This document shows, one piece after another, positions 1 to 64,000 of a DNA stretch of 64,000 bases. Made by a program: the position numbers and the translations under genes. Every line of letters starts with the position of its first letter. Within the stretch, counting starts at the first letter, position 1. The notes below the pieces were generated by a model. The model saw only the letters and a program-made list of their open reading frames with translations, searched no databases and was not told where the DNA came from. Source of the stretch: a bacterium (lineage in GTDB: Bacteria > Armatimonadota > Fimbriimonadia > Fimbriimonadales > Fimbriimonadaceae); the NCBI GenBank assembly GCA_013823945.1, contig PNMZ01000002.1, positions 310,001 to 374,000 on the forward strand. Reading direction: 5' to 3'.

Positions 1-2947
1 GGTCGTTGTCAAAGCTCCAAACGTGGGCTCCATTCTTTTGGGCCATAGCTCGGAAGAGCCCAGGGGTGACCATAGGTTCACCGAGGAAGACCGAATTCCA
101 TCGTTCGGCGGGGGTGCCTTCGTTGTATGAGTTAATGACGAAGCTTGGAAGACCAGTTTCGGTGTATTCGCCGAGAATCGTGGTCAACTGCTCGGGGATG
201 GCAAAGAAACTTGGCTCGAGTTGTCCTCCGAGGGCGAGTTCGGATTGCTCTAGGTGCTGGCTGAACTCGTCCCGGGTGTTGATCAGGGTTGTGCCGGGCT
301 TGTAGTTAAACGGCTGAGGTCGGAGGGCTATCCCGGTGACTTCTCGTACTCGTTCGAGGCTGTCACGACCTGCTTCGAAAAGGCCAGCGGTGTATAGCCA
401 GAAGAGAGTTTTACCGTCACGTTGAAGACGCTGCTTGATAGCGGAGCGGACTTCTGGACGGATGTCCCAGGCGTTGACGAAGAGGTATAGCGAGCATTCG
501 GGGAAGTTTTCGCGGTGAGCGAGATCGCTGAGAAGGTAGAAACCGACGTTCAATCCGGAACGAAGAAGGGCTTCGCGAGTTTGTTGAACGAGGATTTCAA
601 AAGCTCTTGGATCTGTGAGGTAGGCCAGGGATCGCTCATCAATGAAGAGGGCAACGTCTGGCTTTGGAGTTCCGGCAGAAAGTCGGCGGGCGAGGAGATT
701 GGTGATATCTTTGCCGCGCTCCCAGATTCCGGGGCTGTTGAGCCAGCCGCCACCGTGAGAATCCATCCAAATAACTCCGCCTTCGTGGGCAAGAGCCCCA
801 CCCACGCCGCGCCAGTGAGCGCTTTCAAGGGCTTGGGGGGTTTTCATGATAGGGTTGCGTGATTCGTTAGGGTTTTCGCGGCCTGAGATGGGGGTTCGGA
901 AGTCTTCTTCGCTCATGTAAAGCTTGCCGTTGAGGGCAAAGCTGTCCACTGGGAATGGGAATGCGGCGGTTCCACCCGGTTCTCGATCGCGGTAACTGGA
1001 AGGGCCGGCGGCGTAATCAAGTTCGTTACAGCGGAGGAGTTTGCCGAGGCTGAGGTGACCACTGAACGGGTGCGACCACTCAAACGTAAATCCATAGCTC
1101 ACACCAACGAGGTAATCGCCGCTAGATGCTTTCTTGACCGTGTAGCACATTTTGGCGATGCGGTCTACGATTTCATCGCTGATGAAGAGGTGGTAGTCAA
1201 CCCATCGACGGGCTTTGCGGTCGGTGCGGAGGAAATCTTCGCCGCCCAGCCCTTCTTTGAAGTCAGGAATGTCGATTCGGTCGAATTCGGCGGAACCGTC
1301 GTACCAGGAAGCGCGGAGGGAAACGATGTCGTTTCGGTAACGCATCCGGAGCCACCGGCGGAATTTTTCGACACTTGCGGTTGAAATATCGTAGCCGTCT
1401 TCTTCATCGAGGAACCACTCGTTTTGGTCGAGATGGACGCCCATAATGTTGTCGGCGTGTTTGGAGGCTCGAAGTCCTTCGATGAATGCGGTGAGAGTTG
1501 TTTCGGCTTCGCTCCAGTAAGCATCATCACTGACGCTGGGGTCGGCAGTCTCGCCGTTGACATACTTGTAGTGAGCATCGGGGAACTTTTCTTTCCAACC
1601 GAGTGGGGTTTGGAAGGATATGCGCGGGATGATCTGGAGGTCGCTTTTGATCGCTACCGCAGCGGAGATCACCATATCTGCGAATTCGAGAACGAGAGGG
1701 ATGGTATCGGGATCAACGGTGATGATGAGCCGGAATGAAAAGATTTTGAGGCCCTGATCAGTGGCTTCTTTGAGTTCCTCCATGACGGTGGCGCGTTGAT
1801 CTTTGGTCGTTGCGTCCGCGTGGAAAATGATTGGGGAGTAGGCGATCTTGTTTTTAATGATCGTCGGGTGATTTTTGTGGAGGGCAACTTGAGCGGCCTC
1901 TTCTCTCCGTTCAATGGGAAGTCTCGGGGTCTCCTTTGCAACGGGCTCGGGCAATTCGACAATCACGGGCGGCGGCTCGACGGCTTTTTTAGATCGTGAC
2001 CGGAAGTTGGCCTCGGGGAATTCTTCACCATAAGCGTCGGCAGCGGTGACTTTGGGTGCATCAGCATCGCGGGATCGCCGGTTGCGGGTTCTGGCTTCAC
2101 GTTCGGGAGCTTTGGGTTCGGTGGAACGCCAAGCCGCGATGGTTACGCGCTCTTCACTATCATTAAAGTCTGTTTCTGTAGGGAGAGGTCGCTTGGCGGT
2201 TTCATTTGAGGGTGCGGCAGAATCTGCGGATCGCCATGACAAGGTGAAGAGGCCATCGGTGTCGATGACTTCGTCGGTTTCTTTCCGCTTGGGTTTTGGC
2301 GTTGTTCCCGCTGGCTTACGCGTTCGAAACGACACAGGCAGATCGTCGCTCAATTGGGTAGGTTTTGGGATATCCGGACTTGTTTTTGCGGGCTTAGCTA
2401 CTGTTGGTTTTGAATCTGTCGGCTTTGGATCGCGAGCGCGGAACGAGACAGGGAGATCAATTTCTTGGTTTGATGAGCGTCGGGGGGTGCGTTCTCGGCG
2501 CGGTCGCTCCACTCTCAAGGGTGTTTCTTGAACTGGCGCTTGTTGAGGTTCAGCCGCGCTTTCGGTGGTCATTCTTGTAGGGCGGACACGCGGTGTGCGG
2601 CGGGGCCGATCTTGATCAGTTTGTAAATCCGGTTCAGGGGTTGCTTTTGCTAGTGCATCGGCTTGTTCAGCCGCGAGCCTTTCTTTTTCTGCTTTGGTCA
2701 AGCTTGGGGCCCGCACTTTTGGCTTGGCTTGTTCTTCAGCGAGTTCCTCGGCGAGAGTTTTAGGTCGCTTAGAAGGAGTTTTCTCCTTGGGTTCTTCGAG
2801 AGTCGAGGGGGCCGCTGCGAGGATATCCTCAGCAGTCCGGCGTCGTCTTCGGCTGGAGGTGTTTTCCTCGCTTTCAGTCGTCGTTTTTAAGTTTTTGCTC
2901 TGTCCAGTTTTGGACAGGTTTTCGGATTCAGTTTTCTTATTGGGCAT
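1..2947 (-). CDS. GH42-like glycoside hydrolase with long disordered N-terminus (partial)
   Basis: An unbroken minus-strand frame starts at ATG 2947 and is still open at the left edge (982 codons visible). Residues 1 to about 350 are rich in Lys, Arg, Pro, Glu, Ser and Thr, with no signal peptide, and look disordered. They carry five spaced short motifs (LPVSFRAR, LPVSFRTR, TLSWRS, IAAWRS, EANFRSR). From about residue 370 a TIM-barrel-like region follows. It has a QNEW segment resembling the acid/base Asn-Glu of clan GH-A and a downstream FRRWLRMRY stretch typical of GH42 beta-galactosidases; a later MSEEDF may hold the nucleophile. The most likely role is hydrolysis of a beta-galactoside or similar glycan. 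The absence of a signal peptide is odd. The family call is by motif only, and the C-terminus lies outside the window. Confidence 0.7.
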   Translation of the reverse strand, partial: MPNKKTESENLSKTGQSKNLKTTTESEENTSSRRRRRTAEDILAAAPSTLEEPKEKTPSKRPKTLAEELAEEQAKPKVRAPSLTKAEKERLAAEQADALAKATPEPDLQTDQDRPRRTPRVRPTRMTTESAAEPQQAPVQETPLRVERPRRERTPRRSSNQEIDLPVSFRARDPKPTDSKPTVAKPAKTSPDIPKPTQLSDDLPVSFRTRKPAGTTPKPKRKETDEVIDTDGLFTLSWRSADSAAPSNETAKRPLPTETDFNDSEERVTIAAWRSTEPKAPEREARTRNRRSRDADAPKVTAADAYGEEFPEANFRSRSKKAVEPPPVIVELPEPVAKETPRLPIERREEAAQVALHKNHPTIIKNKIAYSPIIFHADATTKDQRATVMEELKEATDQGLKIFSFRLIITVDPDTIPLVLEFADMVISAAVAIKSDLQIIPRISFQTPLGWKEKFPDAHYKYVNGETADPSVSDDAYWSEAETTLTAFIEGLRASKHADNIMGVHLDQNEWFLDEEDGYDISTASVEKFRRWLRMRYRNDIVSLRASWYDGSAEFDRIDIPDFKEGLGGEDFLRTDRKARRWVDYHLFISDEIVDRIAKMCYTVKKASSGDYLVGVSYGFTFEWSHPFSGHLSLGKLLRCNELDYAAGPSSYRDREPGGTAAFPFPVDSFALNGKLYMSEEDFRTPISGRENPNESRNPIMKTPQALESAHWRGVGGALAHEGGVIWMDSHGGGWLNSPGIWERGKDITNLLARRLSAGTPKPDVALFIDERSLAYLTDPRAFEILVQQTREALLRSGLNVGFYLLSDLAHRENFPECSLYLFVNAWDIRPEVRSAIKQRLQRDGKTLFWLYTAGLFEAGRDSLERVREVTGIALRPQPFNYKPGTTLINTRDEFSQHLEQSELALGGQLEPSFFAIPEQLTTILGEYTETGLPSFVINSYNEGTPAERWNSVFLGEPMVTPGLFRAMAQKNGAHVWSFDND

Positions 2948-3212
2948 TGATCGAACGCCAGCTCGTTTTGTTAAAATCGTTTTCGGGTTGATTTAGGGAG
3001 GTTTATGTGGGGAAATAGTTTCCGTTTGCAATTGTGGTCAACCCTGTGTTTTGACCCCCGCTCCCATTTTTGGAACTCCCTCATTATGACAGGTGATTTG
3101 ACTTTCTGAGAGAGTTGAAAGATGGGATGGGGCTGATGGTTTTGAAATTTGTCCTGTAAAGTTTGCGTGGTTGTGCCGAATATGGAACGTAAGCCACAAA
3201 ACGAGGCGCGAA

Positions 3213-5189
3213 ATGGAAATGATTCAGTTGATGGGAACCCCATCGGTGAATCGGCAAGCGTTCGGAACAGTGGGCATGACGACCGACCAGGCGGTAGTGA
3301 GTGAAAAATCACTTGCGGAGTTTGGAGAAGTCTTGAATGCTGCGCTGTCCGGTGGTCAGGAAAAGGAAGTTAACCTCGATGAGCTGATTGCTCAGTTGGT
3401 TGGACTGGACCTCCTTCCTGGCATGAAGCCGATTCACGGAATGGAAGGCGGAACTCCGCAGATTGATTTGTCTTGGGGACGGATCGAAGCGGCAGCGCGT
3501 GGGGCGTTGGACGACGTTGTGATCCCGGGGGCTGTGACCCAATTTGATTTTTCAGTTGGAAATTTTGATGCTCAGGAAACTGTCCAAGGCTTGGCAGCAT
3601 GGCTAACAGGGCAGAAAGGGGTAGCTCAAGAGGTCTTTGTATCCGGCGATCAAGACATCATTGCTCAGCAATCCACTCAGGATACTAATGTTCCAGTGAC
3701 TGATTCGCTAGTTTCACCTTTGATTTCGGGGAGTTCCAACGCGACCAATGGAAGTCGTGATTTTAGCGGCACGAACGGTGATCGAAGTGGTCAATATCGC
3801 TTGGAACCGGGCTTGAGGTTTGAACCGAATGTTGACGAAGTTAATCCTGGAGCGAATGGGGCAAAAATTGGGTTCCAGGGTACAGGACAGGGTCGCAGAG
3901 AAGATAGTTTCTCAACTTGGCTGAGTCCGATCAGTGAGCTGAAGCAATTGGTGAATGTTGGAGCACCGACAGTAAAGCTGGAGGAAGTGAAGGAAAAGCT
4001 TGCTTTCCTTTTGGAATCCGGAAAAATTGTTGATCCAGCCAATGCCCAAAGGGTGCGTGATGCAATTGACTTCATTGACCAGAATTTGAAAGAAGAATCC
4101 GGAGTTCAACCGATATTGGTGACCGGAAAGAATTTTGTGCAGCCATTGGGCTTTGAAAGCGTTCAAGCATCCGATGGGATGGTTCCGCTTGAAGTGAAAG
4201 AAGGAAAATTGGTTGCTGCTGAAGGGCTAGGGTTGAGTAAAGGTGAACCTGCTAAACCTGCAGTGACAGAACGGACGCTACCAGCACCGGTTGTGATGGC
4301 TCAAGACATTATTGAAGGGGCTACGGGACGACTGACGCGAGAAAGCGTGGCAAGTCAACCCGTTGTTAGTCAAGCAATTGCTCAAGCGGTGGTCCAAGTC
4401 GGTGGTCAACAAGCTAAGGTGAAAAATTCGAGCCAGGAGACTGCAGTGGATTCGGTCTCTGCTGCTGACTCTGTTGGCACCACAACGGAACCATTAATTG
4501 CGGATGCTCAAACAAAGAACTTTGTAAAAACTGTTGAGCCAGCAGAGAAGTTGCTTCCGAGTATTGCGAGCAAGCTTGGTTCCAAAGAGGCAGTTGACTC
4601 CACAGCAGTCTTGTCGCCCGAAGTCGTGACTGGTGAAGAAATCACTCAACTTGATGGCAGTGGTGAGGTTTCCAGAGAAGATTTCGGGATGAAGGTTGAC
4701 TTTGGTGTCGTAGATGAAATTGCGGCAAAACCCGAGGCAAAGGCGGATACCGCAGTTAACCAGGCCCGGCAGAAATTAATTGATACAACGCTTGATCTGA
4801 TTGCGGCACGGCGTCCTCAGTCAGTGAGCGTTCAGCTCACTCCCCAAGATTTGGGGACGATTGAGGTGAGCGTTCGATCCATGATGGGTCGGGTTGATGT
4901 TGACCTGCGGGCCTCAGATGAGGGAGTTCGCCAGAGTTTGGCGACTCAGCGTCATGACTTGATTCAGTCAATTGAAACACGCGGCACGACCGTGACTTCG
5001 ATGAATGTTGGTGCACATCTGGGACAAGCGGCTGATCAATCTGGGAATCAGGGTCAGGGACAAGCAAGCCAGCAGGATTTTCGTCAAGCGGCGAATTTGG
5101 GACAGTTTTCAAATAGAGCTGAGGCTCCGGTGATGACCACTTCGTCTTATGCGAAGGTTGGTTCAGGCCGGGTGGACTTAGCAGCGTGA
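3213..5189 (+). CDS. fliK: Flagellar hook-length control protein FliK
   Basis: A 658-residue protein, first gene of a hook operon. The body is low-complexity, rich in Gln, Val, Ser and Ala, as in FliK tethers. The C-terminal domain (about residues 540-610 of the product) contains VSVQLTPQDLGTIEVSV and later LRASDEGVRQSLATQ, the conserved Flg_hook core that contacts FlhB and switches export from hook to filament substrates. The frame extends upstream to 3171, but the ATG at 3213 follows a GAGG at 3203 with good spacing, so 3213 is preferred. flgD follows after 16 bases. The N-terminal two thirds cannot be checked by motif; the call rests on the C-terminal domain and the operon. Confidence 0.88.
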   Translation: MEMIQLMGTPSVNRQAFGTVGMTTDQAVVSEKSLAEFGEVLNAALSGGQEKEVNLDELIAQLVGLDLLPGMKPIHGMEGGTPQIDLSWGRIEAAARGALDDVVIPGAVTQFDFSVGNFDAQETVQGLAAWLTGQKGVAQEVFVSGDQDIIAQQSTQDTNVPVTDSLVSPLISGSSNATNGSRDFSGTNGDRSGQYRLEPGLRFEPNVDEVNPGANGAKIGFQGTGQGRREDSFSTWLSPISELKQLVNVGAPTVKLEEVKEKLAFLLESGKIVDPANAQRVRDAIDFIDQNLKEESGVQPILVTGKNFVQPLGFESVQASDGMVPLEVKEGKLVAAEGLGLSKGEPAKPAVTERTLPAPVVMAQDIIEGATGRLTRESVASQPVVSQAIAQAVVQVGGQQAKVKNSSQETAVDSVSAADSVGTTTEPLIADAQTKNFVKTVEPAEKLLPSIASKLGSKEAVDSTAVLSPEVVTGEEITQLDGSGEVSREDFGMKVDFGVVDEIAAKPEAKADTAVNQARQKLIDTTLDLIAARRPQSVSVQLTPQDLGTIEVSVRSMMGRVDVDLRASDEGVRQSLATQRHDLIQSIETRGTTVTSMNVGAHLGQAADQSGNQGQGQASQQDFRQAANLGQFSNRAEAPVMTTSSYAKVGSGRVDLAA

Positions 5190-5205
5190 TGAACGGAGAA
5201 AAACG

Positions 5206-5631
5206 ATGAACACGATTGATCCAACAGGAGCCAAGACATACACCAACTTTGGTGGACAGTCGAAGGCCAAAAGCGAACTGGATATGGAGGCATTCTTGCG
5301 GCTCCTCGCCGTGCAGATGGCTAACCAGAATCCATTGGAACCGATGAACGACCGTGACTTTTTTGCGCAAATGGCGCAGTTGGGTCAGGTTGAGGGTATG
5401 GATAAGTTGAACAGTGGTATGGACACGTTGAATGGTTCTTCCATGATTGGAAAGACTGTAACGGCGGTTCGGCCCATGACTGATTCTAACTCGGGTGGTG
5501 TGAATAGTTTGGTCGAAGGCCAAGTTGTTCGCGTGACCATGAAAGATGGAAAGCAAATTCTAGGCTTGAAAGAAAAGAATGGTGGAATTGTTGAAGTAGA
5601 AATCGGCAATGTTCGCGAAATTCGAGCCTAA
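5206..5631 (+). CDS. flgD: Flagellar hook-capping protein FlgD
   Basis: A 141-residue protein, the short bacterial form of FlgD, the cap that guides assembly of hook subunits outside the cell. The N-terminal region has the family signature FLRLLAVQMANQNPLEPMND followed by FFAQMAQLGQVEG, which is decisive for FlgD. The rest (GKTVTAVRP, then a beta-rich VEGQVVRVTMKDG region) matches the start of the usual core domain; the longer Tudor/Fn3 part of enterobacterial FlgD is absent. GGAG in the gap to fliK gives a clear ribosome-binding site. It lies between fliK and a TIGR02530-type flagellar gene, as in Firmicutes and other fla/che operons. Confidence 0.93.
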   Translation: MNTIDPTGAKTYTNFGGQSKAKSELDMEAFLRLLAVQMANQNPLEPMNDRDFFAQMAQLGQVEGMDKLNSGMDTLNGSSMIGKTVTAVRPMTDSNSGGVNSLVEGQVVRVTMKDGKQILGLKEKNGGIVEVEIGNVREIRA

Positions 5632-5643
5632 GAGGTAAGTGAA

Positions 5644-6018
5644 ATGAGTAGTCCGATTCAGAACAATAAGGTTGCAGAACTCTTACAGAATCGTGGAGTA
5701 GTTGCTCCGAAGCCGGCGAACAGTTCGCCGACAGCCGGAACAGACTTTTCGGCGATTTTGTCGGATCGGTTGAAGGTGAGTAATCATGCTAAAACGAGGC
5801 TTGAAAGTCGCGACATCCAGCTGGATGAAGCGAAGTGGGAGCGCGTTTTGGGCGGAATTGAAAAGGCAGCTCAGAAGGGTGCGAAAGAGAGTCTTGTGAT
5901 GATTGATGATATTGCGTTGGTGGTCAGCGTGAGGAATCGTACAGTCATTACTGCGGTTGATCAGCAGCACTTGAAAGAGAATGTCTTTACGAACATTGAT
6001 TCGGCGGTAATTGTTTAA
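5644..6018 (+). CDS. Flagellar operon protein, TIGR02530 type
   Basis: A 124-residue protein of the small conserved family found between flgD and flgE in many flagellar operons (TIGR02530, Flg_new). The recognisable half is C-terminal: SNHAKTRLESRDIQLD, a KGAKESLVMIDDIALVVSV stretch, then RTVITAVD and KENVFTNIDSAVIV, which is nearly the family consensus. The first 40 residues are variable. The molecular function of the family is not established; its position argues for a role in hook assembly. It starts 12 bases after flgD, with an AGAGGT just upstream of the ATG. flgE follows after 162 bases, a longer gap than elsewhere in the operon. Confidence 0.88.
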   Translation: MSSPIQNNKVAELLQNRGVVAPKPANSSPTAGTDFSAILSDRLKVSNHAKTRLESRDIQLDEAKWERVLGGIEKAAQKGAKESLVMIDDIALVVSVRNRTVITAVDQQHLKENVFTNIDSAVIV

Positions 6019-6180
6019 CTTCTCACTGAGGAGTAAACAATTACTAACCGATTATTAGAGTAGTCACTTGGGCGATGAAAGGTGGTCGCAACTTGGAAGA
6101 GTTGTGAGCTTTGACGAAGCAAGAATTGCAGAGTCTTCCCCCAGTGATTACGGCACAAGGAAACACACAAGGAAGAAACT

Positions 6181-7434
6181 ATGCTACAAGCCATGCTTGC
6201 TGGAGTCGCCAGCATCAAAGCGCAACAAACGCGCATGAACGTCATTGGAAACAACTTGGCGAACGTTAATACGACTGCTTACAAAGGAAGTCGAGTGACT
6301 TTCCAAGATATGTTGGCGCAGACCGTTCGCGGGGCGAGTCGTCCGACGGGCAACTTGGGGGGTACAAACGCCATTCAGTTTGGTCTCGGGGTTTTGGTTG
6401 CCGGTACGGATATCAACCAAGAACAGGGATCTCTCAACGCCACGAACCGCCCAACTGACTTTGCGATTCAGGGGAATGGCTTCTTCATGGTCAGTAACGG
6501 AGAGCGTGTGGCTTATACCCGGGATGGTTCGTTTGATCTTGATGCAGCGGGTGACTTGGTTCACCGAGCTACGGGTGAACGATTGACAGGTTGGTTGGCT
6601 GATCCTGCAACGGGTGACATCAACACGAACGCGCCGATTGGTCCAACTTCACGATTGACGATTCCGATCGGGGCACGAACAGCCGTTCAAGAGACAACCG
6701 ACATTAACTGGGCAGGGAACTTGGACAGCCGAGTCTTCACGGCTGCAGGTTTGGCCACTACGCAAAGTATCGTTCGGGTTTATGATTCTTTGGGTGGATC
6801 GCACGACATTACCTTGACACTGACTGAGACAGCAACCCCTAATGAGTGGGCATGGTCGGCGGCTGGTCCGGCGGGTTCGACAGTGACGGGCACTGGTGTC
6901 TTGACCTTTGATCCGGCGAACGGTCAAATTGTGACGGGCACTCCGGGCACAATTGTCTTGACACCTCCGGCGGCAAGTGGGGTCGGTCCTCTGAATATCA
7001 ACTTGAATTTTGACGGAGTTAGCCAACTTGCTACTGAAATGCAGGTTCAAGCGAGTAGTCAGAACGGCTTTGCCCCTGGTTCATTGAGTTCATTCAGTGT
7101 CAATACGGACGGGATCATCATCGGTCTCTACACAAACGGCTTGACGCGGCCTTTGGGTCAAGTTGCTTCAGCGATTTTCCCGAACGCGAACGGTTTGGAG
7201 CGCCAGGGAAGCAACCTTTGGCGAGCCACCGACAACTCGGGGATTCCGGTAGTTGGTACGCCTCGGACGGGTGGTCGTGGTCAGATCAACTCAGGCTTTT
7301 TGGAGCAATCAAACGTTGACATTGGGAACGAGTTTACGGATTTGATCATCACTCAACGTGGCTTCCAGGCGAATACTCGGGTTGTGACGACGGTTGATGA
7401 GATGTTGCAAGACTTGATCAACATGAAGCGGTAA
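6181..7434 (+). CDS. flgE: Flagellar hook protein FlgE
   Basis: A 417-residue hook subunit. The N-terminus has the flagellar rod/hook signature (MNVIGNNLANVNTTAYKGSR), and the C-terminus has the matching helix SNVDIGNEFTDLIITQRGFQ ending near VVTTVDEMLQDLINMKR. These two ends pack together in the axial structure. The middle (about residues 80-330) carries the FlgE D1/D2-like domain, with IQGNGFFMV near residue 100. The length suits FlgE better than FlgG (about 260) or FlgF. An AGGAAG lies 7-12 bases before the ATG. A weak hairpin follows the stop. No rod, ring or motor gene lies in the window, so the rest of the flagellum is encoded elsewhere. Confidence 0.93.
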   Translation: MLQAMLAGVASIKAQQTRMNVIGNNLANVNTTAYKGSRVTFQDMLAQTVRGASRPTGNLGGTNAIQFGLGVLVAGTDINQEQGSLNATNRPTDFAIQGNGFFMVSNGERVAYTRDGSFDLDAAGDLVHRATGERLTGWLADPATGDINTNAPIGPTSRLTIPIGARTAVQETTDINWAGNLDSRVFTAAGLATTQSIVRVYDSLGGSHDITLTLTETATPNEWAWSAAGPAGSTVTGTGVLTFDPANGQIVTGTPGTIVLTPPAASGVGPLNINLNFDGVSQLATEMQVQASSQNGFAPGSLSSFSVNTDGIIIGLYTNGLTRPLGQVASAIFPNANGLERQGSNLWRATDNSGIPVVGTPRTGGRGQINSGFLEQSNVDIGNEFTDLIITQRGFQANTRVVTTVDEMLQDLINMKR

Positions 7435-7451
7435 TCGCTTAGGTACAACTA

Positions 7452-7478
7452 GGCCCTGAGAGAAGTTCTTTCAGGGCC
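7452..7478 (+). terminator. Weak hairpin after flgE
   Basis: GGCCCTGAGAG pairs with CTTTCAGGGCC around an AAGTT loop with one mismatch. There is no T-run after it, so it may be a 3'-end stabiliser rather than an intrinsic terminator. It lies 18 bases past the flgE stop and closes the flagellar block before the PEP-CTERM gene. Confidence 0.5.
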
Positions 7479-7537
7479 ATTTAGGTTCAATAGAACCCAT
7501 CTTTATAACCAGGTAATTTTACTGGTAGGTAGTCATC

Positions 7538-7584
7538 CGGTGTTTTTGCTACCCTGTAGGTGTTGGAGAGCCAAGTTGGCTTTC
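7538..7584 (+). promoter_or_regulatory. Leader module of PEP-CTERM gene 1 (GC-box-like element plus hairpin)
   Basis: A segment reading GGTGTTTTTGCTACCCTG (7539-7556) is followed nine bases later by a short hairpin, GAGAGCC-AAGTT-GGCTTTC (7566-7584), then the strong AGGAG and the ATG at 7611. The same order (GG-N7-GC, CCCTG, short gap, hairpin, strong ribosome-binding site) occurs before the second PEP-CTERM gene at 24741-24805. The GG and GC dinucleotides are seven bases apart, so this is not a standard sigma-54 site, which needs ten. The function is unknown. Confidence 0.4.
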
Positions 7585-7610
7585 AAATTCACTTCTTAGG
7601 AGAAGAAAAC

Positions 7611-8510
7611 ATGAGGAAAATCCAAATTCTCGCAGCCTCGGCTGTGCTCTTTGCAGTGCCTGGCATGGCGTCTGCACTTTATTCAACATCATTCGACAAT
7701 GCTGGCGTTGCCAGCGACTTCAATGTTGTTTCAGTCGCTTCTTCGGCGGACACGGTCATTTTTGGTGACAACTACGGTGCGCGAGGAATTGCAGAAGCTC
7801 CTGGTACCACGGGTGGTGCAGCGGCAACGCGAGGTTTGTTCATGCAGACGAACAAAGGCGCAACCGGTGTAATCAATGGCATCAACGCTTACCTTACGGC
7901 AGGCGGAGTCAACAGTTTTACCGGCGATATCATTGTGCGTTTCGACATGTGGATGAACGTTCCAACGCCACTGACAAACACCACGGAGCAGGCGTTGTTT
8001 GGAATCAACACTGACGGTTTGGGAACGAATACGCGTACTGGTGCGGCGCAAACTGGAGCGGACGGAGTTTGGTACCACTTGGCTAACGAGGGTGGCTACG
8101 GTAACACCTCTTCAACACCGAATAGTCGGGATTTCGTCGGCTACGCTGGCAACTCGGTTTCGGCCAGGCTTGACAATGGTGAAGCGCCGTTTACGACCCT
8201 CTTTCCTAACGGACCATTAGCTGGTGCTCCAGGCAATGGCTGGGTTCGGGTTGAGATTTCGGAAAGTGCAGGCAATGTTGAATTGAAGTTCAACGGCACG
8301 GTGATCTCAAATTTTGCAAACGGTGGTTTTGCTGACGGCTTCTTATTCTTGGGATATCAGGATCCGTTCTCTGGAAGCATTGGTTCAACAAGTTTGTTTG
8401 CGGTCTATGACAATCTCAGCGTTGAAGCTGTTCCAGAGCCAGCAACGATGAGCGTTTTGGCGCTTGGAGCGTTGGCAGCGGCAGCTCGCCGACGAAAGTC
8501 ACAAAAGTAA
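7611..8510 (+). CDS. PEP-CTERM secreted protein
   Basis: A 299-residue exported protein. The start at 7611 is set by an AGGAGAAG box seven bases upstream, although the frame is open from 7560. Residues 1-21 form a Sec signal peptide ending near SALA. The body is rich in Gly, Ser, Thr, Asn and Phe and looks like a beta-sandwich similar to laminin-G/lectin-type PEP-CTERM proteins. The C-terminus is the sorting signal: VPEPATM, a short hydrophobic helix, then AARRRKSQK. Exosortase systems cut such tails and release or anchor the protein in the envelope or exopolysaccharide. No exosortase is encoded in the window. The substrate and role are unknown. Confidence 0.87.
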   Translation: MRKIQILAASAVLFAVPGMASALYSTSFDNAGVASDFNVVSVASSADTVIFGDNYGARGIAEAPGTTGGAAATRGLFMQTNKGATGVINGINAYLTAGGVNSFTGDIIVRFDMWMNVPTPLTNTTEQALFGINTDGLGTNTRTGAAQTGADGVWYHLANEGGYGNTSSTPNSRDFVGYAGNSVSARLDNGEAPFTTLFPNGPLAGAPGNGWVRVEISESAGNVELKFNGTVISNFANGGFADGFLFLGYQDPFSGSIGSTSLFAVYDNLSVEAVPEPATMSVLALGALAAAARRRKSQK

Positions 8511-8531
8511 CCTCTAGGAACCTCACCCCAA

Positions 8532-8567
8532 GTCCCCTCTCCATTAAACGGAGAGGGGACTTTTTTT
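8532..8567 (+). terminator. Strong intrinsic terminator
   Basis: An 11-bp perfect stem, GTCCCCTCTCC / GGAGAGGGGAC, around a seven-base loop, followed by seven T residues. It lies 21 bases after the PEP-CTERM stop and just before the convergent lysS stop. Confidence 0.93.
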
Positions 8568-8570
8568 GAC

Positions 8571-10103
8571 TTAGTCTTCGGGGTGGTCGTGGTGGATTTC
8601 TGGCCTCATCATGGGGAAGAGGAGGATTTCACGGAGGTGTTCGGCACCGGTGAGGAGCATGACGAGGCGGTCAATGCCGATGCCGCAGCCGCCGGTTGGG
8701 GGCATTCCGCTTTCGAGGGCATAGAGGAATTGCTCGTCCATGGGGTGGGCTTCGTCGTCGCCTTTGTTTCGCTCGCCGAGTTGCTGTTCGAACCGCTCCC
8801 GTTGGTCGAGGGGGTCGTTGATTTCGCTGAAAGCGTTGCAAATTTCTCGACCGAGGACGTAGCCTTCGAACCGGCGGGTGAATCCGGGGCGGTTCGGGTC
8901 CTTTTTAGCGAGAGGGGATGTTTCGATCGGGTAGCCGACAACGAAGGTGGGTTCTTGGAGGTGGGGTTCGACGAAGTGTTCGAGGAGTTTTTCGATGATG
9001 CCACCGAGGTTGTTTTCTTTCTCGGTGGGGAGTCCGACTCGCTTCATGGCGGCTTTGGCGTCGTCCATATTGGTGAGTTCTTCGGGGGCAATGCCGGATC
9101 GTTCGTGGATCGCGGTCATGAGGTCAACGCGGTGCCAGGACTTGCCGAAATCTATGTTTTGGATGTGTGGATCTCCAAACATTTTCTCAGAAACGTGGCG
9201 GAAAAGGTCTTCGACGCACGTCATCATGTCTTCGAGATTGGCGTAGGCTTCGTACCACTCGAGGAGGGTGAACTCGGGGTTGTGGCGATTGGAAACGCCC
9301 TCATTGCGGAAGACGCGGCCAATTTCGTACACCTTGGGTACGTCGCCGCAGATGATGCGCTTGAGGTAGAGCTCAAGAGAGATGCGGAGCTTAACTTCCA
9401 GATCGTAGGCGTTGTAGTGGGTTTTGAACGGGCGGGCGGCGGCACCACCAGCTTCGAGTTGGAGGAGAGGGGTTTCGACTTCGAGGTAGCCGCGGGCATC
9501 AAAGAATCGGCGGACTTCGCTGACGATGCGGGAGCGGTTGAGCAGCATTTCCCGGGCTTCTTTGTTTGTAATGAGATCGAGGTGGCGGTGGCGGTATCGC
9601 TGATCAACGTCCGTCAGGCCGTACCACTGCTCGCCATCTTTTTCTTTGCCGAGGGGGAGATTGTGGAGAGCTTTGCTGAGGGGGGTCAGGCTGTAAGCAT
9701 GGAGGGAGGGCTCTCCGGTTCTGGTTTTGAACAAAGGGCCGGTGATGCCGACGTGGTCGCCGATGTCGAGAAGCTTAAAGGCTTCCCAGGCGTTGGGGTT
9801 GAATTCTTCAAGTTCGTTTTTGCGGAAATAGACCTGGATGCGTTCTTCGCCGTCGGAGAGGTGGGCGAAGGCGGCCTTGCCCATGAGACGCATACTAACA
9901 AGGCGTCCGGCAAAGCTGATGCGGGGTTTGTCTTCTGTTGGTTTGTCTTCGCTGAGGTCGGCGAGGGTGTCGAAGTTATCGAGCAGGTGTTTGGCGGAAT
10001 GATCAATTTGAAATTTCTCGGTGGCGTAGGGGTCTAGGCCGAGGTCTCGAAGCTGTTGGAGCTTTTCGAGACGAATCTCGTGGATTGATCGATCTTCGCT
10101 CAT
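8571..10103 (-). CDS. lysS: Lysyl-tRNA synthetase, class II
   Basis: A 510-residue class II lysyl-tRNA synthetase that charges tRNA-Lys in the cytosol. The N-terminus has the OB-fold anticodon-binding domain ([20 protein letters not shown]). The catalytic core has motif 1 ([19 protein letters not shown]), motif 2 ([20 protein letters not shown]) and motif 3 ([15 protein letters not shown]), followed by [12 protein letters not shown]. The frame extends to 10163, but that start would lie within the sucD terminator hairpin, and family length favours ATG 10103 ([15 protein letters not shown]). No clear Shine-Dalgarno precedes it. It lies downstream of sucD on the same strand but is separated from it by that terminator. 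Confidence 0.95.
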
Positions 10104-10165
10104 TTGAATCTGGGAGTTTACAGTTTGGTGGGGTAGGGGCTTGGGGACGACGGGTTGATGCATGA

Positions 10166-10196
10166 AAACGCCCCGGATTTGGTGACCGGGGCGTTT
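10166..10196 (-). terminator. Intrinsic terminator of sucD
   Basis: AAACGCCCCGG pairs with CCGGGGCGTTT (11 bp) around a nine-base loop. On the minus strand the stem is followed by a T-run, so it ends the sucD transcript 22 bases after its stop. It also rules out a lysS start upstream of 10103. Confidence 0.88.
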
Positions 10197-10217
10197 GATG
10201 TTCGATATGGGATAGTG

Positions 10218-11102
10218 TCAGACGCCAGCGGCGACGAGAGAATCTTTGACCATTTGTGCGACTTGGGAGGTGGTATCCGCGACTTTAGCTCCGGCGTCGA
10301 GAAGCGCATCGACTTTAGATTGAGGGGTGCCAAGTTTGCCGCTGATGATGGCTCCGGCGTGGCCCATACGCTTGCCCGGAGGAGCGGTGCGTCCGGAAAT
10401 GAAGCTGACGACGGGTTTGGTCATGTGCTCCTTAATGAATGCAGCTCCGACCTCTTCATCGGTTCCTCCGATTTCACCGATCATGACGACGGCTTTTGTT
10501 TCGGGGTCTTCCTCGAACATGCGGAGGGCGTCAATGAAGCGGGTGCCAATGATGGGGTCTCCGCCGATGCCTACGCATGTGGTTTGCCCAAGATCGTTTT
10601 GGGTGAGTTCCCAGGCGACTTCGTATGTGAGAGTCCCAGAGCGGGAGACCATTCCGATTGGGCCCCTCTTAAAAATGTGACCGGGCATGATTCCCATCTT
10701 GCATTCATCCGGAGTGATAATTCCGGCGCAGTTTCCGCCGAGGAGGATGGATTTTCTGTTGGATTTAATTTTATTGACGGCGCGCATCATGTCATTGACG
10801 GGAACGCCTTCGGTGATGAGAGTGATGAAGGGGATTCCTGCGTCTTCGGCTTCAAGAACGGAATCAGCGGCGAACGGCGCGGGAACAAAAATGAGGGCGG
10901 CGTCGGCACCGGTGGCGGCGACGGCTTCATGCATTGTGTTGAAGATCGGTCGGTCGAGGTGGGTGGTGCCGCCCTTTCCGGGAGTGACTCCGGCAACGAC
11001 TTGGGTTCCGTACTGGATCATTTGTCCGGCATGGAAGCTTCCTTCTTTACCGGTCATTCCGGCGACGACGACTTTTGTATTTTTGTTGACCAAAACCGAC
11101 AT
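10218..11102 (-). CDS. sucD: Succinyl-CoA ligase (ADP/GDP-forming) alpha subunit
   Basis: A 294-residue alpha subunit of succinyl-CoA synthetase (TCA cycle: succinyl-CoA + NDP + Pi to succinate + CoA + NTP). The N-terminal CoA-binding Rossmann domain begins [20 protein letters not shown]. The C-terminal ligase domain holds the phosphorylated histidine in [10 protein letters not shown]. Other family marks are GGNCAGII and [15 protein letters not shown]. The length is normal. The beta subunit gene sucC, normally directly upstream, is absent here: the upstream neighbour is a cyclophilin gene. sucD must therefore be supplied with SucC from another locus. A strong terminator follows. Confidence 0.95.
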
Positions 11103-11151
11103 AGTGTTTTCCGCTTGAGTTGAGGATACCGGAGGTGGGTGGTGGTCCGGG

Positions 11152-11688
11152 TTACTTCATTTTTGCGGAGAGGATGAGGTCGCCGCGGTGACATTTTTCG
11201 ATGACGTCCCACCCTTCGGTGACTTTGGCGAATGCAACATATTTGCCATCGAGGCGTTTGTTATCGGCGAGGTTGATAAAGAAGTGGCTGCTGCCGCTGT
11301 TGTCACCCGGGGATTCAAGTGCGATCCCGAGGGTGCCTTTGAGGTGGCTCATCGGTGATTTCTCGAACGGAATGGGCTTGCCAAAAGTACTCTCACCGAG
11401 TCCAGAAGTACCGCCATTCTCTCCGGGGAGTCGTCGAGCTTCTTCGGGGAGCATGGATTTAGAATCAGGGTCGCCAGTTTGAAGGACAAAGTTATTGACT
11501 TTGCGGTGCCAGAGCATGCCGTTGTAGACTTTTTGTTCGACGAGGGATTGGAAGTGAGCGCATGTGTTGGGGGCAGCGGTTCGGTCGAGAGTGACGACGA
11601 AAGAGCCTCGATTTTGAACCTGAAATTCGACTTGGCTCAATTGGGGTTGTGTGACAAGGCTGGTAACAAAGGCGAACGTGCCAATCAT
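11152..11688 (-). CDS. Cyclophilin-type peptidyl-prolyl cis-trans isomerase
   Basis: A 178-residue cyclophilin that would speed proline cis/trans isomerisation during protein folding. Family marks are [38 protein letters not shown] (the usual FHRvi..FmiQgGDP), and [12 protein letters not shown] near the C-terminus. The classic catalytic Arg is present in the WHRK segment. Some bacterial cyclophilins are periplasmic; the first residues here ([14 protein letters not shown]) are only weakly hydrophobic, so localisation is uncertain. It ends 49 bases before the sucD start on the same strand, so the two may be cotranscribed. It diverges from the GGDEF gene at 11744. Confidence 0.9.
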
Positions 11689-11743
11689 GACCTGATTCTA
11701 CTTGATAGATTGGATTAAAGGTCTTGTGTAAGTTCTGCCGAAT

Positions 11744-12781
11744 ATGTTGAATACGGCTATGGGATTCCTTTCACTTTGGGCAGATGGAAAGCGCGAATCG
11801 CTTGGTATTGAAGGTGATTCGAAGGGTGCTTCGCAGGATCATTCACTCAGCGTCATAAATTTGTGCGACGTACTGATTGAGAGCTTGCGCGATGGAATTA
11901 TGATTCGTAATGCCAAGGAAGCTGAGATTTTTGAAGCTGCCCTGGCCGACTTGAGAGCTGCGATCAAGAGTGATTCTCCTTCGCCGAAGCATGTTGCGGA
12001 GTTGCGGGAGAAGGTTGCTTACTTGTCGCGAGAATATGGACTTTGGCAGAAGTCAGCGGTTTCTGATATGTTTCGGGAATTGTCGCTCGGATGCTCGGAG
12101 TTGATCCAGGCCGCACAGGAGGATGCGCAGAGACTTCAATCTGTTCGAAGTGAGCTTGAGAAGTTAGCCGAACGCTCGAGTTATGCACCAATTGGCGGTG
12201 ATGAATTACGGGAAATCCTTGCTCAATTGCCTACTCAGAGTAAGCGTTGGGATGCGTCCAAAGATTTTGTAAAGCGTCGGGTCAAGCTTTCGGAAAAGTT
12301 GACGGGGCGGTTTTTAGGTGTCGCTCTTGCAACTCATGAAACGTGGTGCGATGAAGTCGTGAAATCTATTGGATTGGTGGGGCGTGGGGCGGGTCAATAT
12401 GCGGCGGCGTTGGTTGATATTGACCAATTCTTGGAGTTCATCGATCGGGAAGGATCAGTTCGGGCTGATGAAGTGTTGGAACGTGTTGGATCGGTACTCA
12501 AGGAATGTGTTGGGGCAAGTGGGCTAGTTGCACGGGCGAACGGAGACGAGTTCTACATTTGCGTGGCGATGCGGGCAGACGAATTTGTTTCTCGATTGAC
12601 GGGCGGGATTGCTCAAATTGTCGAAACGGGGATCACCGTGAGTGTGGGATGCGTGCCGATCTCGCCGAGATTAACGCGGGACGAGGTTTCTGGTTACTTG
12701 GCAATTGGCGTTCAGCGAGCCAAATCAACGGGCGGTAATCAGATATTTGTTCTGAACACAGAGCGGGAAGCTGCAGCTTAG
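11744..12781 (+). CDS. GGDEF-domain protein with NGDEF active-site motif
   Basis: A 345-residue soluble protein. Residues about 1-190 are helical, Glu/Lys-rich and match no domain I know. About 215-340 form a GGDEF domain: AALVDIDQFLEFID (metal-binding Asp region), EVLERVGSVLKECVG, then RANGDEFYICV, where the first Gly of the GG(D/E)EF loop is Asn, then SVGCVPISP and RAKSTGGNQIFVL. A diguanylate cyclase converts two GTP to cyclic-di-GMP. The NGDEF loop retains the metal-binding and catalytic acids, so activity is possible but not assured. No RxxD inhibitory site is seen five residues before the motif. No Shine-Dalgarno is visible; ATG 11759 is an alternative start. Confidence 0.75.
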   Translation: MLNTAMGFLSLWADGKRESLGIEGDSKGASQDHSLSVINLCDVLIESLRDGIMIRNAKEAEIFEAALADLRAAIKSDSPSPKHVAELREKVAYLSREYGLWQKSAVSDMFRELSLGCSELIQAAQEDAQRLQSVRSELEKLAERSSYAPIGGDELREILAQLPTQSKRWDASKDFVKRRVKLSEKLTGRFLGVALATHETWCDEVVKSIGLVGRGAGQYAAALVDIDQFLEFIDREGSVRADEVLERVGSVLKECVGASGLVARANGDEFYICVAMRADEFVSRLTGGIAQIVETGITVSVGCVPISPRLTRDEVSGYLAIGVQRAKSTGGNQIFVLNTEREAAA

Positions 12782-12930
12782 GCGTGGAGTCCTTCCAGGA
12801 GTTCGAGTTGGGTTTCAATGCTTTCGGCAAGGGCATGGGGGTCTTGCTCCTGCTCCCGAGACTTTTGAACGAGATTTGCTAAGACAAATCCAACGGCGAC
12901 GCCGATGGCAAGGAAAGCCAGGTTTTTCAT
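12778..12930 (-). CDS. Small single-pass membrane protein (50 aa)
   Basis: A 50-residue frame beginning MKNLAFLAIGVAVGFVLANL, a clear N-terminal membrane helix, followed by a charged tail (QKSREQEQDPHALAESIETQ, then LELLEGLHA). The tail should form a cytosolic or periplasmic amphipathic helix. It converges on the GGDEF gene with a four-base overlap of stop codons. A weak AGGG lies six bases before the ATG. It is too short for domain calls; support is the clean architecture and the otherwise empty 193-base gap. The function is unknown. Confidence 0.55.
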   Translation of the reverse strand: MKNLAFLAIGVAVGFVLANLVQKSREQEQDPHALAESIETQLELLEGLHA

Positions 12931-12973
12931 GTATGCCCTATATTACTTGGGTTCAGAGGTGAATGTTGCGGGT

Positions 12974-13618
12974 TCAGAACGGCTTCAGCGGTTCTTGGCT
13001 GAGAAAATATGAGTTATCGTAGAACGGGAGCTGGATCAGCCTTGCCCAAGTGTTGCCCTTTTGGGCCAGGTGTCCGGAGTGAGAATTCACCGGCTGGCCG
13101 CCGAGTAGGGTTGCGGTTTGCGAATCCATGATGAGAAGCGGCTGGCGGTTACTTTTCCAATACAAGACGAGGCGGTAAGTGATTTGTTGACCGATGAGAG
13201 CGGTGGCGCGATAATCATGTTCGGCAAGTAGAACGATGGCATCAAGTTCAGCAAGTTGCCCGCGGATTATTCGTTTGAAGAGTCCTTGACCCTCGCGTCG
13301 GGCGTACATTCGAGTTTTGAGATCGAGGGTCATACGTTCGGAAGATAATTGTCCCCAGACTCCGGCAAAAGCGACCAACGGGCCAGCCCAAATCAGCACA
13401 TAGCTGGGGAAGATCAGGAATCCGTTGCCCGTGAGAGCAAGCAGAAAGAGCAGACCGCCAGAAATGATGCTGGCCCAAGTCAAAAAGTCGTACCAACGGG
13501 GTGGTGCGACGACGATGCGGGTTTCTCGAACGAGACGGCTGGAAAGGGGTGTTTCGAGCCCTAATTTTGAGCGGCTCTGAATAATTTGGGGGGTCTCAGG
13601 AGTGGGCCGTTGTTGCAT
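12974..13618 (-). CDS. Two-helix membrane protein of unknown function
   Basis: A 214-residue protein I do not recognise. Residues 1-40 are polar. Two membrane helices follow at about 43-65 (FLTWASIISGGLLFLLAL) and 68-90 (FLIFPSYVLIWAGPLVAFAG). The C-terminal 120 residues form a soluble mixed alpha/beta region that starts SSERMTLDLKTRMYARREG. The arrangement (helical hairpin, then a basic soluble domain) resembles bPH2/YcxB-like membrane proteins, but no motif confirms this. It is transcribed away from the 4-helix membrane protein at 13650, with 31 bases between the starts. Confidence 0.6.
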   Translation of the reverse strand: MQQRPTPETPQIIQSRSKLGLETPLSSRLVRETRIVVAPPRWYDFLTWASIISGGLLFLLALTGNGFLIFPSYVLIWAGPLVAFAGVWGQLSSERMTLDLKTRMYARREGQGLFKRIIRGQLAELDAIVLLAEHDYRATALIGQQITYRLVLYWKSNRQPLLIMDSQTATLLGGQPVNSHSGHLAQKGNTWARLIQLPFYDNSYFLSQEPLKPF

Positions 13619-13649
13619 TCTTTGTCAGGGGATATCGTAGAGGACGGTG

Positions 13650-14051
13650 ATGGAGGAGAAAAGGGTACCGCGCTGGGTTCGAGGATGGTTTTGGGGGGCT
13701 GCAATTTACAACGTTTTGTGGGGCGCGTGGGTGATATTTTTTCCGGGGATGATCTTTGAACTGTGCGGAATGGATCTAATCAACTATCCAGGGGTTTGGC
13801 AAGGTGTGGGCATGATTGTATTGGTGTATGCATTGGGTTACTACTATATTGGTAAGGATCCGGAGCGATACGGAAACTTTGTTTGGGTGGGTTTACTGGG
13901 GAAGACGTTCGGTCCGTTAGGGGGAGTCATGGCGTTTACTCGTGGGGAATTTCCGCTCGCGTTTGCATGGGTCTTTGTGTTCAACGATTTGATTTGGTGG
14001 CCCGCGTTTTGGAAGTTTGCTTTGACTTATGCCCGTAAGCCGCTGGAATAG
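13650..14051 (+). CDS. Small four-helix integral membrane protein
   Basis: A 133-residue, very Trp/Phe-rich membrane protein with about four transmembrane helices (near residues 12-30, 48-66, 78-95 and 103-122). GKTFGPLGGV and FVFNDLIWWPAFWKF are the most distinctive segments. It resembles uncharacterised small integral membrane proteins, but I cannot assign a function. A GTG three bases earlier (13647) is an alternative start; the ATG is preferred. It lies upstream of dnaE by about 107 bases and is probably independent of it. Confidence 0.6.
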   Translation: MEEKRVPRWVRGWFWGAAIYNVLWGAWVIFFPGMIFELCGMDLINYPGVWQGVGMIVLVYALGYYYIGKDPERYGNFVWVGLLGKTFGPLGGVMAFTRGEFPLAFAWVFVFNDLIWWPAFWKFALTYARKPLE

Positions 14052-14158
14052 GGGAATGAGGGTGGAAAAGCCGGAGTAATTACGAGCATCGGGAGGGATA
14101 CTCGTACCGTCCTGAATTTGCTGGCCCGATTGGGTTTCAGCTTCCCTTGTTGAACCCT

Positions 14159-17100
14159 ATGTGCAAGCAGCCGTTCGTCCATTTGCATAACCACACTGAA
14201 TACTCGTTGCTCGACGGGGCGACGCGGATCAAGGATATGGTTCAGCGGGCAAAAGAGAACGATATGCCGGCCATGGCGATCACCGATCACGGGGTGATGT
14301 TTGGGTGTATGGAGTTTTACTTTGAGTGCAAGAAGCAGGGGGTCAAGCCGATTTTGGGGATGGAGGCGTACGTTGCGCCGGGCGGGTTGCAGAACAAGAG
14401 CCGGGGAGAGGAAAAGGATAGTTTTCACCTATTGCTATTGGCGAAAAGTATGGAGGGTTACCGCAATCTGTGCAAGCTTCATACGGTTGCGGCGCTGGAA
14501 GGTTTTTATTACCGGCCCAGGGTTGATCATGAGCTTCTCGAGAAGCACGCAAAGGGTTTGATTACGAGTACGACCTGCTTGGGGAGTGAAGTGAATCAGG
14601 CACTTCTTGCTAATGACTACAAACGGGCACTTGAGATCGCGGGTTGGTACCGAGATTTATTCGATGAGGGGAGCTATTTTGTCGAATTACAAGATCATGG
14701 ATTACCAGAACAGCGACTGTGCAATGAAGGGTTGATCAAGATTGCGAAAGATCTCAAATTGCCGCTGGTCTGTACGAATGACGCACACTACTTGTGCCGG
14801 GAAGACGCTGACCCGCATGATGTTTTGCTTTGTATTGGCACGGGAAGTTTACGGGAAGATAACAAGCGGTTTAAGTTCACGGGTGAAGAGTTTTATGTGA
14901 AGACACCAGAGGAGATGGCGAGACTGTTCCCACAGAATCCGGAAGCGATGGAGAATTCGTTGCACTTTGCTGAGATGTGCAATTTGGAGTTGGAATCGAG
15001 CCGGGCTTTGATGCCGAGTCCGGAGCTTGAACCTGGCCACGATCCTTCGAGTTACTTGCGGCATTTGGCGGAACAAGGCTTGAAGAACCGCGTGAAGAAT
15101 CCGGATGATTCTTACTTCGAGCGGTTGAACTATGAACTGAGGGTGATTGAGCAAACGGGCTATGACACTTACTTTTTGCTTGTCAAGGAGTTTGCCCAGT
15201 TCACACGGAGTCAGGACATTATGTTTGGGGTTCGGGGCTCGGCGGCGGGGAGTTTGGTGAGTTATACAATCGGCATCACGGACGTTGATCCAGTTTATTA
15301 TGATTTGACTTTCGAGCGGTTTTTGAATCCGGAACGCGTGAGCATGCCGGACGTTGACATGGATTTTGAGGATGCCCGTCGGGATGAGGTGATCAAGTGG
15401 GTGACGGAAAAGTACGGTCAAGAGCGGGTGGCGCAGATTATTACATTTGGAACTTTGGGCCCGAAAGCGGCGATCCGAGACGCGGCGAGGGTGATGGGCT
15501 TCCAGCCGATGGAAGCGGATCGGGTTGCGAAGACGATTCCGACAGGGCCGGGCTGGAGCATTGATAAGGCGATGAAGGAAGTCGCGGAGTTCAAAGCGAT
15601 TTACACAAATGAGCCGAAGATCAAAGGGCTGGTGGACACAGCTAAGCGGATTGAAGGGTTGTCTCGCCATGCGGGAGTTCACGCTGCCGGTGTTGTGATT
15701 GCTGAGGAGCCGCTGAGTGACTATGTGCCGCTTTATCGCGGCAGCGATGGACAGGCGGTTACCGCTTATGAAATGGGAATTCTTGAGAAGATTGGGATGC
15801 TCAAGATGGACTTTCTGGGACTGAGTAACTTAACGGTTCTCGCTCGGACGATTGATCACATTCGTGCGACTAGAGGGCACCTTGATGAGAAAGAGATCAG
15901 GGAAAAGCATCCGGTCTTGATGCCGGGTGGTCATTTGAACATTCCATTTGATGATCAGCCGACTTACGATATGTTGAGTCGGGGAGAGACGGTAGGGGTA
16001 TTCCAGCTTGAATCAGGGGGGATGAGGCGGAATATCGTAGAGCTGAAACCCCAAAGTGTGCAGGAGCTTGCGGCGATGGTTGCGCTGTATCGGCCCGGGC
16101 CAATGGAGCACATCCCGAGGTTTGTTTCGAATAAGTTTGGTCGGACGAAAATTGAGCTTGCTACTCCCGAAATGGAGCCGCTTTTACGAGAGACTTACGG
16201 GATTATCGTTTATCAAGATCAGGTTTTGAAGCTCGTTCAGGCTCTGGCAGGTTTTACGCTGGGAAAAGCGGACATTCTTCGCCGGGCGATGGGGAAGAAG
16301 GAGAAAGCGATCATGGACGCGATGCAGAGCGAGTTCATGGAGGGGGCCAAAGCGAATGGTATAGCAGAGTCGGCGGCGGCTCAGGTGTGGGACTTGTTGC
16401 TCCCATTTGCAGGCTACGCTTTTAACAAAGCCCATGCGGTGTGCTACGCGATTTTGGCTTACCAGACGGCATACCTGAAGGCGAATTATCCGGTTGAATA
16501 TTTGGCGGGATTGCTCGCCGTTTTCCGTGAGAAAGAAGACAAGGTGACGACGTTTATTGAGGAATGTCGTCGGACCAAGATTCCAGTATTGCCGCCTGAT
16601 GTGAACTTGTCAGAATTGGACTTTACGATTGAGAAGCAATCAATCGGGAAAGGGAAGAAAGTAAAGCAAATCGAGGCGATCCGGTTTGGTCTTGGAGCAA
16701 TTAAAGGGGTAGGTGAAGGATTGGTGCGCAAGATTGTAGAGGAGCGGGCGAATGCTCCTTATGAGCATCTGTTTGACTTTTGTGATCGTCTCCGGCAAGC
16801 GGGACTGAATAAGGGGTCACTGGAGGCTCTGATCCGGGCAGGGGCTTTGGAGTCGATTGATAAGAACCGGTTCAAGCTTATGAACGCGGCGGAGGGTGCA
16901 TTGATCTTTGCGGACAATGCGAACCGATCTCGGATTGTTGGTCAGGATTCGTTGTTTGGAGAGGCGACTGAGTTGGCCTTGGAGCTGCCAGTTCTGCCGG
17001 ATACTCCTGCACCTGATCGATCGGATATTTTGAAGATGGAGAAGGAGACAATGGGGATTTACATTAGTGATCACCCATTGCGGGGTTATGAGTTCACTTT

Positions 17101-17737
17101 GCGATCGGCGGGAACGCATAACTGTGCGAACGTACTGGAGATGGAGAATCCTCAGCGCGTTAGCGTGGCAGGATTGCTGAGCCAGGTTCAAGTCCGACCA
17201 AGCCAGCGAACGGGGGCCCTGGTTGCTAGGATTACGCTTGAAGACTTCACGGGGCAAGTCGGGGGATTCGCATTTGGCGATACGGTGACAAAGTTCCAAG
17301 GGGTTTTGGAGAAAGACAAAGTCGTTTTGGTGGAGGGTCGGGTGAAATTTGATGAGCGGAGCCAGGGTCCGGAGCGAACACCCGAGATTCAGATTTTTGA
17401 TGTTAAGGAACTTCCTGCGCCAGTTTATGTTGAGTCAAATGATGATTCGGTTGAGGGTCGGATCATGGTGAACATCAAATTGGCTAAGGTGAGCCAACTG
17501 GAGCGGCTCCGGCAGCTCGTGGAATCGAATCCAGGAGATTATGAAGTTGTTTTGAATTTTGTGGGAGCTAATGTATTTTCGCCAATCATTCTTCTTAATC
17601 GGGTGAATCCTTCGGATGAAGTGCTCCGGATGATGCGGCGATACTTGGATGACGCGGAGATTGATGTAATGAGCTCGGCTGGGACATTTGGGGAAGAAAG
17701 TACGGTTGAGGGACGAGAAGCCGCTTCCGTGCGTTAA
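14159..17737 (+). CDS. dnaE: DNA polymerase III alpha subunit
   Basis: A 1192-residue replicative polymerase. The PHP domain begins FVHLHNHTEYSLLDGA and continues MPAMAITDHGVMFG. The palm has GVRGSAAGSLVSYTIGI and the catalytic aspartates in PDVDMDFEDARRDEVI. FRRPGPME-type residues appear as ALYRPGPMEHIPRF, and helix-hairpin-helix/tau-binding and OB-fold parts follow (VSVAGLLSQVQVRPSQ near residue 1000). The length is normal for DnaE1. The frame is open to TTG 14147, but ATG 14159 places the start right before the PHP motif. No Shine-Dalgarno is visible. It ends 18 bases before the Spy-like gene, which may be cotranscribed. Confidence 0.96.
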   Translation: MCKQPFVHLHNHTEYSLLDGATRIKDMVQRAKENDMPAMAITDHGVMFGCMEFYFECKKQGVKPILGMEAYVAPGGLQNKSRGEEKDSFHLLLLAKSMEGYRNLCKLHTVAALEGFYYRPRVDHELLEKHAKGLITSTTCLGSEVNQALLANDYKRALEIAGWYRDLFDEGSYFVELQDHGLPEQRLCNEGLIKIAKDLKLPLVCTNDAHYLCREDADPHDVLLCIGTGSLREDNKRFKFTGEEFYVKTPEEMARLFPQNPEAMENSLHFAEMCNLELESSRALMPSPELEPGHDPSSYLRHLAEQGLKNRVKNPDDSYFERLNYELRVIEQTGYDTYFLLVKEFAQFTRSQDIMFGVRGSAAGSLVSYTIGITDVDPVYYDLTFERFLNPERVSMPDVDMDFEDARRDEVIKWVTEKYGQERVAQIITFGTLGPKAAIRDAARVMGFQPMEADRVAKTIPTGPGWSIDKAMKEVAEFKAIYTNEPKIKGLVDTAKRIEGLSRHAGVHAAGVVIAEEPLSDYVPLYRGSDGQAVTAYEMGILEKIGMLKMDFLGLSNLTVLARTIDHIRATRGHLDEKEIREKHPVLMPGGHLNIPFDDQPTYDMLSRGETVGVFQLESGGMRRNIVELKPQSVQELAAMVALYRPGPMEHIPRFVSNKFGRTKIELATPEMEPLLRETYGIIVYQDQVLKLVQALAGFTLGKADILRRAMGKKEKAIMDAMQSEFMEGAKANGIAESAAAQVWDLLLPFAGYAFNKAHAVCYAILAYQTAYLKANYPVEYLAGLLAVFREKEDKVTTFIEECRRTKIPVLPPDVNLSELDFTIEKQSIGKGKKVKQIEAIRFGLGAIKGVGEGLVRKIVEERANAPYEHLFDFCDRLRQAGLNKGSLEALIRAGALESIDKNRFKLMNAAEGALIFADNANRSRIVGQDSLFGEATELALELPVLPDTPAPDRSDILKMEKETMGIYISDHPLRGYEFTLRSAGTHNCANVLEMENPQRVSVAGLLSQVQVRPSQRTGALVARITLEDFTGQVGGFAFGDTVTKFQGVLEKDKVVLVEGRVKFDERSQGPERTPEIQIFDVKELPAPVYVESNDDSVEGRIMVNIKLAKVSQLERLRQLVESNPGDYEVVLNFVGANVFSPIILLNRVNPSDEVLRMMRRYLDDAEIDVMSSAGTFGEESTVEGREAASVR

Positions 17738-17755
17738 GATGGGTAGGATTTGATC

Positions 17756-18469
17756 ATGAAGCGGATTTTGACAGTTGGAGTGATGGTTGCGAGCATGGGG
17801 ATCGCGATGGCGCAGTCGTTCGAGTCTCAGATTTCAGATATGGGCCTCCTGCAGAACAAAGAAGTGCAGGCCGAGCTTGGAATTTCGGAGGCAACCCGGG
17901 ACAAGATGAATAAATTCGCCGAGGATTTCAATCGCCGGGCAAATGGTGCACAAGAGGAATTCCGAAAAAAGAATCCTTCGGCCCAGCAGCCATCACAAGG
18001 ATTGATAGACCAGCTTTCCAAGTTTGAGGCGGATTTGAAAAAGAATGTATTTGGATTGTTGAATCAGAAGCAGATGAAGCGCCTTTCGGAATTGACTCTT
18101 CAAGCGGCGGGCTATCCGGCGATGATGAATGACGTGGTCGCAAAGAAAATCGGTCTGAACGCAACTCAAATTAAAAAGTTGCGAGATGAATTCCAAAAGA
18201 TGGGAACGGAAGTTCAGAGGTTGCAACAGGGTGCGATGAAGCCGATTTATGACAAGTATGGCAATGAGAAGCCGGAAAGCGAAGAGGCGGCTAAGGCATT
18301 GCAAGCCAAAGTAGAGGGAGAAGCCCAAGCGGCGATGGCTAAGATTCAGCCTCAACTTGATAAAATGCGTGATGCCTGGCTTTCTGTAGTGAAGAAAACA
18401 GTCAAAGCAATCCAAATGAATCGTTTTGAAGCGTTGCAAGGCAAGCCATTCAAGCCTTCTGGTCAGTAA
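17756..18469 (+). CDS. Spy/LTxxQ-like periplasmic helical protein
   Basis: A 237-residue exported protein. Residues 1-20 are a Sec signal peptide ending GIAMA. The rest is almost all helix with regular heptads, including LGISEATRDKMNKFAEDFN, LLNQKQMKRLSELTLQAAG and IGLNATQIKKLRDEFQ, repeated units like the LTxxQ motif of CpxP/Spy chaperones. The C-terminus NRFEALQGKPFKP resembles TKFESMKGPKF in the protein at 50448, so the two appear paralogous. A periplasmic chaperone or stress sensor is a guess. It lies 18 bases after dnaE and its last seven bases overlap the convergent GH130 gene. Confidence 0.7.
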   Translation: MKRILTVGVMVASMGIAMAQSFESQISDMGLLQNKEVQAELGISEATRDKMNKFAEDFNRRANGAQEEFRKKNPSAQQPSQGLIDQLSKFEADLKKNVFGLLNQKQMKRLSELTLQAAGYPAMMNDVVAKKIGLNATQIKKLRDEFQKMGTEVQRLQQGAMKPIYDKYGNEKPESEEAAKALQAKVEGEAQAAMAKIQPQLDKMRDAWLSVVKKTVKAIQMNRFEALQGKPFKPSGQ

Positions 18470-19467
18470 GGTGGTTCGTCAGAACCTTGTTCTGCGATCT
18501 GTCCAGCAACTCCAGTGAGTTGATTGCCTTCTTGGTTTAGCCAATTCAGCATTTGGCTTATACTGGCGGTCGCTAGGCAGATGCTGGAGTCAGCAGCACC
18601 GTAATAGAAATTGATTCCATCTTGGTCGTCGTCGACGGTATAGCCACAGGGGAAAACAGCAGATCCGACGTCCCCTACAAGCTCATAAGGCTCTTCTGGG
18701 CCAAACATCCATACATTCCCGCGCTTGAGGCATATTTCGGGATGTTTGAGGTCAAAGAGTGCAAGCCCCAATCGGTAGATTGAACCAGAAGCGTGGCGTC
18801 TCACTCCGTGGTACATGACCAGCCACCCTTCCTCTGTTTCAATGGGTGGAGGTGAAAGTCCGATTTTTCTTGCGTCCCACCAGGCGCCCCGTCGGGCGGG
18901 GAGGAGGAGCATTGTTCGGCCCCAGTTGTGGAGGTCGGGCGAGAATGATATCCACATGTGGGCCGATGTTTCGGTAGAAGGGCGGTGAATGAGCGCATAT
19001 TCGCCATTAAAGCGTCGAGGGAAAATTGCGGCATCTTTATCATCAGCATGCATCACAAGTCCGTAGCGTTGGAAGTTGACAAAGTCGGTTGTTGATGCGA
19101 TAGCAACACCGGGTCCAGATTTGCCAAATGCGGTGTATGCGACGAGATACTCTTGGATATCTGGCATATATGTTATGCGTGGATCTTCGATACCCCAGAC
19201 TTCTTCGGGGTAGTTGATTGGGTCTGGTGCAAAAGTTGGCTCGGAGTCGATGATCCAGTTATCAATCCCATTCCTTGATCGGGCGGCGCAAAGGTGAGAA
19301 ATGCCACGACGGTCTTCTGCACGGCATAGGAGTAGGGTTGATCCGTCCTTGAGTCGTGTCGCGCCTGGATTGAAAACTGTGTGGATAGGATATGGCCAAT
19401 CTTTGGCAGTGAGGATAGGATTGTTTGGGTGTCTATGAAGCAGTACTTCATATTCGCTCGATCTCAT
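18463..19467 (-). CDS. GH130 family beta-mannoside phosphorylase-like enzyme
   Basis: A 334-residue five-bladed propeller enzyme of GH130, a family that phosphorolyses beta-1,4 or beta-1,2 mannosides. Marks include VFNPGATRL, LLCRAEDRRGISHLC, VWGIEDPRITYMPD (the conserved Asp-Pro-Arg after Glu) and WWDARKIGLSPPPI, with GWLVMYHGVR near residue 215. It has no signal peptide, so it is cytosolic. Its start overlaps the stop of the upstream glycosyltransferase by four bases (ATGA), which indicates translational coupling. The partner suggests turnover or synthesis of a mannose-containing glycan. The exact substrate cannot be read from sequence. Confidence 0.85.
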   Translation of the reverse strand: MRSSEYEVLLHRHPNNPILTAKDWPYPIHTVFNPGATRLKDGSTLLLCRAEDRRGISHLCAARSRNGIDNWIIDSEPTFAPDPINYPEEVWGIEDPRITYMPDIQEYLVAYTAFGKSGPGVAIASTTDFVNFQRYGLVMHADDKDAAIFPRRFNGEYALIHRPSTETSAHMWISFSPDLHNWGRTMLLLPARRGAWWDARKIGLSPPPIETEEGWLVMYHGVRRHASGSIYRLGLALFDLKHPEICLKRGNVWMFGPEEPYELVGDVGSAVFPCGYTVDDDQDGINFYYGAADSSICLATASISQMLNWLNQEGNQLTGVAGQIAEQGSDEPPY

Positions 19468-21761
19468 TTGCTCACCAAAGCGAGAATTTTTCGTTTGACG
19501 GGGAATACTGCAGAACGCATTTCGGTGAGAGCGGTCAGGAATGACAAGGTTGATTCAGCTCCTTGATTTTCGTTTGCTCGGTTCGGGTGGAGTCCATCTC
19601 GACAGCCACCGTTTGCTGATTGATAGAGTGGAGTTTCTAGAATATTTCCTCCAAGGAACCAGCGGAAGGCCCGATGGGCTTCCGAGAGCCAGACCGAGTT
19701 CTCTGTAACTTCCCACGCGTATAGGTAGGCAGAAACAGATGCAGCGGCTTCAACTGGCTGCTGATCAAATAATTGTAAGTCTTTGTTATGGAGTTCGTAG
19801 CCTGATGTTCCGACTGGAGAAAAGTTGCCGGACTTATCCGTCTGGATCAATCTTAGCCAATCAAGTGATTCTATTCCGGCATTGAGTAGTTCTTCATCCA
19901 TATTAATGTGGCCCGAAACAATCATTGCTTGTGAGAGTCGAGCATTTGCGTAACTGAGTGAGTCTTCAAACCAATGCCAATCGCTTGACTTTGCGACTTT
20001 ATATAGATTCAATAGTCTTGTTGACATTCTGGAAACGAATTGGCGAACATTGAGGTCGTGCGGATATGTTCGGAGATATTTTTCTCCTCCTAGTATTCCG
20101 TAGGCCCAAGCTCTCGGGCTTGAAAACGAATCGAAGGCAGGGAGCGCATCTTTGAAGAGTGTTTGAGCCACTTCCCGGCGGGCAAGACACCGACCGTAAT
20201 GAAAGAGGGTGCCCAGAGCCCAAACTGTTCGAGCATGGGAGTCTTCGGAGCCTTCTTGTTCTAGCCAATTCCGATCGTAGCTCATGAAATTTCTGAACCT
20301 ATTTCCGTTTGTGTTAAACGCATGTAGGATGAAGGATAAGTATCGGCTTTGAAGGTGGTTTAGTTTTTCGGGCAGTTCTGATTCCGATTCCAGGATAGCC
20401 GTGAGAATCAGAGCGCGAGCATTGTCATCGACACAATAGCCTTCTGCTCGAAGTGGAGTTGAATAATGAGCATGTTGAATCATTCCGCAGTCATCTGTCA
20501 TTTCTTCGAGGTGAAACAAGTTCAGTTCCGGTAGTTGGTGAATGTCAATAGGGCGAGAATTCTCAGACTGGCTGAGTAGAGAATCTTGATAGAGATCGAC
20601 AGCAAGGTGGAGCGATTCTCGATATTGCCTTCCAATAGAGGGCCACGACATTGTTTTGCCGAAGTCAGCGGCGCGCTGTTCCATTCTCAGTTTGTCATAG
20701 GGATCGGATTGAATTTTCACGATAGCTTCAGCGATGCTCAAAGCATCTCGGAAAGGTACGAGTACACCTCGTCCTTGGTCGAGAATTTCTTCGGCATACC
20801 AGTAGGGGGTGGAGATAATGGCTTTGCCAGCCCCAACCGCGTACGCCAAGGTTCCGGAAGTAATTTGATTTGTTTTGAGATAGGGTGTTACGTAGATATC
20901 AGCCGCTTTCAGGTAGCCGACGATAGAATCAAGCGGGACAAATTCATCTATAAAAATTATGTTTTCTTGAACGCCTAGCTTGATTGCGAGTGTGGTGAGA
21001 CTTTCTCTATATCCTTCACCATGATTCTTGAGAATGTCAGGGTGGGTTGCGCCGACGATGGCATATTTGGCACCTGGGAATACTTCGAGGATTGCCGGGA
21101 ATGCTTCTATGACGTATTCAATCCCTTTGTCGGGTGACAGCAGTCCAAATGTTAGAACTAATGGAGCGTCGGAGGGAGTATTCAGGCGATAGTCCGCACC
21201 CGAATGCGGGGGAAGGCTCGGAGTACCGTGAGGAATGAGGTCTATCTTTGCTCGATCAATTCCATGGACGGTTTCAAGAATGTCAATTGCTCGCTCGCTC
21301 ATGACAATGATTCGTTGGGATCGATCAAGGATGGCTTCTAGAACGAGTTTTTGGGTGAGTGATGGATCGTCTAAGACAGTGTGGAGGGTTGTAACAACCG
21401 GGGTTGTGATGTTCCAGATGAGGTCAAGGAGGAACGAACCGGCAATTCCGCCAAAGATTCCATATTCATGTTGAATGAGAACCGTGCCGTAATCTTGGGA
21501 ATTAATGAGTGAAGCGGCTTCCAGATAGTCTGCCTGGCAGTTTTTTTGGATGATACAGCGAACTGATTCTGGGTAATTGGATTCGGATTGTGTACTCAGA
21601 GCGTAGATATCAACTTCGGCCTCTTTTCCGGTTGATCGAATTGCACATGCGATATCCGATGTAAATGTTGCGATGCCACACTTAGTTGGAGGGAAGGTGC
21701 CTATAACCGCAACTTTTAGGGATTCATTTGATGAATGTAGCTTTGTTTTGAAAATATCCAT
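19464..21761 (-). CDS. GT4 glycosyltransferase fused to an alpha/alpha-barrel C-terminal domain
   Basis: A 765-residue, two-part protein. Residues about 15-400 are a GT-B fold glycosyltransferase of family 4: VAVIGTFPPTKCGIATFT at the N-terminus, LLSPDKGIEYVIEAFP, and a GRGVLVPFRD donor-site region. Residues about 420-760 form a helical domain starting GMIQHAHYSTPLRAEGYCVD, with DDNARALILTAILE, like the (alpha/alpha)6 toroid of glycan epimerases and hydrolases. It is translationally coupled to the GH130 gene. The start is an ATG five bases after a perfect TATAAT, with no Shine-Dalgarno, so the message is probably leaderless. The cytosolic substrate is unknown; mannose-linked glycans are plausible given GH130. 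Confidence 0.82.
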   Translation of the reverse strand: MDIFKTKLHSSNESLKVAVIGTFPPTKCGIATFTSDIACAIRSTGKEAEVDIYALSTQSESNYPESVRCIIQKNCQADYLEAASLINSQDYGTVLIQHEYGIFGGIAGSFLLDLIWNITTPVVTTLHTVLDDPSLTQKLVLEAILDRSQRIIVMSERAIDILETVHGIDRAKIDLIPHGTPSLPPHSGADYRLNTPSDAPLVLTFGLLSPDKGIEYVIEAFPAILEVFPGAKYAIVGATHPDILKNHGEGYRESLTTLAIKLGVQENIIFIDEFVPLDSIVGYLKAADIYVTPYLKTNQITSGTLAYAVGAGKAIISTPYWYAEEILDQGRGVLVPFRDALSIAEAIVKIQSDPYDKLRMEQRAADFGKTMSWPSIGRQYRESLHLAVDLYQDSLLSQSENSRPIDIHQLPELNLFHLEEMTDDCGMIQHAHYSTPLRAEGYCVDDNARALILTAILESESELPEKLNHLQSRYLSFILHAFNTNGNRFRNFMSYDRNWLEQEGSEDSHARTVWALGTLFHYGRCLARREVAQTLFKDALPAFDSFSSPRAWAYGILGGEKYLRTYPHDLNVRQFVSRMSTRLLNLYKVAKSSDWHWFEDSLSYANARLSQAMIVSGHINMDEELLNAGIESLDWLRLIQTDKSGNFSPVGTSGYELHNKDLQLFDQQPVEAAASVSAYLYAWEVTENSVWLSEAHRAFRWFLGGNILETPLYQSANGGCRDGLHPNRANENQGAESTLSFLTALTEMRSAVFPVKRKILALVSK

Positions 21762-21766
21762 AAATC

Positions 21767-21796
21767 ATTATACTGCCGGACTACACCCCCTCTCAG
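21767..21796 (-). promoter_or_regulatory. Promoter of the GT4-GH130 operon (leaderless)
   Basis: A perfect TATAAT (21767-21772 on the minus strand) has a CTGAGA about 18 bases upstream as a weak -35. The ATG begins only five bases after the -10 box, so transcription should start at or within one base of the start codon. Confidence 0.6.
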
Positions 21797-21834
21797 AATT
21801 TGGCGAAAAAACTCCGCTAAGGGAGGATTAAATG

Positions 21835-21966
21835 TTATTTTTCTTTGCGGTTGCTAGGTTTGTCGGTGGGTTTGATAACAGGACGGTTCTTCAGGTCGGT
21901 TGCGAGCTTAGCTTTGTGCTTGTCACTACTTCCGGACGAGTTCTTTTTGGGTTTACGGTCTCCCAT
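21835..21966 (-). CDS. Tiny basic protein (43 aa), end of sdpRI cassette
   Basis: A 43-residue frame starting MGDRKPKKNSSGSSDKHKAK, continuing KLATDLKNRPVIKPTDKPSN. It is Lys-rich with no hydrophobic segment, so cytosolic or nucleic-acid associated. Its ATG shares a base with the TAA of the 62-codon gene (TAATG), a typical coupled restart. It is the last of four genes linked by overlaps (sdpR, sdpI, the 62-residue gene, this one). The function is unknown. Confidence rests on the coupling, not on homology. Confidence 0.55.
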   Translation of the reverse strand: MGDRKPKKNSSGSSDKHKAKLATDLKNRPVIKPTDKPSNRKEK

Positions 21967-22154
21967 TAGTTTGAGCCTTGCTTGCGGATCCGCTTGCTGC
22001 TTTGCTTCGGCGCGAGTTTGGTATTTTTCGGCTTTACCGGGATAAGAGGTTTATCATTTTTGGCCTTCATCTCTTCCAATTCGGCCCTAATCTCTTTGCG
22101 TGAAAGTCTGCGCATTCCATAAGATACTGCCTTTTTGGATGGATGAAGTGCCAT
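21966..22154 (-). CDS. Small basic protein (62 aa) coupled to sdpI
   Basis: A 62-residue, strongly basic frame beginning MALHPSKKAVSYGMRRLSRK with a Lys/Arg-rich helix (EIRAELEEMKAKND), then a Pro/Lys tail. It has no membrane segment. Its ATG overlaps the sdpI TGA by one base (TGATG), and its own TAA overlaps the next ATG in the same way. This chain argues that the frame is translated. It resembles no domain I know and could be a nucleic-acid-binding or regulatory peptide. Confidence 0.6.
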   Translation of the reverse strand: MALHPSKKAVSYGMRRLSRKEIRAELEEMKAKNDKPLIPVKPKNTKLAPKQSSKRIRKQGSN

Positions 22155-22810
22155 CAGACGGCTGAATCGGGAGTGTGTTCAAGCTTTCGATGAAGGAAGT
22201 AGCTATATGGGACGGCCGCTATAAGTGCCAGCGAAGCACCCAGGATGCCAACAACTGCATTGCCGGTGGTGAGGATGATGAGGATCCCTGCGATAGAAGC
22301 TCCTACGCTGATTTTGGCGGCGAAGCGATGAGTGCGCTCCCAGACGACTGGGGATTCGAGAGTCCAGGGAGTTCTGATTCCCACGTAGTAATTGGGAGTC
22401 ACTTTCCCCATGAAATTTCCTAGGAACCCGAACAACAAGCAGATGAGGATTCCAAATACGGTTGGATCGAGTTCATTGCCTCGGGCTGAGTTAAGAACGA
22501 CGACATGAATTGCGGCGGTAAAAAGAATCGTTCCGATTGCAATTATGTCGTAGGTTTTCCGGAAATCTTCTATGGATTTTGTTTTTGGACTGAGAAGCGG
22601 AAGAACTGCGAACATGACCCCCATTCCGAGCATGATCCAGAGGGTGATAAAAGCGCCGGTTTCCTTAGAATCAAAGCGATCCGGTTGTCCTGCTGCATTG
22701 AAATGAACGGGGATCTGATCTGGCAGAGATTTGTAAACGGTCAATGTGTAACCGCCGACGATCGCGGTGACGACAATTGTAATGAGCAGGAGTCGAATAT
22801 TTGGGTTCAT
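22154..22810 (-). CDS. SdpI/DUF1648-family immunity-type membrane protein
   Basis: A 218-residue integral membrane protein. The N-terminal DUF1648 part has the signature YKSLPDQIPVHFNAAGQPDR, next to a first membrane helix. The second part is an SdpI-like domain with several helices and NYYVGIRTPWTLESPVVWERTHR, the family consensus. In Bacillus, SdpI protects against the SdpC toxin and tethers SdpR. Here it is coupled to an ArsR-type regulator by a four-base overlap, the same pair as sdpRI. No SdpC-like toxin gene is near; many bacteria keep sdpRI-like pairs without a toxin. Confidence 0.88.
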   Translation of the reverse strand: MNPNIRLLLITIVVTAIVGGYTLTVYKSLPDQIPVHFNAAGQPDRFDSKETGAFITLWIMLGMGVMFAVLPLLSPKTKSIEDFRKTYDIIAIGTILFTAAIHVVVLNSARGNELDPTVFGILICLLFGFLGNFMGKVTPNYYVGIRTPWTLESPVVWERTHRFAAKISVGASIAGILIILTTGNAVVGILGASLALIAAVPYSYFLHRKLEHTPDSAV

Positions 22811-23094
22811 GGATTCTCAGGGGTCAGGTTTTTGGATTCAGTCGGCATGAGATCTAACACGGCGGCGGCGAAGTCTTGCATAACGGTTGTATTGAGGCTG
22901 TAAATGAGCTGGGTGCCCTCACGTCGCTGGCGGATGAGGTCAGCTCCTTTGAGGGTTGACAAGTGATGGCTGAGGGTTGGCGGAGAGAGATCAAACGACT
23001 GACCTATTTCTCCCGCGTTCAGTTCTCCGTCGTTGAGGAGCTTGAGAATTTTTCGCCGGCTAGGATCGGCAATCGCTTTGAAGACTTCATTCAT
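22807..23094 (-). CDS. ArsR-family regulator, SdpR-like
   Basis: A 95-residue winged-helix repressor. The N-terminus NEVFKAIADPSRRKILKLL and the recognition region PPTLSHHLSTLKGADLIRQR are typical of ArsR/SmtB and of SdpR. No metal-binding Cys pair is present, which fits SdpR rather than metal sensors. It overlaps sdpI by four bases. A perfect 12-base palindrome lies at its start codon and covers the -10 box, so autoregulation is likely. The ATG lies five bases after TCTAAT with no Shine-Dalgarno, suggesting a leaderless message. Confidence 0.9.
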   Translation of the reverse strand: MNEVFKAIADPSRRKILKLLNDGELNAGEIGQSFDLSPPTLSHHLSTLKGADLIRQRREGTQLIYSLNTTVMQDFAAAVLDLMPTESKNLTPENP

Positions 23095-23106
23095 GTCTAA
23101 TTAGAC
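23095..23106. promoter_or_regulatory. Palindromic operator overlapping the sdpR -10 box
   Basis: A perfect palindrome, GTCTAATTAGAC, ends one base before the sdpR start codon. On the minus strand it contains TCTAAT, a good -10, five bases from the ATG. A repressor bound here would block RNA polymerase. CATTC/GAATG flanks give a wider imperfect dyad. Confidence 0.55.
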
Positions 23107-23152
23107 GAATGTCGAAATAACTTGGTTGCACTTGTTGCGTCAGTAGAATGTA

Positions 23153-23833
23153 ATGCTTGGGACTTTGATGTTTTCGCTGGTGTTGGCTCTTGATGAACCG
23201 ACGAAGATTGACCTGGATGAGAGTTATGGTCAGACTCCGGAGCAGATCGTGGGGATGGGATGGGAGAAGTGGTACGACTATTACATAGAAAAGGCCGGAA
23301 GCGAAACGACGATGTCGATGAATTTTGCCTCGATACTATATGGGGACTCCCTCTACATTATCAACTCGGGGAGAATGAAGAAAGTGGAGTCGGGGCGTCG
23401 GCAAATGATCTCTGCTTTGCGCCGTCCAATGTTTGATTACAAGCAGGCTTGTGTTCAGGTCGGATATACGAGGACGGGCGGGGGCACATTGTGGAGCTTG
23501 GTCAGTTCAGGGGTTCGGAAGTCGGCGGAAGAAGTTGTAGGAAATCTCATCGATGAGAGGAGGGCTGGACGGATTTCGACTCAAGGGGAAGTGCGAGCTT
23601 TGTGGCAAGAGATTCAGTTGAAAGTGGAGGCTGAGCACGCTGAAGTTGAAGCGACTTCGGCAATAACGGGTATCAAGTATCAAGAACTGGTGGAGACGAT
23701 CAGAAATTCTCGGCGCACGTTTGAAAGTGATGTGAAGCTGATTGGCCGATTTCGATCGGCTCGGGAGCGGGGAATTATTTTTGGCTACTATCTGGATGGG
23801 GCAGAAGTCGCAAGGGCCCGAGACATGGAATAG
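23153..23833 (+). CDS. Exported protein of unknown function
   Basis: A 226-residue protein with a short hydrophobic N-terminus (MLGTLMFSLVLALDE), probably a signal peptide. The rest is soluble and mixed, including GWEKWYDYYIEKAG, a Tyr-rich ILYGDSLYIINSGRMKK stretch and charged helices toward the C-terminus (EVRALWQEIQLKVEAEHAEV). I recognise no family. Start choice is open: a TAGAAT at 23144 ends three bases before ATG 23153, which suggests that the ATG at 23168 could be used instead. It diverges from sdpR and its stop lies within a hairpin shared with the PEP-CTERM gene. Confidence 0.6.
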   Translation: MLGTLMFSLVLALDEPTKIDLDESYGQTPEQIVGMGWEKWYDYYIEKAGSETTMSMNFASILYGDSLYIINSGRMKKVESGRRQMISALRRPMFDYKQACVQVGYTRTGGGTLWSLVSSGVRKSAEEVVGNLIDERRAGRISTQGEVRALWQEIQLKVEAEHAEVEATSAITGIKYQELVETIRNSRRTFESDVKLIGRFRSARERGIIFGYYLDGAEVARARDME

Positions 23834-23865
23834 TCCTTCGCTCTGTTTTGGAACGAAGGACTATT
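23829..23865. terminator. Hairpin between convergent genes
   Basis: AATAGTCCTTCG pairs perfectly with CGAAGGACTATT (12 bp) around a 13-base loop. It overlaps the stop at 23833 and lies 18 bases beyond the end of the minus-strand PEP-CTERM gene. It is probably a bidirectional terminator, though T-runs are short. Confidence 0.7.
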
Positions 23866-23882
23866 GATCGCAGGCTCTTTGA

Positions 23883-24740
23883 TTACTTTCTGGCTTTGTG
23901 CTTGCGCCATGCGGCAAGGGCGGCAACACCGAGAACCGTCATGGTTGCTGGTTCGGGGACAGCTTCAAAGTCGTAGACGCTGTCAGCTCCGCTGAAGCCG
24001 ATCCCAATGTGGTCAGTTGCACCTTCAAATGCGGACTCACCAGAACCGATTCCGACGTTAACGCCAACTACTACAGCGAGCGGGGCAGTGGTCATCCAGT
24101 GATCCAGGGTGTAGTACTGGTTTTGAACAAATGAACCGGCGTTTCGGGTACTTCGCATCGTGTAGCCGCCCTTGTTTGCAACGAGGTCATAGTCAGTCCA
24201 AGCTCCAGTCACGAGTTGAGTTGCTCCATTGCCTGCATTTGATTGGATTTCAAACACAGCTGAAGTGAATGCAAATCCCCCTGGTGCACCGGCATCTGGA
24301 ACGAACAGACTGAGGCTCAAGCTCGGTCCGCTGTCATTGCCGCTGGACCGAAATGCTTCATAGCTGAGAGCAGTGAGGGCACCGAGTTGGGAAATGATTC
24401 CGGTGCTCTCGCGATCGCCTGATCCAGTAGTGACGGCACTGTTGAGGAGGCTGATCTGAGCTTGTGACCCAGTGCCAACACCACCAATTCGAACAGAACC
24501 CGATCCGCCGTGATTGTCGGCAAATGTATTGTTGATTCCAACAAACCCATCTCCTTTAACTGCTCGATAGTTCCAAGTGTTGTTGGCGAAGCTGAAGCTG
24601 TTGACACCGATACCTGTTGCGGTGCTTCCGCTCTCGGTATAAAAATCACCAGGTGCGGGGTTGTTTGATGTGACAACGATTGCGAACGAATTCGCAGTAG
24701 CGATAGCGGTGCTAAGTAGCACCAATGCTTTGATCTTCAT
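23883..24740 (-). CDS. PEP-CTERM secreted protein
   Basis: A 285-residue exported protein. The signal peptide covers about residues 1-20 (MKIKALVLLSTAIATANSFA). The body is Gly, Ser, Thr and Asn rich, with predicted beta-strands (SQAQISLLNSAVTTGSGD). The C-terminus is the sorting signal VPEPATMTVLGVAALA, then AWRKHKARK. The start ATG follows a strong GAGAGGAG box. A perfect 8-bp hairpin and a GG-N7-GC/CCCTG element lie just upstream, as before the PEP-CTERM gene at 7611. The body does not resemble that other protein in sequence, so shared regulation is the link. Confidence 0.87.
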   Translation of the reverse strand: MKIKALVLLSTAIATANSFAIVVTSNNPAPGDFYTESGSTATGIGVNSFSFANNTWNYRAVKGDGFVGINNTFADNHGGSGSVRIGGVGTGSQAQISLLNSAVTTGSGDRESTGIISQLGALTALSYEAFRSSGNDSGPSLSLSLFVPDAGAPGGFAFTSAVFEIQSNAGNGATQLVTGAWTDYDLVANKGGYTMRSTRNAGSFVQNQYYTLDHWMTTAPLAVVVGVNVGIGSGESAFEGATDHIGIGFSGADSVYDFEAVPEPATMTVLGVAALAAWRKHKARK

Positions 24741-24757
24741 ATTTGACTCCTCTCGAG

Positions 24758-24805
24758 TTGACTGAACAGGGCTCAGTCAATATGCGCAGGGCGCAACAAG
24801 TCCAG
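24758..24805 (-). promoter_or_regulatory. Leader module of PEP-CTERM gene 2 (element plus hairpin)
   Basis: On the minus strand CTGGACTTGTTGCGCCCTG (24787-24805) is followed seven bases later by the perfect hairpin TTGACTGA-N7-TCAGTCAA (24758-24780), then GAGAGGAG and the ATG. Element, spacing and order match the leader at 7538-7584. Confidence 0.4.
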
Positions 24806-24904
24806 TATGCCTGAATACCTTTTCAAATGGATGGTACATGAGCAGGTAAATATACGGGATTCATTGGCCCGGTGAAATTTTGAGTGTTGCGGTAAGTTGG
24901 ATGA

Positions 24905-25693
24905 GTGAAGATTCAGGATCAATTTGCGGCTTTGCGAAGTAAAGGGGAGAAGGGGCTAGTGCTCTTTATCACAGCGGGTGATCCTAGTCTTGACGCTTTG
25001 CCCGATATTACGGAAGCTTTACAGGAGGCGGGAGCCGATATCTTAGAAATTGGCGTCCCATTCACTGATCCGATTGCGGATGGGCCAGTCATCCAGTCAA
25101 GCAGTCAGCGTGCTCTTGATCGCGGGGTCACTCCTAGCCAGGTTATGGACGCGGTTGGTGAACTATCGCTAGATATTCCAGTGGTGTTGATGGGCTATTT
25201 CAATCCGGCTCATCGTGTTGGTTTACGGGAATACGCAAGGCAGATGGCGGCGGCGGGAGTATCGGGATCGATCATGTGCGATCTGATTCCGGAAGAAGCG
25301 GGCGATTGGATTGAAGCATCTACATCTGCGGGTGTGGATACGGTGTTTTTGGCGGCTCCGACTTCGACCCTTGGGCGCCAGAAAGTTGTTTGCGAAGTGA
25401 GTACAGGATTTGTCTATGCAGTTTCTCGGACGGGGGTCACGGGAGTTGGAACCGAAGTTGCGGATTCGACAGAAGGTTTGGTCACGTCGCTACGGGGCTT
25501 TACGGATGTTCCCATCTGCGTTGGATTCGGAATTTCTCAACCGGATCATGTTCGGTCGGTGTGTGAGTATGCAGATGGGGCAATTATTGGATCTTGGCTG
25601 GTTGACCGGTTGGCGAGGGATTGGGAAGATGCCTTCTTGCGGTCTGCTTTACTGGGCGAAGTAAAAGCGCTAAAGGACGCTACGAGAGGATGA
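24905..25693 (+). CDS. trpA: Tryptophan synthase alpha subunit
   Basis: A 262-residue alpha/beta barrel that splits indole-3-glycerol phosphate into indole and glyceraldehyde 3-phosphate. The catalytic Glu (residue 48) and Asp (59) lie in LEIGVPFTDPIADGP, which is also the family signature. FITAGDP at the N-terminus and VGFGISQPDH for phosphate binding fit. The start is GTG 24905; the ATG at 24901 is out of frame. A TAAGTT lies six bases before the GTG, so it may be leaderless. trpB is not in the window. The stop overlaps the start of an aminotransferase gene (ATGA). Confidence 0.95.
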   Translation: MKIQDQFAALRSKGEKGLVLFITAGDPSLDALPDITEALQEAGADILEIGVPFTDPIADGPVIQSSSQRALDRGVTPSQVMDAVGELSLDIPVVLMGYFNPAHRVGLREYARQMAAAGVSGSIMCDLIPEEAGDWIEASTSAGVDTVFLAAPTSTLGRQKVVCEVSTGFVYAVSRTGVTGVGTEVADSTEGLVTSLRGFTDVPICVGFGISQPDHVRSVCEYADGAIIGSWLVDRLARDWEDAFLRSALLGEVKALKDATRG

Positions 25694-26781
25694 TTGATAA
25701 ACCGAAGAAAGCTTTTCACGGAGGGGCATTCTTTGGGGCGATTGGAGAAAGTTTGCGTTCTCTCGAACGGGCGGATGAGGTGATCTCGGCAGATGTATTG
25801 GATGCTTGGTACGACCCTTCGCCCAGGGTAATTTCTTCCCTCGCAGAACATTTACCATGGTTGATCAAAACCAGCCCACCGACGCACGGGGAAGGCTTGC
25901 GAGAAGTGATTGCTGAGCAAAGGGGAATCAGGGCCGAGAGTGTGCTCTTGGGGGCAGGAACATCGAGCTTGATGTTCTTGGCGTTTCCTCAGTTGATTAA
26001 TCCGGGTGATCGAGTGTTGGTGTTTGATCCGAGTTATGGAGAATATGCACACTTGGTTGAGAATGTGGTGGGTGGGGAGCTCGTGCGTTTTGAATTACCG
26101 CTCGCTTCATTCGATCCCGATATCGAATCATTGATTGAATCAGCCCAGAAAGTAAAAATGGTGGTAGTTGTTAATCCCAATTCACCAACGGGGCGCGTGG
26201 TGGCTCGGGGAGATATGGAACGAGCTGTGAAGTCTTGCCCGGAGACAATTTTTTGGGTGGATGAGACATACATCGACTTTGTCGCTCATCAAAGTATGGA
26301 GAAGTTGGTCGCGGAATGTGACAATTTGATCATAAGTAAGTCGATGTCTAAGTTCTATGGTCTGAGCGGCTTGCGGGTTGGATACTTGGTTACGTCAACA
26401 AATAGGGTGAGCGAGTGGGAGCGGCTTTCTCCGCCGTGGTCGGTGGGATTGCTGGGTCAGTTAGGAGCGATTGAGGCTTTGCTCGATGGCGAATACTACA
26501 AGGCTCAGGTTACCGAGACAATGCAACTTCGTGGAGAATTAGTCTCGGGCTTGGTTCAGCTTGGAGTTGAGCCTGTCCCGAGTGTGACGAACTATGTGTT
26601 TGGGAGTTTGCCGGAAGGCGGAGTCGCTGACCTTGTGGCTGGTCTGGCCGCTCGGGATGTTTTCATTCGTGATGCGAATAATCTGTCTCCTCGATTTGGA
26701 GATGAATGGCTTCGAATTGCCGTGAAGGATGGCCCGTCGCAGACTCGATTACTCGGGGCGATGAAAGAGCTTCTGGCATAA
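25690..26781 (+). CDS. PLP-dependent aminotransferase, HisC/CobD-like
   Basis: A 363-residue class I/II fold-type I aminotransferase. The substrate/PLP residues are in VVNPNSPTGRVV (Asn), FWVDETYIDF (Asp) and ISKSMSKFYGLSGLRVGYL, where the Lys forms the Schiff base and the Arg binds carboxylate. The motif set is that of histidinol-phosphate aminotransferases and threonine-phosphate decarboxylases. The ATG at 25690 overlaps the trpA stop by four bases and has GAGAGG in front of it. The true substrate is uncertain: histidinol phosphate, an aromatic 2-oxo acid, or O-phosphothreonine. Coupling to trpA favours an amino-acid biosynthetic role. Confidence 0.82.
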   Translation: MIDKPKKAFHGGAFFGAIGESLRSLERADEVISADVLDAWYDPSPRVISSLAEHLPWLIKTSPPTHGEGLREVIAEQRGIRAESVLLGAGTSSLMFLAFPQLINPGDRVLVFDPSYGEYAHLVENVVGGELVRFELPLASFDPDIESLIESAQKVKMVVVVNPNSPTGRVVARGDMERAVKSCPETIFWVDETYIDFVAHQSMEKLVAECDNLIISKSMSKFYGLSGLRVGYLVTSTNRVSEWERLSPPWSVGLLGQLGAIEALLDGEYYKAQVTETMQLRGELVSGLVQLGVEPVPSVTNYVFGSLPEGGVADLVAGLAARDVFIRDANNLSPRFGDEWLRIAVKDGPSQTRLLGAMKELLA

Positions 26782-26819
26782 AAAAACTGGACGAACTGAT
26801 AAAAGTTCGCCCAGTTTTT
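26782..26819. terminator. Bidirectional terminator between aminotransferase and rpsD
   Basis: AAAAACTGGACGAACT pairs with AGTTCGCCCAGTTTTT (one mismatch in 16) around a six-base loop, with A- and T-runs at both ends. It serves the plus-strand trpA operon and the minus-strand rpsD gene. Confidence 0.88.
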
Positions 26820-26839
26820 GGAATGTCGAGGCGCTCAGA

Positions 26840-27448
26840 TTATCGAGCGTAGAATTCGACGACTTGCTGCTCTTGGAAGAATTCAGGGAAGTCTTCTCGT
26901 TCTGGCAGTGCGATGATCTTTCCGGAGAAGTTCACGACATCGGGTTCGATGTAAACGGGAACTGCAGCACCTTCAAAGTGATTGTTCTTAGCAATGTTGC
27001 GGCTTTGCTCTCGGTCTCGCACGGAGATCACATCGCCGACTTTGCAGGTGTAGCTGGGCACGTCAACGAGTTTGCCATTGACAAAAATGTGTTGGTGGGT
27101 GACCATTTGTCGGGCTTGGAAAATGGTGCGCGCATATCCGAGTCGATAGACTTGGGTTTGGAGTCGCATTTCCAAGAGTCTCAAAAAGTTGAGACCAGTG
27201 TTGCCTTGCATTCGGCTTGCTCGCTCAAACGTTTTGCGGAATTGCTTTTCAAGCATTCCATAGAACCGTCGGATGACCTGTTTGGCAAGAAGCTGCTCGC
27301 CGTACTCGGACATTCTTCCGTCGCGAAGGTTGGGGCCGTGTTGTCCCGGCGGGTAGGGTCGCTTGGTGGACGGACATTTGGCCTGTCCCCAGATGTTGAA
27401 GCCGACTTTGCGGCAGATGTCTTTCTTTCTTCCTCGATATGTCGCCAT
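26840..27448 (-). CDS. rpsD: Small-subunit ribosomal protein S4
   Basis: A 202-residue S4, which nucleates 30S assembly and often represses its own operon. [17 protein letters not shown]-type residues ([19 protein letters not shown]), [20 protein letters not shown] with the S4 RNA-binding domain, and the C-terminal QQVVEFYAR are all typical. In the N-terminal zinc region only two cysteines (12 and 25) remain of the usual four, so zinc is probably not bound. The gene stands alone instead of with rpsM, rpsK and rpoA. An AGGA lies about 12 bases before the ATG. Confidence 0.96.
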
Positions 27449-27702
27449 GCTAATGGTTTCCTAGCCTTTTCCAGTTGGTTTCACCGCTGTGATCGTGACC
27501 ATGCGGTGGGCGTGAAGCGATATGATGGCGCATTTGGATTGATTCGGATTGGGACTGTCCGGCGAGGGGTTGATTCTTGTTGTAGAGTGAGCAGAATTCA
27601 TGATGTTTGTCACGAGAACTTTATCCAAAGATGAAATCACTGGAAGTCCTTATGATAGCGAGCCTAAAAAATCTGATACTACGTTACAGGGAATCCTCTA
27701 AT

Positions 27703-28236
27703 ATGGACGACCGCACAGTTCGGGTCGTGGACTTCAAGAATGAGGAGGTTTTGGTTGAAGTTAAAGGTAGTCCTCTTTTCATTGAAACAGAAACTAAGAC
27801 ACTTTTAACCGAAATCGAAGGAACCCTTCAGCGAATAGTTGTCCGTCCTAACTCAGATGAATTTCAGGGCCTGGTCTGGCTCAAAGTGCTATCGATTGAA
27901 CCCGGCATCATCAGGGCACCTCGTGCAGCGGCACCGGGGACGACAGTTTCTATGGTTTTGGGTGATATCCGCAATGTGGGATCGGTTTGTGACCTCTCAT
28001 CGACAGGACTCAGGATTCGGTCTCTTTCACCCTTTGAGGTTGGCGATGAGCTTCAATGCGCAATGGAACTTCCCTTGGGGTTGGTTGAATTTACAGCTCG
28101 AGTTGCGAGATCGATTGAGTATCCGATGTCCGAGTCGGATATTGGGGTTGAAATTGTTCAGATGAGCGGGATTAACCGCGCTCGATATGACCATTACTTG
28201 GAGAGCTTGCTGAGGCGGAGCCGCTCAGTAGCCTAG
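27703..28236 (+). CDS. PilZ-like domain protein
   Basis: A 177-residue protein from ATG 27703 (AGGGA about ten bases before); the same frame is open to 27607. The C-terminal half has GSVCDLSSTGLRIRSLSPF, matching the D/NxSxxG loop of PilZ domains, then GDELQCAMELPLG and IGVEIVQMSGINRARY. PilZ proteins bind cyclic-di-GMP through that loop and an RxxxR element upstream. Only RAPR (RxxR) is seen about 27 residues before, so binding is uncertain. The N-terminal half resembles a YcgR-like PilZN beta domain. The GGDEF protein at 11744 could supply the ligand. Confidence 0.7.
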   Translation: MDDRTVRVVDFKNEEVLVEVKGSPLFIETETKTLLTEIEGTLQRIVVRPNSDEFQGLVWLKVLSIEPGIIRAPRAAAPGTTVSMVLGDIRNVGSVCDLSSTGLRIRSLSPFEVGDELQCAMELPLGLVEFTARVARSIEYPMSESDIGVEIVQMSGINRARYDHYLESLLRRSRSVA

Positions 28237-28311
28237 GGTTGCACTTCCGTTCCACATCTGACTGCCGGGGGAGGGGCTCTGCAATGGCGCGGGGCCTTTT
28301 CTCTGCTCGAA

Positions 28312-28584
28312 TCAGGCTCGGAAAATGATGATCATGAGGATGGCCATGATGGCAATAAATCCTAGCCTGATGAATCGGAGTTGATTGAAGACTTTGTTTC
28401 GGTCTTTTCCTTTGGTGAGAAAGAATGCGAGGAACGCACCAGGGAAATAGATGGCTGAGCCAACAAAAATTGGCCATGGGAAGTCGCCGGGGGGAACAAT
28501 TCCGGGGAGAAGGCTGAGCATGGCTACGCCCAATCCGAGGACACAAAAAAAGTATCCGATCCGGGGGAGTTTTGACTCGGCCAT
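28312..28584 (-). CDS. Small integral membrane protein
   Basis: A 90-residue protein from ATG 28584 (MAESKLPRIGYFFCVLGLGV) with about three membrane helices, ending in IMAILMIIIFRA. It has no known motif. It is transcribed away from rsmG, with 38 bases between the starts. No Shine-Dalgarno is clear. Support is the hydrophobic pattern and the lack of another candidate in this gap. Confidence 0.5.
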   Translation of the reverse strand: MAESKLPRIGYFFCVLGLGVAMLSLLPGIVPPGDFPWPIFVGSAIYFPGAFLAFFLTKGKDRNKVFNQLRFIRLGFIAIMAILMIIIFRA

Positions 28585-28622
28585 TTGAACATTTTGATGC
28601 ACAGGTAGGATTTGCGTTGGGA

Positions 28623-29315
28623 ATGGTAGACCTCACAGCGGTTTGGGCGGAATGTGATCGGCAGGGTCTTGATGTTGAAAACCGTCGAGATGAGCTTAAG
28701 GTTTTTATGGAATCGCTTTATGAAGTGAACAAGGTTCGTAATTTGACGCGGGTTTCGCCCGAAGATGCGGCCCTGCGACATATTGTTGACTCGCTGTTGG
28801 TTGTTCCGTTTATCCCTGACGGGTCGCATGTTCTGGACGTTGGATGTGGCCCGGGATTTCCTGCTTGGGTCATCGCTTGGGCTAGACCGGATGTATCGGT
28901 TTTGGCGTTGGATTCTAATTCCAAGATGCAGTGGTTTTTGTCCGAGCACTCCCGAGTTAATCTGGGACAGCGGATTCAGAGAGCAGAAGAGGACATTTTG
29001 CGAGATCAATTTGATGTAGTGACAGGTCGGGCATTGGCGCCCTTCGGAATCCAGGCGGAGGTTTCAGCGGCATGGCTCAGAGTTGGCGGAGTGTTTGTCC
29101 CATTCCGAACGGCGGCGGAGAGGGCAGAGATTGAATCGGCAAATTTGGGAATGCTGGGCTTGAAACTCCGGGAGATGAACAAGGTGGAGCTGCCTGACGG
29201 GGCGGGAACGAGGTTGTTTCCAGTTTGGGAAAAGGTCAAGCCGACGCCCATTGAGTACCCGAGGAGTTGGGCGAAAATTAAGGCGAAGCCGCTCGGGGTA
29301 CGTTCAGCTCGGTGA
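28623..29315 (+). CDS. rsmG: 16S rRNA (guanine-527 N7) methyltransferase RsmG
   Basis: A 230-residue RsmG/GidB that methylates G527 of 16S rRNA with SAM. The fingerprint is complete: NLTRVSPEDAALRHIVDSLL, the SAM-binding VLDVGCGPGFPAWVIA, LALDSNSKMQWFL, and DVVTGRALAPF. The start is taken at ATG 28623; the frame extends to TTG 28572, which would overlap the small membrane protein gene. The last 38 bases overlap the convergent TPR lipoprotein gene. It stands apart from mnmG and parA, its common partners. Confidence 0.94.
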   Translation: MVDLTAVWAECDRQGLDVENRRDELKVFMESLYEVNKVRNLTRVSPEDAALRHIVDSLLVVPFIPDGSHVLDVGCGPGFPAWVIAWARPDVSVLALDSNSKMQWFLSEHSRVNLGQRIQRAEEDILRDQFDVVTGRALAPFGIQAEVSAAWLRVGGVFVPFRTAAERAEIESANLGMLGLKLREMNKVELPDGAGTRLFPVWEKVKPTPIEYPRSWAKIKAKPLGVRSAR

Positions 29316-29904
29316 AGAGGACTCGGGCCGGTTCGTATTCCGCGTTGAGGAGAAGTGCTTTAAGAACGTGGTCGTTTGCGAGTTGTTTTTTGTTTTCACG
29401 AACGTAAAGGCGGGCTCGAAGGACGTGGGCGGCGGGGGATTCGTCGTCGATTTTGAGTGATGTTTCGATGGCGATTTGGGCGGCGGAGAAGTTCTGTTCT
29501 TCGTAGTTGATTTGGGCAAGTTCTAGGTAGAGATCGCTACGGATAAGGGTGTCATCGGGATTGTTGAGCGGAGCCGAGCGTGCGATTCCGTCATAGAACG
29601 CCTCTTTGGCGAGATTGACCTGGCCAAGGGCGCGGTGGATTTTGCCTTTTAGACTGTAGGAATTGATTGTAATGGGATCAAACTCTATGATTTGGTCAAT
29701 CAGAGGCAGGGCTTTTTCAAGGCTGGCTCGGTCGGCGGGCGAAAGTTCAACTCCAGCCAGATACTTCTGGATCGGCTTGGATGTTAGCTCGGCAATTTGG
29801 TTATTGACCTGAGTGGCTTGAGCATTCGTGTAAAGGAAGTCGGGCTCGACACCAGAGCAACCGACCAGTACGAAGGCAAATAGGGGAAGGAGGTTAGTTC
29901 GCAA
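29278..29904 (-). CDS. TPR-repeat lipoprotein
   Basis: A 208-residue lipoprotein. The signal peptide ends in a lipobox (VLVGCSG, Cys at residue 16). About three tetratricopeptide repeats follow, for example SLKGKIHRALGQVNLAKEAF and LYLELAQINYEEQNFSAAQI. It is a likely scaffold in the envelope, with no catalytic part. It overlaps the end of leuS by 11 bases and may be translated from the leuS transcript. Its 3' end overlaps rsmG. Confidence 0.8.
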   Translation of the reverse strand: MRTNLLPLFAFVLVGCSGVEPDFLYTNAQATQVNNQIAELTSKPIQKYLAGVELSPADRASLEKALPLIDQIIEFDPITINSYSLKGKIHRALGQVNLAKEAFYDGIARSAPLNNPDDTLIRSDLYLELAQINYEEQNFSAAQIAIETSLKIDDESPAAHVLRARLYVRENKKQLANDHVLKALLLNAEYEPARVLFTELNVPRAASP

Positions 29905-32590
29905 CGATATTCACGAGTTTACCGGGGACGACGATGACCTTGCGAATGGTTTTGCCGTCGATGAAAGAAGCGGCTTTTTCGCTTGACCTTGCGGCAGATT
30001 CGAGTTCTTCATTGGAAGCGGACGCAGGCATTTGGATGGTATCCCGAAGTTTGCCATTGACTTGAACGGCAATCGTGAGTTCATCAGCGGCTGCCAGTTC
30101 TGCATCAGCTTTTGGCCAATCTAAATGATAGGTGAACCCTTGCTCTCCAATTCCTGACCAAAGCTCATCGGCGCTATGAGGTGCCGCTGGGCTCAGTACG
30201 GTGAGGAAGAACTCAATGGCTTCGCTGAGGGCGAGCTTCTCAGATTCCGTAGGGTTTTCTAGATTTTTGGTGAGATCTGTGAGGGTATTGAGCGTTGTCA
30301 TCATCGCGGAGATGTATGTATTAAAGGCAAATCGCTCGATGTCGTCCGTTGCTTTGGCAACAAGTTGGTGGGTTGCACGGCGTATGTCTTTGGCTTTACC
30401 ATCCATTGGGGTGAAGGCGATCATGCTTCGCCAATCGGGGTTCCAATGTGGCTTGAGGTCGGCGATGAGGCGAAAAACGCGGCTTAGGAATCGAACAGCC
30501 CCTTGCATTCCATCGTTATTCCACTGGACGTTTTGTTCGAACGGGGCCACGAACAGTTCATAGATGCGGAGGGCATCGGCACCGTAGTTTTCGACGGCTT
30601 CTTCCGGGGTGACGACGTTGCCTTTGGATTTGGACATACGCACCCATTTCCAAGTGAGGTCCGATTCATCCATTTGTGCAGCTTCGGCGAAGCTGACAAG
30701 GATGCCGTCTTCTCCCACACCGAGGGTTTCTCCGTGGCGAGGAGCGCGGTAGGGTGTGTAACCAAGGACTTGGCCCTGGTTCATGAGGCGTTGGAATGGT
30801 TCTTTGACGCTCACAAGCCCAGCATCGTAAAGCACCTTGGTCCAGAAACGGGCGTAAAGTAGGTGCATGACCGCGTGCTCAGCACCGCCAACATAGCAGT
30901 CAACGGGCATCCAGTACTTGATGCGGTCAAGATTCCAGGCTTCATCGGGGCTATGGGGATCGCAGAATCGAAGGAAATACCACGAGGAACAGGCAAATCC
31001 GCCCAGTGTGTCGGTTTCGCGGCGACCGAGTGTTCCATCGTTAGTGGTCGTGTTGACGAACTCAGGAATTCGGCTGAGGGGGCTGGAGCCATCATCGGCG
31101 GGTTCGTAGTTGTCGACGGCAGGAAGTTCGACGGGGAGGAGGTCATCGCTGACGGTTTCGGCGTTGCCGTCTTTGTCGTAGACAATCGGGATGGGGCAGC
31201 CCCAATAGCGCTGACGGGAGATCAGCCAGTCCCTGAGTTTATAGTTGACTTTGCGCTCTCCAATGCCGAGGGCTTCGATCCATTCACCCATGGCAGCGGA
31301 GCCTTGGGCGTAGGACATTCCGGTGTATTCCCCGGAGTTGACGAGGATGCCTTCTTTGGTACTGAAAACGTCTTTGAACTGCTTGGGGTTAGCGAGATAC
31401 TCAGCTTCGGTCGTTTCGTTAGCAGAGAGATAGCTCGATTCCGGCTTAAATACGGGAATTACGTCGAGGTCGAACTTGAGAGCAAAATCGAAATCGCGCT
31501 GGTCGTGCGCGGGAACGGCCATGATCGCACCAGTGCCGTAACCCATCATGACGTAATCGGCGATGAAGAGGGGGACGGGCTTGCCGGTGGCGGGGTTGAT
31601 GGCGAAAGTACCGGTGTTGACCCCGGTTTTCTCGCGGTTGTCCGCTTGACGATCCATGTCGCTGAGGGATTTGGACTTGGCTTGGTAGGATTCTATTTCA
31701 GCGGCTTTTTCGGGTGTTGACCGCTTTTTGATTTCTGCGACGAGGGGATGCTCGGGGGCAAGGACGCAGAAGGTCATGCCGTAGATCGTATCGATTCTGG
31801 TGGTGAAGACACGGAAAGAATGCGGCTTTTCAACGACCTCCAGGTCGTCGGGGTGGGGTTCCTGAGCAGCGATTGAGAATTGCACACGCATTTGAAATTC
31901 GACGCCTTCTGATCGTCCAATCCAATTACGCTGTTGATTCTTGATGCCTTCCGGCCAGTCGACGTCGTCAAGGTCATCGATCAGCCGTTGTGCATAGTCA
32001 GTGATTCGGAAAAACCATTGGGGAATTGCTCGCTTTTCGACGGGGGTTCCGCATCGCTCGCAGAGTCCTCCTACGACTTCTTCGTTGGCGAGGGCAGTTC
32101 GGTCTTTGGGACACCAATTGACTTCAGCATTGGAGCGATATGCGAGTCCTCGGTCGTAGAGGAGCTTGAATATCCATTGTGTCCACTTGTAATAGCTGGG
32201 ATCGCTGGATTTGAATTCGCGTGACCAGTCATAACCGATTCCGATGAGGTTCATTTGCCGCTGGTAATTTGCGGCATATTGATCAATCATCGGGGCGGGG
32301 TGGGATTTCCGTTTGATTGCTTCGTTTTCGGCAGGCAGGCCGAAGGCGTCAAATCCCATGGGATGCAGGACGTTGTAGCCCTGCATAAACTTGGCTCGGC
32401 AGATAACGTCAGTAGGGATGTAGTTGCGGCAGTGCCCGACGCTCAGTCCGGCACCGCTGGGATAGGGGAAGAAGTCAAGACCGTAAAATTTAGGTCGGCC
32501 TTCGTCTTCGCGAGTGCGGAAAAGATCGGAATCAAGCCATTTCTGTTGCCAGGAGGATTCGAAGGCTTGGGGTTCATACCGATCACGCAT
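29894..32590 (-). CDS. leuS: Leucyl-tRNA synthetase
   Basis: An 898-residue class I leucyl-tRNA synthetase. The first signature is YPSGAGLSVGHCRNY, where HIGH appears as SVGH; the second is VRMSKSKGNV near residue 660. The CP1 editing domain has TRIDTIYGMTF and MGYGTGAIMAVPAHDQRDFD. The zinc knuckle CERCGTPVEKRAI is present. The C-terminal domain ends with KVIVVPGKLVNIVAN. The Ser in place of the first His of HIGH is also known from other bacterial LeuRS, as far as I recall, so it is not necessarily inactive. It is followed by the TPR lipoprotein gene. Confidence 0.96.
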   Translation of the reverse strand: MRDRYEPQAFESSWQQKWLDSDLFRTREDEGRPKFYGLDFFPYPSGAGLSVGHCRNYIPTDVICRAKFMQGYNVLHPMGFDAFGLPAENEAIKRKSHPAPMIDQYAANYQRQMNLIGIGYDWSREFKSSDPSYYKWTQWIFKLLYDRGLAYRSNAEVNWCPKDRTALANEEVVGGLCERCGTPVEKRAIPQWFFRITDYAQRLIDDLDDVDWPEGIKNQQRNWIGRSEGVEFQMRVQFSIAAQEPHPDDLEVVEKPHSFRVFTTRIDTIYGMTFCVLAPEHPLVAEIKKRSTPEKAAEIESYQAKSKSLSDMDRQADNREKTGVNTGTFAINPATGKPVPLFIADYVMMGYGTGAIMAVPAHDQRDFDFALKFDLDVIPVFKPESSYLSANETTEAEYLANPKQFKDVFSTKEGILVNSGEYTGMSYAQGSAAMGEWIEALGIGERKVNYKLRDWLISRQRYWGCPIPIVYDKDGNAETVSDDLLPVELPAVDNYEPADDGSSPLSRIPEFVNTTTNDGTLGRRETDTLGGFACSSWYFLRFCDPHSPDEAWNLDRIKYWMPVDCYVGGAEHAVMHLLYARFWTKVLYDAGLVSVKEPFQRLMNQGQVLGYTPYRAPRHGETLGVGEDGILVSFAEAAQMDESDLTWKWVRMSKSKGNVVTPEEAVENYGADALRIYELFVAPFEQNVQWNNDGMQGAVRFLSRVFRLIADLKPHWNPDWRSMIAFTPMDGKAKDIRRATHQLVAKATDDIERFAFNTYISAMMTTLNTLTDLTKNLENPTESEKLALSEAIEFFLTVLSPAAPHSADELWSGIGEQGFTYHLDWPKADAELAAADELTIAVQVNGKLRDTIQMPASASNEELESAARSSEKAASFIDGKTIRKVIVVPGKLVNIVAN

Positions 32591-32632
32591 GGGGTTATTT
32601 TAGCCAAGGCGTGATCGGTAGTTTTGGGTTTG

Positions 32633-34624
32633 TTAGGATGTTGGCGGGGGTACTCGGTTTCCGCGTCGTTGCTCATTGCCTCCGCGCCCTTGATTGGGGT
32701 TGGATGCGCGCTGGACGTATTCATTGGCGCGTTGATTTGTTTCTTGTTGGAGCTGCTCAGGCAGTTGGGCATAAGTGCCAAAGTTCTGTGCAGCTTCAGT
32801 TGCGCCAACTCTGCGTACAAGTCGGGTGCCGTCGGGGTATTGAATTTGAATCGTGACGCTAATGGTTTTGCTCATACCGAATTGATTGAGAGTTCCGGCG
32901 ATATCTGAGTACCGGCTTCGGACTCCTCCGGAGAGTTGGGATGCTCGGAGGGAGGCAAGGTCTCGCTCGGACATTGCGACTTGGGTTTTGCCGTCTTGAG
33001 TCCGGGCAATAATGGCATCACGGGTTTGAGTTGTGACCGTAATCGTTCCTCCATTTGGGGGTGTGTTGGCGAGCCATTCGGTGCGTTCTCCGGCGAACCC
33101 ACGACCTCCGCGCTCCATGTCTTGACCGCGTCGTTCGGTTGTTTCGGCGGCTTGAGCTTGGGCTTGGGCTTGCGGATTGACTTTTGACGGTGCCCCGGGA
33201 GAGTTGAAAAGGAGCGGATTGACTACGGCTGGGCTGAGGGAGCTTGAGGGCAATTGAACCACAGTTTGAGCGGTTGCACGATTGCCGAGGGCGGCAAGGA
33301 TTTGGAGACCTTCCAGGCTGAGTCCGCTGAACGTAGAAAGTTGCGATGACGGGCTTCCTCCGAGGACTTGGCGAGCGAGCGTGTTTTCCCATCCTGAGGT
33401 GCTAAACACTTCATTGACTGAGTTGGCGTAAGCGAGTTGGGTGGCGAGACTGATTACGCCCGTCTGAGCGATTTCGGAAATGACTCGACCAAGCGCAGCT
33501 CGGTTGCGCTGAGTGACCCAAGCGTGGGTGAGAAGTTGGGGCTTGATGACGAACCAATCGTCTTTCGATTCGGCGACGAGCCTCGCTTCGGGCAATCCTT
33601 TTAACCCGGACGAAATCATGGCGTTGGCAAGTGGAATCATGGATTCATCGGGGACAAATGCAACGAAATTGGTTGATTTCGGAAAGCTTGCTGTGAGTGC
33701 CGGTGCAATGGCGAAGGCCAAAGGTTCATTTTGAGCAGGATTCAGGAGAATCTGGCGCAAGGCCGAAGTGTAGGGATTTGCCGTAGGTGCAACTTGGCTG
33801 AATGCTTTCAACTTTGCAATCGCTTCTTCATCCAAAGGTGCGGCGGATGGAAGTTCGGATACGGGAGTTGATCCGGTGATGCGGTATTGCTGGGCGGCGT
33901 TAAAACGAGGATTACCATCAGCGTCAATTCCTTGAGCAGAGACGGAGTACGAGTTGAGTCCAGATCGGTAGATTGAGACGATTCGTTTGTTGACGGGGGT
34001 CGCGATTTGATCTCGAAAGGCTTGGAATCGCGCTTTCCTCTCGGCGTTTTGCTCTTGGTTAAGGCGTTGATCAATGCCGGCCAGCATGGCGGTTTGTTGG
34101 GCACTTAGGATAGTGTTGACCGCAGTTGCAGCCGCAGTAGGGAGTTGGAGTTGATTCGCATTTCTGCGATCTGCATATACAACTCGTCCGCCTATGACGA
34201 TCCGTCCGAGTTCAGCTGCCGGGAAAGCAAGCATGATTTGGTCAACAGAATTGGAGGAGTTGACGGGCGGATTTTCTTGCCAGGATTTCCAGAGATTGGT
34301 CGAATACTCGAAATATGTTTGGAGGGCTTTCTGTTCGATTTCCGGCGAGCGATCCAATCGGTATCCGCCGTCGGCTTGGAACCAGGTGAGCCCTGTGGCA
34401 TTGCCGATCTGAGTGAGCAAATCTGTGGGCAGAACACCTTTGGCTTGGATAATAACCGAAAGGTTCTCGAACTGAGAATTGACAGAAAGTTTCAGTCCTG
34501 TAGCTTCAGAGAGGTCGGGAATGAGATTTTTTAGACTCTTTCCGGGGGTTTCAAAGTCGAGGGGAAGTGCGAGCGCGGAGACGCCCAAAGTGAGGGTTCC
34601 GATGATCAGCCGGAATTGATTCAT
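32633..34624 (-). CDS. Large exported STN-domain protein, family of unknown function (copy 1)
   Basis: A 663-residue exported protein. A short signal peptide is followed by an STN-like domain (about residues 22-95) with SVNSQFENLSVIIQAKGVLP, as in secretin and TonB-receptor N-termini, but no secretin barrel follows. The middle has IGGRVVYADRRNANQLQLP, and further on FVAFVPDESM and VTQRNRAALGRVISEIAQTG. The C-terminus is Gln, Asn, Gly and Arg rich, and low-complexity. The protein at 44321 shares the same order of blocks (VGEKVVYSSAPNRLQ, FVAVVPDE), so the two are paralogues. The start is 14 bases from divergent rluD. The function is unknown. Confidence 0.72.
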   Translation of the reverse strand: MNQFRLIIGTLTLGVSALALPLDFETPGKSLKNLIPDLSEATGLKLSVNSQFENLSVIIQAKGVLPTDLLTQIGNATGLTWFQADGGYRLDRSPEIEQKALQTYFEYSTNLWKSWQENPPVNSSNSVDQIMLAFPAAELGRIVIGGRVVYADRRNANQLQLPTAAATAVNTILSAQQTAMLAGIDQRLNQEQNAERKARFQAFRDQIATPVNKRIVSIYRSGLNSYSVSAQGIDADGNPRFNAAQQYRITGSTPVSELPSAAPLDEEAIAKLKAFSQVAPTANPYTSALRQILLNPAQNEPLAFAIAPALTASFPKSTNFVAFVPDESMIPLANAMISSGLKGLPEARLVAESKDDWFVIKPQLLTHAWVTQRNRAALGRVISEIAQTGVISLATQLAYANSVNEVFSTSGWENTLARQVLGGSPSSQLSTFSGLSLEGLQILAALGNRATAQTVVQLPSSSLSPAVVNPLLFNSPGAPSKVNPQAQAQAQAAETTERRGQDMERGGRGFAGERTEWLANTPPNGGTITVTTQTRDAIIARTQDGKTQVAMSERDLASLRASQLSGGVRSRYSDIAGTLNQFGMSKTISVTIQIQYPDGTRLVRRVGATEAAQNFGTYAQLPEQLQQETNQRANEYVQRASNPNQGRGGNEQRRGNRVPPPTS

Positions 34625-34638
34625 ATGTGTATTAACGA

Positions 34639-35589
34639 ATGATGCGGGTCAATGTTCAGCGGGATTGGTATGATGTTTGGGTGGAGTGGATAGCAGAGAG
34701 TAAGGAAAGGCTAGATAAGTTTTTATGTCGCCAGTTCCCGGATGTCAGTCGAGCAAAAGTCGCGGGGCACATTCAATCGGGTGGAGTGACGGTGGATGGA
34801 GTTGTGGAATCGAAAGCGGGGTTCCAGATTCGGGAAGGGTCAATCATTGTTTCGGAAGCAATTTCAGAGACTGCTCCGCACCCGATTGAACCAGTAGAAA
34901 TGGATTTAGATGTTGTGTGGGAGGATTCTGATCTCCTTGTGGTCAATAAACCGAGGGGGCTTGCGGTGCATCCAGCAAATTCGTTGACGGGATCAACTTT
35001 GGTGAATGGGTTGCTGGCGCGGGGACACGGACTGAGCGAATTAGGCGGTGGGTTCCGACCAGGGATTGTTCACCGCTTGGACAAAGAGACAACGGGGCTG
35101 ATCATTGTTGCGAAGAATGATCGCGCGCACGCTGGGTTGGGAGAGCAGATTCAACGGCGGGCTATCCAACGTCGCTATGTGGCGGTAATTCATGGGGAGC
35201 TGCCGAATCCGCGCTTTACAATTGATGCTCCGCTGGGGCGGAATCCTCGAAATCCTTTGATGCGGGCGGTGGTGGCGGATGGAAAAGTCGCACGGACACA
35301 TATTCAGGAGCTGCGCCGGATGCCCGAAGGGCTCCTCGTTTCGTGCCGATTGGAGTCAGGGAGAACACATCAGATCAGGGTTCATATGGCGCATTTTGGG
35401 TGGCCGGTGATTGGTGATGATCTTTATGCTCCAATCAAGCTCCGACCTGGTCCAATGCAACTCCATGCGGCGAGTTTGCAGTTTTCCCATCCCATTAAAG
35501 ATGAATGGATTGAGCTGTTTGTGCAACCACCGGCGGACTTTTTTGGGTGGGACTCAATTACCCAAGCGGAGGTAGATGGTTGGGAATAG
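34639..35589 (+). CDS. rluD: 23S rRNA pseudouridine synthase, RluD type
   Basis: A 316-residue RluA/RluD-family enzyme. The N-terminal S4 domain (RLDKFLCRQFPDVSRAKVAG) is followed by the catalytic motif GIVHRLDKETTGLIIVAKND, with the Asp, and by RTHQIRVHMAHFGWPVIGD. It isomerises uridines in 23S rRNA (1911, 1915, 1917 in E. coli). The start is uncertain: ATG 34639 has no Shine-Dalgarno and is 14 bases from the divergent STN gene; GTG 34681 lies right before the S4 domain. radC overlaps its end by ten bases. Confidence 0.92.
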   Translation: MMRVNVQRDWYDVWVEWIAESKERLDKFLCRQFPDVSRAKVAGHIQSGGVTVDGVVESKAGFQIREGSIIVSEAISETAPHPIEPVEMDLDVVWEDSDLLVVNKPRGLAVHPANSLTGSTLVNGLLARGHGLSELGGGFRPGIVHRLDKETTGLIIVAKNDRAHAGLGEQIQRRAIQRRYVAVIHGELPNPRFTIDAPLGRNPRNPLMRAVVADGKVARTHIQELRRMPEGLLVSCRLESGRTHQIRVHMAHFGWPVIGDDLYAPIKLRPGPMQLHAASLQFSHPIKDEWIELFVQPPADFFGWDSITQAEVDGWE

Positions 35590-36239
35590 ACGAGGCTGGG
35601 GTTCTGGCCCGAATTCAGCAACTGGGGTTGCAGTCGGCGACATTGCACGATTTGGTGGCGATGATTTTGAGCCGAGAGGAAGGAGATGTTGGGCATTATG
35701 AAACTGCGGCGGCGGACTTGGTGCGGCGGTATCCGGGGAAGCGTTTGGTGGATTTGGGCCAGAGCGAACTCCATTCGATTGCCGGATTGGAACAGTTCGA
35801 GGGGTTGCGGATTTTGGCGGCGATTGAGATTGGTCGGCGGGCGGGGCAGAGCCGCGCTCAACTCGTCAATGAGATAAGTTCTGTCGAGGATGCGTTCAGG
35901 TTGTTCGAGTGGCTGGCAGAAGAGAAGCAGGAGCATTTCTGTGCAGCGTATTTGAACACCAAAGGCGCGGTCATAAGCACGAAGGTGATTCATATTGGGA
36001 CATTGAATATGTCGCTGGTGGGAGCCCGCGAGGTGTTTCGAGAAGCCGTGCGGGAGAATGCGGCTTCGGTCGTTGTTGCGCACAATCATCCGAGTGGCGA
36101 TCCGACGCCATCGCCAGAGGATTTGTCATTAACCCAGAGGTTGGTAGAAGCCGGAACTGTGCTTGATGTGAAAGTTTTAGATCATGTGATTATTGGGAGC
36201 AAGGGGAATGTGAGTTTGATGCGTGAGGGACTGATTTAG
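35580..36239 (+). CDS. radC: RadC-family JAB/MPN protein
   Basis: A 219-residue RadC-like protein. The C-terminal JAB1/MPN domain has the metal-binding motif VAHNHPSGDPTPSPED and an upstream Glu (REVFREAV region). The N-terminal helix-hairpin-helix has LVDLGQSELHSIAGLEQFEG. TTG 35580 is the probable start: GGAGGT lies seven bases before it. It thereby overlaps the rluD stop by ten bases. The cellular role of RadC proteins is still unclear; the old DNA-repair role is doubted. Confidence 0.9.
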   Translation: MGIDEAGVLARIQQLGLQSATLHDLVAMILSREEGDVGHYETAAADLVRRYPGKRLVDLGQSELHSIAGLEQFEGLRILAAIEIGRRAGQSRAQLVNEISSVEDAFRLFEWLAEEKQEHFCAAYLNTKGAVISTKVIHIGTLNMSLVGAREVFREAVRENAASVVVAHNHPSGDPTPSPEDLSLTQRLVEAGTVLDVKVLDHVIIGSKGNVSLMREGLI

Positions 36240-36277
36240 AATCGTTTTGGGAACGGATTTCACCCTCAGGCGTTTGG

Positions 36278-37126
36278 ATGTTTATGAGGGCGATTTGGAT
36301 TTGGGTGGTGGGGTTTGCATTGGTTGGATGTGGATCAACTTCGGAGCCTCTGGTTAAAGTGGAACCATTGGAAGATCCGACGCCCGAAGTCGCTATGACC
36401 CACGATTTCGCCGTCCCGGTCTTGATGTATCACCGGGTTTCTGAACTGACGGAGCGTGAGGAGCGGAGTCCGTTGATGCGGGATTTGACGGTTTCACCTG
36501 CTGACTTTGAAGCCCAACTGCAATTTTTGCGTGACGAGGGGTTTACGTTTTTGCATGTCACGGAAGTGGCAGAAGCACTTAAGTTTGGCAAGCCGCTACC
36601 TGAACGTGCGGTCGCATTGACCTTTGACGATGGATACAAGGATAATTTTGAGGTTGCATTCCCGCTTCTCAAGAAGTACGGCGCAAAGGGGACGGTTTTT
36701 ATGGTGACCAATAATCTTGGGCGAGCAGACCGATTGAGTTGGCCAAATTTGATAGAAATGTCGGTGAAAGCAGTTGAGATTCAGTCGCACACGGTCAGTC
36801 ATCCGGATTTGCGGATGCTGGAAGATAGACGACTCTTAAGCGAACTGGTTGATTCTCGGCAGATTTTGGAGCGAGGACTTGGAAAGCCCGTGACTTCATT
36901 GGCTTATCCAGCGGGGGCATTTGATGATCGGGTTGTGGTTGCAGTTGCAGAAGCTGGCTATTTATCGGCGTGGAAGAAAGGCGGTGGGCCGGTTCGGCCC
37001 GGCGACTCTGAAAATCCGCTGTTGCTCCCCCGAATTCGGGTCCACGGACGAACGGATGCGGATAAGTTCCGTGAGCGGGTGATGAGCGGGGTTTATCTTA
37101 GGCAGATGGACAAGCGGGACAGTTAG
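36278..37126 (+). CDS. Polysaccharide deacetylase lipoprotein (NodB/CE4)
   Basis: A 282-residue lipoprotein, with Cys at about residue 18 in ALVGCGS. The NodB domain has VLMYHRVS, the metal Asp pair in ALTFDDGYKDNF, and the His pair in EIQSHTVSHPDL; RLLLPRIRV-type ends occur near the C-terminus (LLLPRIRVHG). Such enzymes remove acetyl groups from peptidoglycan or surface polysaccharide. The lipobox places it at the envelope. It converges on the gene at 37123 with a four-base overlap. Confidence 0.87.
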   Translation: MFMRAIWIWVVGFALVGCGSTSEPLVKVEPLEDPTPEVAMTHDFAVPVLMYHRVSELTEREERSPLMRDLTVSPADFEAQLQFLRDEGFTFLHVTEVAEALKFGKPLPERAVALTFDDGYKDNFEVAFPLLKKYGAKGTVFMVTNNLGRADRLSWPNLIEMSVKAVEIQSHTVSHPDLRMLEDRRLLSELVDSRQILERGLGKPVTSLAYPAGAFDDRVVVAVAEAGYLSAWKKGGGPVRPGDSENPLLLPRIRVHGRTDADKFRERVMSGVYLRQMDKRDS

Positions 37127-37698
37127 AAATCCATGTCTTTGGGGACGAGGGTTGGGGTTACCCACTTTGTCGTTAGCTTTGATTCTTTGGTGAGTTCTGG
37201 GCTGAGTTTGAGGATGTCGGGATGGATTGTTGTAGTGAGGGGTTTGGAATAAGTGGGCTTTTCATTCAAAGCATAGAGTGCGAATCGAAGTTCGGTTTTG
37301 AGAGAGCCGGCGGGGATTTTTGGTTCGTAGGTGAATTGCTGACCGATGGGCAGATTGATGCGGTGATAGGAGTTTCCGCAGGTGATCCAGTAGTGGTATT
37401 GGATCGGTTTCCAGGTGTCGCCAATTTTTGCTTCGAGCCAAGCAATGAGGTTGCCATCGGCGGCGCGGAGCCAGAGGTTTGATTTGTTGTGATTGGTGAT
37501 TTGGATCGTGAGTTTTGAATCTTGACGGATGATGGAGATAAGTTCTTTGGTGGAGTTCTTGGTGATCGGCTTGGGAAGATTGGTTGATGTTCCGTGTCCG
37601 CCGATGGCTTCGGTGTCCTTGATGGGCGATGCGGCGGGATAGACGGCGCGCTCCATATAGATTGGGGCGGATAGGGCGAGGAGAGCGGTGATCATCAT
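37123..37698 (-). CDS. Probable exported protein of unknown function
   Basis: A 191-residue protein with a short hydrophobic start (MMITALLALSAPI). The rest is mostly beta, with SKLTIQITNHNKSNLWLRAA and RINLPIGQQFTYEPKIPAG. It resembles immunoglobulin-like beta proteins, but I cannot assign a family. A perfect TTGACA lies upstream at 37727-37732, with a poor -10 only three bases from the ATG. It converges on the deacetylase gene. Confidence 0.55.
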   Translation of the reverse strand: MMITALLALSAPIYMERAVYPAASPIKDTEAIGGHGTSTNLPKPITKNSTKELISIIRQDSKLTIQITNHNKSNLWLRAADGNLIAWLEAKIGDTWKPIQYHYWITCGNSYHRINLPIGQQFTYEPKIPAGSLKTELRFALYALNEKPTYSKPLTTTIHPDILKLSPELTKESKLTTKWVTPTLVPKDMDF

Positions 37699-37701
37699 GG
37701 G

Positions 37702-37732
37702 TTTAGACGCTCGGGTGATTTATGAGTGTCAA
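37702..37732 (-). promoter_or_regulatory. Possible promoter of the gene at 37698
   Basis: A perfect -35 TTGACA (minus strand, 37727-37732) is 18-19 bases from GTCTAA/TCTAAA, with the ATG three bases later. The -10 is weak and the spacer long. Confidence 0.35.
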
Positions 37733-37761
37733 CCGGGCGGCTCTTCGTTCAAATCACTTAT

Positions 37762-40005
37762 TTAGTCTTTGGAAGGTCGGTCACGTCGATCTGACTTTTC
37801 ACCGGAAACAAATGAGCCACTTGCGGGGTTGAGGGTCAGGATGACGGCGCTATAGGGGCCGAGGGCAAAGGTGCCTCGGAAGCCCAATCCATGGAGGGGG
37901 TTAGCTTGAGCGGTGACTCCAGCGGTGAACGTGTTGCCGTAATCACTTCCGTAGCCGTTCCAGTCGCTATTGAAAACGACCGACCAATTCCCGCCACGGG
38001 GAAGACCGATCGTGTAGTTCGCAAAGCTTGTGTTGCTGAAATTGACAAGCACAACGACGTCGTCCCCGGCACCGCCTTGATCCCAGCGATGGAAGGCGGC
38101 GACTTTTGCACCATTGTTTACATGGAAGAGGTTGAGATTCGGGCCGGAAAGGCCCTTGGTTGTCCCGCTTCGATTCAGGCGAAGGTTGATGAGGTCTTTG
38201 TAAAGTTGGCGGACTCCAGCGAAGGTGACTTCTTTTGACCAATCGATCGGATCGGTATCTTGGAAGTAGCCGTCTTCTAGGATTTCCTGGCCCTGGAAGA
38301 TCATGGGGATGCCGGGGGTCGTCATTGTGACAACCGCTCCGAGAGTAGAGCGCTTGCGGGCCCAGTAGGAGCCTGGGTTGCTGGGATCGATTTCTTGGGG
38401 TACTCGGGAGCGTCCGTTGGCGACTTCGTCGTGAGATTCGGTGTAAATAACGCGTTGGAGCCACTGTCCGTTGTAATTTTGGGTGAGGGCGGTGACAAGA
38501 TCGTTCATGTTTCGATCATTGTCGTTCGGAGTGGTCATGAGCGGTCGCATCGGGTGGACAAAGTTGGGAGACCATTGGGAGTCAAATCCCGCTCCTCCGG
38601 CACCAGTGGTTTTTGTGATCCACTCATTTGACTGTAGATCTTCGGCGATGTTGAGTTTCCAAGGTTGTCGGGCGTCGATTTCGTTATTGACCCATTGCAT
38701 CAGTGACCAGCCGTCGGGATTGTCGCCCCAGTTGGTTCGTCGGATATTGAGGGTGCTGTCCCATCGGAATCCGTCGAGGCGGAATTCTTCGAGGAACATG
38801 AGGGCGTTGTCGCGGATGTATTGGCGGACAAATCCTCGACCGAAATCAGGACGAGTATCGCCCCAAGGCGTGAAGGCACGGTCGTCGTTGTAGAAAAAGA
38901 TTCCGCCGCGGTTGTTTTCGCTCCAACCGTCGTAACGCCAGATATCGAGATCGCTGGGGCCGTAGTGGTTATGGACAACATCAAGCAGAACAGCAATGCC
39001 TCGGCTGTGGGCTTCATTGACGAATCTTTTCAGTCCATCGGGGCCGCCGTAAGCAGATTCAACGGCAAATGGGTGAGACGGGTTGTATCCCCAACTAAAA
39101 TCTCCAGCGAATTCGTTGACGGGTAAGAGCTTAATAGCGGTTACGCCCAGGTCTTGGAGATAGTCGAGACGCTGGATTGCCGAGTTAAAGTTGCCGGGGG
39201 CTCCACCAGGAGTGTCATTGAACGTTCCAATGTGCATTTGGTAAATGACCGTGTTGTTCCAGGTAGGAGTGGAGAAGTTGTTCGATGTCCAATTGAATGC
39301 TTTTTGGTCGTAAATAACACTCTCGCCGACTGAATTGGTGACGCGGGGGCCGTACGGGTCGGTACGCCAGAGGGTTTGGCTTCCATTGCGAATCACATAT
39401 TTGTACTTCTGTCCGGTCAGAGCACCGCGGATGAAGACGGAACGGTAGCCGTTGCCGTCGGACTGCATGGGGGCAGCGAGGCTATTCCAGTTGTTAAAGT
39501 CGCCAGCGGCGTGAACAGAATTGGCAAACGGGGCATAGGTGCGAAAACTGGTGCCATCTTGAGCCGGGATGCTGCCCATTCCTTGGATGTGGCTCGCGAC
39601 GACGTTGCGGGAAATTGTAAACGTGTAGAGGCAAGCTGTCCGGGTGTAGATTCCAAAGTAGACTCGACCATTGACGAGCTTAACGGATGTGGTGTTAGAG
39701 AGCGATCTGGAACCGCCAGTGCCGTTTGTGTTGAAGAACGCTGAAATATCAAAATTTGTTTGGGAAGGGATTGAACCTTGTTTGATGAAAAGGTCGATCA
39801 AGCCTCGGCGCTGTTGGAAGTCAATTTTGAGTTCACCGTGCTGACCGAGAACGTCAACTGAATAGTATTTCCATCCTCGGGTAAGGATGCTGTCCTGGAT
39901 TCTCCACGGCCCTTCGCCAGTGAGGTGGTTCACCGACTGAGCGAGCGCGTTTGTGCTGAGTAGCGCGGTGACGGCAAAGAGAATGGCGGAACGAATCGCT
40001 TTCAT
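37762..40005 (-). CDS. Exported GH13 alpha-glucan enzyme, branching-enzyme-like
   Basis: A 747-residue secreted enzyme. Signal peptide residues 1-22 end in NALAQ. About residues 25-130 look like a PPC-type beta domain; about 140-240 form a CBM48 (FRTYAPFANSVHAAGDFNNW). The GH13 barrel has VVHNHYGP, DGFRWDST (nucleophile Asp), NIAEDLQ (acid/base Glu) and TESHDEV (third Asp), like GlgB-type enzymes. The start is ATG 40005, with GAGAGG seven bases upstream. Branching enzymes are normally cytosolic, so an exported form is unusual; an alpha-amylase or glucanotransferase activity is also possible. Confidence 0.85.
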   Translation of the reverse strand: MKAIRSAILFAVTALLSTNALAQSVNHLTGEGPWRIQDSILTRGWKYYSVDVLGQHGELKIDFQQRRGLIDLFIKQGSIPSQTNFDISAFFNTNGTGGSRSLSNTTSVKLVNGRVYFGIYTRTACLYTFTISRNVVASHIQGMGSIPAQDGTSFRTYAPFANSVHAAGDFNNWNSLAAPMQSDGNGYRSVFIRGALTGQKYKYVIRNGSQTLWRTDPYGPRVTNSVGESVIYDQKAFNWTSNNFSTPTWNNTVIYQMHIGTFNDTPGGAPGNFNSAIQRLDYLQDLGVTAIKLLPVNEFAGDFSWGYNPSHPFAVESAYGGPDGLKRFVNEAHSRGIAVLLDVVHNHYGPSDLDIWRYDGWSENNRGGIFFYNDDRAFTPWGDTRPDFGRGFVRQYIRDNALMFLEEFRLDGFRWDSTLNIRRTNWGDNPDGWSLMQWVNNEIDARQPWKLNIAEDLQSNEWITKTTGAGGAGFDSQWSPNFVHPMRPLMTTPNDNDRNMNDLVTALTQNYNGQWLQRVIYTESHDEVANGRSRVPQEIDPSNPGSYWARKRSTLGAVVTMTTPGIPMIFQGQEILEDGYFQDTDPIDWSKEVTFAGVRQLYKDLINLRLNRSGTTKGLSGPNLNLFHVNNGAKVAAFHRWDQGGAGDDVVVLVNFSNTSFANYTIGLPRGGNWSVVFNSDWNGYGSDYGNTFTAGVTAQANPLHGLGFRGTFALGPYSAVILTLNPASGSFVSGEKSDRRDRPSKD

Positions 40006-40128
40006 ATGTCCTCTCAAGATTCTTCAGTGAGCTGGGTGCTTGTTGAAGAATACGTATTCTTGTCGGGATTATCTCACAAATTGTTCATGATTTGTGCTAG
40101 CAAGGATATGGGGGATTTGAATGAGCGG

Positions 40129-40611
40129 TCAATCGCCGATGATCCGCTTAAATTCCGGTCGATTGATGTAATCGCGGAAGTCTTCATCATTCTCCGCAAA
40201 TGCTTCCACCGGGAAGCCGAGATCTTTGGAAATTTGGATATGTTCCAAAACCCCTTGATCGTAGCCTTGGAGGGCATATCCGCAGGCAAGGTTGTAGTGG
40301 ATGATGCTCGGCTCGTGACCAAAAGCTTTTGAGTTAAGGAAGCTTCGCCGGGCGGCGTCAAACTCGCCCAAGTAGTGTTGTGACAGTCCGAGGTAGAACC
40401 AACCGTCTGGGTCTTCAGGGTCTTCGCTGAGAATTTCGAGATTCTTTTCTTTGGAGAGTTCCCATTCTTTATTGCTAAAAGCGTCTTGAGCGATGACTCG
40501 GACTTCTTCAGATTGGTTTTGGATGACCTTGGTATGGGTGGCCCAAGCCACGGCGCATCCAGCGGCGAGGATTGAGATCAATGAGACAAACCATCCAAGT
40601 TTGAGAATCAT
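40129..40611 (-). CDS. TPR-repeat envelope protein
   Basis: A 160-residue protein. Its N-terminus is hydrophobic (LGWFVSLISILAAGCAVAWA) with a possible lipobox at AAGC; it could instead be a signal anchor. Two or three TPRs follow (DPDGWFYLGLSQHYLGEFDA), ending with DEDFRDYINRPEFKRII, a tail common in TPR proteins. It lies upstream of the GH13 gene on the same strand, 123 bases away. The role is not readable from sequence. Confidence 0.7.
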   Translation of the reverse strand: MILKLGWFVSLISILAAGCAVAWATHTKVIQNQSEEVRVIAQDAFSNKEWELSKEKNLEILSEDPEDPDGWFYLGLSQHYLGEFDAARRSFLNSKAFGHEPSIIHYNLACGYALQGYDQGVLEHIQISKDLGFPVEAFAENDEDFRDYINRPEFKRIIGD

Positions 40612-40826
40612 CTTTGGTTACTTTACTCCTTGATAGAACGTTATGGTTCCCAGGGATTATGGTCTTTTATCGAAGTTTCTTCTTAATGGTGAGAGACAGT
40701 TGAGGGGTTTGGTTCGTTTGAAGGAGTGCATCAGGTCCGGTCAGCCTTGAGTTGGCAGGGTGACTGGTAGAATGATAGAGCGCGTCTCAATGGAGCGGCG
40801 GGCGATCAACACACGAGGTTAATTGA

Positions 40827-41840
40827 GTGGCGAAGGCCAAATTGGAAGAAATTGAAAGCCCGGCAATGCTCGAAGAGTTTTATCGTCAGATGCTCTTCAT
40901 CCGGCGATTTGAAGAGAAGTGCAATGTGGCTTACCGGCTTGGAAAAATCGGTGGATACATGCACACTTATGTTGGGATGGAAGCGACGGCGGTGGGAATC
41001 CACCACGCGATTAAGCCAACGTATGACTACATGATTACGGCTTATCGTGATCACCCGCAGCCGTTGTTGCTTGGTACAGATCCAGTCAAGGTGATGGCCG
41101 AGATCATGGGCCGCTCCGATGGGATGAGCCGAGGTAAGGGTGGTTCGATGCACGTTTATGATATCGAGCGAGGCTTCTTCGGCGGATGGGGGATTGTTGG
41201 CGGTCATATTCCGCTTGGTGGCGGTTTGGCTTTTGCGAGTAAGTATCGCAACGAAGACCGGGTCACGATTTGTTTGCTCGGTGATGGAGCAGCTAACCAA
41301 GGAGTTGTTTTTGAAACAATGAACATGGCAGCCTTGTGGGATTTGCCGATCATTTTCTGCATTGAAAACAACGAGTTCGCAATGGGTACTCGATTGGAAT
41401 ATCACGCGGCGGATACGGAGCTTTACAAACGCGGTGAGCCGTTTGGGATCAAGAGTGAGCGGATAGACGGGATGGACGTTTTGAGCTTCCACAAGGATAT
41501 GCAACGAATTGTTGACTGGACTCGGGAAAATCAGAAGCCGTACTGGGTCGAGATCATGAATTACCGATTCCTTGGGCATGGTGCGGCGGATAATGACCGC
41601 CAGCTTTACCGCACCAAGGAAGAGGAGGATGCGGCGATGAAGCGCGACCCAATCGCTCGGCTGGAAGAGATTTTGCTCAAGCGGAACGTGATGACTCGAG
41701 AGAAAATGGAGGCGATTGACGAAGAGTTGACCGACCAAGTCGAGGCGATTTATGAGCAGGCTGATGCCTCGCCATTCCCCGACGCGAGTGAGGTTTACGA
41801 CAACGTTTATACCGATATGGAACCGGAGAAAGGACACTAA
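40827..41840 (+). CDS. pdhA: Pyruvate dehydrogenase E1 alpha subunit
   Basis: A 337-residue E1 alpha of a 2-oxo acid dehydrogenase. Thiamine diphosphate/Mg binding is in LLGDGAANQGVVFETMN and IFCIENN. SRGKGGSMHVY and GGHIPLGGGLAFA are typical. Together with PdhB it decarboxylates pyruvate. GTG 40827 has GAGG eight bases upstream. pdhB follows after one base. Acetoin dehydrogenase E1 is an alternative, but the sequence fits PDH. The genes for E2 and E3 are not in the window. Confidence 0.93.
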   Translation: MAKAKLEEIESPAMLEEFYRQMLFIRRFEEKCNVAYRLGKIGGYMHTYVGMEATAVGIHHAIKPTYDYMITAYRDHPQPLLLGTDPVKVMAEIMGRSDGMSRGKGGSMHVYDIERGFFGGWGIVGGHIPLGGGLAFASKYRNEDRVTICLLGDGAANQGVVFETMNMAALWDLPIIFCIENNEFAMGTRLEYHAADTELYKRGEPFGIKSERIDGMDVLSFHKDMQRIVDWTRENQKPYWVEIMNYRFLGHGAADNDRQLYRTKEEEDAAMKRDPIARLEEILLKRNVMTREKMEAIDEELTDQVEAIYEQADASPFPDASEVYDNVYTDMEPEKGH

Positions 41841-41841
41841 G

Positions 41842-42837
41842 ATGGCGGCTGTAGAAGTAGCAACTCAAACGATGAGTTACCGAGACGCTATTAGTAAGGT
41901 GCTCTCCGAGGAAATTGAAGCCAATCCTGATGTTTTCATCATGGGTGAGGATATTGGACGGTACCAAGGTACGTTCCGCGTCACTCAAGGAATGTTTGAT
42001 AAGTACGGCGAGAAGCGGATCATTGATACGCCGATTACCGAAGCCGGCTTTACAGGAATTGCAATTGGTGCTGCGATGGCAGGGCTTCGACCAGTCGTCG
42101 AGATGATGACGATGTCCTTCTCCATCTTGGCGATGGATCAGATCATCAACCATGCGGCCAAGATTCACTACATGACCGGTGGACAAGCTAAGTGTCCGCT
42201 CGTTATTCGAGGACCGGGCGGCGCCGCGAAGCAGTTATCGGCTCAGCATACGCACTGTCTGGAAGGGTGGTATGCCCACGCTCCAGGATTGAAAGTCGTT
42301 GCACCTGCAACAGCAATAGATGCCTACGGAATGCTTCGGCAGGCGATTCGCGACGATAATCCTGTGATCTTCACAGAAAATCCGGGCCTCTACACCGTTA
42401 TGGGTGAAGTACCGGATGATCGAGAGTTTGTCGTTCCTTTTGGCAAAGCGAACATCTTGCGTGAAGGAACAGATGTGAGTTTGGTTGGATACAGCCGGAT
42501 GACTCAGATCAACTTGGCGGCAGCGGAAAAGCTTGCCGAGCAGGGAGTGAGTGCTGAAGTTGTTGACGTTCGCTCGCTCAGTCCGCTGGACATGACAACG
42601 ATCAACGCCAGTGTGGCGAAAACACACCGCGCGGTTGTGGTTTATGAAGATTGGAAGTTCGGTGGTTTTGGCGGTGAAATTGCTTCCCGAATCGCGGAAG
42701 AAAGCTTCGATGATCTCGATGCTCCGGTCGTTCGTTGTGGCGGATTAAATGTTCCGACACCTTACGCTCGGAACCTTGAGCTTGAGTGCATCCCGGATGT
42801 TGACGACGTGATTGCGGCTGTCCAAAAACTGGGCTAA
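41842..42837 (+). CDS. pdhB: Pyruvate dehydrogenase E1 beta subunit
   Basis: A 331-residue E1 beta subunit. VFIMGEDIGRYQGTFRVTQG, TPITEAGFTGIAIGAAMAG and LVIRGPGGAA are family marks; QHTHCLEGWYAHAPGLKVVA matches the E1-beta consensus. It pairs with PdhA in an alpha2beta2 tetramer that uses thiamine diphosphate. ATG 41842 follows AGGA; the gap to pdhA is one base. A strong terminator follows directly, so the transcription unit is pdhAB only. Confidence 0.94.
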   Translation: MAAVEVATQTMSYRDAISKVLSEEIEANPDVFIMGEDIGRYQGTFRVTQGMFDKYGEKRIIDTPITEAGFTGIAIGAAMAGLRPVVEMMTMSFSILAMDQIINHAAKIHYMTGGQAKCPLVIRGPGGAAKQLSAQHTHCLEGWYAHAPGLKVVAPATAIDAYGMLRQAIRDDNPVIFTENPGLYTVMGEVPDDREFVVPFGKANILREGTDVSLVGYSRMTQINLAAAEKLAEQGVSAEVVDVRSLSPLDMTTINASVAKTHRAVVVYEDWKFGGFGGEIASRIAEESFDDLDAPVVRCGGLNVPTPYARNLELECIPDVDDVIAAVQKLG

Positions 42838-42858
42838 TCCCGAGTCCGTTTGGTCCAA

Positions 42859-42890
42859 CCCCTTAGAACGAAGAGTTCTAAGGGGTTTTT
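42859..42890 (+). terminator. Intrinsic terminator of pdhAB
   Basis: A perfect 11-bp stem, CCCCTTAGAAC / GTTCTAAGGGG, with a five-base GAAGA loop and five T residues, 21 bases after the pdhB stop. Confidence 0.95.
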
Positions 42891-43298
42891 CTATTCTGGG
42901 CGACCACTTTGCCGATTACGATTACGGATCGACATTGCGGTCAGGGCGCTCATCCCTTGTGAAACATAGAATGGGCGTAGAGCGGAGTCACAGGTGAGGT
43001 CGACCATATAGTAGTCGCTGAGTTTGAGGAGCATGAGCCTTACAAGCTCTTTGCCAATGCCTTGGCTCCGGTGAGACCCTTTGACTTCTAATAGCGGAAT
43101 ATAGGCGCAAAGAACACCGTCGGTGATTGCAGTGATGAAACCGACAATTTCTTCACCTTCCCGTGCGATGATCACTTCTGAGCTTCCCTTGAGGATGCGG
43201 AGATGGGTTTCTGGTGAGGGCGGCGTGGGCCATCCCTCAAAGAATCCAGTGAGTTGTTGAGCCGTGATGCCAGCAATGCGATCGGAATAGGTGACCAC
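42891..43298 (-). CDS. GNAT-family N-acetyltransferase
   Basis: A 135-residue acetyltransferase from GTG 43298; the same frame is open to 43400, but that start would overlap mqnD. The acetyl-CoA loop is KGSHRSQGIGKELVRLML (the R/Q-x-x-G-x-G motif). TPPSPETHLRILKGSSE at the N-terminus and RPFYVSQGM at the C-terminus are also typical. The acceptor is unknown. The gene is convergent with pdhB, with its stop at the edge of that terminator. Confidence 0.78.
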   Translation of the reverse strand: MVTYSDRIAGITAQQLTGFFEGWPTPPSPETHLRILKGSSEVIIAREGEEIVGFITAITDGVLCAYIPLLEVKGSHRSQGIGKELVRLMLLKLSDYYMVDLTCDSALRPFYVSQGMSALTAMSIRNRNRQSGRPE

Positions 43299-43379
43299 AT
43301 AACCATTGTGCCGGAGAGTATTCGTGGAATTCTGGTTTATCCCCAGGACATCTGAATTTTCAAGATAAAATGAAAATTG

Positions 43380-44225
43380 ATGAAAATTCGCCTTGGACAC
43401 TCACCTGACTCTGATGATGCATTTATGTTTTGGGGGCTTGCCAGTGGGGCAGTTCAAAGTGAGTTTGAATTTGAGCACATTCTGCGCGATATTCAGACAC
43501 TGAACGATTGGGCGAAAGAAGGCAAGTTGGAAAGTTCTGCGGTGAGCGTCCACGCTTTTGCTTATGTAGCCGACAAATATGCGTTGTTGCGGCACGGCGG
43601 TTCTTTTGGTGATAATTACGGGCCGATGATTGTTGCCGAGACTGAGATTTCCCGAGATGACCTCAAGGACTTGGTTATTGCGGTGCCCGGGATATTGACT
43701 TCGGCATTTTTGCAACTCAACCTTTGGTTTGAAGATCAATTTGGCGGGGAAGTAAAGCCCAAGTATGAGGTCGTTCCGTTTGACGAGATTATTCCGGCAA
43801 TCAAATCAGGCAAGTACAAGGCGGGTTTGATCATTCATGAAGGTCAGCTGACCTATGCTGAAGAGGGTCTTGTCGAACTCGCTAACATGGGCAAATGGTG
43901 GGGTGAGAAGACGGGTGGACTGCCTCTGCCGCTCGGTGTCAATGTTGTTCGTAAGGATTTGGGTGAAGAAGCTTGTATAGAAGTGAGTCGGTGCATGCGC
44001 GAGTCAATCCAGGCAAGCCTTGATAATCGCTCTACGGCTCTGGACTATGCATTGCAATTTGCGCGCGGCATGGATGTCAAGACCAGTGATACTTTCGTCG
44101 GAATGTACGTGAACGAAAGAACACGTGATATGGGCGAAGAGGGAATTAAGGCGATTCGATTGCTTTTGAGTGAAGGGGCTCGCATTGGATTAGTTCCTGC
44201 GGTTGATGTCGCGGTGATTGACTAA
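43380..44225 (+). CDS. mqnD: 1,4-dihydroxy-6-naphthoate synthase
   Basis: A 281-residue MqnD, which converts cyclic dehypoxanthinyl futalosine to 1,4-dihydroxy-6-naphthoate in the futalosine route to menaquinone. LGHSPDSDDAFMFWGLA at the N-terminus, DWAKEGKLESSAVSVHAFA and KWWGEKTGGLPLPLG are family marks. The start is ATG 43380; a TAAAAT ends eight bases earlier, so the leader may be very short. Other mqn genes are not here. Its presence implies a respiratory menaquinone made by the alternative pathway. Confidence 0.95.
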   Translation: MKIRLGHSPDSDDAFMFWGLASGAVQSEFEFEHILRDIQTLNDWAKEGKLESSAVSVHAFAYVADKYALLRHGGSFGDNYGPMIVAETEISRDDLKDLVIAVPGILTSAFLQLNLWFEDQFGGEVKPKYEVVPFDEIIPAIKSGKYKAGLIIHEGQLTYAEEGLVELANMGKWWGEKTGGLPLPLGVNVVRKDLGEEACIEVSRCMRESIQASLDNRSTALDYALQFARGMDVKTSDTFVGMYVNERTRDMGEEGIKAIRLLLSEGARIGLVPAVDVAVID

Positions 44226-44320
44226 TTACTACTTATTGAGCCTGGAGGAAGCGAACGGATTTCTCCAGGCAATTTTATCGAAACTTTTCAGCTGTCGTGT
44301 TTCGTTGTAATGGTACGGAT

Positions 44321-46519
44321 ATGGGATTCACGGCACTTGTTTTGGCTATGGCGGTCGCGGGACAAGATCAATCGGGCTTGGATGTTCGGCTTGATCAATT
44401 TTCGGCGAGTGGTGATCGAGCGAGTTCGGTCGTCAAACAACTTGCGGAGAAAAGTGGAGAGAATTTGTTGGTTCAGCGGGAGTTGATGAACGAACCGATT
44501 TTTGCCGAGGTTCGAGGGAAAACAGTGCGCGAAGTCATGAGTGCTTTGGCGACCGCGACGTACGGGCAATGGACATCACAAAACGGGGCGATTACATTAT
44601 CGCTTTCTGGGGAAGCTCGAGAAAAGAGCAATCGAATGCTCGCCGAACGCAATCAGAAACTCATCGCCAATTTGCAAAGATCGATTGATGATCTCAAGAA
44701 ATCTGGCTGGGGGCAAGATTCCGCGCGTGAATACGTTGATCGAATAACAGATTTGAGGAAGCAGTATCGCGAAAGTGCGCAGACGGGTGAGGGCGATCGT
44801 CCGACGATTGAGGTTGCGGGCCCATCTCCCAAGGGAGTGGAGCGACTTGTTTTGGGGACTATCATGGAGCAGCTGACTCCGTCGCTCCTGGTGAATTTGA
44901 AAGTTGGCGAAAAGGTTGTATATAGCTCTGCTCCGAATCGGCTTCAGAAAAGGTACCCGGCAGATATTCGTTCGGTGGTGAATCTTTATGCCAAAGCGCA
45001 TCAAGAAATTTTTGATGAGTCATCTCGTAATGTGCGAGATGATTTTGGGGCAGATTGGCGGGGCTCGTTGGGGTTACCATCTTCTCGTACTTTGAATATT
45101 ACAAAGCTCATTGCTACAGTGATGAGAGAGGATCGCGGGTGGATAGTTGGCTTCCAACTGGTTGATCCGGAAGGTGTGGAATTGGCTTATCATTCGCTCA
45201 GGGTCACTCCCAGCGGATTAGAAGCTGAGCTACCTAACGAGAAAGATTCACAAGCGGAGCAGGGAGAGCCGATACCCCTCTCTGCACTCTCGCAAGAATT
45301 TTTGACTAAGAATGGGGTTGGTTCCAACAGCAATCAGATGTCGATGGGTATGGAAGTTGGAGGGTCTTTTGTGTTGCTGAATGTGGGAAATCCGGTTCGG
45401 CCCCCGGTGTATTCGGCGGCATTGTGGAATCTTCTCGCAAACCCCGGAAAGGTCGATTTCTTGAATGTCCTCATTCCAGAACTACTCAAACACAAGTTTG
45501 GTGAGAGGAGTTTCGTCGCCGTCGTGCCGGACGAGGTTTGGCAAAGGTTGGTCACGGGGGCAAACGGAGCCGCGATGCGGGAGGAGTTTGCTATTCAAGC
45601 CCTGAGAGATTTCACTGAGGAAGTACAGGAAGACGGTTTCTCAATCGTTCGGGCCCAGGATCCGATGGTCGTTTTGCAAAGTCGGGTTAATCGAGATGAT
45701 ATGCAGCGATTGACGAGTGCCATCCACGGGCGAGGATTTGCCAAAGTAGCGGAAGTCGCAGATTATGCCTCAAAGCGCGGCATTCGTCTGTTTGAGCAAT
45801 TGCCGGACATGATGGTTTTTGCCCTTTCAATTCCTTTCACGGTTGAGGATTTGATATCGACTTTTCGCTTAAATCTCGATTTGGCGGATTACATTGTTGC
45901 AACTCCCGAGTTCAAAGCGAATGCTGAGTTGGGCTCAAAAACGTGGATTTATGGACAGATGAATCCGGGGCAACGGGAAGCCTATGAGCGGATGCTCTTT
46001 GCCAGCACGCCAACGATTACTCAAGATTCAGGGTCGTTTTCGATTTCGGTGTCAATGGGTGAAAGGCCCGCAGAAAAGCGAATGGCCGTTGATCGCGAAC
46101 CTACCGAACAGTTCGGGATGGGGATACCCAATGAGACTGAGTTTTCTATGGAAGTGAAGCCATTTCCGGGTGTTTTGGGAAAGGTGAAGAATCATCCGAA
46201 TGGGAGCTTGATGACGGCAGCGCAGTTGGGTGGCATGATCGGATTTGGGGAGGGAAGCACCGGGGAATTTCAGGTGACCCAGTTTGATGAATTTTATCAA
46301 GCGAGAGTTTCAAGCATTCAATTTGTAGATCCGGTGACTCGTTACTCGATTCAAATGGCGGATGGAGTCTTGGTGTCTCAAGCCCGGGCTTTGAAGTTCA
46401 ATGACCTGGGGAGCGACATTCTGAGCAAAGCCGAGGAAGCGAGAAAGTTGATGAGGGAAGCGGCAAAGAACATGGGGCGCCCGAGGCAGAATGTTCCTCC
46501 AAACGATATTCGACGATAG
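44321..46519 (+). CDS. Large exported STN-domain protein, family of unknown function (copy 2)
   Basis: A 732-residue exported protein from ATG 44321 (MGFTALVLAMAVAG, signal peptide). Residues about 20-100 are an STN-like domain (SVVKQLAEKSGENLLVQREL, then VREVMSALATATYGQW). Later blocks are VGEKVVYSSAPNRLQKRYPA, RSFVAVVPDEVW, and QSRVNRDDMQRLTSAIHGRG. These match the protein at 32633 in order and spacing, though overall similarity is low. There is no secretin barrel and no transmembrane domain, so it may be periplasmic or secreted. A TGTAAT lies nine bases before the ATG. The function is unknown. Confidence 0.72.
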   Translation: MGFTALVLAMAVAGQDQSGLDVRLDQFSASGDRASSVVKQLAEKSGENLLVQRELMNEPIFAEVRGKTVREVMSALATATYGQWTSQNGAITLSLSGEAREKSNRMLAERNQKLIANLQRSIDDLKKSGWGQDSAREYVDRITDLRKQYRESAQTGEGDRPTIEVAGPSPKGVERLVLGTIMEQLTPSLLVNLKVGEKVVYSSAPNRLQKRYPADIRSVVNLYAKAHQEIFDESSRNVRDDFGADWRGSLGLPSSRTLNITKLIATVMREDRGWIVGFQLVDPEGVELAYHSLRVTPSGLEAELPNEKDSQAEQGEPIPLSALSQEFLTKNGVGSNSNQMSMGMEVGGSFVLLNVGNPVRPPVYSAALWNLLANPGKVDFLNVLIPELLKHKFGERSFVAVVPDEVWQRLVTGANGAAMREEFAIQALRDFTEEVQEDGFSIVRAQDPMVVLQSRVNRDDMQRLTSAIHGRGFAKVAEVADYASKRGIRLFEQLPDMMVFALSIPFTVEDLISTFRLNLDLADYIVATPEFKANAELGSKTWIYGQMNPGQREAYERMLFASTPTITQDSGSFSISVSMGERPAEKRMAVDREPTEQFGMGIPNETEFSMEVKPFPGVLGKVKNHPNGSLMTAAQLGGMIGFGEGSTGEFQVTQFDEFYQARVSSIQFVDPVTRYSIQMADGVLVSQARALKFNDLGSDILSKAEEARKLMREAAKNMGRPRQNVPPNDIRR

Positions 46520-46623
46520 TTACGTGATTTGTATTCGCTCAAGGAATCATGAGGGTTAATCTTTGGGCGAGAGCAGAACCCTTCGCTTCAGGGCGGTTGG
46601 CTCCATAGAATTCCGATTCTGCC

Positions 46624-46652
46624 TTGAGTTAAGGGTCGGAATTATGTAAAAG
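46624..46652 (+). promoter_or_regulatory. Promoter of VPS10/BNR gene (near-leaderless)
   Basis: TTGAGT, a 17-base spacer and TAAAAG. The ATG at 46659 starts six bases after the -10 box and has no Shine-Dalgarno, so the start codon should be at or near the transcription start. Confidence 0.5.
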
Positions 46653-46658
46653 TGAAAC

Positions 46659-49600
46659 ATGGTTCGACGTTCGTCCCCGTTTCTCCTTGGTTTGGTCTTG
46701 ATTGCGGCTTTTGGGCTTCCTCAACCATCTGTCGGACAAAAAAAATCAGCGGATCACCCAGTTTTCTCGAAGCTTGAATGGCGATCAATTGGGCCTTACA
46801 GAGGTGGGCGATCGGTTGCCGTCAGTGGGGTTGCTGACGACCCAAAGACGTTCTTTATGGGAACGACAGGTGGTGGAGTGTGGCGGACTCGCGACGAAGG
46901 GGAGACATGGACTTGTGTTTCGGATGGCTTTTTCAAGCTCGGCTCAGTTGGTTCCATCGCGGTTGCTCAGAGCAACTCAAAGGTGGTGTATGTGGGGATG
47001 GGTGAGCATGCGATCCGGGGAAATGTCACACCGGGGGATGGGGTTTATCGGAGCGATGACGGGGGAGATTCTTGGCGACATTTGGGGCTCGCCGAGACAC
47101 AGTTCATTGGTCGCGTCATTGTCCATCCCAAAGATCCGAACACCGTTTGGGTAGCCGCATTGGGGCCAGTCTTTGGCAAGAGCAAAGATCGTGGAATCTA
47201 CAAAACTAAGGATGGAGGAAAGAGTTGGAAGAAAACTCTGTTCGTGAATGATCAAGCGGGGGCGATTGAGCTTGCAATTGATCCGGCGAATCCTGATGTG
47301 ATGTTTGCGGGGACATGGGAAATGTGGCGGCGGCCATGGGAATTGGTTTCGGGAGGGCCAGGCAGCGGTTTGTGGACAAGCCGTGATGGTGGAGAAAAGT
47401 GGGAGAACATTTCGGGACGACCAGGTTTGCCAACGGGACTCTGGGGGAAGGTTGGAGTCAGCGTGAGCGGTGCTGATTCGAACCGAATTTATGCAATGAT
47501 CGAAGCTGAAAAGGGCGGCCTCTATTTGAGCAATGACGGAGGGAAGACTTGGGAGCTTTCTAATAGTTCAAGCGGACCCCGGCAACGCCCTTGGTATTAC
47601 ACCCGGGTCTTTGCCGACCCAAAGGAAAAGGATACGGTTTACATTTTGAACGTTCAGTACTACAAGTCCACTGATGCCGGCAAAACTTTACGACCGGGAG
47701 TGGCTCAGCATAGCGATCATCACGATTTATGGATTGATTCGGCAGACAATAAGCGCATGGTCATCGGGACAGACGGTGGTGCGAGTGTGAGTGTTAACGG
47801 TGGCGGAGCTTGGTCGGCCCAGGATTATCCGACCGGTCAGTTTTATCATGTTTCGGTTGACAATTCGTTTCCATACAACGTCCTTGGTGCGCAACAAGAC
47901 AACTCAACCGTCCGGATTCCGAGCCGGACGCGAGGGGCTGGCATTACGAGCGAGGATTGGACTTCGACCGCGGGCGGTGAAAGTGGATATGTTGTGGCGA
48001 AGCCGGATCGTCCAGAGATTGTCTTTGGGGGAAGTTACGGCGGGGATTTGAGCTGGCGAAACCACTTGCTTGAGACCAGCCGAGCAGTTGATCCTTGGCC
48101 AGATAATCCACTCGGAAGGGGTGCAGTCGAAGCCGTGGAGCGATTCCAGTGGACGTTTCCCATTGTTTTCTCCCCACATGATCCAAATACGATCTATGTT
48201 GGCTCTCAGCATGTTTTGCGGAGTCGAGACATGGGCGGAAGTTGGGAGAGGATTTCACCTGATTTGACCACTAATGATTCGAAGAAAATGCAGCCCAGTG
48301 GAGGGCCGATTAGCAAGGACAATACTTCGGTTGAGGTTCATTGCACGGTTTTCACTATTGCCGAATGTCAAACTGAGAAAGGAGTGATTTGGGCGGGCAG
48401 CGATGACGGTTTGATTCATTTGACAATTGATAACGGGGCGACTTGGAAGAATGTCACGCCTAAGGGAATGCCCAATGGGGCGACCGTGAGCTTGATTGAG
48501 GCCTCTCCGCACTCAGCCGGGCGAGCCATCGCAGCGGTGAACAATTATCGTCAGAATGATTTCCGTCCTTACGTTTTTGTGACGGATGATTACGGCAAGA
48601 GTTGGACGGCTCTGACGGCGGGGATTCCGGATGATGTTTGGGTGCGGGCCGTTCGGGAGGACTTGTCGATAAAAGGGCTTCTCTATTCAGGAACAGAGGC
48701 TGGAGTTTATGTTTCAGCGTTCGGCGCTCCGTGGAAGAAGCTGGGCGGATTGCCCGAGGCTCCGGTTCATGATCTTGTATTGAAAAATCATGACTTGATT
48801 GTGGCAACCCATGGTCGAGGATTCTACATCTTGGACAGTGTGAATCCGATTCGAGGCACCGCTCAATCGGCTGACTTGGCGGACGTGGTTCTGTATCCAG
48901 CTTTCGGCAATCCGGCTCGATTCGGGCCGGTTGGAAATGGAGAAGTCGGTAAGAACCCGGCTGGGTCAGGATTGCGGGTGGAGTTTTTTGTGCGAAATGA
49001 GTTGAAGGATGTTGTTGTGACGATGCGAGATAAGTCTGGATTTGGAGTTGCCCAGGCCAAAATAGCGTCGGCAAAGCCCGGTCTGAATGTTGCGTATTTA
49101 ATGCCGACCTATCCGGGAATGCAAACATTCACTGGACTGCTCATGTGGAGTGGTTATACGGGAACTTTGAAAGCACCTCCCGGCGAATATCTCATTCAAC
49201 TCGAAGCTGGGTCAACAAAGTTGGAAACGGTCGCTGTGTGGTCGAACAACCCAGGTTCAGCGGCCTCTGATGCGGACATGGTGGCAAAGTACGAGCTCTC
49301 TCGAAAAGTTGCAGATGCTGCGACCGAGTGTAATGCGATGGTCATGCGAACTCGTGGCTACCGAGCGGCGATTGCGGAAGCAATGAAAGGCAATAAGGAA
49401 TTAGAAGACAAGGGAGCATATGCGATCAGGATTTTGCAGTCGATTGAGGACTCGTTGCACCAAGGCAAAGCGGGAGCAGGTCAGGACTTCCTGAATTTTC
49501 CGATGCAACTGAATAACCGATTTGCAGCACTACTTGGCAATATTCAGAGTGGTGATTACGGCGCAACAAAGCAAAGTTTTGCCGTCTATGAGAGCCTCAT

Positions 49601-49766
49601 GCCGCTCCTGCAGGCCGAGCGAGACCGAATGAAGGAGTTTGAGACCAAGATGTTGCCGGATCTCAATAAGGCCTTTGTCGCTGCAGGCAAACCTGAACTT
49701 GCGCCGAAGTTTGAGGAACTTCGACCGGCGAGGGGTGGAATTAGCACCGGAGCAACGGGAGAGTGA
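46659..49766 (+). CDS. VPS10/sortilin-like BNR-repeat exoprotein
   Basis: A 1035-residue exported protein. The signal peptide ends near PSVGQ. Residues about 35-700 hold many BNR/Asp-box repeats (for example YRSDDGGDSW, YKTKDGGKSWKK, YLSNDGGKTWEL), which form beta-propellers like the VPS10 domain of sortilin. The C-terminal 250 residues are Ig-like and helical (EVVVTMRDKSG-like). Such proteins are common in Acidobacteria, Bacteroidetes and Armatimonadetes; a catalytic role is not established. The SGNH hydrolase gene overlaps its end. It may be a type II secretion substrate, but that is speculative. Confidence 0.82.
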   Translation: MVRRSSPFLLGLVLIAAFGLPQPSVGQKKSADHPVFSKLEWRSIGPYRGGRSVAVSGVADDPKTFFMGTTGGGVWRTRDEGETWTCVSDGFFKLGSVGSIAVAQSNSKVVYVGMGEHAIRGNVTPGDGVYRSDDGGDSWRHLGLAETQFIGRVIVHPKDPNTVWVAALGPVFGKSKDRGIYKTKDGGKSWKKTLFVNDQAGAIELAIDPANPDVMFAGTWEMWRRPWELVSGGPGSGLWTSRDGGEKWENISGRPGLPTGLWGKVGVSVSGADSNRIYAMIEAEKGGLYLSNDGGKTWELSNSSSGPRQRPWYYTRVFADPKEKDTVYILNVQYYKSTDAGKTLRPGVAQHSDHHDLWIDSADNKRMVIGTDGGASVSVNGGGAWSAQDYPTGQFYHVSVDNSFPYNVLGAQQDNSTVRIPSRTRGAGITSEDWTSTAGGESGYVVAKPDRPEIVFGGSYGGDLSWRNHLLETSRAVDPWPDNPLGRGAVEAVERFQWTFPIVFSPHDPNTIYVGSQHVLRSRDMGGSWERISPDLTTNDSKKMQPSGGPISKDNTSVEVHCTVFTIAECQTEKGVIWAGSDDGLIHLTIDNGATWKNVTPKGMPNGATVSLIEASPHSAGRAIAAVNNYRQNDFRPYVFVTDDYGKSWTALTAGIPDDVWVRAVREDLSIKGLLYSGTEAGVYVSAFGAPWKKLGGLPEAPVHDLVLKNHDLIVATHGRGFYILDSVNPIRGTAQSADLADVVLYPAFGNPARFGPVGNGEVGKNPAGSGLRVEFFVRNELKDVVVTMRDKSGFGVAQAKIASAKPGLNVAYLMPTYPGMQTFTGLLMWSGYTGTLKAPPGEYLIQLEAGSTKLETVAVWSNNPGSAASDADMVAKYELSRKVADAATECNAMVMRTRGYRAAIAEAMKGNKELEDKGAYAIRILQSIEDSLHQGKAGAGQDFLNFPMQLNNRFAALLGNIQSGDYGATKQSFAVYESLMPLLQAERDRMKEFETKMLPDLNKAFVAAGKPELAPKFEELRPARGGISTGATGE

Positions 49767-50386
49767 TCATTGCGCCTGGCTCAAGTTTGATTTTTGCGGG
49801 CGACAGCATCACAGAATGCGGTCGCCAAGGATCGAATTTGGGCCTGGGGTTTGTAATGATGGTTGACGCCTACCTCAAAGCGAAACGAGGTGGAAGTCGC
49901 ATCCGAGTGGAGAATATTGGGGTGGGGGGTAACACAGCGCGTGATCTTTCGGCCCGATGGGATGATGATGTATTGGAAAAGGAGCCGGACTGGGTTTCAC
50001 TTTTGATTGGAGTGAACGATGTTTGGCGTCAGTTTGATCGGTATCTGGAGGTTGAGACTCATGTCCGATTGCCCGAATATCGGAGCGCGGTCAATCACAT
50101 GGTAGGTACGGCGCGAGATGGTGGTGCGCAGGTCGTTGTTATGAGTCCGTTTTTTGTCGAACCAAACCTGGATGACCCGATGCGCTCTTTGGTTGAAGAA
50201 TATGCTTTGTCCGCAATGGAAGTCGCGAAGAAACATGAAGCGATTTTTGTGGACATTCAGAGCGAGTTGGATGAGATGGTGTCTCACGTTCCTGTCATGT
50301 CGATCACCAATGACCGGGTTCATTTGGGGTCAGCGGGACACATGCGGATTGCTTTGGCATTTTTGGAATCTGTACGAGCTTTGTAA
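49763..50386 (+). CDS. SGNH/GDSL-family hydrolase
   Basis: A 207-residue esterase. Block I GDSIT near the N-terminus (Ser), block III GVND (the Asn of the oxyanion hole), and NDRVHLGSAGH with the catalytic Asp and His near residue 187 complete the SGNH set. It has no clear signal peptide. GTG 49763 overlaps the TGA of the VPS10 gene, indicating coupling. The substrate is unknown: an acetyl ester of a polysaccharide is plausible. Confidence 0.86.
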   Translation: MIIAPGSSLIFAGDSITECGRQGSNLGLGFVMMVDAYLKAKRGGSRIRVENIGVGGNTARDLSARWDDDVLEKEPDWVSLLIGVNDVWRQFDRYLEVETHVRLPEYRSAVNHMVGTARDGGAQVVVMSPFFVEPNLDDPMRSLVEEYALSAMEVAKKHEAIFVDIQSELDEMVSHVPVMSITNDRVHLGSAGHMRIALAFLESVRAL

Positions 50387-50390
50387 AATA

Positions 50391-50427
50391 AAAATCCCCC
50401 GAGCCACTCAAGGCCTCGGGGGATTTT
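50391..50427. terminator. Bidirectional terminator, SGNH gene and gsp operon
   Basis: AAAATCCCCCGAG pairs with CTCGGGGGATTTT (13 bp) around an 11-base loop, with A- and T-runs on both sides. It ends the SGNH transcript (plus) and the gsp operon (minus). Confidence 0.92.
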
Positions 50428-50447
50428 GTATCTTAGGAACGTGTTGT

Positions 50448-51203
50448 TTAGTTTCCGCCGCCGCGTCCGCCGCGACCCATCATGTTGCGCATTTCTTCGT
50501 CAACTTTGGGGTCTCGCTCAAACTTGGGGCCCTTCATTGATTCAAACTTTGTCTTTTGCTCCCCGTTGAGAACTTTGACCAGTTCGCCATCGAGGATACG
50601 ATTATTTTCTTCCATCAGCGGTCTGATCTCCGTGCGATCGATTTCGCCATTTTGCGCACGTGCGAAGATGGCTTGGTTGGCGTCATTCATTGCCTTTTCC
50701 AAGTCTTCAACTTGCCGTCGCTGTGCTGTAGAGAATCCAAGTTCCTTCTGGGTTTTCTCTTCCATGATGGCGCGATTGCCTTTCATTTGGAGTTCAATTT
50801 GACCGAGGCGGGCTTTTTGTGCATCGTCGATGAGTGCGAGTGATTTCTCGTTCAGATCGGTCGACATCTTTTCCATATCCTTTTGGATGGTGGTGAAGTC
50901 CGGTCGTTCGCCTCCTTGGCCGCCCTGACCACCTTGTCCGCGCATACCTTCAAACATGGCCATGAGTTTGTCGCGATACTCTTTTTGGAGAGCTTCGAGT
51001 TTGGTTGTTTGGTCGGTCGAGAGCTTGAGGTCTTTGTGGACGTCTTTGCGGGCCAGGAGCATTCCCGGACCTTGCATCATGTTTCCGCCCATCATGCCGC
51101 CACGGCCCTGTCCGCCGCCTCGGCCCTGAGCTTCTGCGCCGAGTGGAAGCGCCACAACGCAGAGAGCGAGGGCGGCGCATGCGATTGATTTGAAGTTAGT
51201 CAT
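50448..51203 (-). CDS. Spy/LTxxQ-like exported protein, last gene of the gsp operon
   Basis: A 251-residue exported protein. The signal peptide ends in GAEAQ; a Gly/Met/Arg-rich stretch (GRGGMMGGNMMQ) follows. The rest is helical, with LKLSTDQTTKLEALQKEY and LGFSTAQRRQVEDLEKAM, repeating units of the LTxxQ type, and a Gly-rich C-terminal tail. Its end TKFESMKGPKFERDP resembles that of the protein at 17756, so both look paralogous. Its ATG overlaps the gspD stop by eight bases, so it is cotranslated with the secretin. A chaperone or assembly helper is a guess. Confidence 0.72.
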   Translation of the reverse strand: MTNFKSIACAALALCVVALPLGAEAQGRGGGQGRGGMMGGNMMQGPGMLLARKDVHKDLKLSTDQTTKLEALQKEYRDKLMAMFEGMRGQGGQGGQGGERPDFTTIQKDMEKMSTDLNEKSLALIDDAQKARLGQIELQMKGNRAIMEEKTQKELGFSTAQRRQVEDLEKAMNDANQAIFARAQNGEIDRTEIRPLMEENNRILDGELVKVLNGEQKTKFESMKGPKFERDPKVDEEMRNMMGRGGRGGGN

Positions 51204-53619
51204 TTCCGATTTCCTTTTTGGGTCCGGACTTGATTCCGGAATTGTTTTTTGCCGTTGGGGGAAGGCTTTGTTGCACTCCCTTTTGGCTTTGGGGACTGAG
51301 TCGTTGCACTTCGTCTGATTTCAGCTTGCCAGCTTCTTCTGGACTGCGCACAATTCGGGGTGTGAGGAAGACCAGGAGCTCGGTCTTGACTTCACCTTTT
51401 TCGCGCGATTTGAAAAGCTCTCCTAGAATGGGAATATCTCCAAGCAGAGGTACTTTTCGGACTTTACTGGTGACCGTGCTCCGCATGATTCCGCCAAGAA
51501 CGATGGTTTCGCCATCTTGCGCTGAAACAGTCGTGAATGCTTGCCTTTGGTTTACGATTGGGGCGTTAAAGTCCGTGAATCCTTGGAGATCGTTCGCGGT
51601 TTGGGTGACATCGAGCGTCACCGTTCCATTTGAAGTGATTCGAGGAACAACGTTGAGAACGATTCCGACATCTTGGAAGGCATAGTTGAAGGTGAGGTTG
51701 CCGTTGGCATCCTCTCGAGTTGAGAGGATGTAAGGAACGCTTTGCGAGATGTTGATCTCGGCTTCAACGTTGTTGCTCGTGAAGATTCGCGGGGTGCTGA
51801 GCACCTGGAATTTATCATCGGTGCTGAGCGCATTGAGGAACGCGCTGAAGTTCTGCCCGGTGATGGTGTAGCGAAGACCGTCGAGTGGGGGGTTAGCTCC
51901 ACCGAGATTGAAGTCTGTCGCTCCGGTACCGGTGCCGCTGTTTCCAAACGGTCGGTCTTGGGTGAAATTCCACTCTACGCCGAGCTTCATTGAGCTATCC
52001 AAGGTTGCCTCGACGATCAAGGTTTCGATCATGACTTGCTCGGGGATTTTGTCCAACTGACCTAGGATTTGGCGAACCAATTCCATGTTGTCAGGTGCAG
52101 TCACGATGATCAAGCTGTTGGTGTTCGGATCTGGAATGATGCTGACTTGTCCGGAGAGATCGCGGACATTCACGAGTCGCCCATCGGCATTACGAGCAAC
52201 GTTGTTTGTTCCGCCTTGCTGCGTGTTTTGGCGTCCACCAAGTTGACCAAAGAAGCCGCCCTGCTGGGTTCTGACTTGAGTGTAGAGTTCGTCTGATCCT
52301 TCTTCAAATTCGAGAAGTAGTTCGTTTTCGCCTTTTGCATTAGGCTCAAATCGAGCTGCGCTTTCTTCGACTCCTCGGCCTGTTCCGAGTCCACCACCTC
52401 CTCCTCCGCCTCCTGTATTTCGGTTGCGGTTTTGATTGGTGTTAGTTCGATTTGTATTATTGCCTCCAAATTGGTTGCCGCGCCCGGTGTTTCGTGAACC
52501 GAATGCGCTGTTCAGTAGATCAGCGACGGTATCGGCCCGAGCGTTGCTCAAGGGGATGACGAATGTAGTGTTTTCGACTTCGACTTCTTTATCGAGTTCG
52601 ACCATCAGGGTGTCGAGAATTTTGTGGGCTTCGGCAGTAGCCGAGACGATTAAGGAGTTCGAACGGGGATCGGCACTGACATTGGCTTCGCCTTGACCCG
52701 GACCAGCAACTCGCCGGAGGAATCCGCCAAATCCGCCTTGATTCGCTTGTCCGGTGTTGCCTCGTCCTTGGGGTGCGTTGGCGGTGAGTACAGTCTGTAC
52801 CGTCGTCACCAGGTCTGGTGCTGAGGCAAATTCAAGGGTGTAAACCCGAGTTTGTAGTGGAGCATCGGTGAGCTTATCAATTTCCGCTATGAGGTCTTCG
52901 ACATCGCGTTGCTTTTCGCGCGGAGCGTTGACGATGACAGAGTTGCTGAAGTCATCAGCAGATGCTCGTACTGTCGGGCCCTGCTGTTGACCGAAGTTGA
53001 AGTTGCCAAAGGAGAAGCCACCACCGCCTCGTCCTCCACGACCACCTTGTCCACCACCGCCAAAAGCTGCAAAAGGATTATTAGCTTGTTGTTGTTGCTG
53101 AAAGACTTCGTTGATCACACGGGCGACTTCGGATGCGCTTGCGTACTGGACTCGGTAGACCTTGAGCTCAACGTTTTGTGTACCCCCCATCATTGCGGCC
53201 AAAGCTGCGGGATCAAACCCGGTACTGCCACGTTCTTCGCGTCGGGGCTTGATGAGAAGAACGTTGCCTTGCTTTTCAAATTGATAATTTCGGACACTGA
53301 GAGCGGCGTTGAGGACTTCAAATGCTTCTTTGATGGGCACAGCTTTGGGGGTGCTGAGCGTCATAGCGTCTTTCAGGTTGGGATCTTTAACGATTGTGAT
53401 GCCTGAAACCTTCATAAAAAGGTCGAGAACAAGATCAACGTTCGCGTTTCGGAAGTTGAGCTTAACCGTCTTGTTGGGTAGATCGAACTGCTCCCAGGCG
53501 TTCCGGCTCGATGAGCTTTGGGCACTGCCCCCCGTTGAGAATTGGGCGTGTACCGTTGCAGGTGCAACCATGCCAAGGGCGATGGCGAGGGTACTAACGA
53601 GTAGCGTTCGATGCTTCAT
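51196..53619 (-). CDS. gspD: Type II secretion system secretin GspD
   Basis: An 807-residue outer-membrane secretin. The signal peptide ends in TVHAQ. An N0-type domain follows (NKTVKLNFRNANVDLVLDLF), then N1-N3 domains with PTVRASADDFSNSVIVNAP and SADPRSNSLIVSATAEAH. A large insert of poly-Gly and Gln/Asn (residues about 395-480) separates N3 from the rest. The barrel part has VPLLGDIPILGELFKSRE and KTELLVFLTPRIV. It forms the gated pore of the system. Overlap with the upstream gspC-like gene is 26 bases. Export through the inner membrane is by Sec. Confidence 0.94.
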   Translation of the reverse strand: MKHRTLLVSTLAIALGMVAPATVHAQFSTGGSAQSSSSRNAWEQFDLPNKTVKLNFRNANVDLVLDLFMKVSGITIVKDPNLKDAMTLSTPKAVPIKEAFEVLNAALSVRNYQFEKQGNVLLIKPRREERGSTGFDPAALAAMMGGTQNVELKVYRVQYASASEVARVINEVFQQQQQANNPFAAFGGGGQGGRGGRGGGGFSFGNFNFGQQQGPTVRASADDFSNSVIVNAPREKQRDVEDLIAEIDKLTDAPLQTRVYTLEFASAPDLVTTVQTVLTANAPQGRGNTGQANQGGFGGFLRRVAGPGQGEANVSADPRSNSLIVSATAEAHKILDTLMVELDKEVEVENTTFVIPLSNARADTVADLLNSAFGSRNTGRGNQFGGNNTNRTNTNQNRNRNTGGGGGGGGLGTGRGVEESAARFEPNAKGENELLLEFEEGSDELYTQVRTQQGGFFGQLGGRQNTQQGGTNNVARNADGRLVNVRDLSGQVSIIPDPNTNSLIIVTAPDNMELVRQILGQLDKIPEQVMIETLIVEATLDSSMKLGVEWNFTQDRPFGNSGTGTGATDFNLGGANPPLDGLRYTITGQNFSAFLNALSTDDKFQVLSTPRIFTSNNVEAEINISQSVPYILSTREDANGNLTFNYAFQDVGIVLNVVPRITSNGTVTLDVTQTANDLQGFTDFNAPIVNQRQAFTTVSAQDGETIVLGGIMRSTVTSKVRKVPLLGDIPILGELFKSREKGEVKTELLVFLTPRIVRSPEEAGKLKSDEVQRLSPQSQKGVQQSLPPTAKNNSGIKSGPKKEIGND

Positions 53620-54256
53620 TGTTTGTTGTCCTATTTGATTCGGTTGAATTGTTTTGGGCGTTGGCTTGCGAAATTCCGATTTGTCCCGAAAGCGGGTTCA
53701 GGGGAGCGTTTTGGGCATTGAGTTCGACGATTGGTCGGTTTTCAAGAAGGGTGAAAAGCTTGGATTCGCCCGATGGTCCGGTCAGAACGATTGTGTTCGT
53801 ACTGATATCGGTGAGCGTTGCACTTTTTAAGGTCTGACCAAGCGTGAGGTATTCCCCTTGATTATCGGTTGCGTTTTCCAGGAGGGCCATTCGTTGACCA
53901 TCTGCAGTAACGATGCCCGTGAGGAACCATCCATTTTCTCCATTCATGAAATTAGCGGGAATTTGATTCGGGAGTTCTGCTCCTCGATTTGATTTTTTAC
54001 CATCGTCGACTACGGCAGGCTTGAACGCATTGTTGATGGGTTCATCAAGCCGAGCAAACCGTGCATTTTCGTCATCTTCGGTGAATTTGGACTCTTTTGC
54101 TGTCCTTGATGAAGATCGAGTGGAGGTTGAAGATGTCTTGGTTGCGCCGTCGAGCGAGCTTTTGGCATCTGGCTCTGGTTCGGTCATGATGAAGCCGACA
54201 ACGCCGATCACGGCGACACCGATGTACAGGAAAAGGCGCTTATTCGTTGGCTTCAC
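53594..54256 (-). CDS. GspC/PilP-like inner-membrane protein
   Basis: A 220-residue protein with one N-terminal membrane helix (LFLYIGVAVIGVVGFIM), a disordered Ser/Thr/Asp linker, and a small beta-domain (GWFLTGIVTADGQRMALLEN, then SKLFTLLENRPIVEL) similar to the HR domain of GspC or PilP. In such systems this protein links the inner-membrane platform to the secretin. The C-terminal 30 residues are Asn/Ser-rich. It overlaps both neighbours. The assignment is by position and fold-like features, not by a firm motif. Confidence 0.65.
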   Translation of the reverse strand: MKPTNKRLFLYIGVAVIGVVGFIMTEPEPDAKSSLDGATKTSSTSTRSSSRTAKESKFTEDDENARFARLDEPINNAFKPAVVDDGKKSNRGAELPNQIPANFMNGENGWFLTGIVTADGQRMALLENATDNQGEYLTLGQTLKSATLTDISTNTIVLTGPSGESKLFTLLENRPIVELNAQNAPLNPLSGQIGISQANAQNNSTESNRTTNNEASNATR

Positions 54257-54890
54257 TTTTTGCTTCTCCTGGTGCAGACGAACTGGCGGGGGAATCGTTC
54301 GGCGTTTTTTCGTCCTTTAGGGACGTTTCTTTGGATTTTTCGCGGGATTCTCGAGATTTTTCGACGGCAGGTTGTTTGACGTAGGCAATAACGGCGACCG
54401 TTGCATTCACTTTGTCGGATTCTTGATCGCTCGAGGAAATCTGCACTTGGCTGACTCCTAGTCGATTAGCGGCTGAATCAAGCGCCCGAACAAAGCTCGC
54501 GACTTGGGGAAATGTGCCATCGATCAGGAGGACATAGTTGCCTCGGGAGAGGTCTCCGTCGGCAACGGGGGTTTGGGGTCGGAAGCTCTTGAGGTTCACC
54601 CCATGAGCTTTTGCAATCACGCTTATGCTCTGCAGTATCTGCGGCGTGATTGTCTCGGTCTGTCCTTCCCAGAGAGCCGGATTCTGTTTCTTGAGCGACT
54701 GCTGATTGGCAAGATTGAGGTTTAGCTCTTTTTGTGCTTTTTCGAGCCGGAGTTTGCCCGCACGTTCCGCGATTTCGGGATCTGGTTTAGGAACGACGAA
54801 AAAGAAGGCTGCAATCCCGGCGAGGCATAGAAGCAACAGTACAGTGAGGATGTTGTAAGTTCGTAGATTGTTGCCTAGTTCAAAGTTCAT
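54240..54890 (-). CDS. PilO/GspM-like inner-membrane protein
   Basis: A 216-residue protein with one N-terminal membrane helix (ILTVLLLLCLAGIAAFFFVV), a coiled-coil stretch and a ferredoxin-like domain containing GNYVLLIDGTFPQVASFVRA. This is the PilO/GspM layout. The C-terminal 50 residues are charged and disordered (KSRESREKSKETSLKDEK). With the GspL-like protein it forms the inner-membrane platform. The ATGA overlap with gspL supports coupling. Confidence 0.8.
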   Translation of the reverse strand: MNFELGNNLRTYNILTVLLLLCLAGIAAFFFVVPKPDPEIAERAGKLRLEKAQKELNLNLANQQSLKKQNPALWEGQTETITPQILQSISVIAKAHGVNLKSFRPQTPVADGDLSRGNYVLLIDGTFPQVASFVRALDSAANRLGVSQVQISSSDQESDKVNATVAVIAYVKQPAVEKSRESREKSKETSLKDEKTPNDSPASSSAPGEAKSEANE

Positions 54891-56161
54891 CTTGATCGTC
54901 CTCCTCTCGTTTCTTTACGGGGTTCGGCGAGGGGTAAGTTTCCAACCACATGAGCAGTAACGGAGAATTGGACAACGGGAGTATCTCCGATGTTGTTGTT
55001 GTTTGAAAATGCCAACTTAACTTCACGGAGACGGGGCGTTGCGCTGAGAGTGTCTACGAATGCCGCTACTTGAGCATTGCTGAGCGCGGTTCCACGCACA
55101 GAAAGGTCTTTGCCTCGTTCAATACTGGCTCCTGTGAGCCAAAGCCCATCGGGTGCGGCATTGGCGGCGATCGTGAGAATGTCGCCAATTGCCTGCCGGG
55201 GTTGAAGGCCGTCGCTGACGAGCTGCATCTGTTCTTCGATCTTGGTTGATTCCGTTCGAATACGCCCGATCTGGGCATTGATCCGATCAACTTTGCCGTT
55301 GTAGTCGGTTTGGACTTTGGCGAAAGCGGCGGAATCTTCGTCGTGGGCCATCCAAGTGAATACTCCGGCGATAAACAATGAGCCGGCGAGGAGTCCGACA
55401 AGTCGTTTACGGGCTCCAAGTTTTGCACCGGCGGCTTTGGCTAAATCTTCGGGGAGGCGAAGGTTGATGGACGTGGGATGGTGGGCAACTTTACTGAGGG
55501 GGTGCTCAGAGAATGTTCGAACGTTGGGGCTGACTAATTCTCGCAGCGAGTCGTGGGCGAGTGGAGCGGTTGATGATTGTCCACCTGCGGCGATGTTACG
55601 CCGGATTTCGGTATCCATTTCAGCGGTTGTCGTCATGGAATGGGTGACTCGGCTGGAATCGATGTTGCCATGAGTGATGACATCAAATGAAGTTCCTTCC
55701 GCACAGGGAGCCATCACAAGGGAAGATTTGCCCGGATCGCCACAAAGAATGGAACCCAAGCCAGCCGGAATCATCGATTCAATTTTTGTTCCGGCGTGTT
55801 GGAAGAGGGCGCGGGCTTGTTTGAGTGTTTCTGCTCGGGTGGCAAAAACGACGAACTCACGGCCTTCTGAATCGATACTTTCGGTTGGATGAATATCGAA
55901 GGCCAGTTCATTGGCTGGAACTGGGAAGAGTTCTTCCAGTCGAAACCGAACGAGGTTGCGCACTTCATCAATTTCCAGATCAGGAAGACGAAGACTACGC
56001 TGGAAGTATTGGCGCCTTCCAAGAGCTAAATTGATCCGTCTGGGGCTGCCAATTGCGCGAAGTGCTTCGGTCGGGGTGACATGTTGACTGATTTGCCCAG
56101 ATGAGGGATCGAGGGCAAGGCAGTTTTCCGGCGACCATTCAATGATGGGTAAGTGACTCAT
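54887..56161 (-). CDS. gspL: GspL-like platform protein (PilM/PilN-type)
   Basis: A 424-residue protein. Residues about 1-240 resemble the actin-like cytoplasmic domain of GspL/PilM (LALGRRQYFQRSLRLPDLEI, then VRFRLEELFPVPANELAFDI). One membrane helix is at about 257-275 (VGLLAGSLFIAGVFTWMA). A PilN-like periplasmic part follows, with a coiled coil (INAQIGRIRTESTKIEEQM) and DGLWLTGASIERGKDLSVRG. It connects the ATPase GspE to the platform. It begins one base after gspK ends. Confidence 0.82.
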   Translation of the reverse strand: MSHLPIIEWSPENCLALDPSSGQISQHVTPTEALRAIGSPRRINLALGRRQYFQRSLRLPDLEIDEVRNLVRFRLEELFPVPANELAFDIHPTESIDSEGREFVVFATRAETLKQARALFQHAGTKIESMIPAGLGSILCGDPGKSSLVMAPCAEGTSFDVITHGNIDSSRVTHSMTTTAEMDTEIRRNIAAGGQSSTAPLAHDSLRELVSPNVRTFSEHPLSKVAHHPTSINLRLPEDLAKAAGAKLGARKRLVGLLAGSLFIAGVFTWMAHDEDSAAFAKVQTDYNGKVDRINAQIGRIRTESTKIEEQMQLVSDGLQPRQAIGDILTIAANAAPDGLWLTGASIERGKDLSVRGTALSNAQVAAFVDTLSATPRLREVKLAFSNNNNIGDTPVVQFSVTAHVVGNLPLAEPRKETRGGRSR

Positions 56162-57409
56162 TTAATTGGGTTCCTCCAGGAGGGATTGATCGGACAAGGG
56201 ATCGATTTCCCAGCCCCAGCGGGTGAGAGGATCGCGTTCGATTGGACGGTTCAGTTGGAGGAGTCTCGGTTGACCGTCGACAATGTTGACTATGGCTTCA
56301 GCGTAAGAGCGGGCGGGGCCGCGTCGTCCTTCGAGTCTAATCAGAAATGTTTGCGACCCGATAGTCAGAAAATCGGCAAGTTGCTGTAATGAGTTTGTGC
56401 TTATGCCGGGGACTTCTGTGATATCGCCAAGTTGTTCAAATGAGCCTTGCCGAGTGAGGATGCCCTGGACTTGATCATCGTTGATTTCGGGGATAGTTCG
56501 GAGGACTGCTTCCGGCGCAGTATTGACGTTGATTTTGCCGTTGAGGAAGTTCTCGGCGGAAATCGTTGCCACGTTGAGAATCACCTCGGCATCTTGAAGA
56601 TTGAGGCCGTTAACGGCGAAGACTTGGTTCAAACTGGTGAATTGACCTTGGGTGTTGCGCCGCTGAATAATGGCCTGAGCAGCTTGGTTGGAAATCCCGG
56701 CTTGCACAAGTTGAGGATTTTGGGCAATGTTGAGGTTGACTCGCTCGGTTCCGTCTTGACGACGGTTCGGGGAGCGCGATTCTATTGTGAGGATATCAAT
56801 GGGCGCAGGTTGATCTTCTATGTTCCCAGAAAGGAGAGCGTTTCCGCCGTTGTTTTGGGGCGGAAAGAGGACGTCGGCGGGCGTGAATTCGCGAACGAGT
56901 AAGAGTTCGGAAACAGAGTCAAATCGGCGCAGCTTGACGTTATAAGGGGTGGTGAGTGTGTTGTAATATTCGTCTTTCGCTCCGAGTTGCCTGGGCTGAA
57001 GTTGGTCTTCGCGCCAGTCGAGAATAGCGGCCACTTGATTTTCGGTGAAATTGAGTTGTTCAAATTGCTCTTCGGTGGCCGTATTCAAATTGACGAATCG
57101 AGTTGTGTCGATGATTTGGATACGAACAGAAGAATCAGCAACCGTGAAGGCGATGGAACCGGTTTCGCCTAAGTTGAACCATTCATCATTTGTTGTTGTG
57201 ACGTTGATGTTGGCATCGACGAGTGAAGCCATGGCCCGGGACAGTCCCGCTTGAATTGCGAGTTCGGTTTTTCTTCGATCAATTCGGCTCGACTCGGATT
57301 TGATATGAGAGTCAAGGCGCAAGCTGAAACTCGTCACGACCAGGGTCAAGATGACCATGGTCGCCAGGGCAAGCATGAAAGCACTCCCGGCTTGCTTCGT
57401 ACGTTTCAA
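56162..57409 (-). CDS. gspK: Type II secretion minor pseudopilin GspK
   Basis: A 415-residue GspK. The N-terminal helix is preceded by a basic leader (AGSAFMLALATMVILTLVV); unlike other pseudopilins it has no Glu at +5, as usual for GspK. Two helix-hairpin-helix-like parts follow: FVNLNTATEEQFEQLNF and INVNTAPEAVLRTIPEINDD. It caps the pseudopilus with GspI and GspJ. It overlaps gspJ by four bases. Confidence 0.9.
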   Translation of the reverse strand: MKRTKQAGSAFMLALATMVILTLVVTSFSLRLDSHIKSESSRIDRRKTELAIQAGLSRAMASLVDANINVTTTNDEWFNLGETGSIAFTVADSSVRIQIIDTTRFVNLNTATEEQFEQLNFTENQVAAILDWREDQLQPRQLGAKDEYYNTLTTPYNVKLRRFDSVSELLLVREFTPADVLFPPQNNGGNALLSGNIEDQPAPIDILTIESRSPNRRQDGTERVNLNIAQNPQLVQAGISNQAAQAIIQRRNTQGQFTSLNQVFAVNGLNLQDAEVILNVATISAENFLNGKINVNTAPEAVLRTIPEINDDQVQGILTRQGSFEQLGDITEVPGISTNSLQQLADFLTIGSQTFLIRLEGRRGPARSYAEAIVNIVDGQPRLLQLNRPIERDPLTRWGWEIDPLSDQSLLEEPN

Positions 57410-58128
57410 GGTCCAGTACCTCCAGTTGATTCTTGGGTGATGGGATTTTCGGCGGTGACATCGCTGGTCGGGATGCGGAATGTGAGGTATTCGGGCTCTT
57501 CCTCTTCGCGCTCAAGGGTGAGGCGGACAGCCGGGGGAATACGGCGAGAACCACCGTTGACGGTGTCCCAAGCGTCCACCCATTGCGCCCCATCCCAGAA
57601 TTCATAGATGACATTGGTGACTTCGGGGAAGAGGAGGCGTTCAGTTCCCCCTTGTGTGGGGTCTCCGTCGGCAGGAGTTTGGATGCGGAGGAAAAGTCCA
57701 GCGCGATCGTCACCAGGATCGCCGACGGGTTGGATATTGAGGCTGACTTCGCTGAGACCTCCTTGTGGTCCAAAACGCTCATTGAGGTCTTCAAAAGTGG
57801 AATCTTGATCGAGCAAGAAGCCGCCATCTATCCGGCGGCTGAGGGTGGTGAAAGTGAGGGAGTCCGCAGTTGTTGATTGACCAGTGGCGTTCGCAGCAAC
57901 AAAGTAGGTGAGCCGGTCATCGTTGTCATCCGACACAAAAGTGCCTTCGATTAGGCTCTCAAGAGTTCTGCGGTTTTGAATTTGGTCTTGGAAGGCATTG
58001 AGACGTTCGGGGGTCTTGCGGCTGTAGTCAACGGTGATTTGGTAAGCAGTTGCAATCGATCCGATCAAAAGCAGGGTCATCGTCATTGCAATGATCAGCT
58101 CGATAAAGGTGAAGCCTCTCTTCTGCAC
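57406..58128 (-). CDS. gspJ: Type II secretion minor pseudopilin GspJ
   Basis: A 240-residue minor pseudopilin. The leader and helix MQKRGFTFIELIIAMTM have Gly at -1 and Glu at +5. The globular part ends DVTAENPITQESTGGTGP. FWDGAQWVDAWDT matches the GspJ core (Y/F-x-x-x-W-x-x-x-W). It overlaps gspI by one base and gspK by four. Confidence 0.9.
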   Translation of the reverse strand: MQKRGFTFIELIIAMTMTLLLIGSIATAYQITVDYSRKTPERLNAFQDQIQNRRTLESLIEGTFVSDDNDDRLTYFVAANATGQSTTADSLTFTTLSRRIDGGFLLDQDSTFEDLNERFGPQGGLSEVSLNIQPVGDPGDDRAGLFLRIQTPADGDPTQGGTERLLFPEVTNVIYEFWDGAQWVDAWDTVNGGSRRIPPAVRLTLEREEEEPEYLTFRIPTSDVTAENPITQESTGGTGP

Positions 58129-58517
58129 TAGGTCCCTCCACCCTCGGCAGTTCCGGTTGGTGCAGGAGCGGTGAAAACGATCGTGCTGATCGAATTTTCA
58201 CCTTTGTTCTGGCTGGAAACAGTGAGAGTAAGCCCAGTCAGGTTCTCGACTCCGACGTTCGTTTCTTGTAGGGACCAGGTGTAGTCACGGAGTCGTTCGT
58301 CGTCAAACGTACCTCCAGCTTCTGACTGCCAGGCTTGAGTTGCGATCAACTCCTGGAGCTTCTCGTGAGCGATTCGATCAATGAAATCCTTTTCGGCAAC
58401 GGCGCGTTCGGCACGCATCAGCCCAGATATTGCTCCGACGAGGGCGGTGATACCAACGGCCAAAAGAACAGCGGCAACAAGAACTTCGACGAGAGTGAAA
58501 CTGCGCTTAGCCGACAC
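58128..58517 (-). CDS. gspI: Type II secretion minor pseudopilin GspI
   Basis: A 129-residue minor pseudopilin from GTG 58517, which gives the short leader VSAKRS before FTLVEVLVAAVLLAVGI, with Glu at +5. An in-frame ATG at 58538 is an alternative. The residue before the cleaved Phe is Ser, not Gly. The rest (HEKLQELIATQAWQSEAGG) matches the GspI core. A GGGGAG lies ten bases before the GTG. The start overlaps the end of gspH by 11 bases. Confidence 0.85.
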   Translation of the reverse strand: MSAKRSFTLVEVLVAAVLLAVGITALVGAISGLMRAERAVAEKDFIDRIAHEKLQELIATQAWQSEAGGTFDDERLRDYTWSLQETNVGVENLTGLTLTVSSQNKGENSISTIVFTAPAPTGTAEGGGT

Positions 58518-59073
58518 GTTGTTCAATCTCCCCGGCATCCCATTCTTCTTCAGCTTGTTCGCTGAGAGTGCCTTGAATGATCCTTGTGGAACCGCTTTGC
58601 GGATTGACGATGAGGAGGAATGTTTGATCGTCTTGTGAGAATTCAAGATAGGCCCGGTCGGCTGATCCATCGGGATAAAATCCGACTTGCCATTCGTCTC
58701 GCGATACATCTTGCCGATTGAGCTCGTAAGTCAGTATCTCGGTTGTGGGCGTTGGTTGGATGGCATCTCGAACCGCCCCGAGTTCCACCTCATCAGAATC
58801 AGCACCATTTGCAATTTGCTCTTCAGTTTGGTCTTCAATAAAATCCCATCCGATTTGACCATCAGCGTTAAATTTGAGCGCGGTTGCGCGGTTTTGGCGG
58901 ATAGCTTCGGTTCGCGCTTTTTGGGCGATGCTTTCGACGCTTTGTCGGAATCCAATTGCGGCTTGTGACCGCTGGATGGCTCCGATCGAGGGATACACAG
59001 TTGCCGCCAGCAGGATGATCAAGAAGATCACCGTGCTGACTTCAACGATTGTGAATCCTCGGCGTCGCGTCAT
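58507..59073 (-). CDS. gspH: Type II secretion minor pseudopilin GspH
   Basis: A 188-residue pseudopilin. The leader and helix TRRRGFTIVEVSTVIFLIIL have Gly at -1 and Glu at +5. A GspH-type beta domain follows, with KARTEAIRQNRATALKF and EWQVGFYPDGSADRAY near its end. It lies between gspG and gspI in the canonical order. The gap to gspG is 11 bases. Confidence 0.88.
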   Translation of the reverse strand: MTRRRGFTIVEVSTVIFLIILLAATVYPSIGAIQRSQAAIGFRQSVESIAQKARTEAIRQNRATALKFNADGQIGWDFIEDQTEEQIANGADSDEVELGAVRDAIQPTPTTEILTYELNRQDVSRDEWQVGFYPDGSADRAYLEFSQDDQTFLLIVNPQSGSTRIIQGTLSEQAEEEWDAGEIEQRVG

Positions 59074-59084
59074 TGGGTTTGAAC

Positions 59085-59525
59085 TTACTCGCCGGATTCG
59101 ATGATGTCTTCGGCTTCGCCTGTACCGCCAGGTGCGCCGTCGCTGCCGTAGCTGAGAAGAACGAATGACTCGTCACCATCGGGGCCGGGCCACTCGTAGA
59201 TGTAAGGATTGTTCCAAGGGTCATTTGGAAGTGGCTTGGTGAGATACGGCCCTTTCCATCCTTGGGCATCGGAAGGTTGGGTGCGAAGCGATTCCAAACC
59301 TTCATCGGATGTCGGGTAGTAGCCGACATCAAGCCGGTAAGTGTCAAGCATTTTTTGAAGGTTAACGAGATCACCTTTTGCTTTGGCTTGTTTGGCATCG
59401 GCGGATCGGCTGACAATTCGGGGCACGATCATTGCGGCGAGGATCGCCAAGATGAGCATGACCACGAGAAGCTCGATCAAGGTGAACGCTTTTCGGGTTT
59501 TGGGTGACGTGCGAGGATTTTTCAT
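59085..59525 (-). CDS. gspG: Type II secretion major pseudopilin GspG
   Basis: A 146-residue major pseudopilin. The helix is preceded by RKAFTLIELLVVMLILAI, with Ala at -1 and Glu at +5. The globular part has YRLDVGYYPTSDEGLESL, GWKGPYLTKPLPNDPW and GDESFVLLSYGSDG with the calcium-site Asp residues: this is the GspG consensus. It is the main subunit of the pseudopilus. It overlaps gspF by four bases. Confidence 0.95.
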   Translation of the reverse strand: MKNPRTSPKTRKAFTLIELLVVMLILAILAAMIVPRIVSRSADAKQAKAKGDLVNLQKMLDTYRLDVGYYPTSDEGLESLRTQPSDAQGWKGPYLTKPLPNDPWNNPYIYEWPGPDGDESFVLLSYGSDGAPGGTGEAEDIIESGE

Positions 59526-60745
59526 TTGACAAGTTCCTGTGCTTGGAAAATGGGGAGCATAACGCTCAGAACGACAAAAGCGACAAAGGCGCCCATGACG
59601 AGAACAATGACGGGCTCGAGGGCGGATGTGAGGCGGCGGAGGCCTTGTTCAACTTCAAAATCAAGGCTATCGGCGACCCGAGAAAGCATTTTGGGAAGGT
59701 CACCCGTTTCTTCGCCGATGGCGACCATGTGCGTGAGAACCGGGGGAAATTCTCCTGTATCTTTCATGGCTTGGGCAATGGGAATTCCTTCTTTTACATC
59801 TTGAAGAACCTGGGCTGATGTGCTGCTGAAGACTCGGTTTCCAGCAGCGCGACCAGCGAGTTCCAAGGCTTCGAGAATATTGACGCCGCCGTTGACGAGT
59901 GTTCCGAGAACACGGGCGTACCGACTGACCACGGACTTTTTGATAATTGATCCGCCGAGCGGCAGATTCATGACCAGACGATCTTTGGCGAGGGCACCAG
60001 CGGGGGTCGCAACCCAGCCTCGGAAAGCAAAGAACCCAACAACGAGGGCGATGGTGATCGCGGTTGCATTTCCGGTTAAGAATCCGGTTGTAGCGAGGAG
60101 CACCTTGGTCATGGTGGGGAGGCTGTCGCCCATCCCTTCAAACACTCCGCTCAACCGAGGGACAACAAACGTCAAAAGGAACACAACGACGAAAATGGCA
60201 ACCCCTGTGAGGACGGCGGGGTAAACGAGGGCGGAGGTGACTTGGGACCGGCGGGCGACTTCACCTTCTAGAAGGTCAGCCATGCGTTCGGCGGATTCTG
60301 AGAATTGCCCCGAAGCTTCTCCGGCCCGGAGAGTTTGGGTATAGACCTCGGGAAAAAGCTTGGATCCTTGTAAGGCTAGTGAATCACTGACCGCAAGTCC
60401 GCCTTGGACTTCTTCAAGTGCACCTTCGGCGGCTTTGGCCAGGGGAAGAGCTTCTGTTTGTTCGGCAAGGACGGTCAGAACTCGGTCTAGTGGGAGCCCT
60501 GCGCTTGAGAGATCGGCCATTCGACGAGTGAACAGAGCAAGGTCAGCCCGATTTGACCGGCTCTTTTTCTTTTCTCCTTCGGAACTCCGCTTGGTTTCGC
60601 TGGTTTTGGCCTGCTCTTTAATATCGAGCAAGAATTTGCCTTCTTTTGTCAGGATGGCAACTGCCGCGTTTTGATCCGGTGCATCAAGAACACCATTCCG
60701 TTTGCGGCCTGACGCTTCGACGGCGGAGTAAGCGAAAGTAGGCAA
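59522..60745 (-). CDS. gspF: Type II secretion platform protein GspF
   Basis: A 407-residue inner-membrane protein with two T2SSF domains and three membrane helices. TRRMADLSSAGLPLDRVLTV, RAGEASGQFSESAERMADLL and the second repeat GEETGDLPKMLSRVADSLDF are the family marks. The first 100 residues are cytoplasmic. It anchors the pseudopilus platform. The gap to gspE is three bases. Confidence 0.95.
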   Translation of the reverse strand: MPTFAYSAVEASGRKRNGVLDAPDQNAAVAILTKEGKFLLDIKEQAKTSETKRSSEGEKKKSRSNRADLALFTRRMADLSSAGLPLDRVLTVLAEQTEALPLAKAAEGALEEVQGGLAVSDSLALQGSKLFPEVYTQTLRAGEASGQFSESAERMADLLEGEVARRSQVTSALVYPAVLTGVAIFVVVFLLTFVVPRLSGVFEGMGDSLPTMTKVLLATTGFLTGNATAITIALVVGFFAFRGWVATPAGALAKDRLVMNLPLGGSIIKKSVVSRYARVLGTLVNGGVNILEALELAGRAAGNRVFSSTSAQVLQDVKEGIPIAQAMKDTGEFPPVLTHMVAIGEETGDLPKMLSRVADSLDFEVEQGLRRLTSALEPVIVLVMGAFVAFVVLSVMLPIFQAQELVK

Positions 60746-60748
60746 AGG

Positions 60749-62311
60749 TTAGATATCCTCCCTCTGACAAACCCTCAGTACTTCTTCGGCGGTTGTTTGG
60801 CCTTCAAGAACCGCCAAGCGCCCCTCTCCCAGGAGCGTTCTCATGTTTTGGTGCTTGAGAGCGTGATCTTTGATCGCACTGGCAGGGGCATGTTCGACGG
60901 TCATCCGGCGAACCTCTTCATCCACTGACATCAGTTCATAAAGCCCTCGTCGTCCTTTGAACCCGGAGCCACCGCATTTTTCACATCCGGTTCCAGCGCG
61001 GAAGGGCGGATTTTTGGGATCGTAGTCGTCGGGTGAAATTCCAATTGCGGCAAGAATTTCGGCTTTCTCAACATACGGTGCTGTGCAGTTACTGCAGTTG
61101 GTGCGAAGAAGTCGCTGGGCGCAAACGCCAACAATTGAAGATGCGGCGAGGTACGGTTCAACGCCCATATCGAGAAGCCGCGTGATCGCGCTCGGAGCGT
61201 CATTGGTGTGCAATGTACTGAAAACAAGGTGACCCGTCAGAGCCGCATGGATGGCGATTTCGGCGGTTTCATGGTCGCGAATTTCACCAACCATGATGAC
61301 GTCGGGGTCTTGGCGGACAATGGACCGGAGTCCGGAGGCAAAGGTCAGGCCGATATTCGCCCGAACTTGAATCTGACCAATTCCGGCGACCTGATATTCG
61401 ACGGGGTCTTCAATAGTGAGGATGTTAAGTTTGGGGCTGTAAATTTCTTGAAGGCTTGCGTAGAGCGTGGTTGACTTTCCGGAACCAGTCGGGCCAGTGA
61501 CAAGGATCATCCCGTATGGAATACCGATAACTTTGCGGAACGTTTTGAATGTGTCTTCGCGCATCCCAAGTTGGGGAAGCGTGAACATGCTGGTTCCTTT
61601 GTCGAGTATCCGCATGACTGCGCGCTCACCGTGGACGGTGGGCACGATTGAAACCCGTACGTCAACTTGGCGAGCACCGATGGTGAGTTTGATACGACCA
61701 TCCTGGGGAAGGCGACGCTCGGCGATATTGAGTTCAGCAAGAATTTTGAGTCGAGAAATGACCGCCGCGTGCATCCGGCGAGCGGGAGACATGGCATCTT
61801 TGAGAATGCCATCAATTCGGAACCGAATCTTGAGTTCCTTTTCGTAAGGTTCGACGTGGATGTCACTGACGCCGTCGCGAACGGCTTGAGCGAACATCAG
61901 GTTCACCATCTGAACGACTGCGGCCTCTCCTGCCAGCTTTTGGAGGTCGGCAAGGTCGCTGGTTTCGTCGACGTCAATAAAGTTAGATTCGTCGGTGCCG
62001 GAAATGTCCCCGAGCATTCCTTCGAGGTAGCGTTTTTCGAGTTGGTCTCGAATCATCGCCGGGTCGGCAAGAAAGACTTCTACATTTTTTCCGACGAGGA
62101 CAGCGAGATCGTCGGTCGCAGAAATGGACTTGAGGCTACCGATGGCGACGTTCAGGGTGCCGTTTTGGGTTGAGAGGGGAAGAAGTTGATGCTTGAGGGC
62201 AAAGTCTCGCGGAACAAGGTCGATGACATCATTGGATGGCTTAGTTTCTTCAAGATTGATATAGCCAAATCCAAGATCAGCTGCTTGTTCATGTTCGGGA
62301 GTAATCGCCAC
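60749..62311 (-). CDS. gspE: Type II secretion ATPase GspE
   Basis: A 520-residue ATPase from GTG 62311 (the frame is open to TTG 62335). The N-terminal MshEN-like domain has LVPRDFALKHQLLPLS. The ATPase has GPTGSGKSTTLYASLQEI (Walker A), LNILTIEDPVEYQVAG (Asp box), VRQDPDVIMVGEIRDHETAE (Walker B) and HLVFSTLHTNDA (His box). The CxxC zinc region is CSNC ... CEKCGGSGFKGR. A GAGGA lies 11 bases before the GTG. The upstream 13-codon leader ORF ends in that box. First gene of the operon. Confidence 0.95.
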   Translation of the reverse strand: MAITPEHEQAADLGFGYINLEETKPSNDVIDLVPRDFALKHQLLPLSTQNGTLNVAIGSLKSISATDDLAVLVGKNVEVFLADPAMIRDQLEKRYLEGMLGDISGTDESNFIDVDETSDLADLQKLAGEAAVVQMVNLMFAQAVRDGVSDIHVEPYEKELKIRFRIDGILKDAMSPARRMHAAVISRLKILAELNIAERRLPQDGRIKLTIGARQVDVRVSIVPTVHGERAVMRILDKGTSMFTLPQLGMREDTFKTFRKVIGIPYGMILVTGPTGSGKSTTLYASLQEIYSPKLNILTIEDPVEYQVAGIGQIQVRANIGLTFASGLRSIVRQDPDVIMVGEIRDHETAEIAIHAALTGHLVFSTLHTNDAPSAITRLLDMGVEPYLAASSIVGVCAQRLLRTNCSNCTAPYVEKAEILAAIGISPDDYDPKNPPFRAGTGCEKCGGSGFKGRRGLYELMSVDEEVRRMTVEHAPASAIKDHALKHQNMRTLLGEGRLAVLEGQTTAEEVLRVCQREDI

Positions 62312-62325
62312 CGTTTGTTTTGTCC

Positions 62326-62367
62326 TCAAATGCAAGTAACCGGGGTACTGACGGCATTGATCGCCAT
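62326..62367 (-). CDS. Possible 13-residue leader peptide upstream of gspE
   Basis: A 14-codon frame (MAINAVSTPVTCI plus stop) with GAGG eight bases before its ATG. Its TGA overlaps the GAGGA box of gspE, the layout of a coupled leader peptide. No homologue or attenuator stem is seen, so the call is tentative. Confidence 0.35.
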   Translation of the reverse strand: MAINAVSTPVTCI

Positions 62368-62472
62368 AAGTTCAACCTCGTTCAAAATTTTGTTCAGAAT
62401 CGGGTCGCTTGGCAGTAGATACGATTCACTACAAAGAGAAGTGCCTCCGCAGAAGTGATTTTGGGTAGATAA

Positions 62473-62964
62473 TCAGCGACCGATGGGCCGCCGAATGTGA
62501 CAGCCATGGCCACCATTTTTGAGGAAATATTCTTGGTGATACTCTTCAGCGCGAATAAACTCAGTTGCAGGCACGATTTCCGTCACGATGGGGCGATTGA
62601 AGTATTGCTGCGCCCAGGCTCTCGATTCTTCGGCTAGTTGGACTTGCACGTCAGTGGTTGTGAAAATGGCGGATCTGTATTGGGTGCCAATATCAGGGCC
62701 TTGTCGGTTGAGGGTGGTGGGGTCGTGGATTTCCCAGAAGTAGTGGAGGATTTCTTTGTAGCTGACTATTTCTGGATCGAATTGGACACGGACGGCTTCA
62801 GCGTGACCGGTGAGGCCGCTGCATACTTCCCGGTATGTGCTGTTTGGGTGATGTCCGCCGATGTAACCGGACTCGGCTTTAAGAACTCCAGGAAGTTTCC
62901 AGTAGAGGTCTTCTACTCCCCAGAAGCATCCTCCGGCGACGATAGCGATTTCAGTTTGAGCCAT
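62473..62964 (-). CDS. msrA: Peptide-methionine (S)-S-oxide reductase MsrA
   Basis: A 163-residue methionine sulfoxide reductase that repairs oxidised Met in proteins. The catalytic Cys is in GGCFWGVEDLYWKLPGV (residue 13); SGYIGGHHPNSTYREVCSG and GTQYRSAIF are also standard. The resolving Cys may be in GHGCHIR at the end. It has no signal peptide, so it is cytosolic. No msrB is next to it. It lies 41 bases downstream of the edge GT4 gene on the same strand and could be cotranscribed. Confidence 0.95.
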   Translation of the reverse strand: MAQTEIAIVAGGCFWGVEDLYWKLPGVLKAESGYIGGHHPNSTYREVCSGLTGHAEAVRVQFDPEIVSYKEILHYFWEIHDPTTLNRQGPDIGTQYRSAIFTTTDVQVQLAEESRAWAQQYFNRPIVTEIVPATEFIRAEEYHQEYFLKNGGHGCHIRRPIGR

Positions 62965-63005
62965 GGTTGTTCTAAGCGGTGAGAGGGGGAAATCGTTCGG
63001 AGGGT

Positions 63006-64000
63006 TTAGGACCGATCACTCTCTTTGAAAAGAGCAAGGTCTTCTTCGAGTTCATCCTGCGGCTTTTTGCCGGGATGAAGGGCTTCGTCGGCGGGAAGTT
63101 TAACATTCGGAACGGCGATGTTGGGCATCGGTCGGGCTACGTATGCACCGGTCTTTGCTTTGTCTTTGACGCGAAGGAGTTCAGCCCGTTCACGTGCACC
63201 TTCCGAAATTGGCCAGAGGGTTCGATCAGCCCAATAGGAGCCGAGGAATTCGTTCCAGACCCGGTCATAGACGGCGATGGTTTGATCGGCGATAAGGCCC
63301 CAATCGAATTCTGTGTCGAGTCGCTTGTTTGCCGCTTTCTTGAACGCTTCAGTTTTTTCAGGGTTCCGAAGGGCATGGAGAATGGCCCAAGCAAGTGATT
63401 CGGGGTTGCCGGCCCAATGCGTGAGACCCGTTTCCTCGTGGAGAACGACCTCTTTCAGTCCTCCGGCATCAGAGGCGATGACAGCGGCTCCGGCAGCCAT
63501 ACCTTCTAGCGCGACAATTCCAAATGGTTCATAAAGGCTGGGAAATACTGCGACATCGGCACATCGGTAAAGTTGGTGGAGCGAACGGTTGGCCATGAAA
63601 CCGGTGAAGAGCACTTTGTCGGTGAGGCCGTACCAGCGGACAAATTTTTCGAGGGACTCTCGATTGCCGCCCCCAACGATGACGAACTTGGTGTTGGGCT
63701 CGTTGGCGAGAACGACACTTGCGGCATTCAGGAGAACATGGATGCCTTTCTCGCGGACGAAACGACCAACGTACATGACGATTTTTTCGTTAGGGAGCGC
63801 GAGCTTGCCACGCCATGCGGATCGTTCTTCGTCGCTCCATTCGAAGCGGAATTTCTTTGCATCGACTCCGTTGTAAATGATGTCAACTTTGTCTCCGGGG
63901 CAGTTGAAGTAGCGGTTGACTTCATCTTTCATGTATTGAGTGCAGACGATGACGCGCCATGCTTCATAGGTCAGCCAGTATTCGGCTTCGTGGATGTATC
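63006..64000 (-). CDS. GT4 glycosyltransferase (partial, right edge)
   Basis: The C-terminal 330 residues of a GT-B glycosyltransferase whose frame remains open to the right edge. The visible part includes EAEYWLTYEAWRVIVCTQYM, YNGVDAKKFRF, KIVMYVGRFVREKGIHVLLN, GGGNRESL and a donor-site FPSLYEPFGIVALEGMAAGA with the E-x7-E pair (EPFGIVALE). The tail (residues after about 230 of the visible part) is charged. GT4 enzymes of this type make alpha-glucans or other polysaccharides; the substrate is not readable. The start lies beyond the window. Confidence 0.87.
   Translation of the reverse strand, partial: YIHEAEYWLTYEAWRVIVCTQYMKDEVNRYFNCPGDKVDIIYNGVDAKKFRFEWSDEERSAWRGKLALPNEKIVMYVGRFVREKGIHVLLNAASVVLANEPNTKFVIVGGGNRESLEKFVRWYGLTDKVLFTGFMANRSLHQLYRCADVAVFPSLYEPFGIVALEGMAAGAAVIASDAGGLKEVVLHEETGLTHWAGNPESLAWAILHALRNPEKTEAFKKAANKRLDTEFDWGLIADQTIAVYDRVWNEFLGSYWADRTLWPISEGARERAELLRVKDKAKTGAYVARPMPNIAVPNVKLPADEALHPGKKPQDELEEDLALFKESDRS

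Follow-up and report, generated by a model that had tools for sequence, protein, structure and literature searches.

An exported, multi-copy protein family of Armatimonadota with a new architecture around the STN/N0 domain

Two genes in the 64,000-nucleotide stretch of Fimbriimonadaceae DNA analysed here (hereafter, the window) encode diverged members of one protein family. Gene A (32633–34624, minus strand) specifies an exported protein of 663 amino acids and gene B (44321–46519, plus strand) one of 732. Several lines of evidence strongly support that A and B are old paralogs of a soluble, exported family that is present in multiple copies in Armatimonadota. Equally strong support exists for the order of elements along the chain: a signal peptide, an STN/N0 domain (STN1), a core carrying a VVY block and a degenerate second STN-like domain (STN2) that includes a VPDE sequence, followed by helices, a second copy of the core motif, a beta domain and a disordered tail ending in Pro-Pro. 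The family, previously unnamed, sets a known domain in a new architecture, and no paper on it was retrieved in literature searches.

Gene models and domain organization

Both gene models rest on open reading frames, orthologs (syntenic ones in the case of B) and dN/dS ratios. The plus strand at 32633–34624 is interrupted by stops and contains no open frame. The leuS gene lies downstream of A in the same orientation, after a gap of 42 bp. The annotated starts of A and of the divergent rluD (34624 and 34639) are separated by 14 bp, and the real rluD start is probably located further downstream. For B, an upstream GTG at 44297 is a possible alternative start.

The signal peptides described for both proteins in the initial annotation were recovered, as Sec-type ones, by a crude hydropathy test; in A the peptide comprises residues 1–20 (MNQFRLIIGTLTLGVSALA-LP; 34565–34624, minus strand). 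A signal-peptide-like N-terminus is present in 66 of 71 family members, as judged by crude hydropathy rather than by a trained predictor, and comparable tests detected no internal transmembrane segment or lipobox that is consistent across members.

The signal peptide of A is followed by STN1 (residues 20–95; 34340–34567, minus strand), which adopts the beta-alpha-beta-beta-alpha-beta-beta arrangement of the STN/N0 fold in the AF2 model. The best structural match in VIA-align is PupR (Z 9.3, rmsd 2.0, 73 residues aligned), followed by the FecR-like protein 4m0n (Z 8.2) and the secretin N0 domains of MxiD (Z 7.7), PilQ and XcpQ (Z 7.6 each), within a large set of N0/STN entries matched at Z 7–9.3, with an rmsd of about 2 over 72–76 residues. 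Furthermore, a family profile built from 45 full-length members (A1) matches the N0 domain of a secretin encoded in the window's genome (E 1e-7). The Pfam STN model (PF07660) does not exceed its curated cut-off in either A or B; it matches only one of the 45 members of the order, at E 0.041, and in a distant member, L092, it reaches E 2.8e-6, its 27.4 bits falling just short of the 28.4 required. The STN-like domain originally proposed for A is thus borne out by the predicted fold, although Pfam makes no STN call. The corresponding domain of B occupies about residues 19–98 (44375–44614, plus strand), according to the A1 alignment and to BLASTP with A.

Despite sharing this fold with secretins, A and B differ from them in lacking a barrel and in having their own second, internal STN-like domain and a long unique core. 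The absence of a TonB or secretin barrel, noted from the outset, holds for both proteins by Pfam and for A by the AF2 model: the secretin domain PF00263 has no Pfam match in A, B or 43 relatives, and neither the plug nor the 22-strand barrel of TonB-dependent transducers was found in the family by Pfam or in the AF2 model.

The full-length model of A, predicted by AlphaFold with the A1 alignment, has a pLDDT of 89.0 and a pTM of 0.85, while its second module (residues 255–650) folded alone gives a pLDDT of 88.7. Structure prediction of the middle domain, a step suggested in the initial annotation, reveals a module-1 core (residues 126–251; 33872–34249, minus strand) made of helices, a strand holding the VVY sequence, long helices and a three-strand sheet. 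STN2 of A (residues 287–362; 33539–33766) precedes the helices that open with the RNRAALGR block (residues 373–380; 33485–33508). Further downstream are the C-terminal motif (residues 434–475; 33200–33325), which the AF2 model and HMM comparison indicate as the module-2 counterpart of the VVY block, and the module-2 beta domain (residues 527–609; 32798–33046), which is seen in the AF2 models. The chain ends with a Gly/Arg-rich tail (residues 642–663; 32636–32701), predicted as disordered by its low pLDDT and terminating in PPPTS; all these features lie on the minus strand.

This tail, overlooked earlier, is a recurrent trait of the family. Pro-Pro is found within five residues of the stop in 39 of 58 members, compared with 7 of 209 other ORFs from the same loci and none of the 37 exported-like ORFs among them. 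The Pro-Pro(-Pro) ending comes after a Gly/Arg-rich disordered stretch.

Searches for a named family agree with the first impression that no known one fits: none was matched for A or B in Pfam, NCBIfam or the PDB, and residues 96–663 of A gave none in Pfam, NCBIfam, PHROGs, PADLOC or PDB sequences. Module 2 of A alone has no PDB fold match above Z 3.1, a result that does not exclude relatives; its STN2 part taken separately had no match in the PDB, and its beta domain had no confident one. A structure search of BFVD returned STN-type or spurious matches only. Several candidates were discarded: below-cut-off matches to UBX, KorB_C, kinesin and malate:quinone oxidoreductase were treated as chance; low probabilities and a large rmsd disqualified the Foldseek matches of the C-terminal part to Bet v 1, hotdog thioesterases and phage portals; and a PURA match to the module-1 core (Z 3.1) and the C-terminal part (Z 2.9) was too weak to use.

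Homology of A and B and a probable internal duplication

The relationship between A and B extends well beyond the STN domain. BLASTP aligns the two proteins with an E-value of 2e-6 and 21% identity over 480 amino acids. Ortholog profiles from which the STN domain had been removed still align in hhalign with a probability of 99.8% (E 2.9e-28, 482 columns), while none of 30 controls with shuffled columns exceeded 0.4%; the portions after residue 365 also align by themselves (97.7%, E 1.5e-12). The significance of the STN-less alignment excludes the view that the resemblance stops at the STN domain.

Three blocks originally listed as shared do keep a common order in the two proteins, starting at residues 148 (A) and 199 (B) for VVY, 320 and 398 for FVA-x-VPDE, and about 374 and 457 for NR-x-x-[LM]-x-R; the spacings first given for them were slightly off. 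Alignments and HMMs define the first block as VVYADRRNANQ in A (residues 148–158; 34151–34183, minus strand), and alignments define it as VVYSSAPNRLQ in B (residues 199–209; 44915–44947, plus strand), so that the real spacing is VVY-x4-N in both; its final glutamine, Q158 in A numbering, is invariant across the family. The third block, aligned as RVNRDDMQR in B (residues 455–463; 45683–45709, plus strand), has QRNR instead of R-x-N-R in A. A further conserved block, E-x-T-E-x-x-P-x-G-x-P, had been missed; it begins at residue 513 of A (residues 513–521 in the A1 alignment; 33062–33088, minus strand) and at residue 593 of B (EPTEQFGMGIP, residues 593–603; 46097–46129, plus strand). Among the 45 A1 members, R375, E513 and T515 are each conserved in at least 90%. 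Together with Q158 and D326, they form a set of polar residues maintained despite a family identity of approximately 20%.

The VPDE sequence turned out not to be an independent motif. HMM comparisons with distant members place it within a second STN-like domain, as FVAFVPDE in A (residues 320–327) and FVAVVPDE in B (residues 398–405); the domain in B spans about residues 376–450 (45446–45670, plus strand) according to the A1 alignment and HMM. Comparison of profiles suggests that a module with STN at its start was probably duplicated in these proteins and that the two copies then diverged. In an alignment of 15 distant members, the VPDE region aligns with STN1 (93.8%, E 1.6e-7, 59 columns) and the VVY region aligns with the C-terminal motif LRxYxxLSPxQRxxLxxGxPLP (85.6%, E 5.6e-6, 33 columns), whereas controls with reversed and shuffled columns reached at most 1.7% (shuffle maxima of 1.6–1.7%). 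When queried against the whole alignment, the off-diagonal matches were the expected ones (93.1, 68.8, 32.9 and 25.6%), being weaker for three of the four queries.

The repeat was not detected in the order-level alignment alone. STN2 of the distant members matches both STN2 (92.7%) and STN1 (94.1%) of the order, whereas their STN1 matches the order's STN2 at only 1.2%; STN2 in A and B is therefore identified indirectly, via the distant members. STN2 of A lacks two strands of the STN fold. Given this loss and the lack of a PDB match for module 2, the second module may no longer act as an STN domain. An internal STN-like domain would be unusual, since a 2020 survey of more than 8000 STN proteins found the domain at the N-terminus in all of them except PupR (PMC7186176).

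Single-module relatives are found in the same phylum. Two exported proteins of 255 amino acids with a signal peptide (L129, 753–1520; L134, 802–1569) have an STN domain (E 4.9e-12 and 1.7e-16) and the same core motif (E 1.2e-5 and 3.1e-4), in one module rather than two. From the profile evidence we infer that the family arose by duplication of a single-module ancestor, comprising STN, core motif and beta part, with which the short proteins fit. Other armatimonad proteins (L130, 854–1603; L131, 806–1585; L132, 759–1622) combine two STN-like domains with a C-terminal zinc ribbon (CPxC...YCPMCGxW), and three further STN proteins, L127, L128 and L133, are short and exported, with tails rich in Gly.

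Distribution, synteny and divergence

Considered initially as a two-member family, the group has in fact expanded across the order, where a single locus can hold as many as seven tandem copies, and has distant members in other classes. The window's genome yielded only A and B. Among 61 relatives, a match with A was obtained in 42 genomes and with B in 46. Searches with the A1 profile, in which the best three candidates per genome were scored, returned full-length matches throughout the order. Outside it, the best E-values were weaker and part of the matches may be secretins, for which reason nine genomes were scanned in full. These contain ORFs of 600–860 amino acids that match the N-terminal (about 8–207) and C-terminal (about 400–560) parts of the profile in one frame, indicating that the family is not confined to the order. 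It occurs in most of the genomes sampled in the order and also in other classes of Armatimonadota; some complete relatives do not have it, which implies that its job is dispensable. Of the named relatives, Armatimonadetes bacterium Uphvl-Ar1 (CP021423) is the closest; it was the sole match of a single-protein scan, with A 95% identical. This bacterium comes from a Microcystis culture and has been placed in Fimbriimonadaceae (PMC5629041).

Tandem arrays were read directly in three genomes, with seven copies head to tail in G020 (C23), five in G024 (C3) and three in G050 (C23). A divergent dppA-like gene (M55 D-aminopeptidase-like) lies beside arrays in two genera (L065, 15842–16684; L072, 3736–4590).

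The genomic setting of both genes is conserved. In each of the eight genomes of the genus, gene A is flanked by leuS and rluD/radC, and the same holds for G022, which has two tandem copies there; a family member adjoins leuS in G032 and G010 too, extending the linkage to at least four genera. The neighbours of B are kept in G003, G004, G005 and G006, and the G001 copy is near a VPS10-like gene. In Uphvl-Ar1/G006, this VPS10-like neighbour is split into two ORFs (L112, 9169 and 9810), perhaps by a frameshift or an assembly error.

The suggestion of an old duplication is supported by a quick tree of 71 rows, in which A and B fall into separate clades (SH-aLRT 99 each). As G021 has members in both, the A/B split is older than the genus. 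The deeper branches of this tree are weak. The array members of one genome group together, so the expansions are lineage-specific.

The dN/dS ratios between G000 and Uphvl-Ar1 are 0.053 for A and 0.067 for B, with neighbouring genes at 0.009–0.14; these low values indicate purifying selection and, hence, that A and B are real, constrained genes. Over longer distances, identity falls to 28–41% in A and 26–33% in B, compared with 75–86% in leuS, 57–75% in rluD and 86–87% in Mqn. Both genes diverge more than nearly all of their neighbours, and only a TPR gene is similar in this respect.

Possible roles in the cell envelope

A widespread, tandem-expanded family of exported N0/STN proteins that is contained in none of the libraries searched is indicative, in a phylum whose envelopes are almost unstudied, of a lineage-specific function in the envelope or in secretion. 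The favoured reading, to which we assign a probability of about 0.35, is that A and B are exported docking or scaffold proteins that bind or oligomerise through their STN modules. Such a protein would work in the envelope or extracellularly. Like N0/STN domains elsewhere, STN1 would mediate protein contacts, its partner being a copy of the same protein, a different member of the family or an envelope protein that binds STN. Specific binding would be the task of the paralogs' cores, which diverge fast, and the Pro tail would serve as a recognition or attachment peptide. The STN subdomain of PupR is part of its receptor-binding CCSSD (PMC7186176), and in Xanthomonas VirB7 the N0 domain mediates oligomerisation (PMC3093366); by analogy with both, the N0/STN module of A and B most likely makes protein contacts. 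VirB7 (XAC2622) and Legionella DotD are likewise exported, carry an N0 domain and lack a barrel. However, both are small lipoproteins that belong to type IV secretion systems, whereas members of the A/B family have 650–900 amino acids and no consistent lipobox, and type IV secretion neighbours were not seen.

The conserved polar residues Q158, D326, R375, E513 and T515 could equally mean an enzyme. An exported enzyme or a secreted substrate, for instance of a type II secretion system (T2SS), with an STN-type N-terminus before a catalytic or binding core, is accordingly the next candidate, although we consider it improbable. The retention of these residues at about 20% identity, the soluble and exported nature of the proteins and a tandem expansion like that of other secreted hydrolase families agree with this proposal, as does the alignment of the N-terminal part of the BT1017 methylesterase with STN1 (Z 5.0). 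Against it, no catalytic family was matched in Pfam, NCBIfam or the PDB, and the loci read have no constant metabolic neighbours.

Only slightly behind in our estimation, a structural protein of a coat, matrix or adhesive layer, with paralogs diversifying in response to ecological pressure, would account for the multi-copy lineage-specific arrays, for syntenic orthologs with 25–41% identity beside neighbours with 57–88%, and for the disordered Gly/Arg/Pro tail. The low dN/dS between close relatives (0.05–0.07) is at odds with such diversification, and no known S-layer or adhesin domain was found.

Two readings centred on assembly are doubtful to the same degree. In one of them, tandem STN modules would assemble in the envelope, independently of any secretin, into oligomers or hetero-oligomers with paralogs as interchangeable subunits and a Pro tail that attaches or sorts them; if true, this would represent an envelope assembly specific to Armatimonadota. 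In the other, the protein would assist a secretin of a T2SS or type IV pilus, or help to assemble it, with STN1 stacking onto the N0 ring formed by GspD or PilQ. The N0 fold, the sequence link to a secretin of the same genome, the presence of four secretins in that genome and the position of B, which is separated by about 5 kb from the gspD gene of a T2SS-type operon in a neighbourhood kept in the genus, all speak for a secretin partner. Nevertheless, A is nowhere near secretion genes, and the copy numbers do not correspond, with at least 12 copies in the G020 and G024 loci read versus four and five secretins. A partner would be expected to co-evolve slowly, yet B is 32–33% identical where GspD is 76–79%. 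The role of obligate secretin assembly partner, advanced at first, is contradicted by G016, a 100% complete genome of the same taxonomic family that encodes four secretins but no relative of A and B.

Finally, a cell-surface-signalling sensor of the FecR/TonB kind is very improbable and, in its known form, contradicted: although the PupR sigma regulator, with its periplasmic STN domain and no barrel, is the best structural match of STN1, it is an inner-membrane-anchored protein whose STN is C-terminal (PMC7186176), whereas A and B have an N-terminal STN, a signal peptide, no internal transmembrane segment and no FecR match, and the window's genome lacks both the TonB plug and the FecR domain, the latter also being absent from 6 of 11 family-carrying genomes tested.

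The T2SS-type operon of the window extends over 51196–62335 on the minus strand and comprises gspE, gspF, pseudopilins, gspK/L/M-like genes and gspD, after which a Spy-like exported protein of 251 amino acids is encoded (50448–51203).
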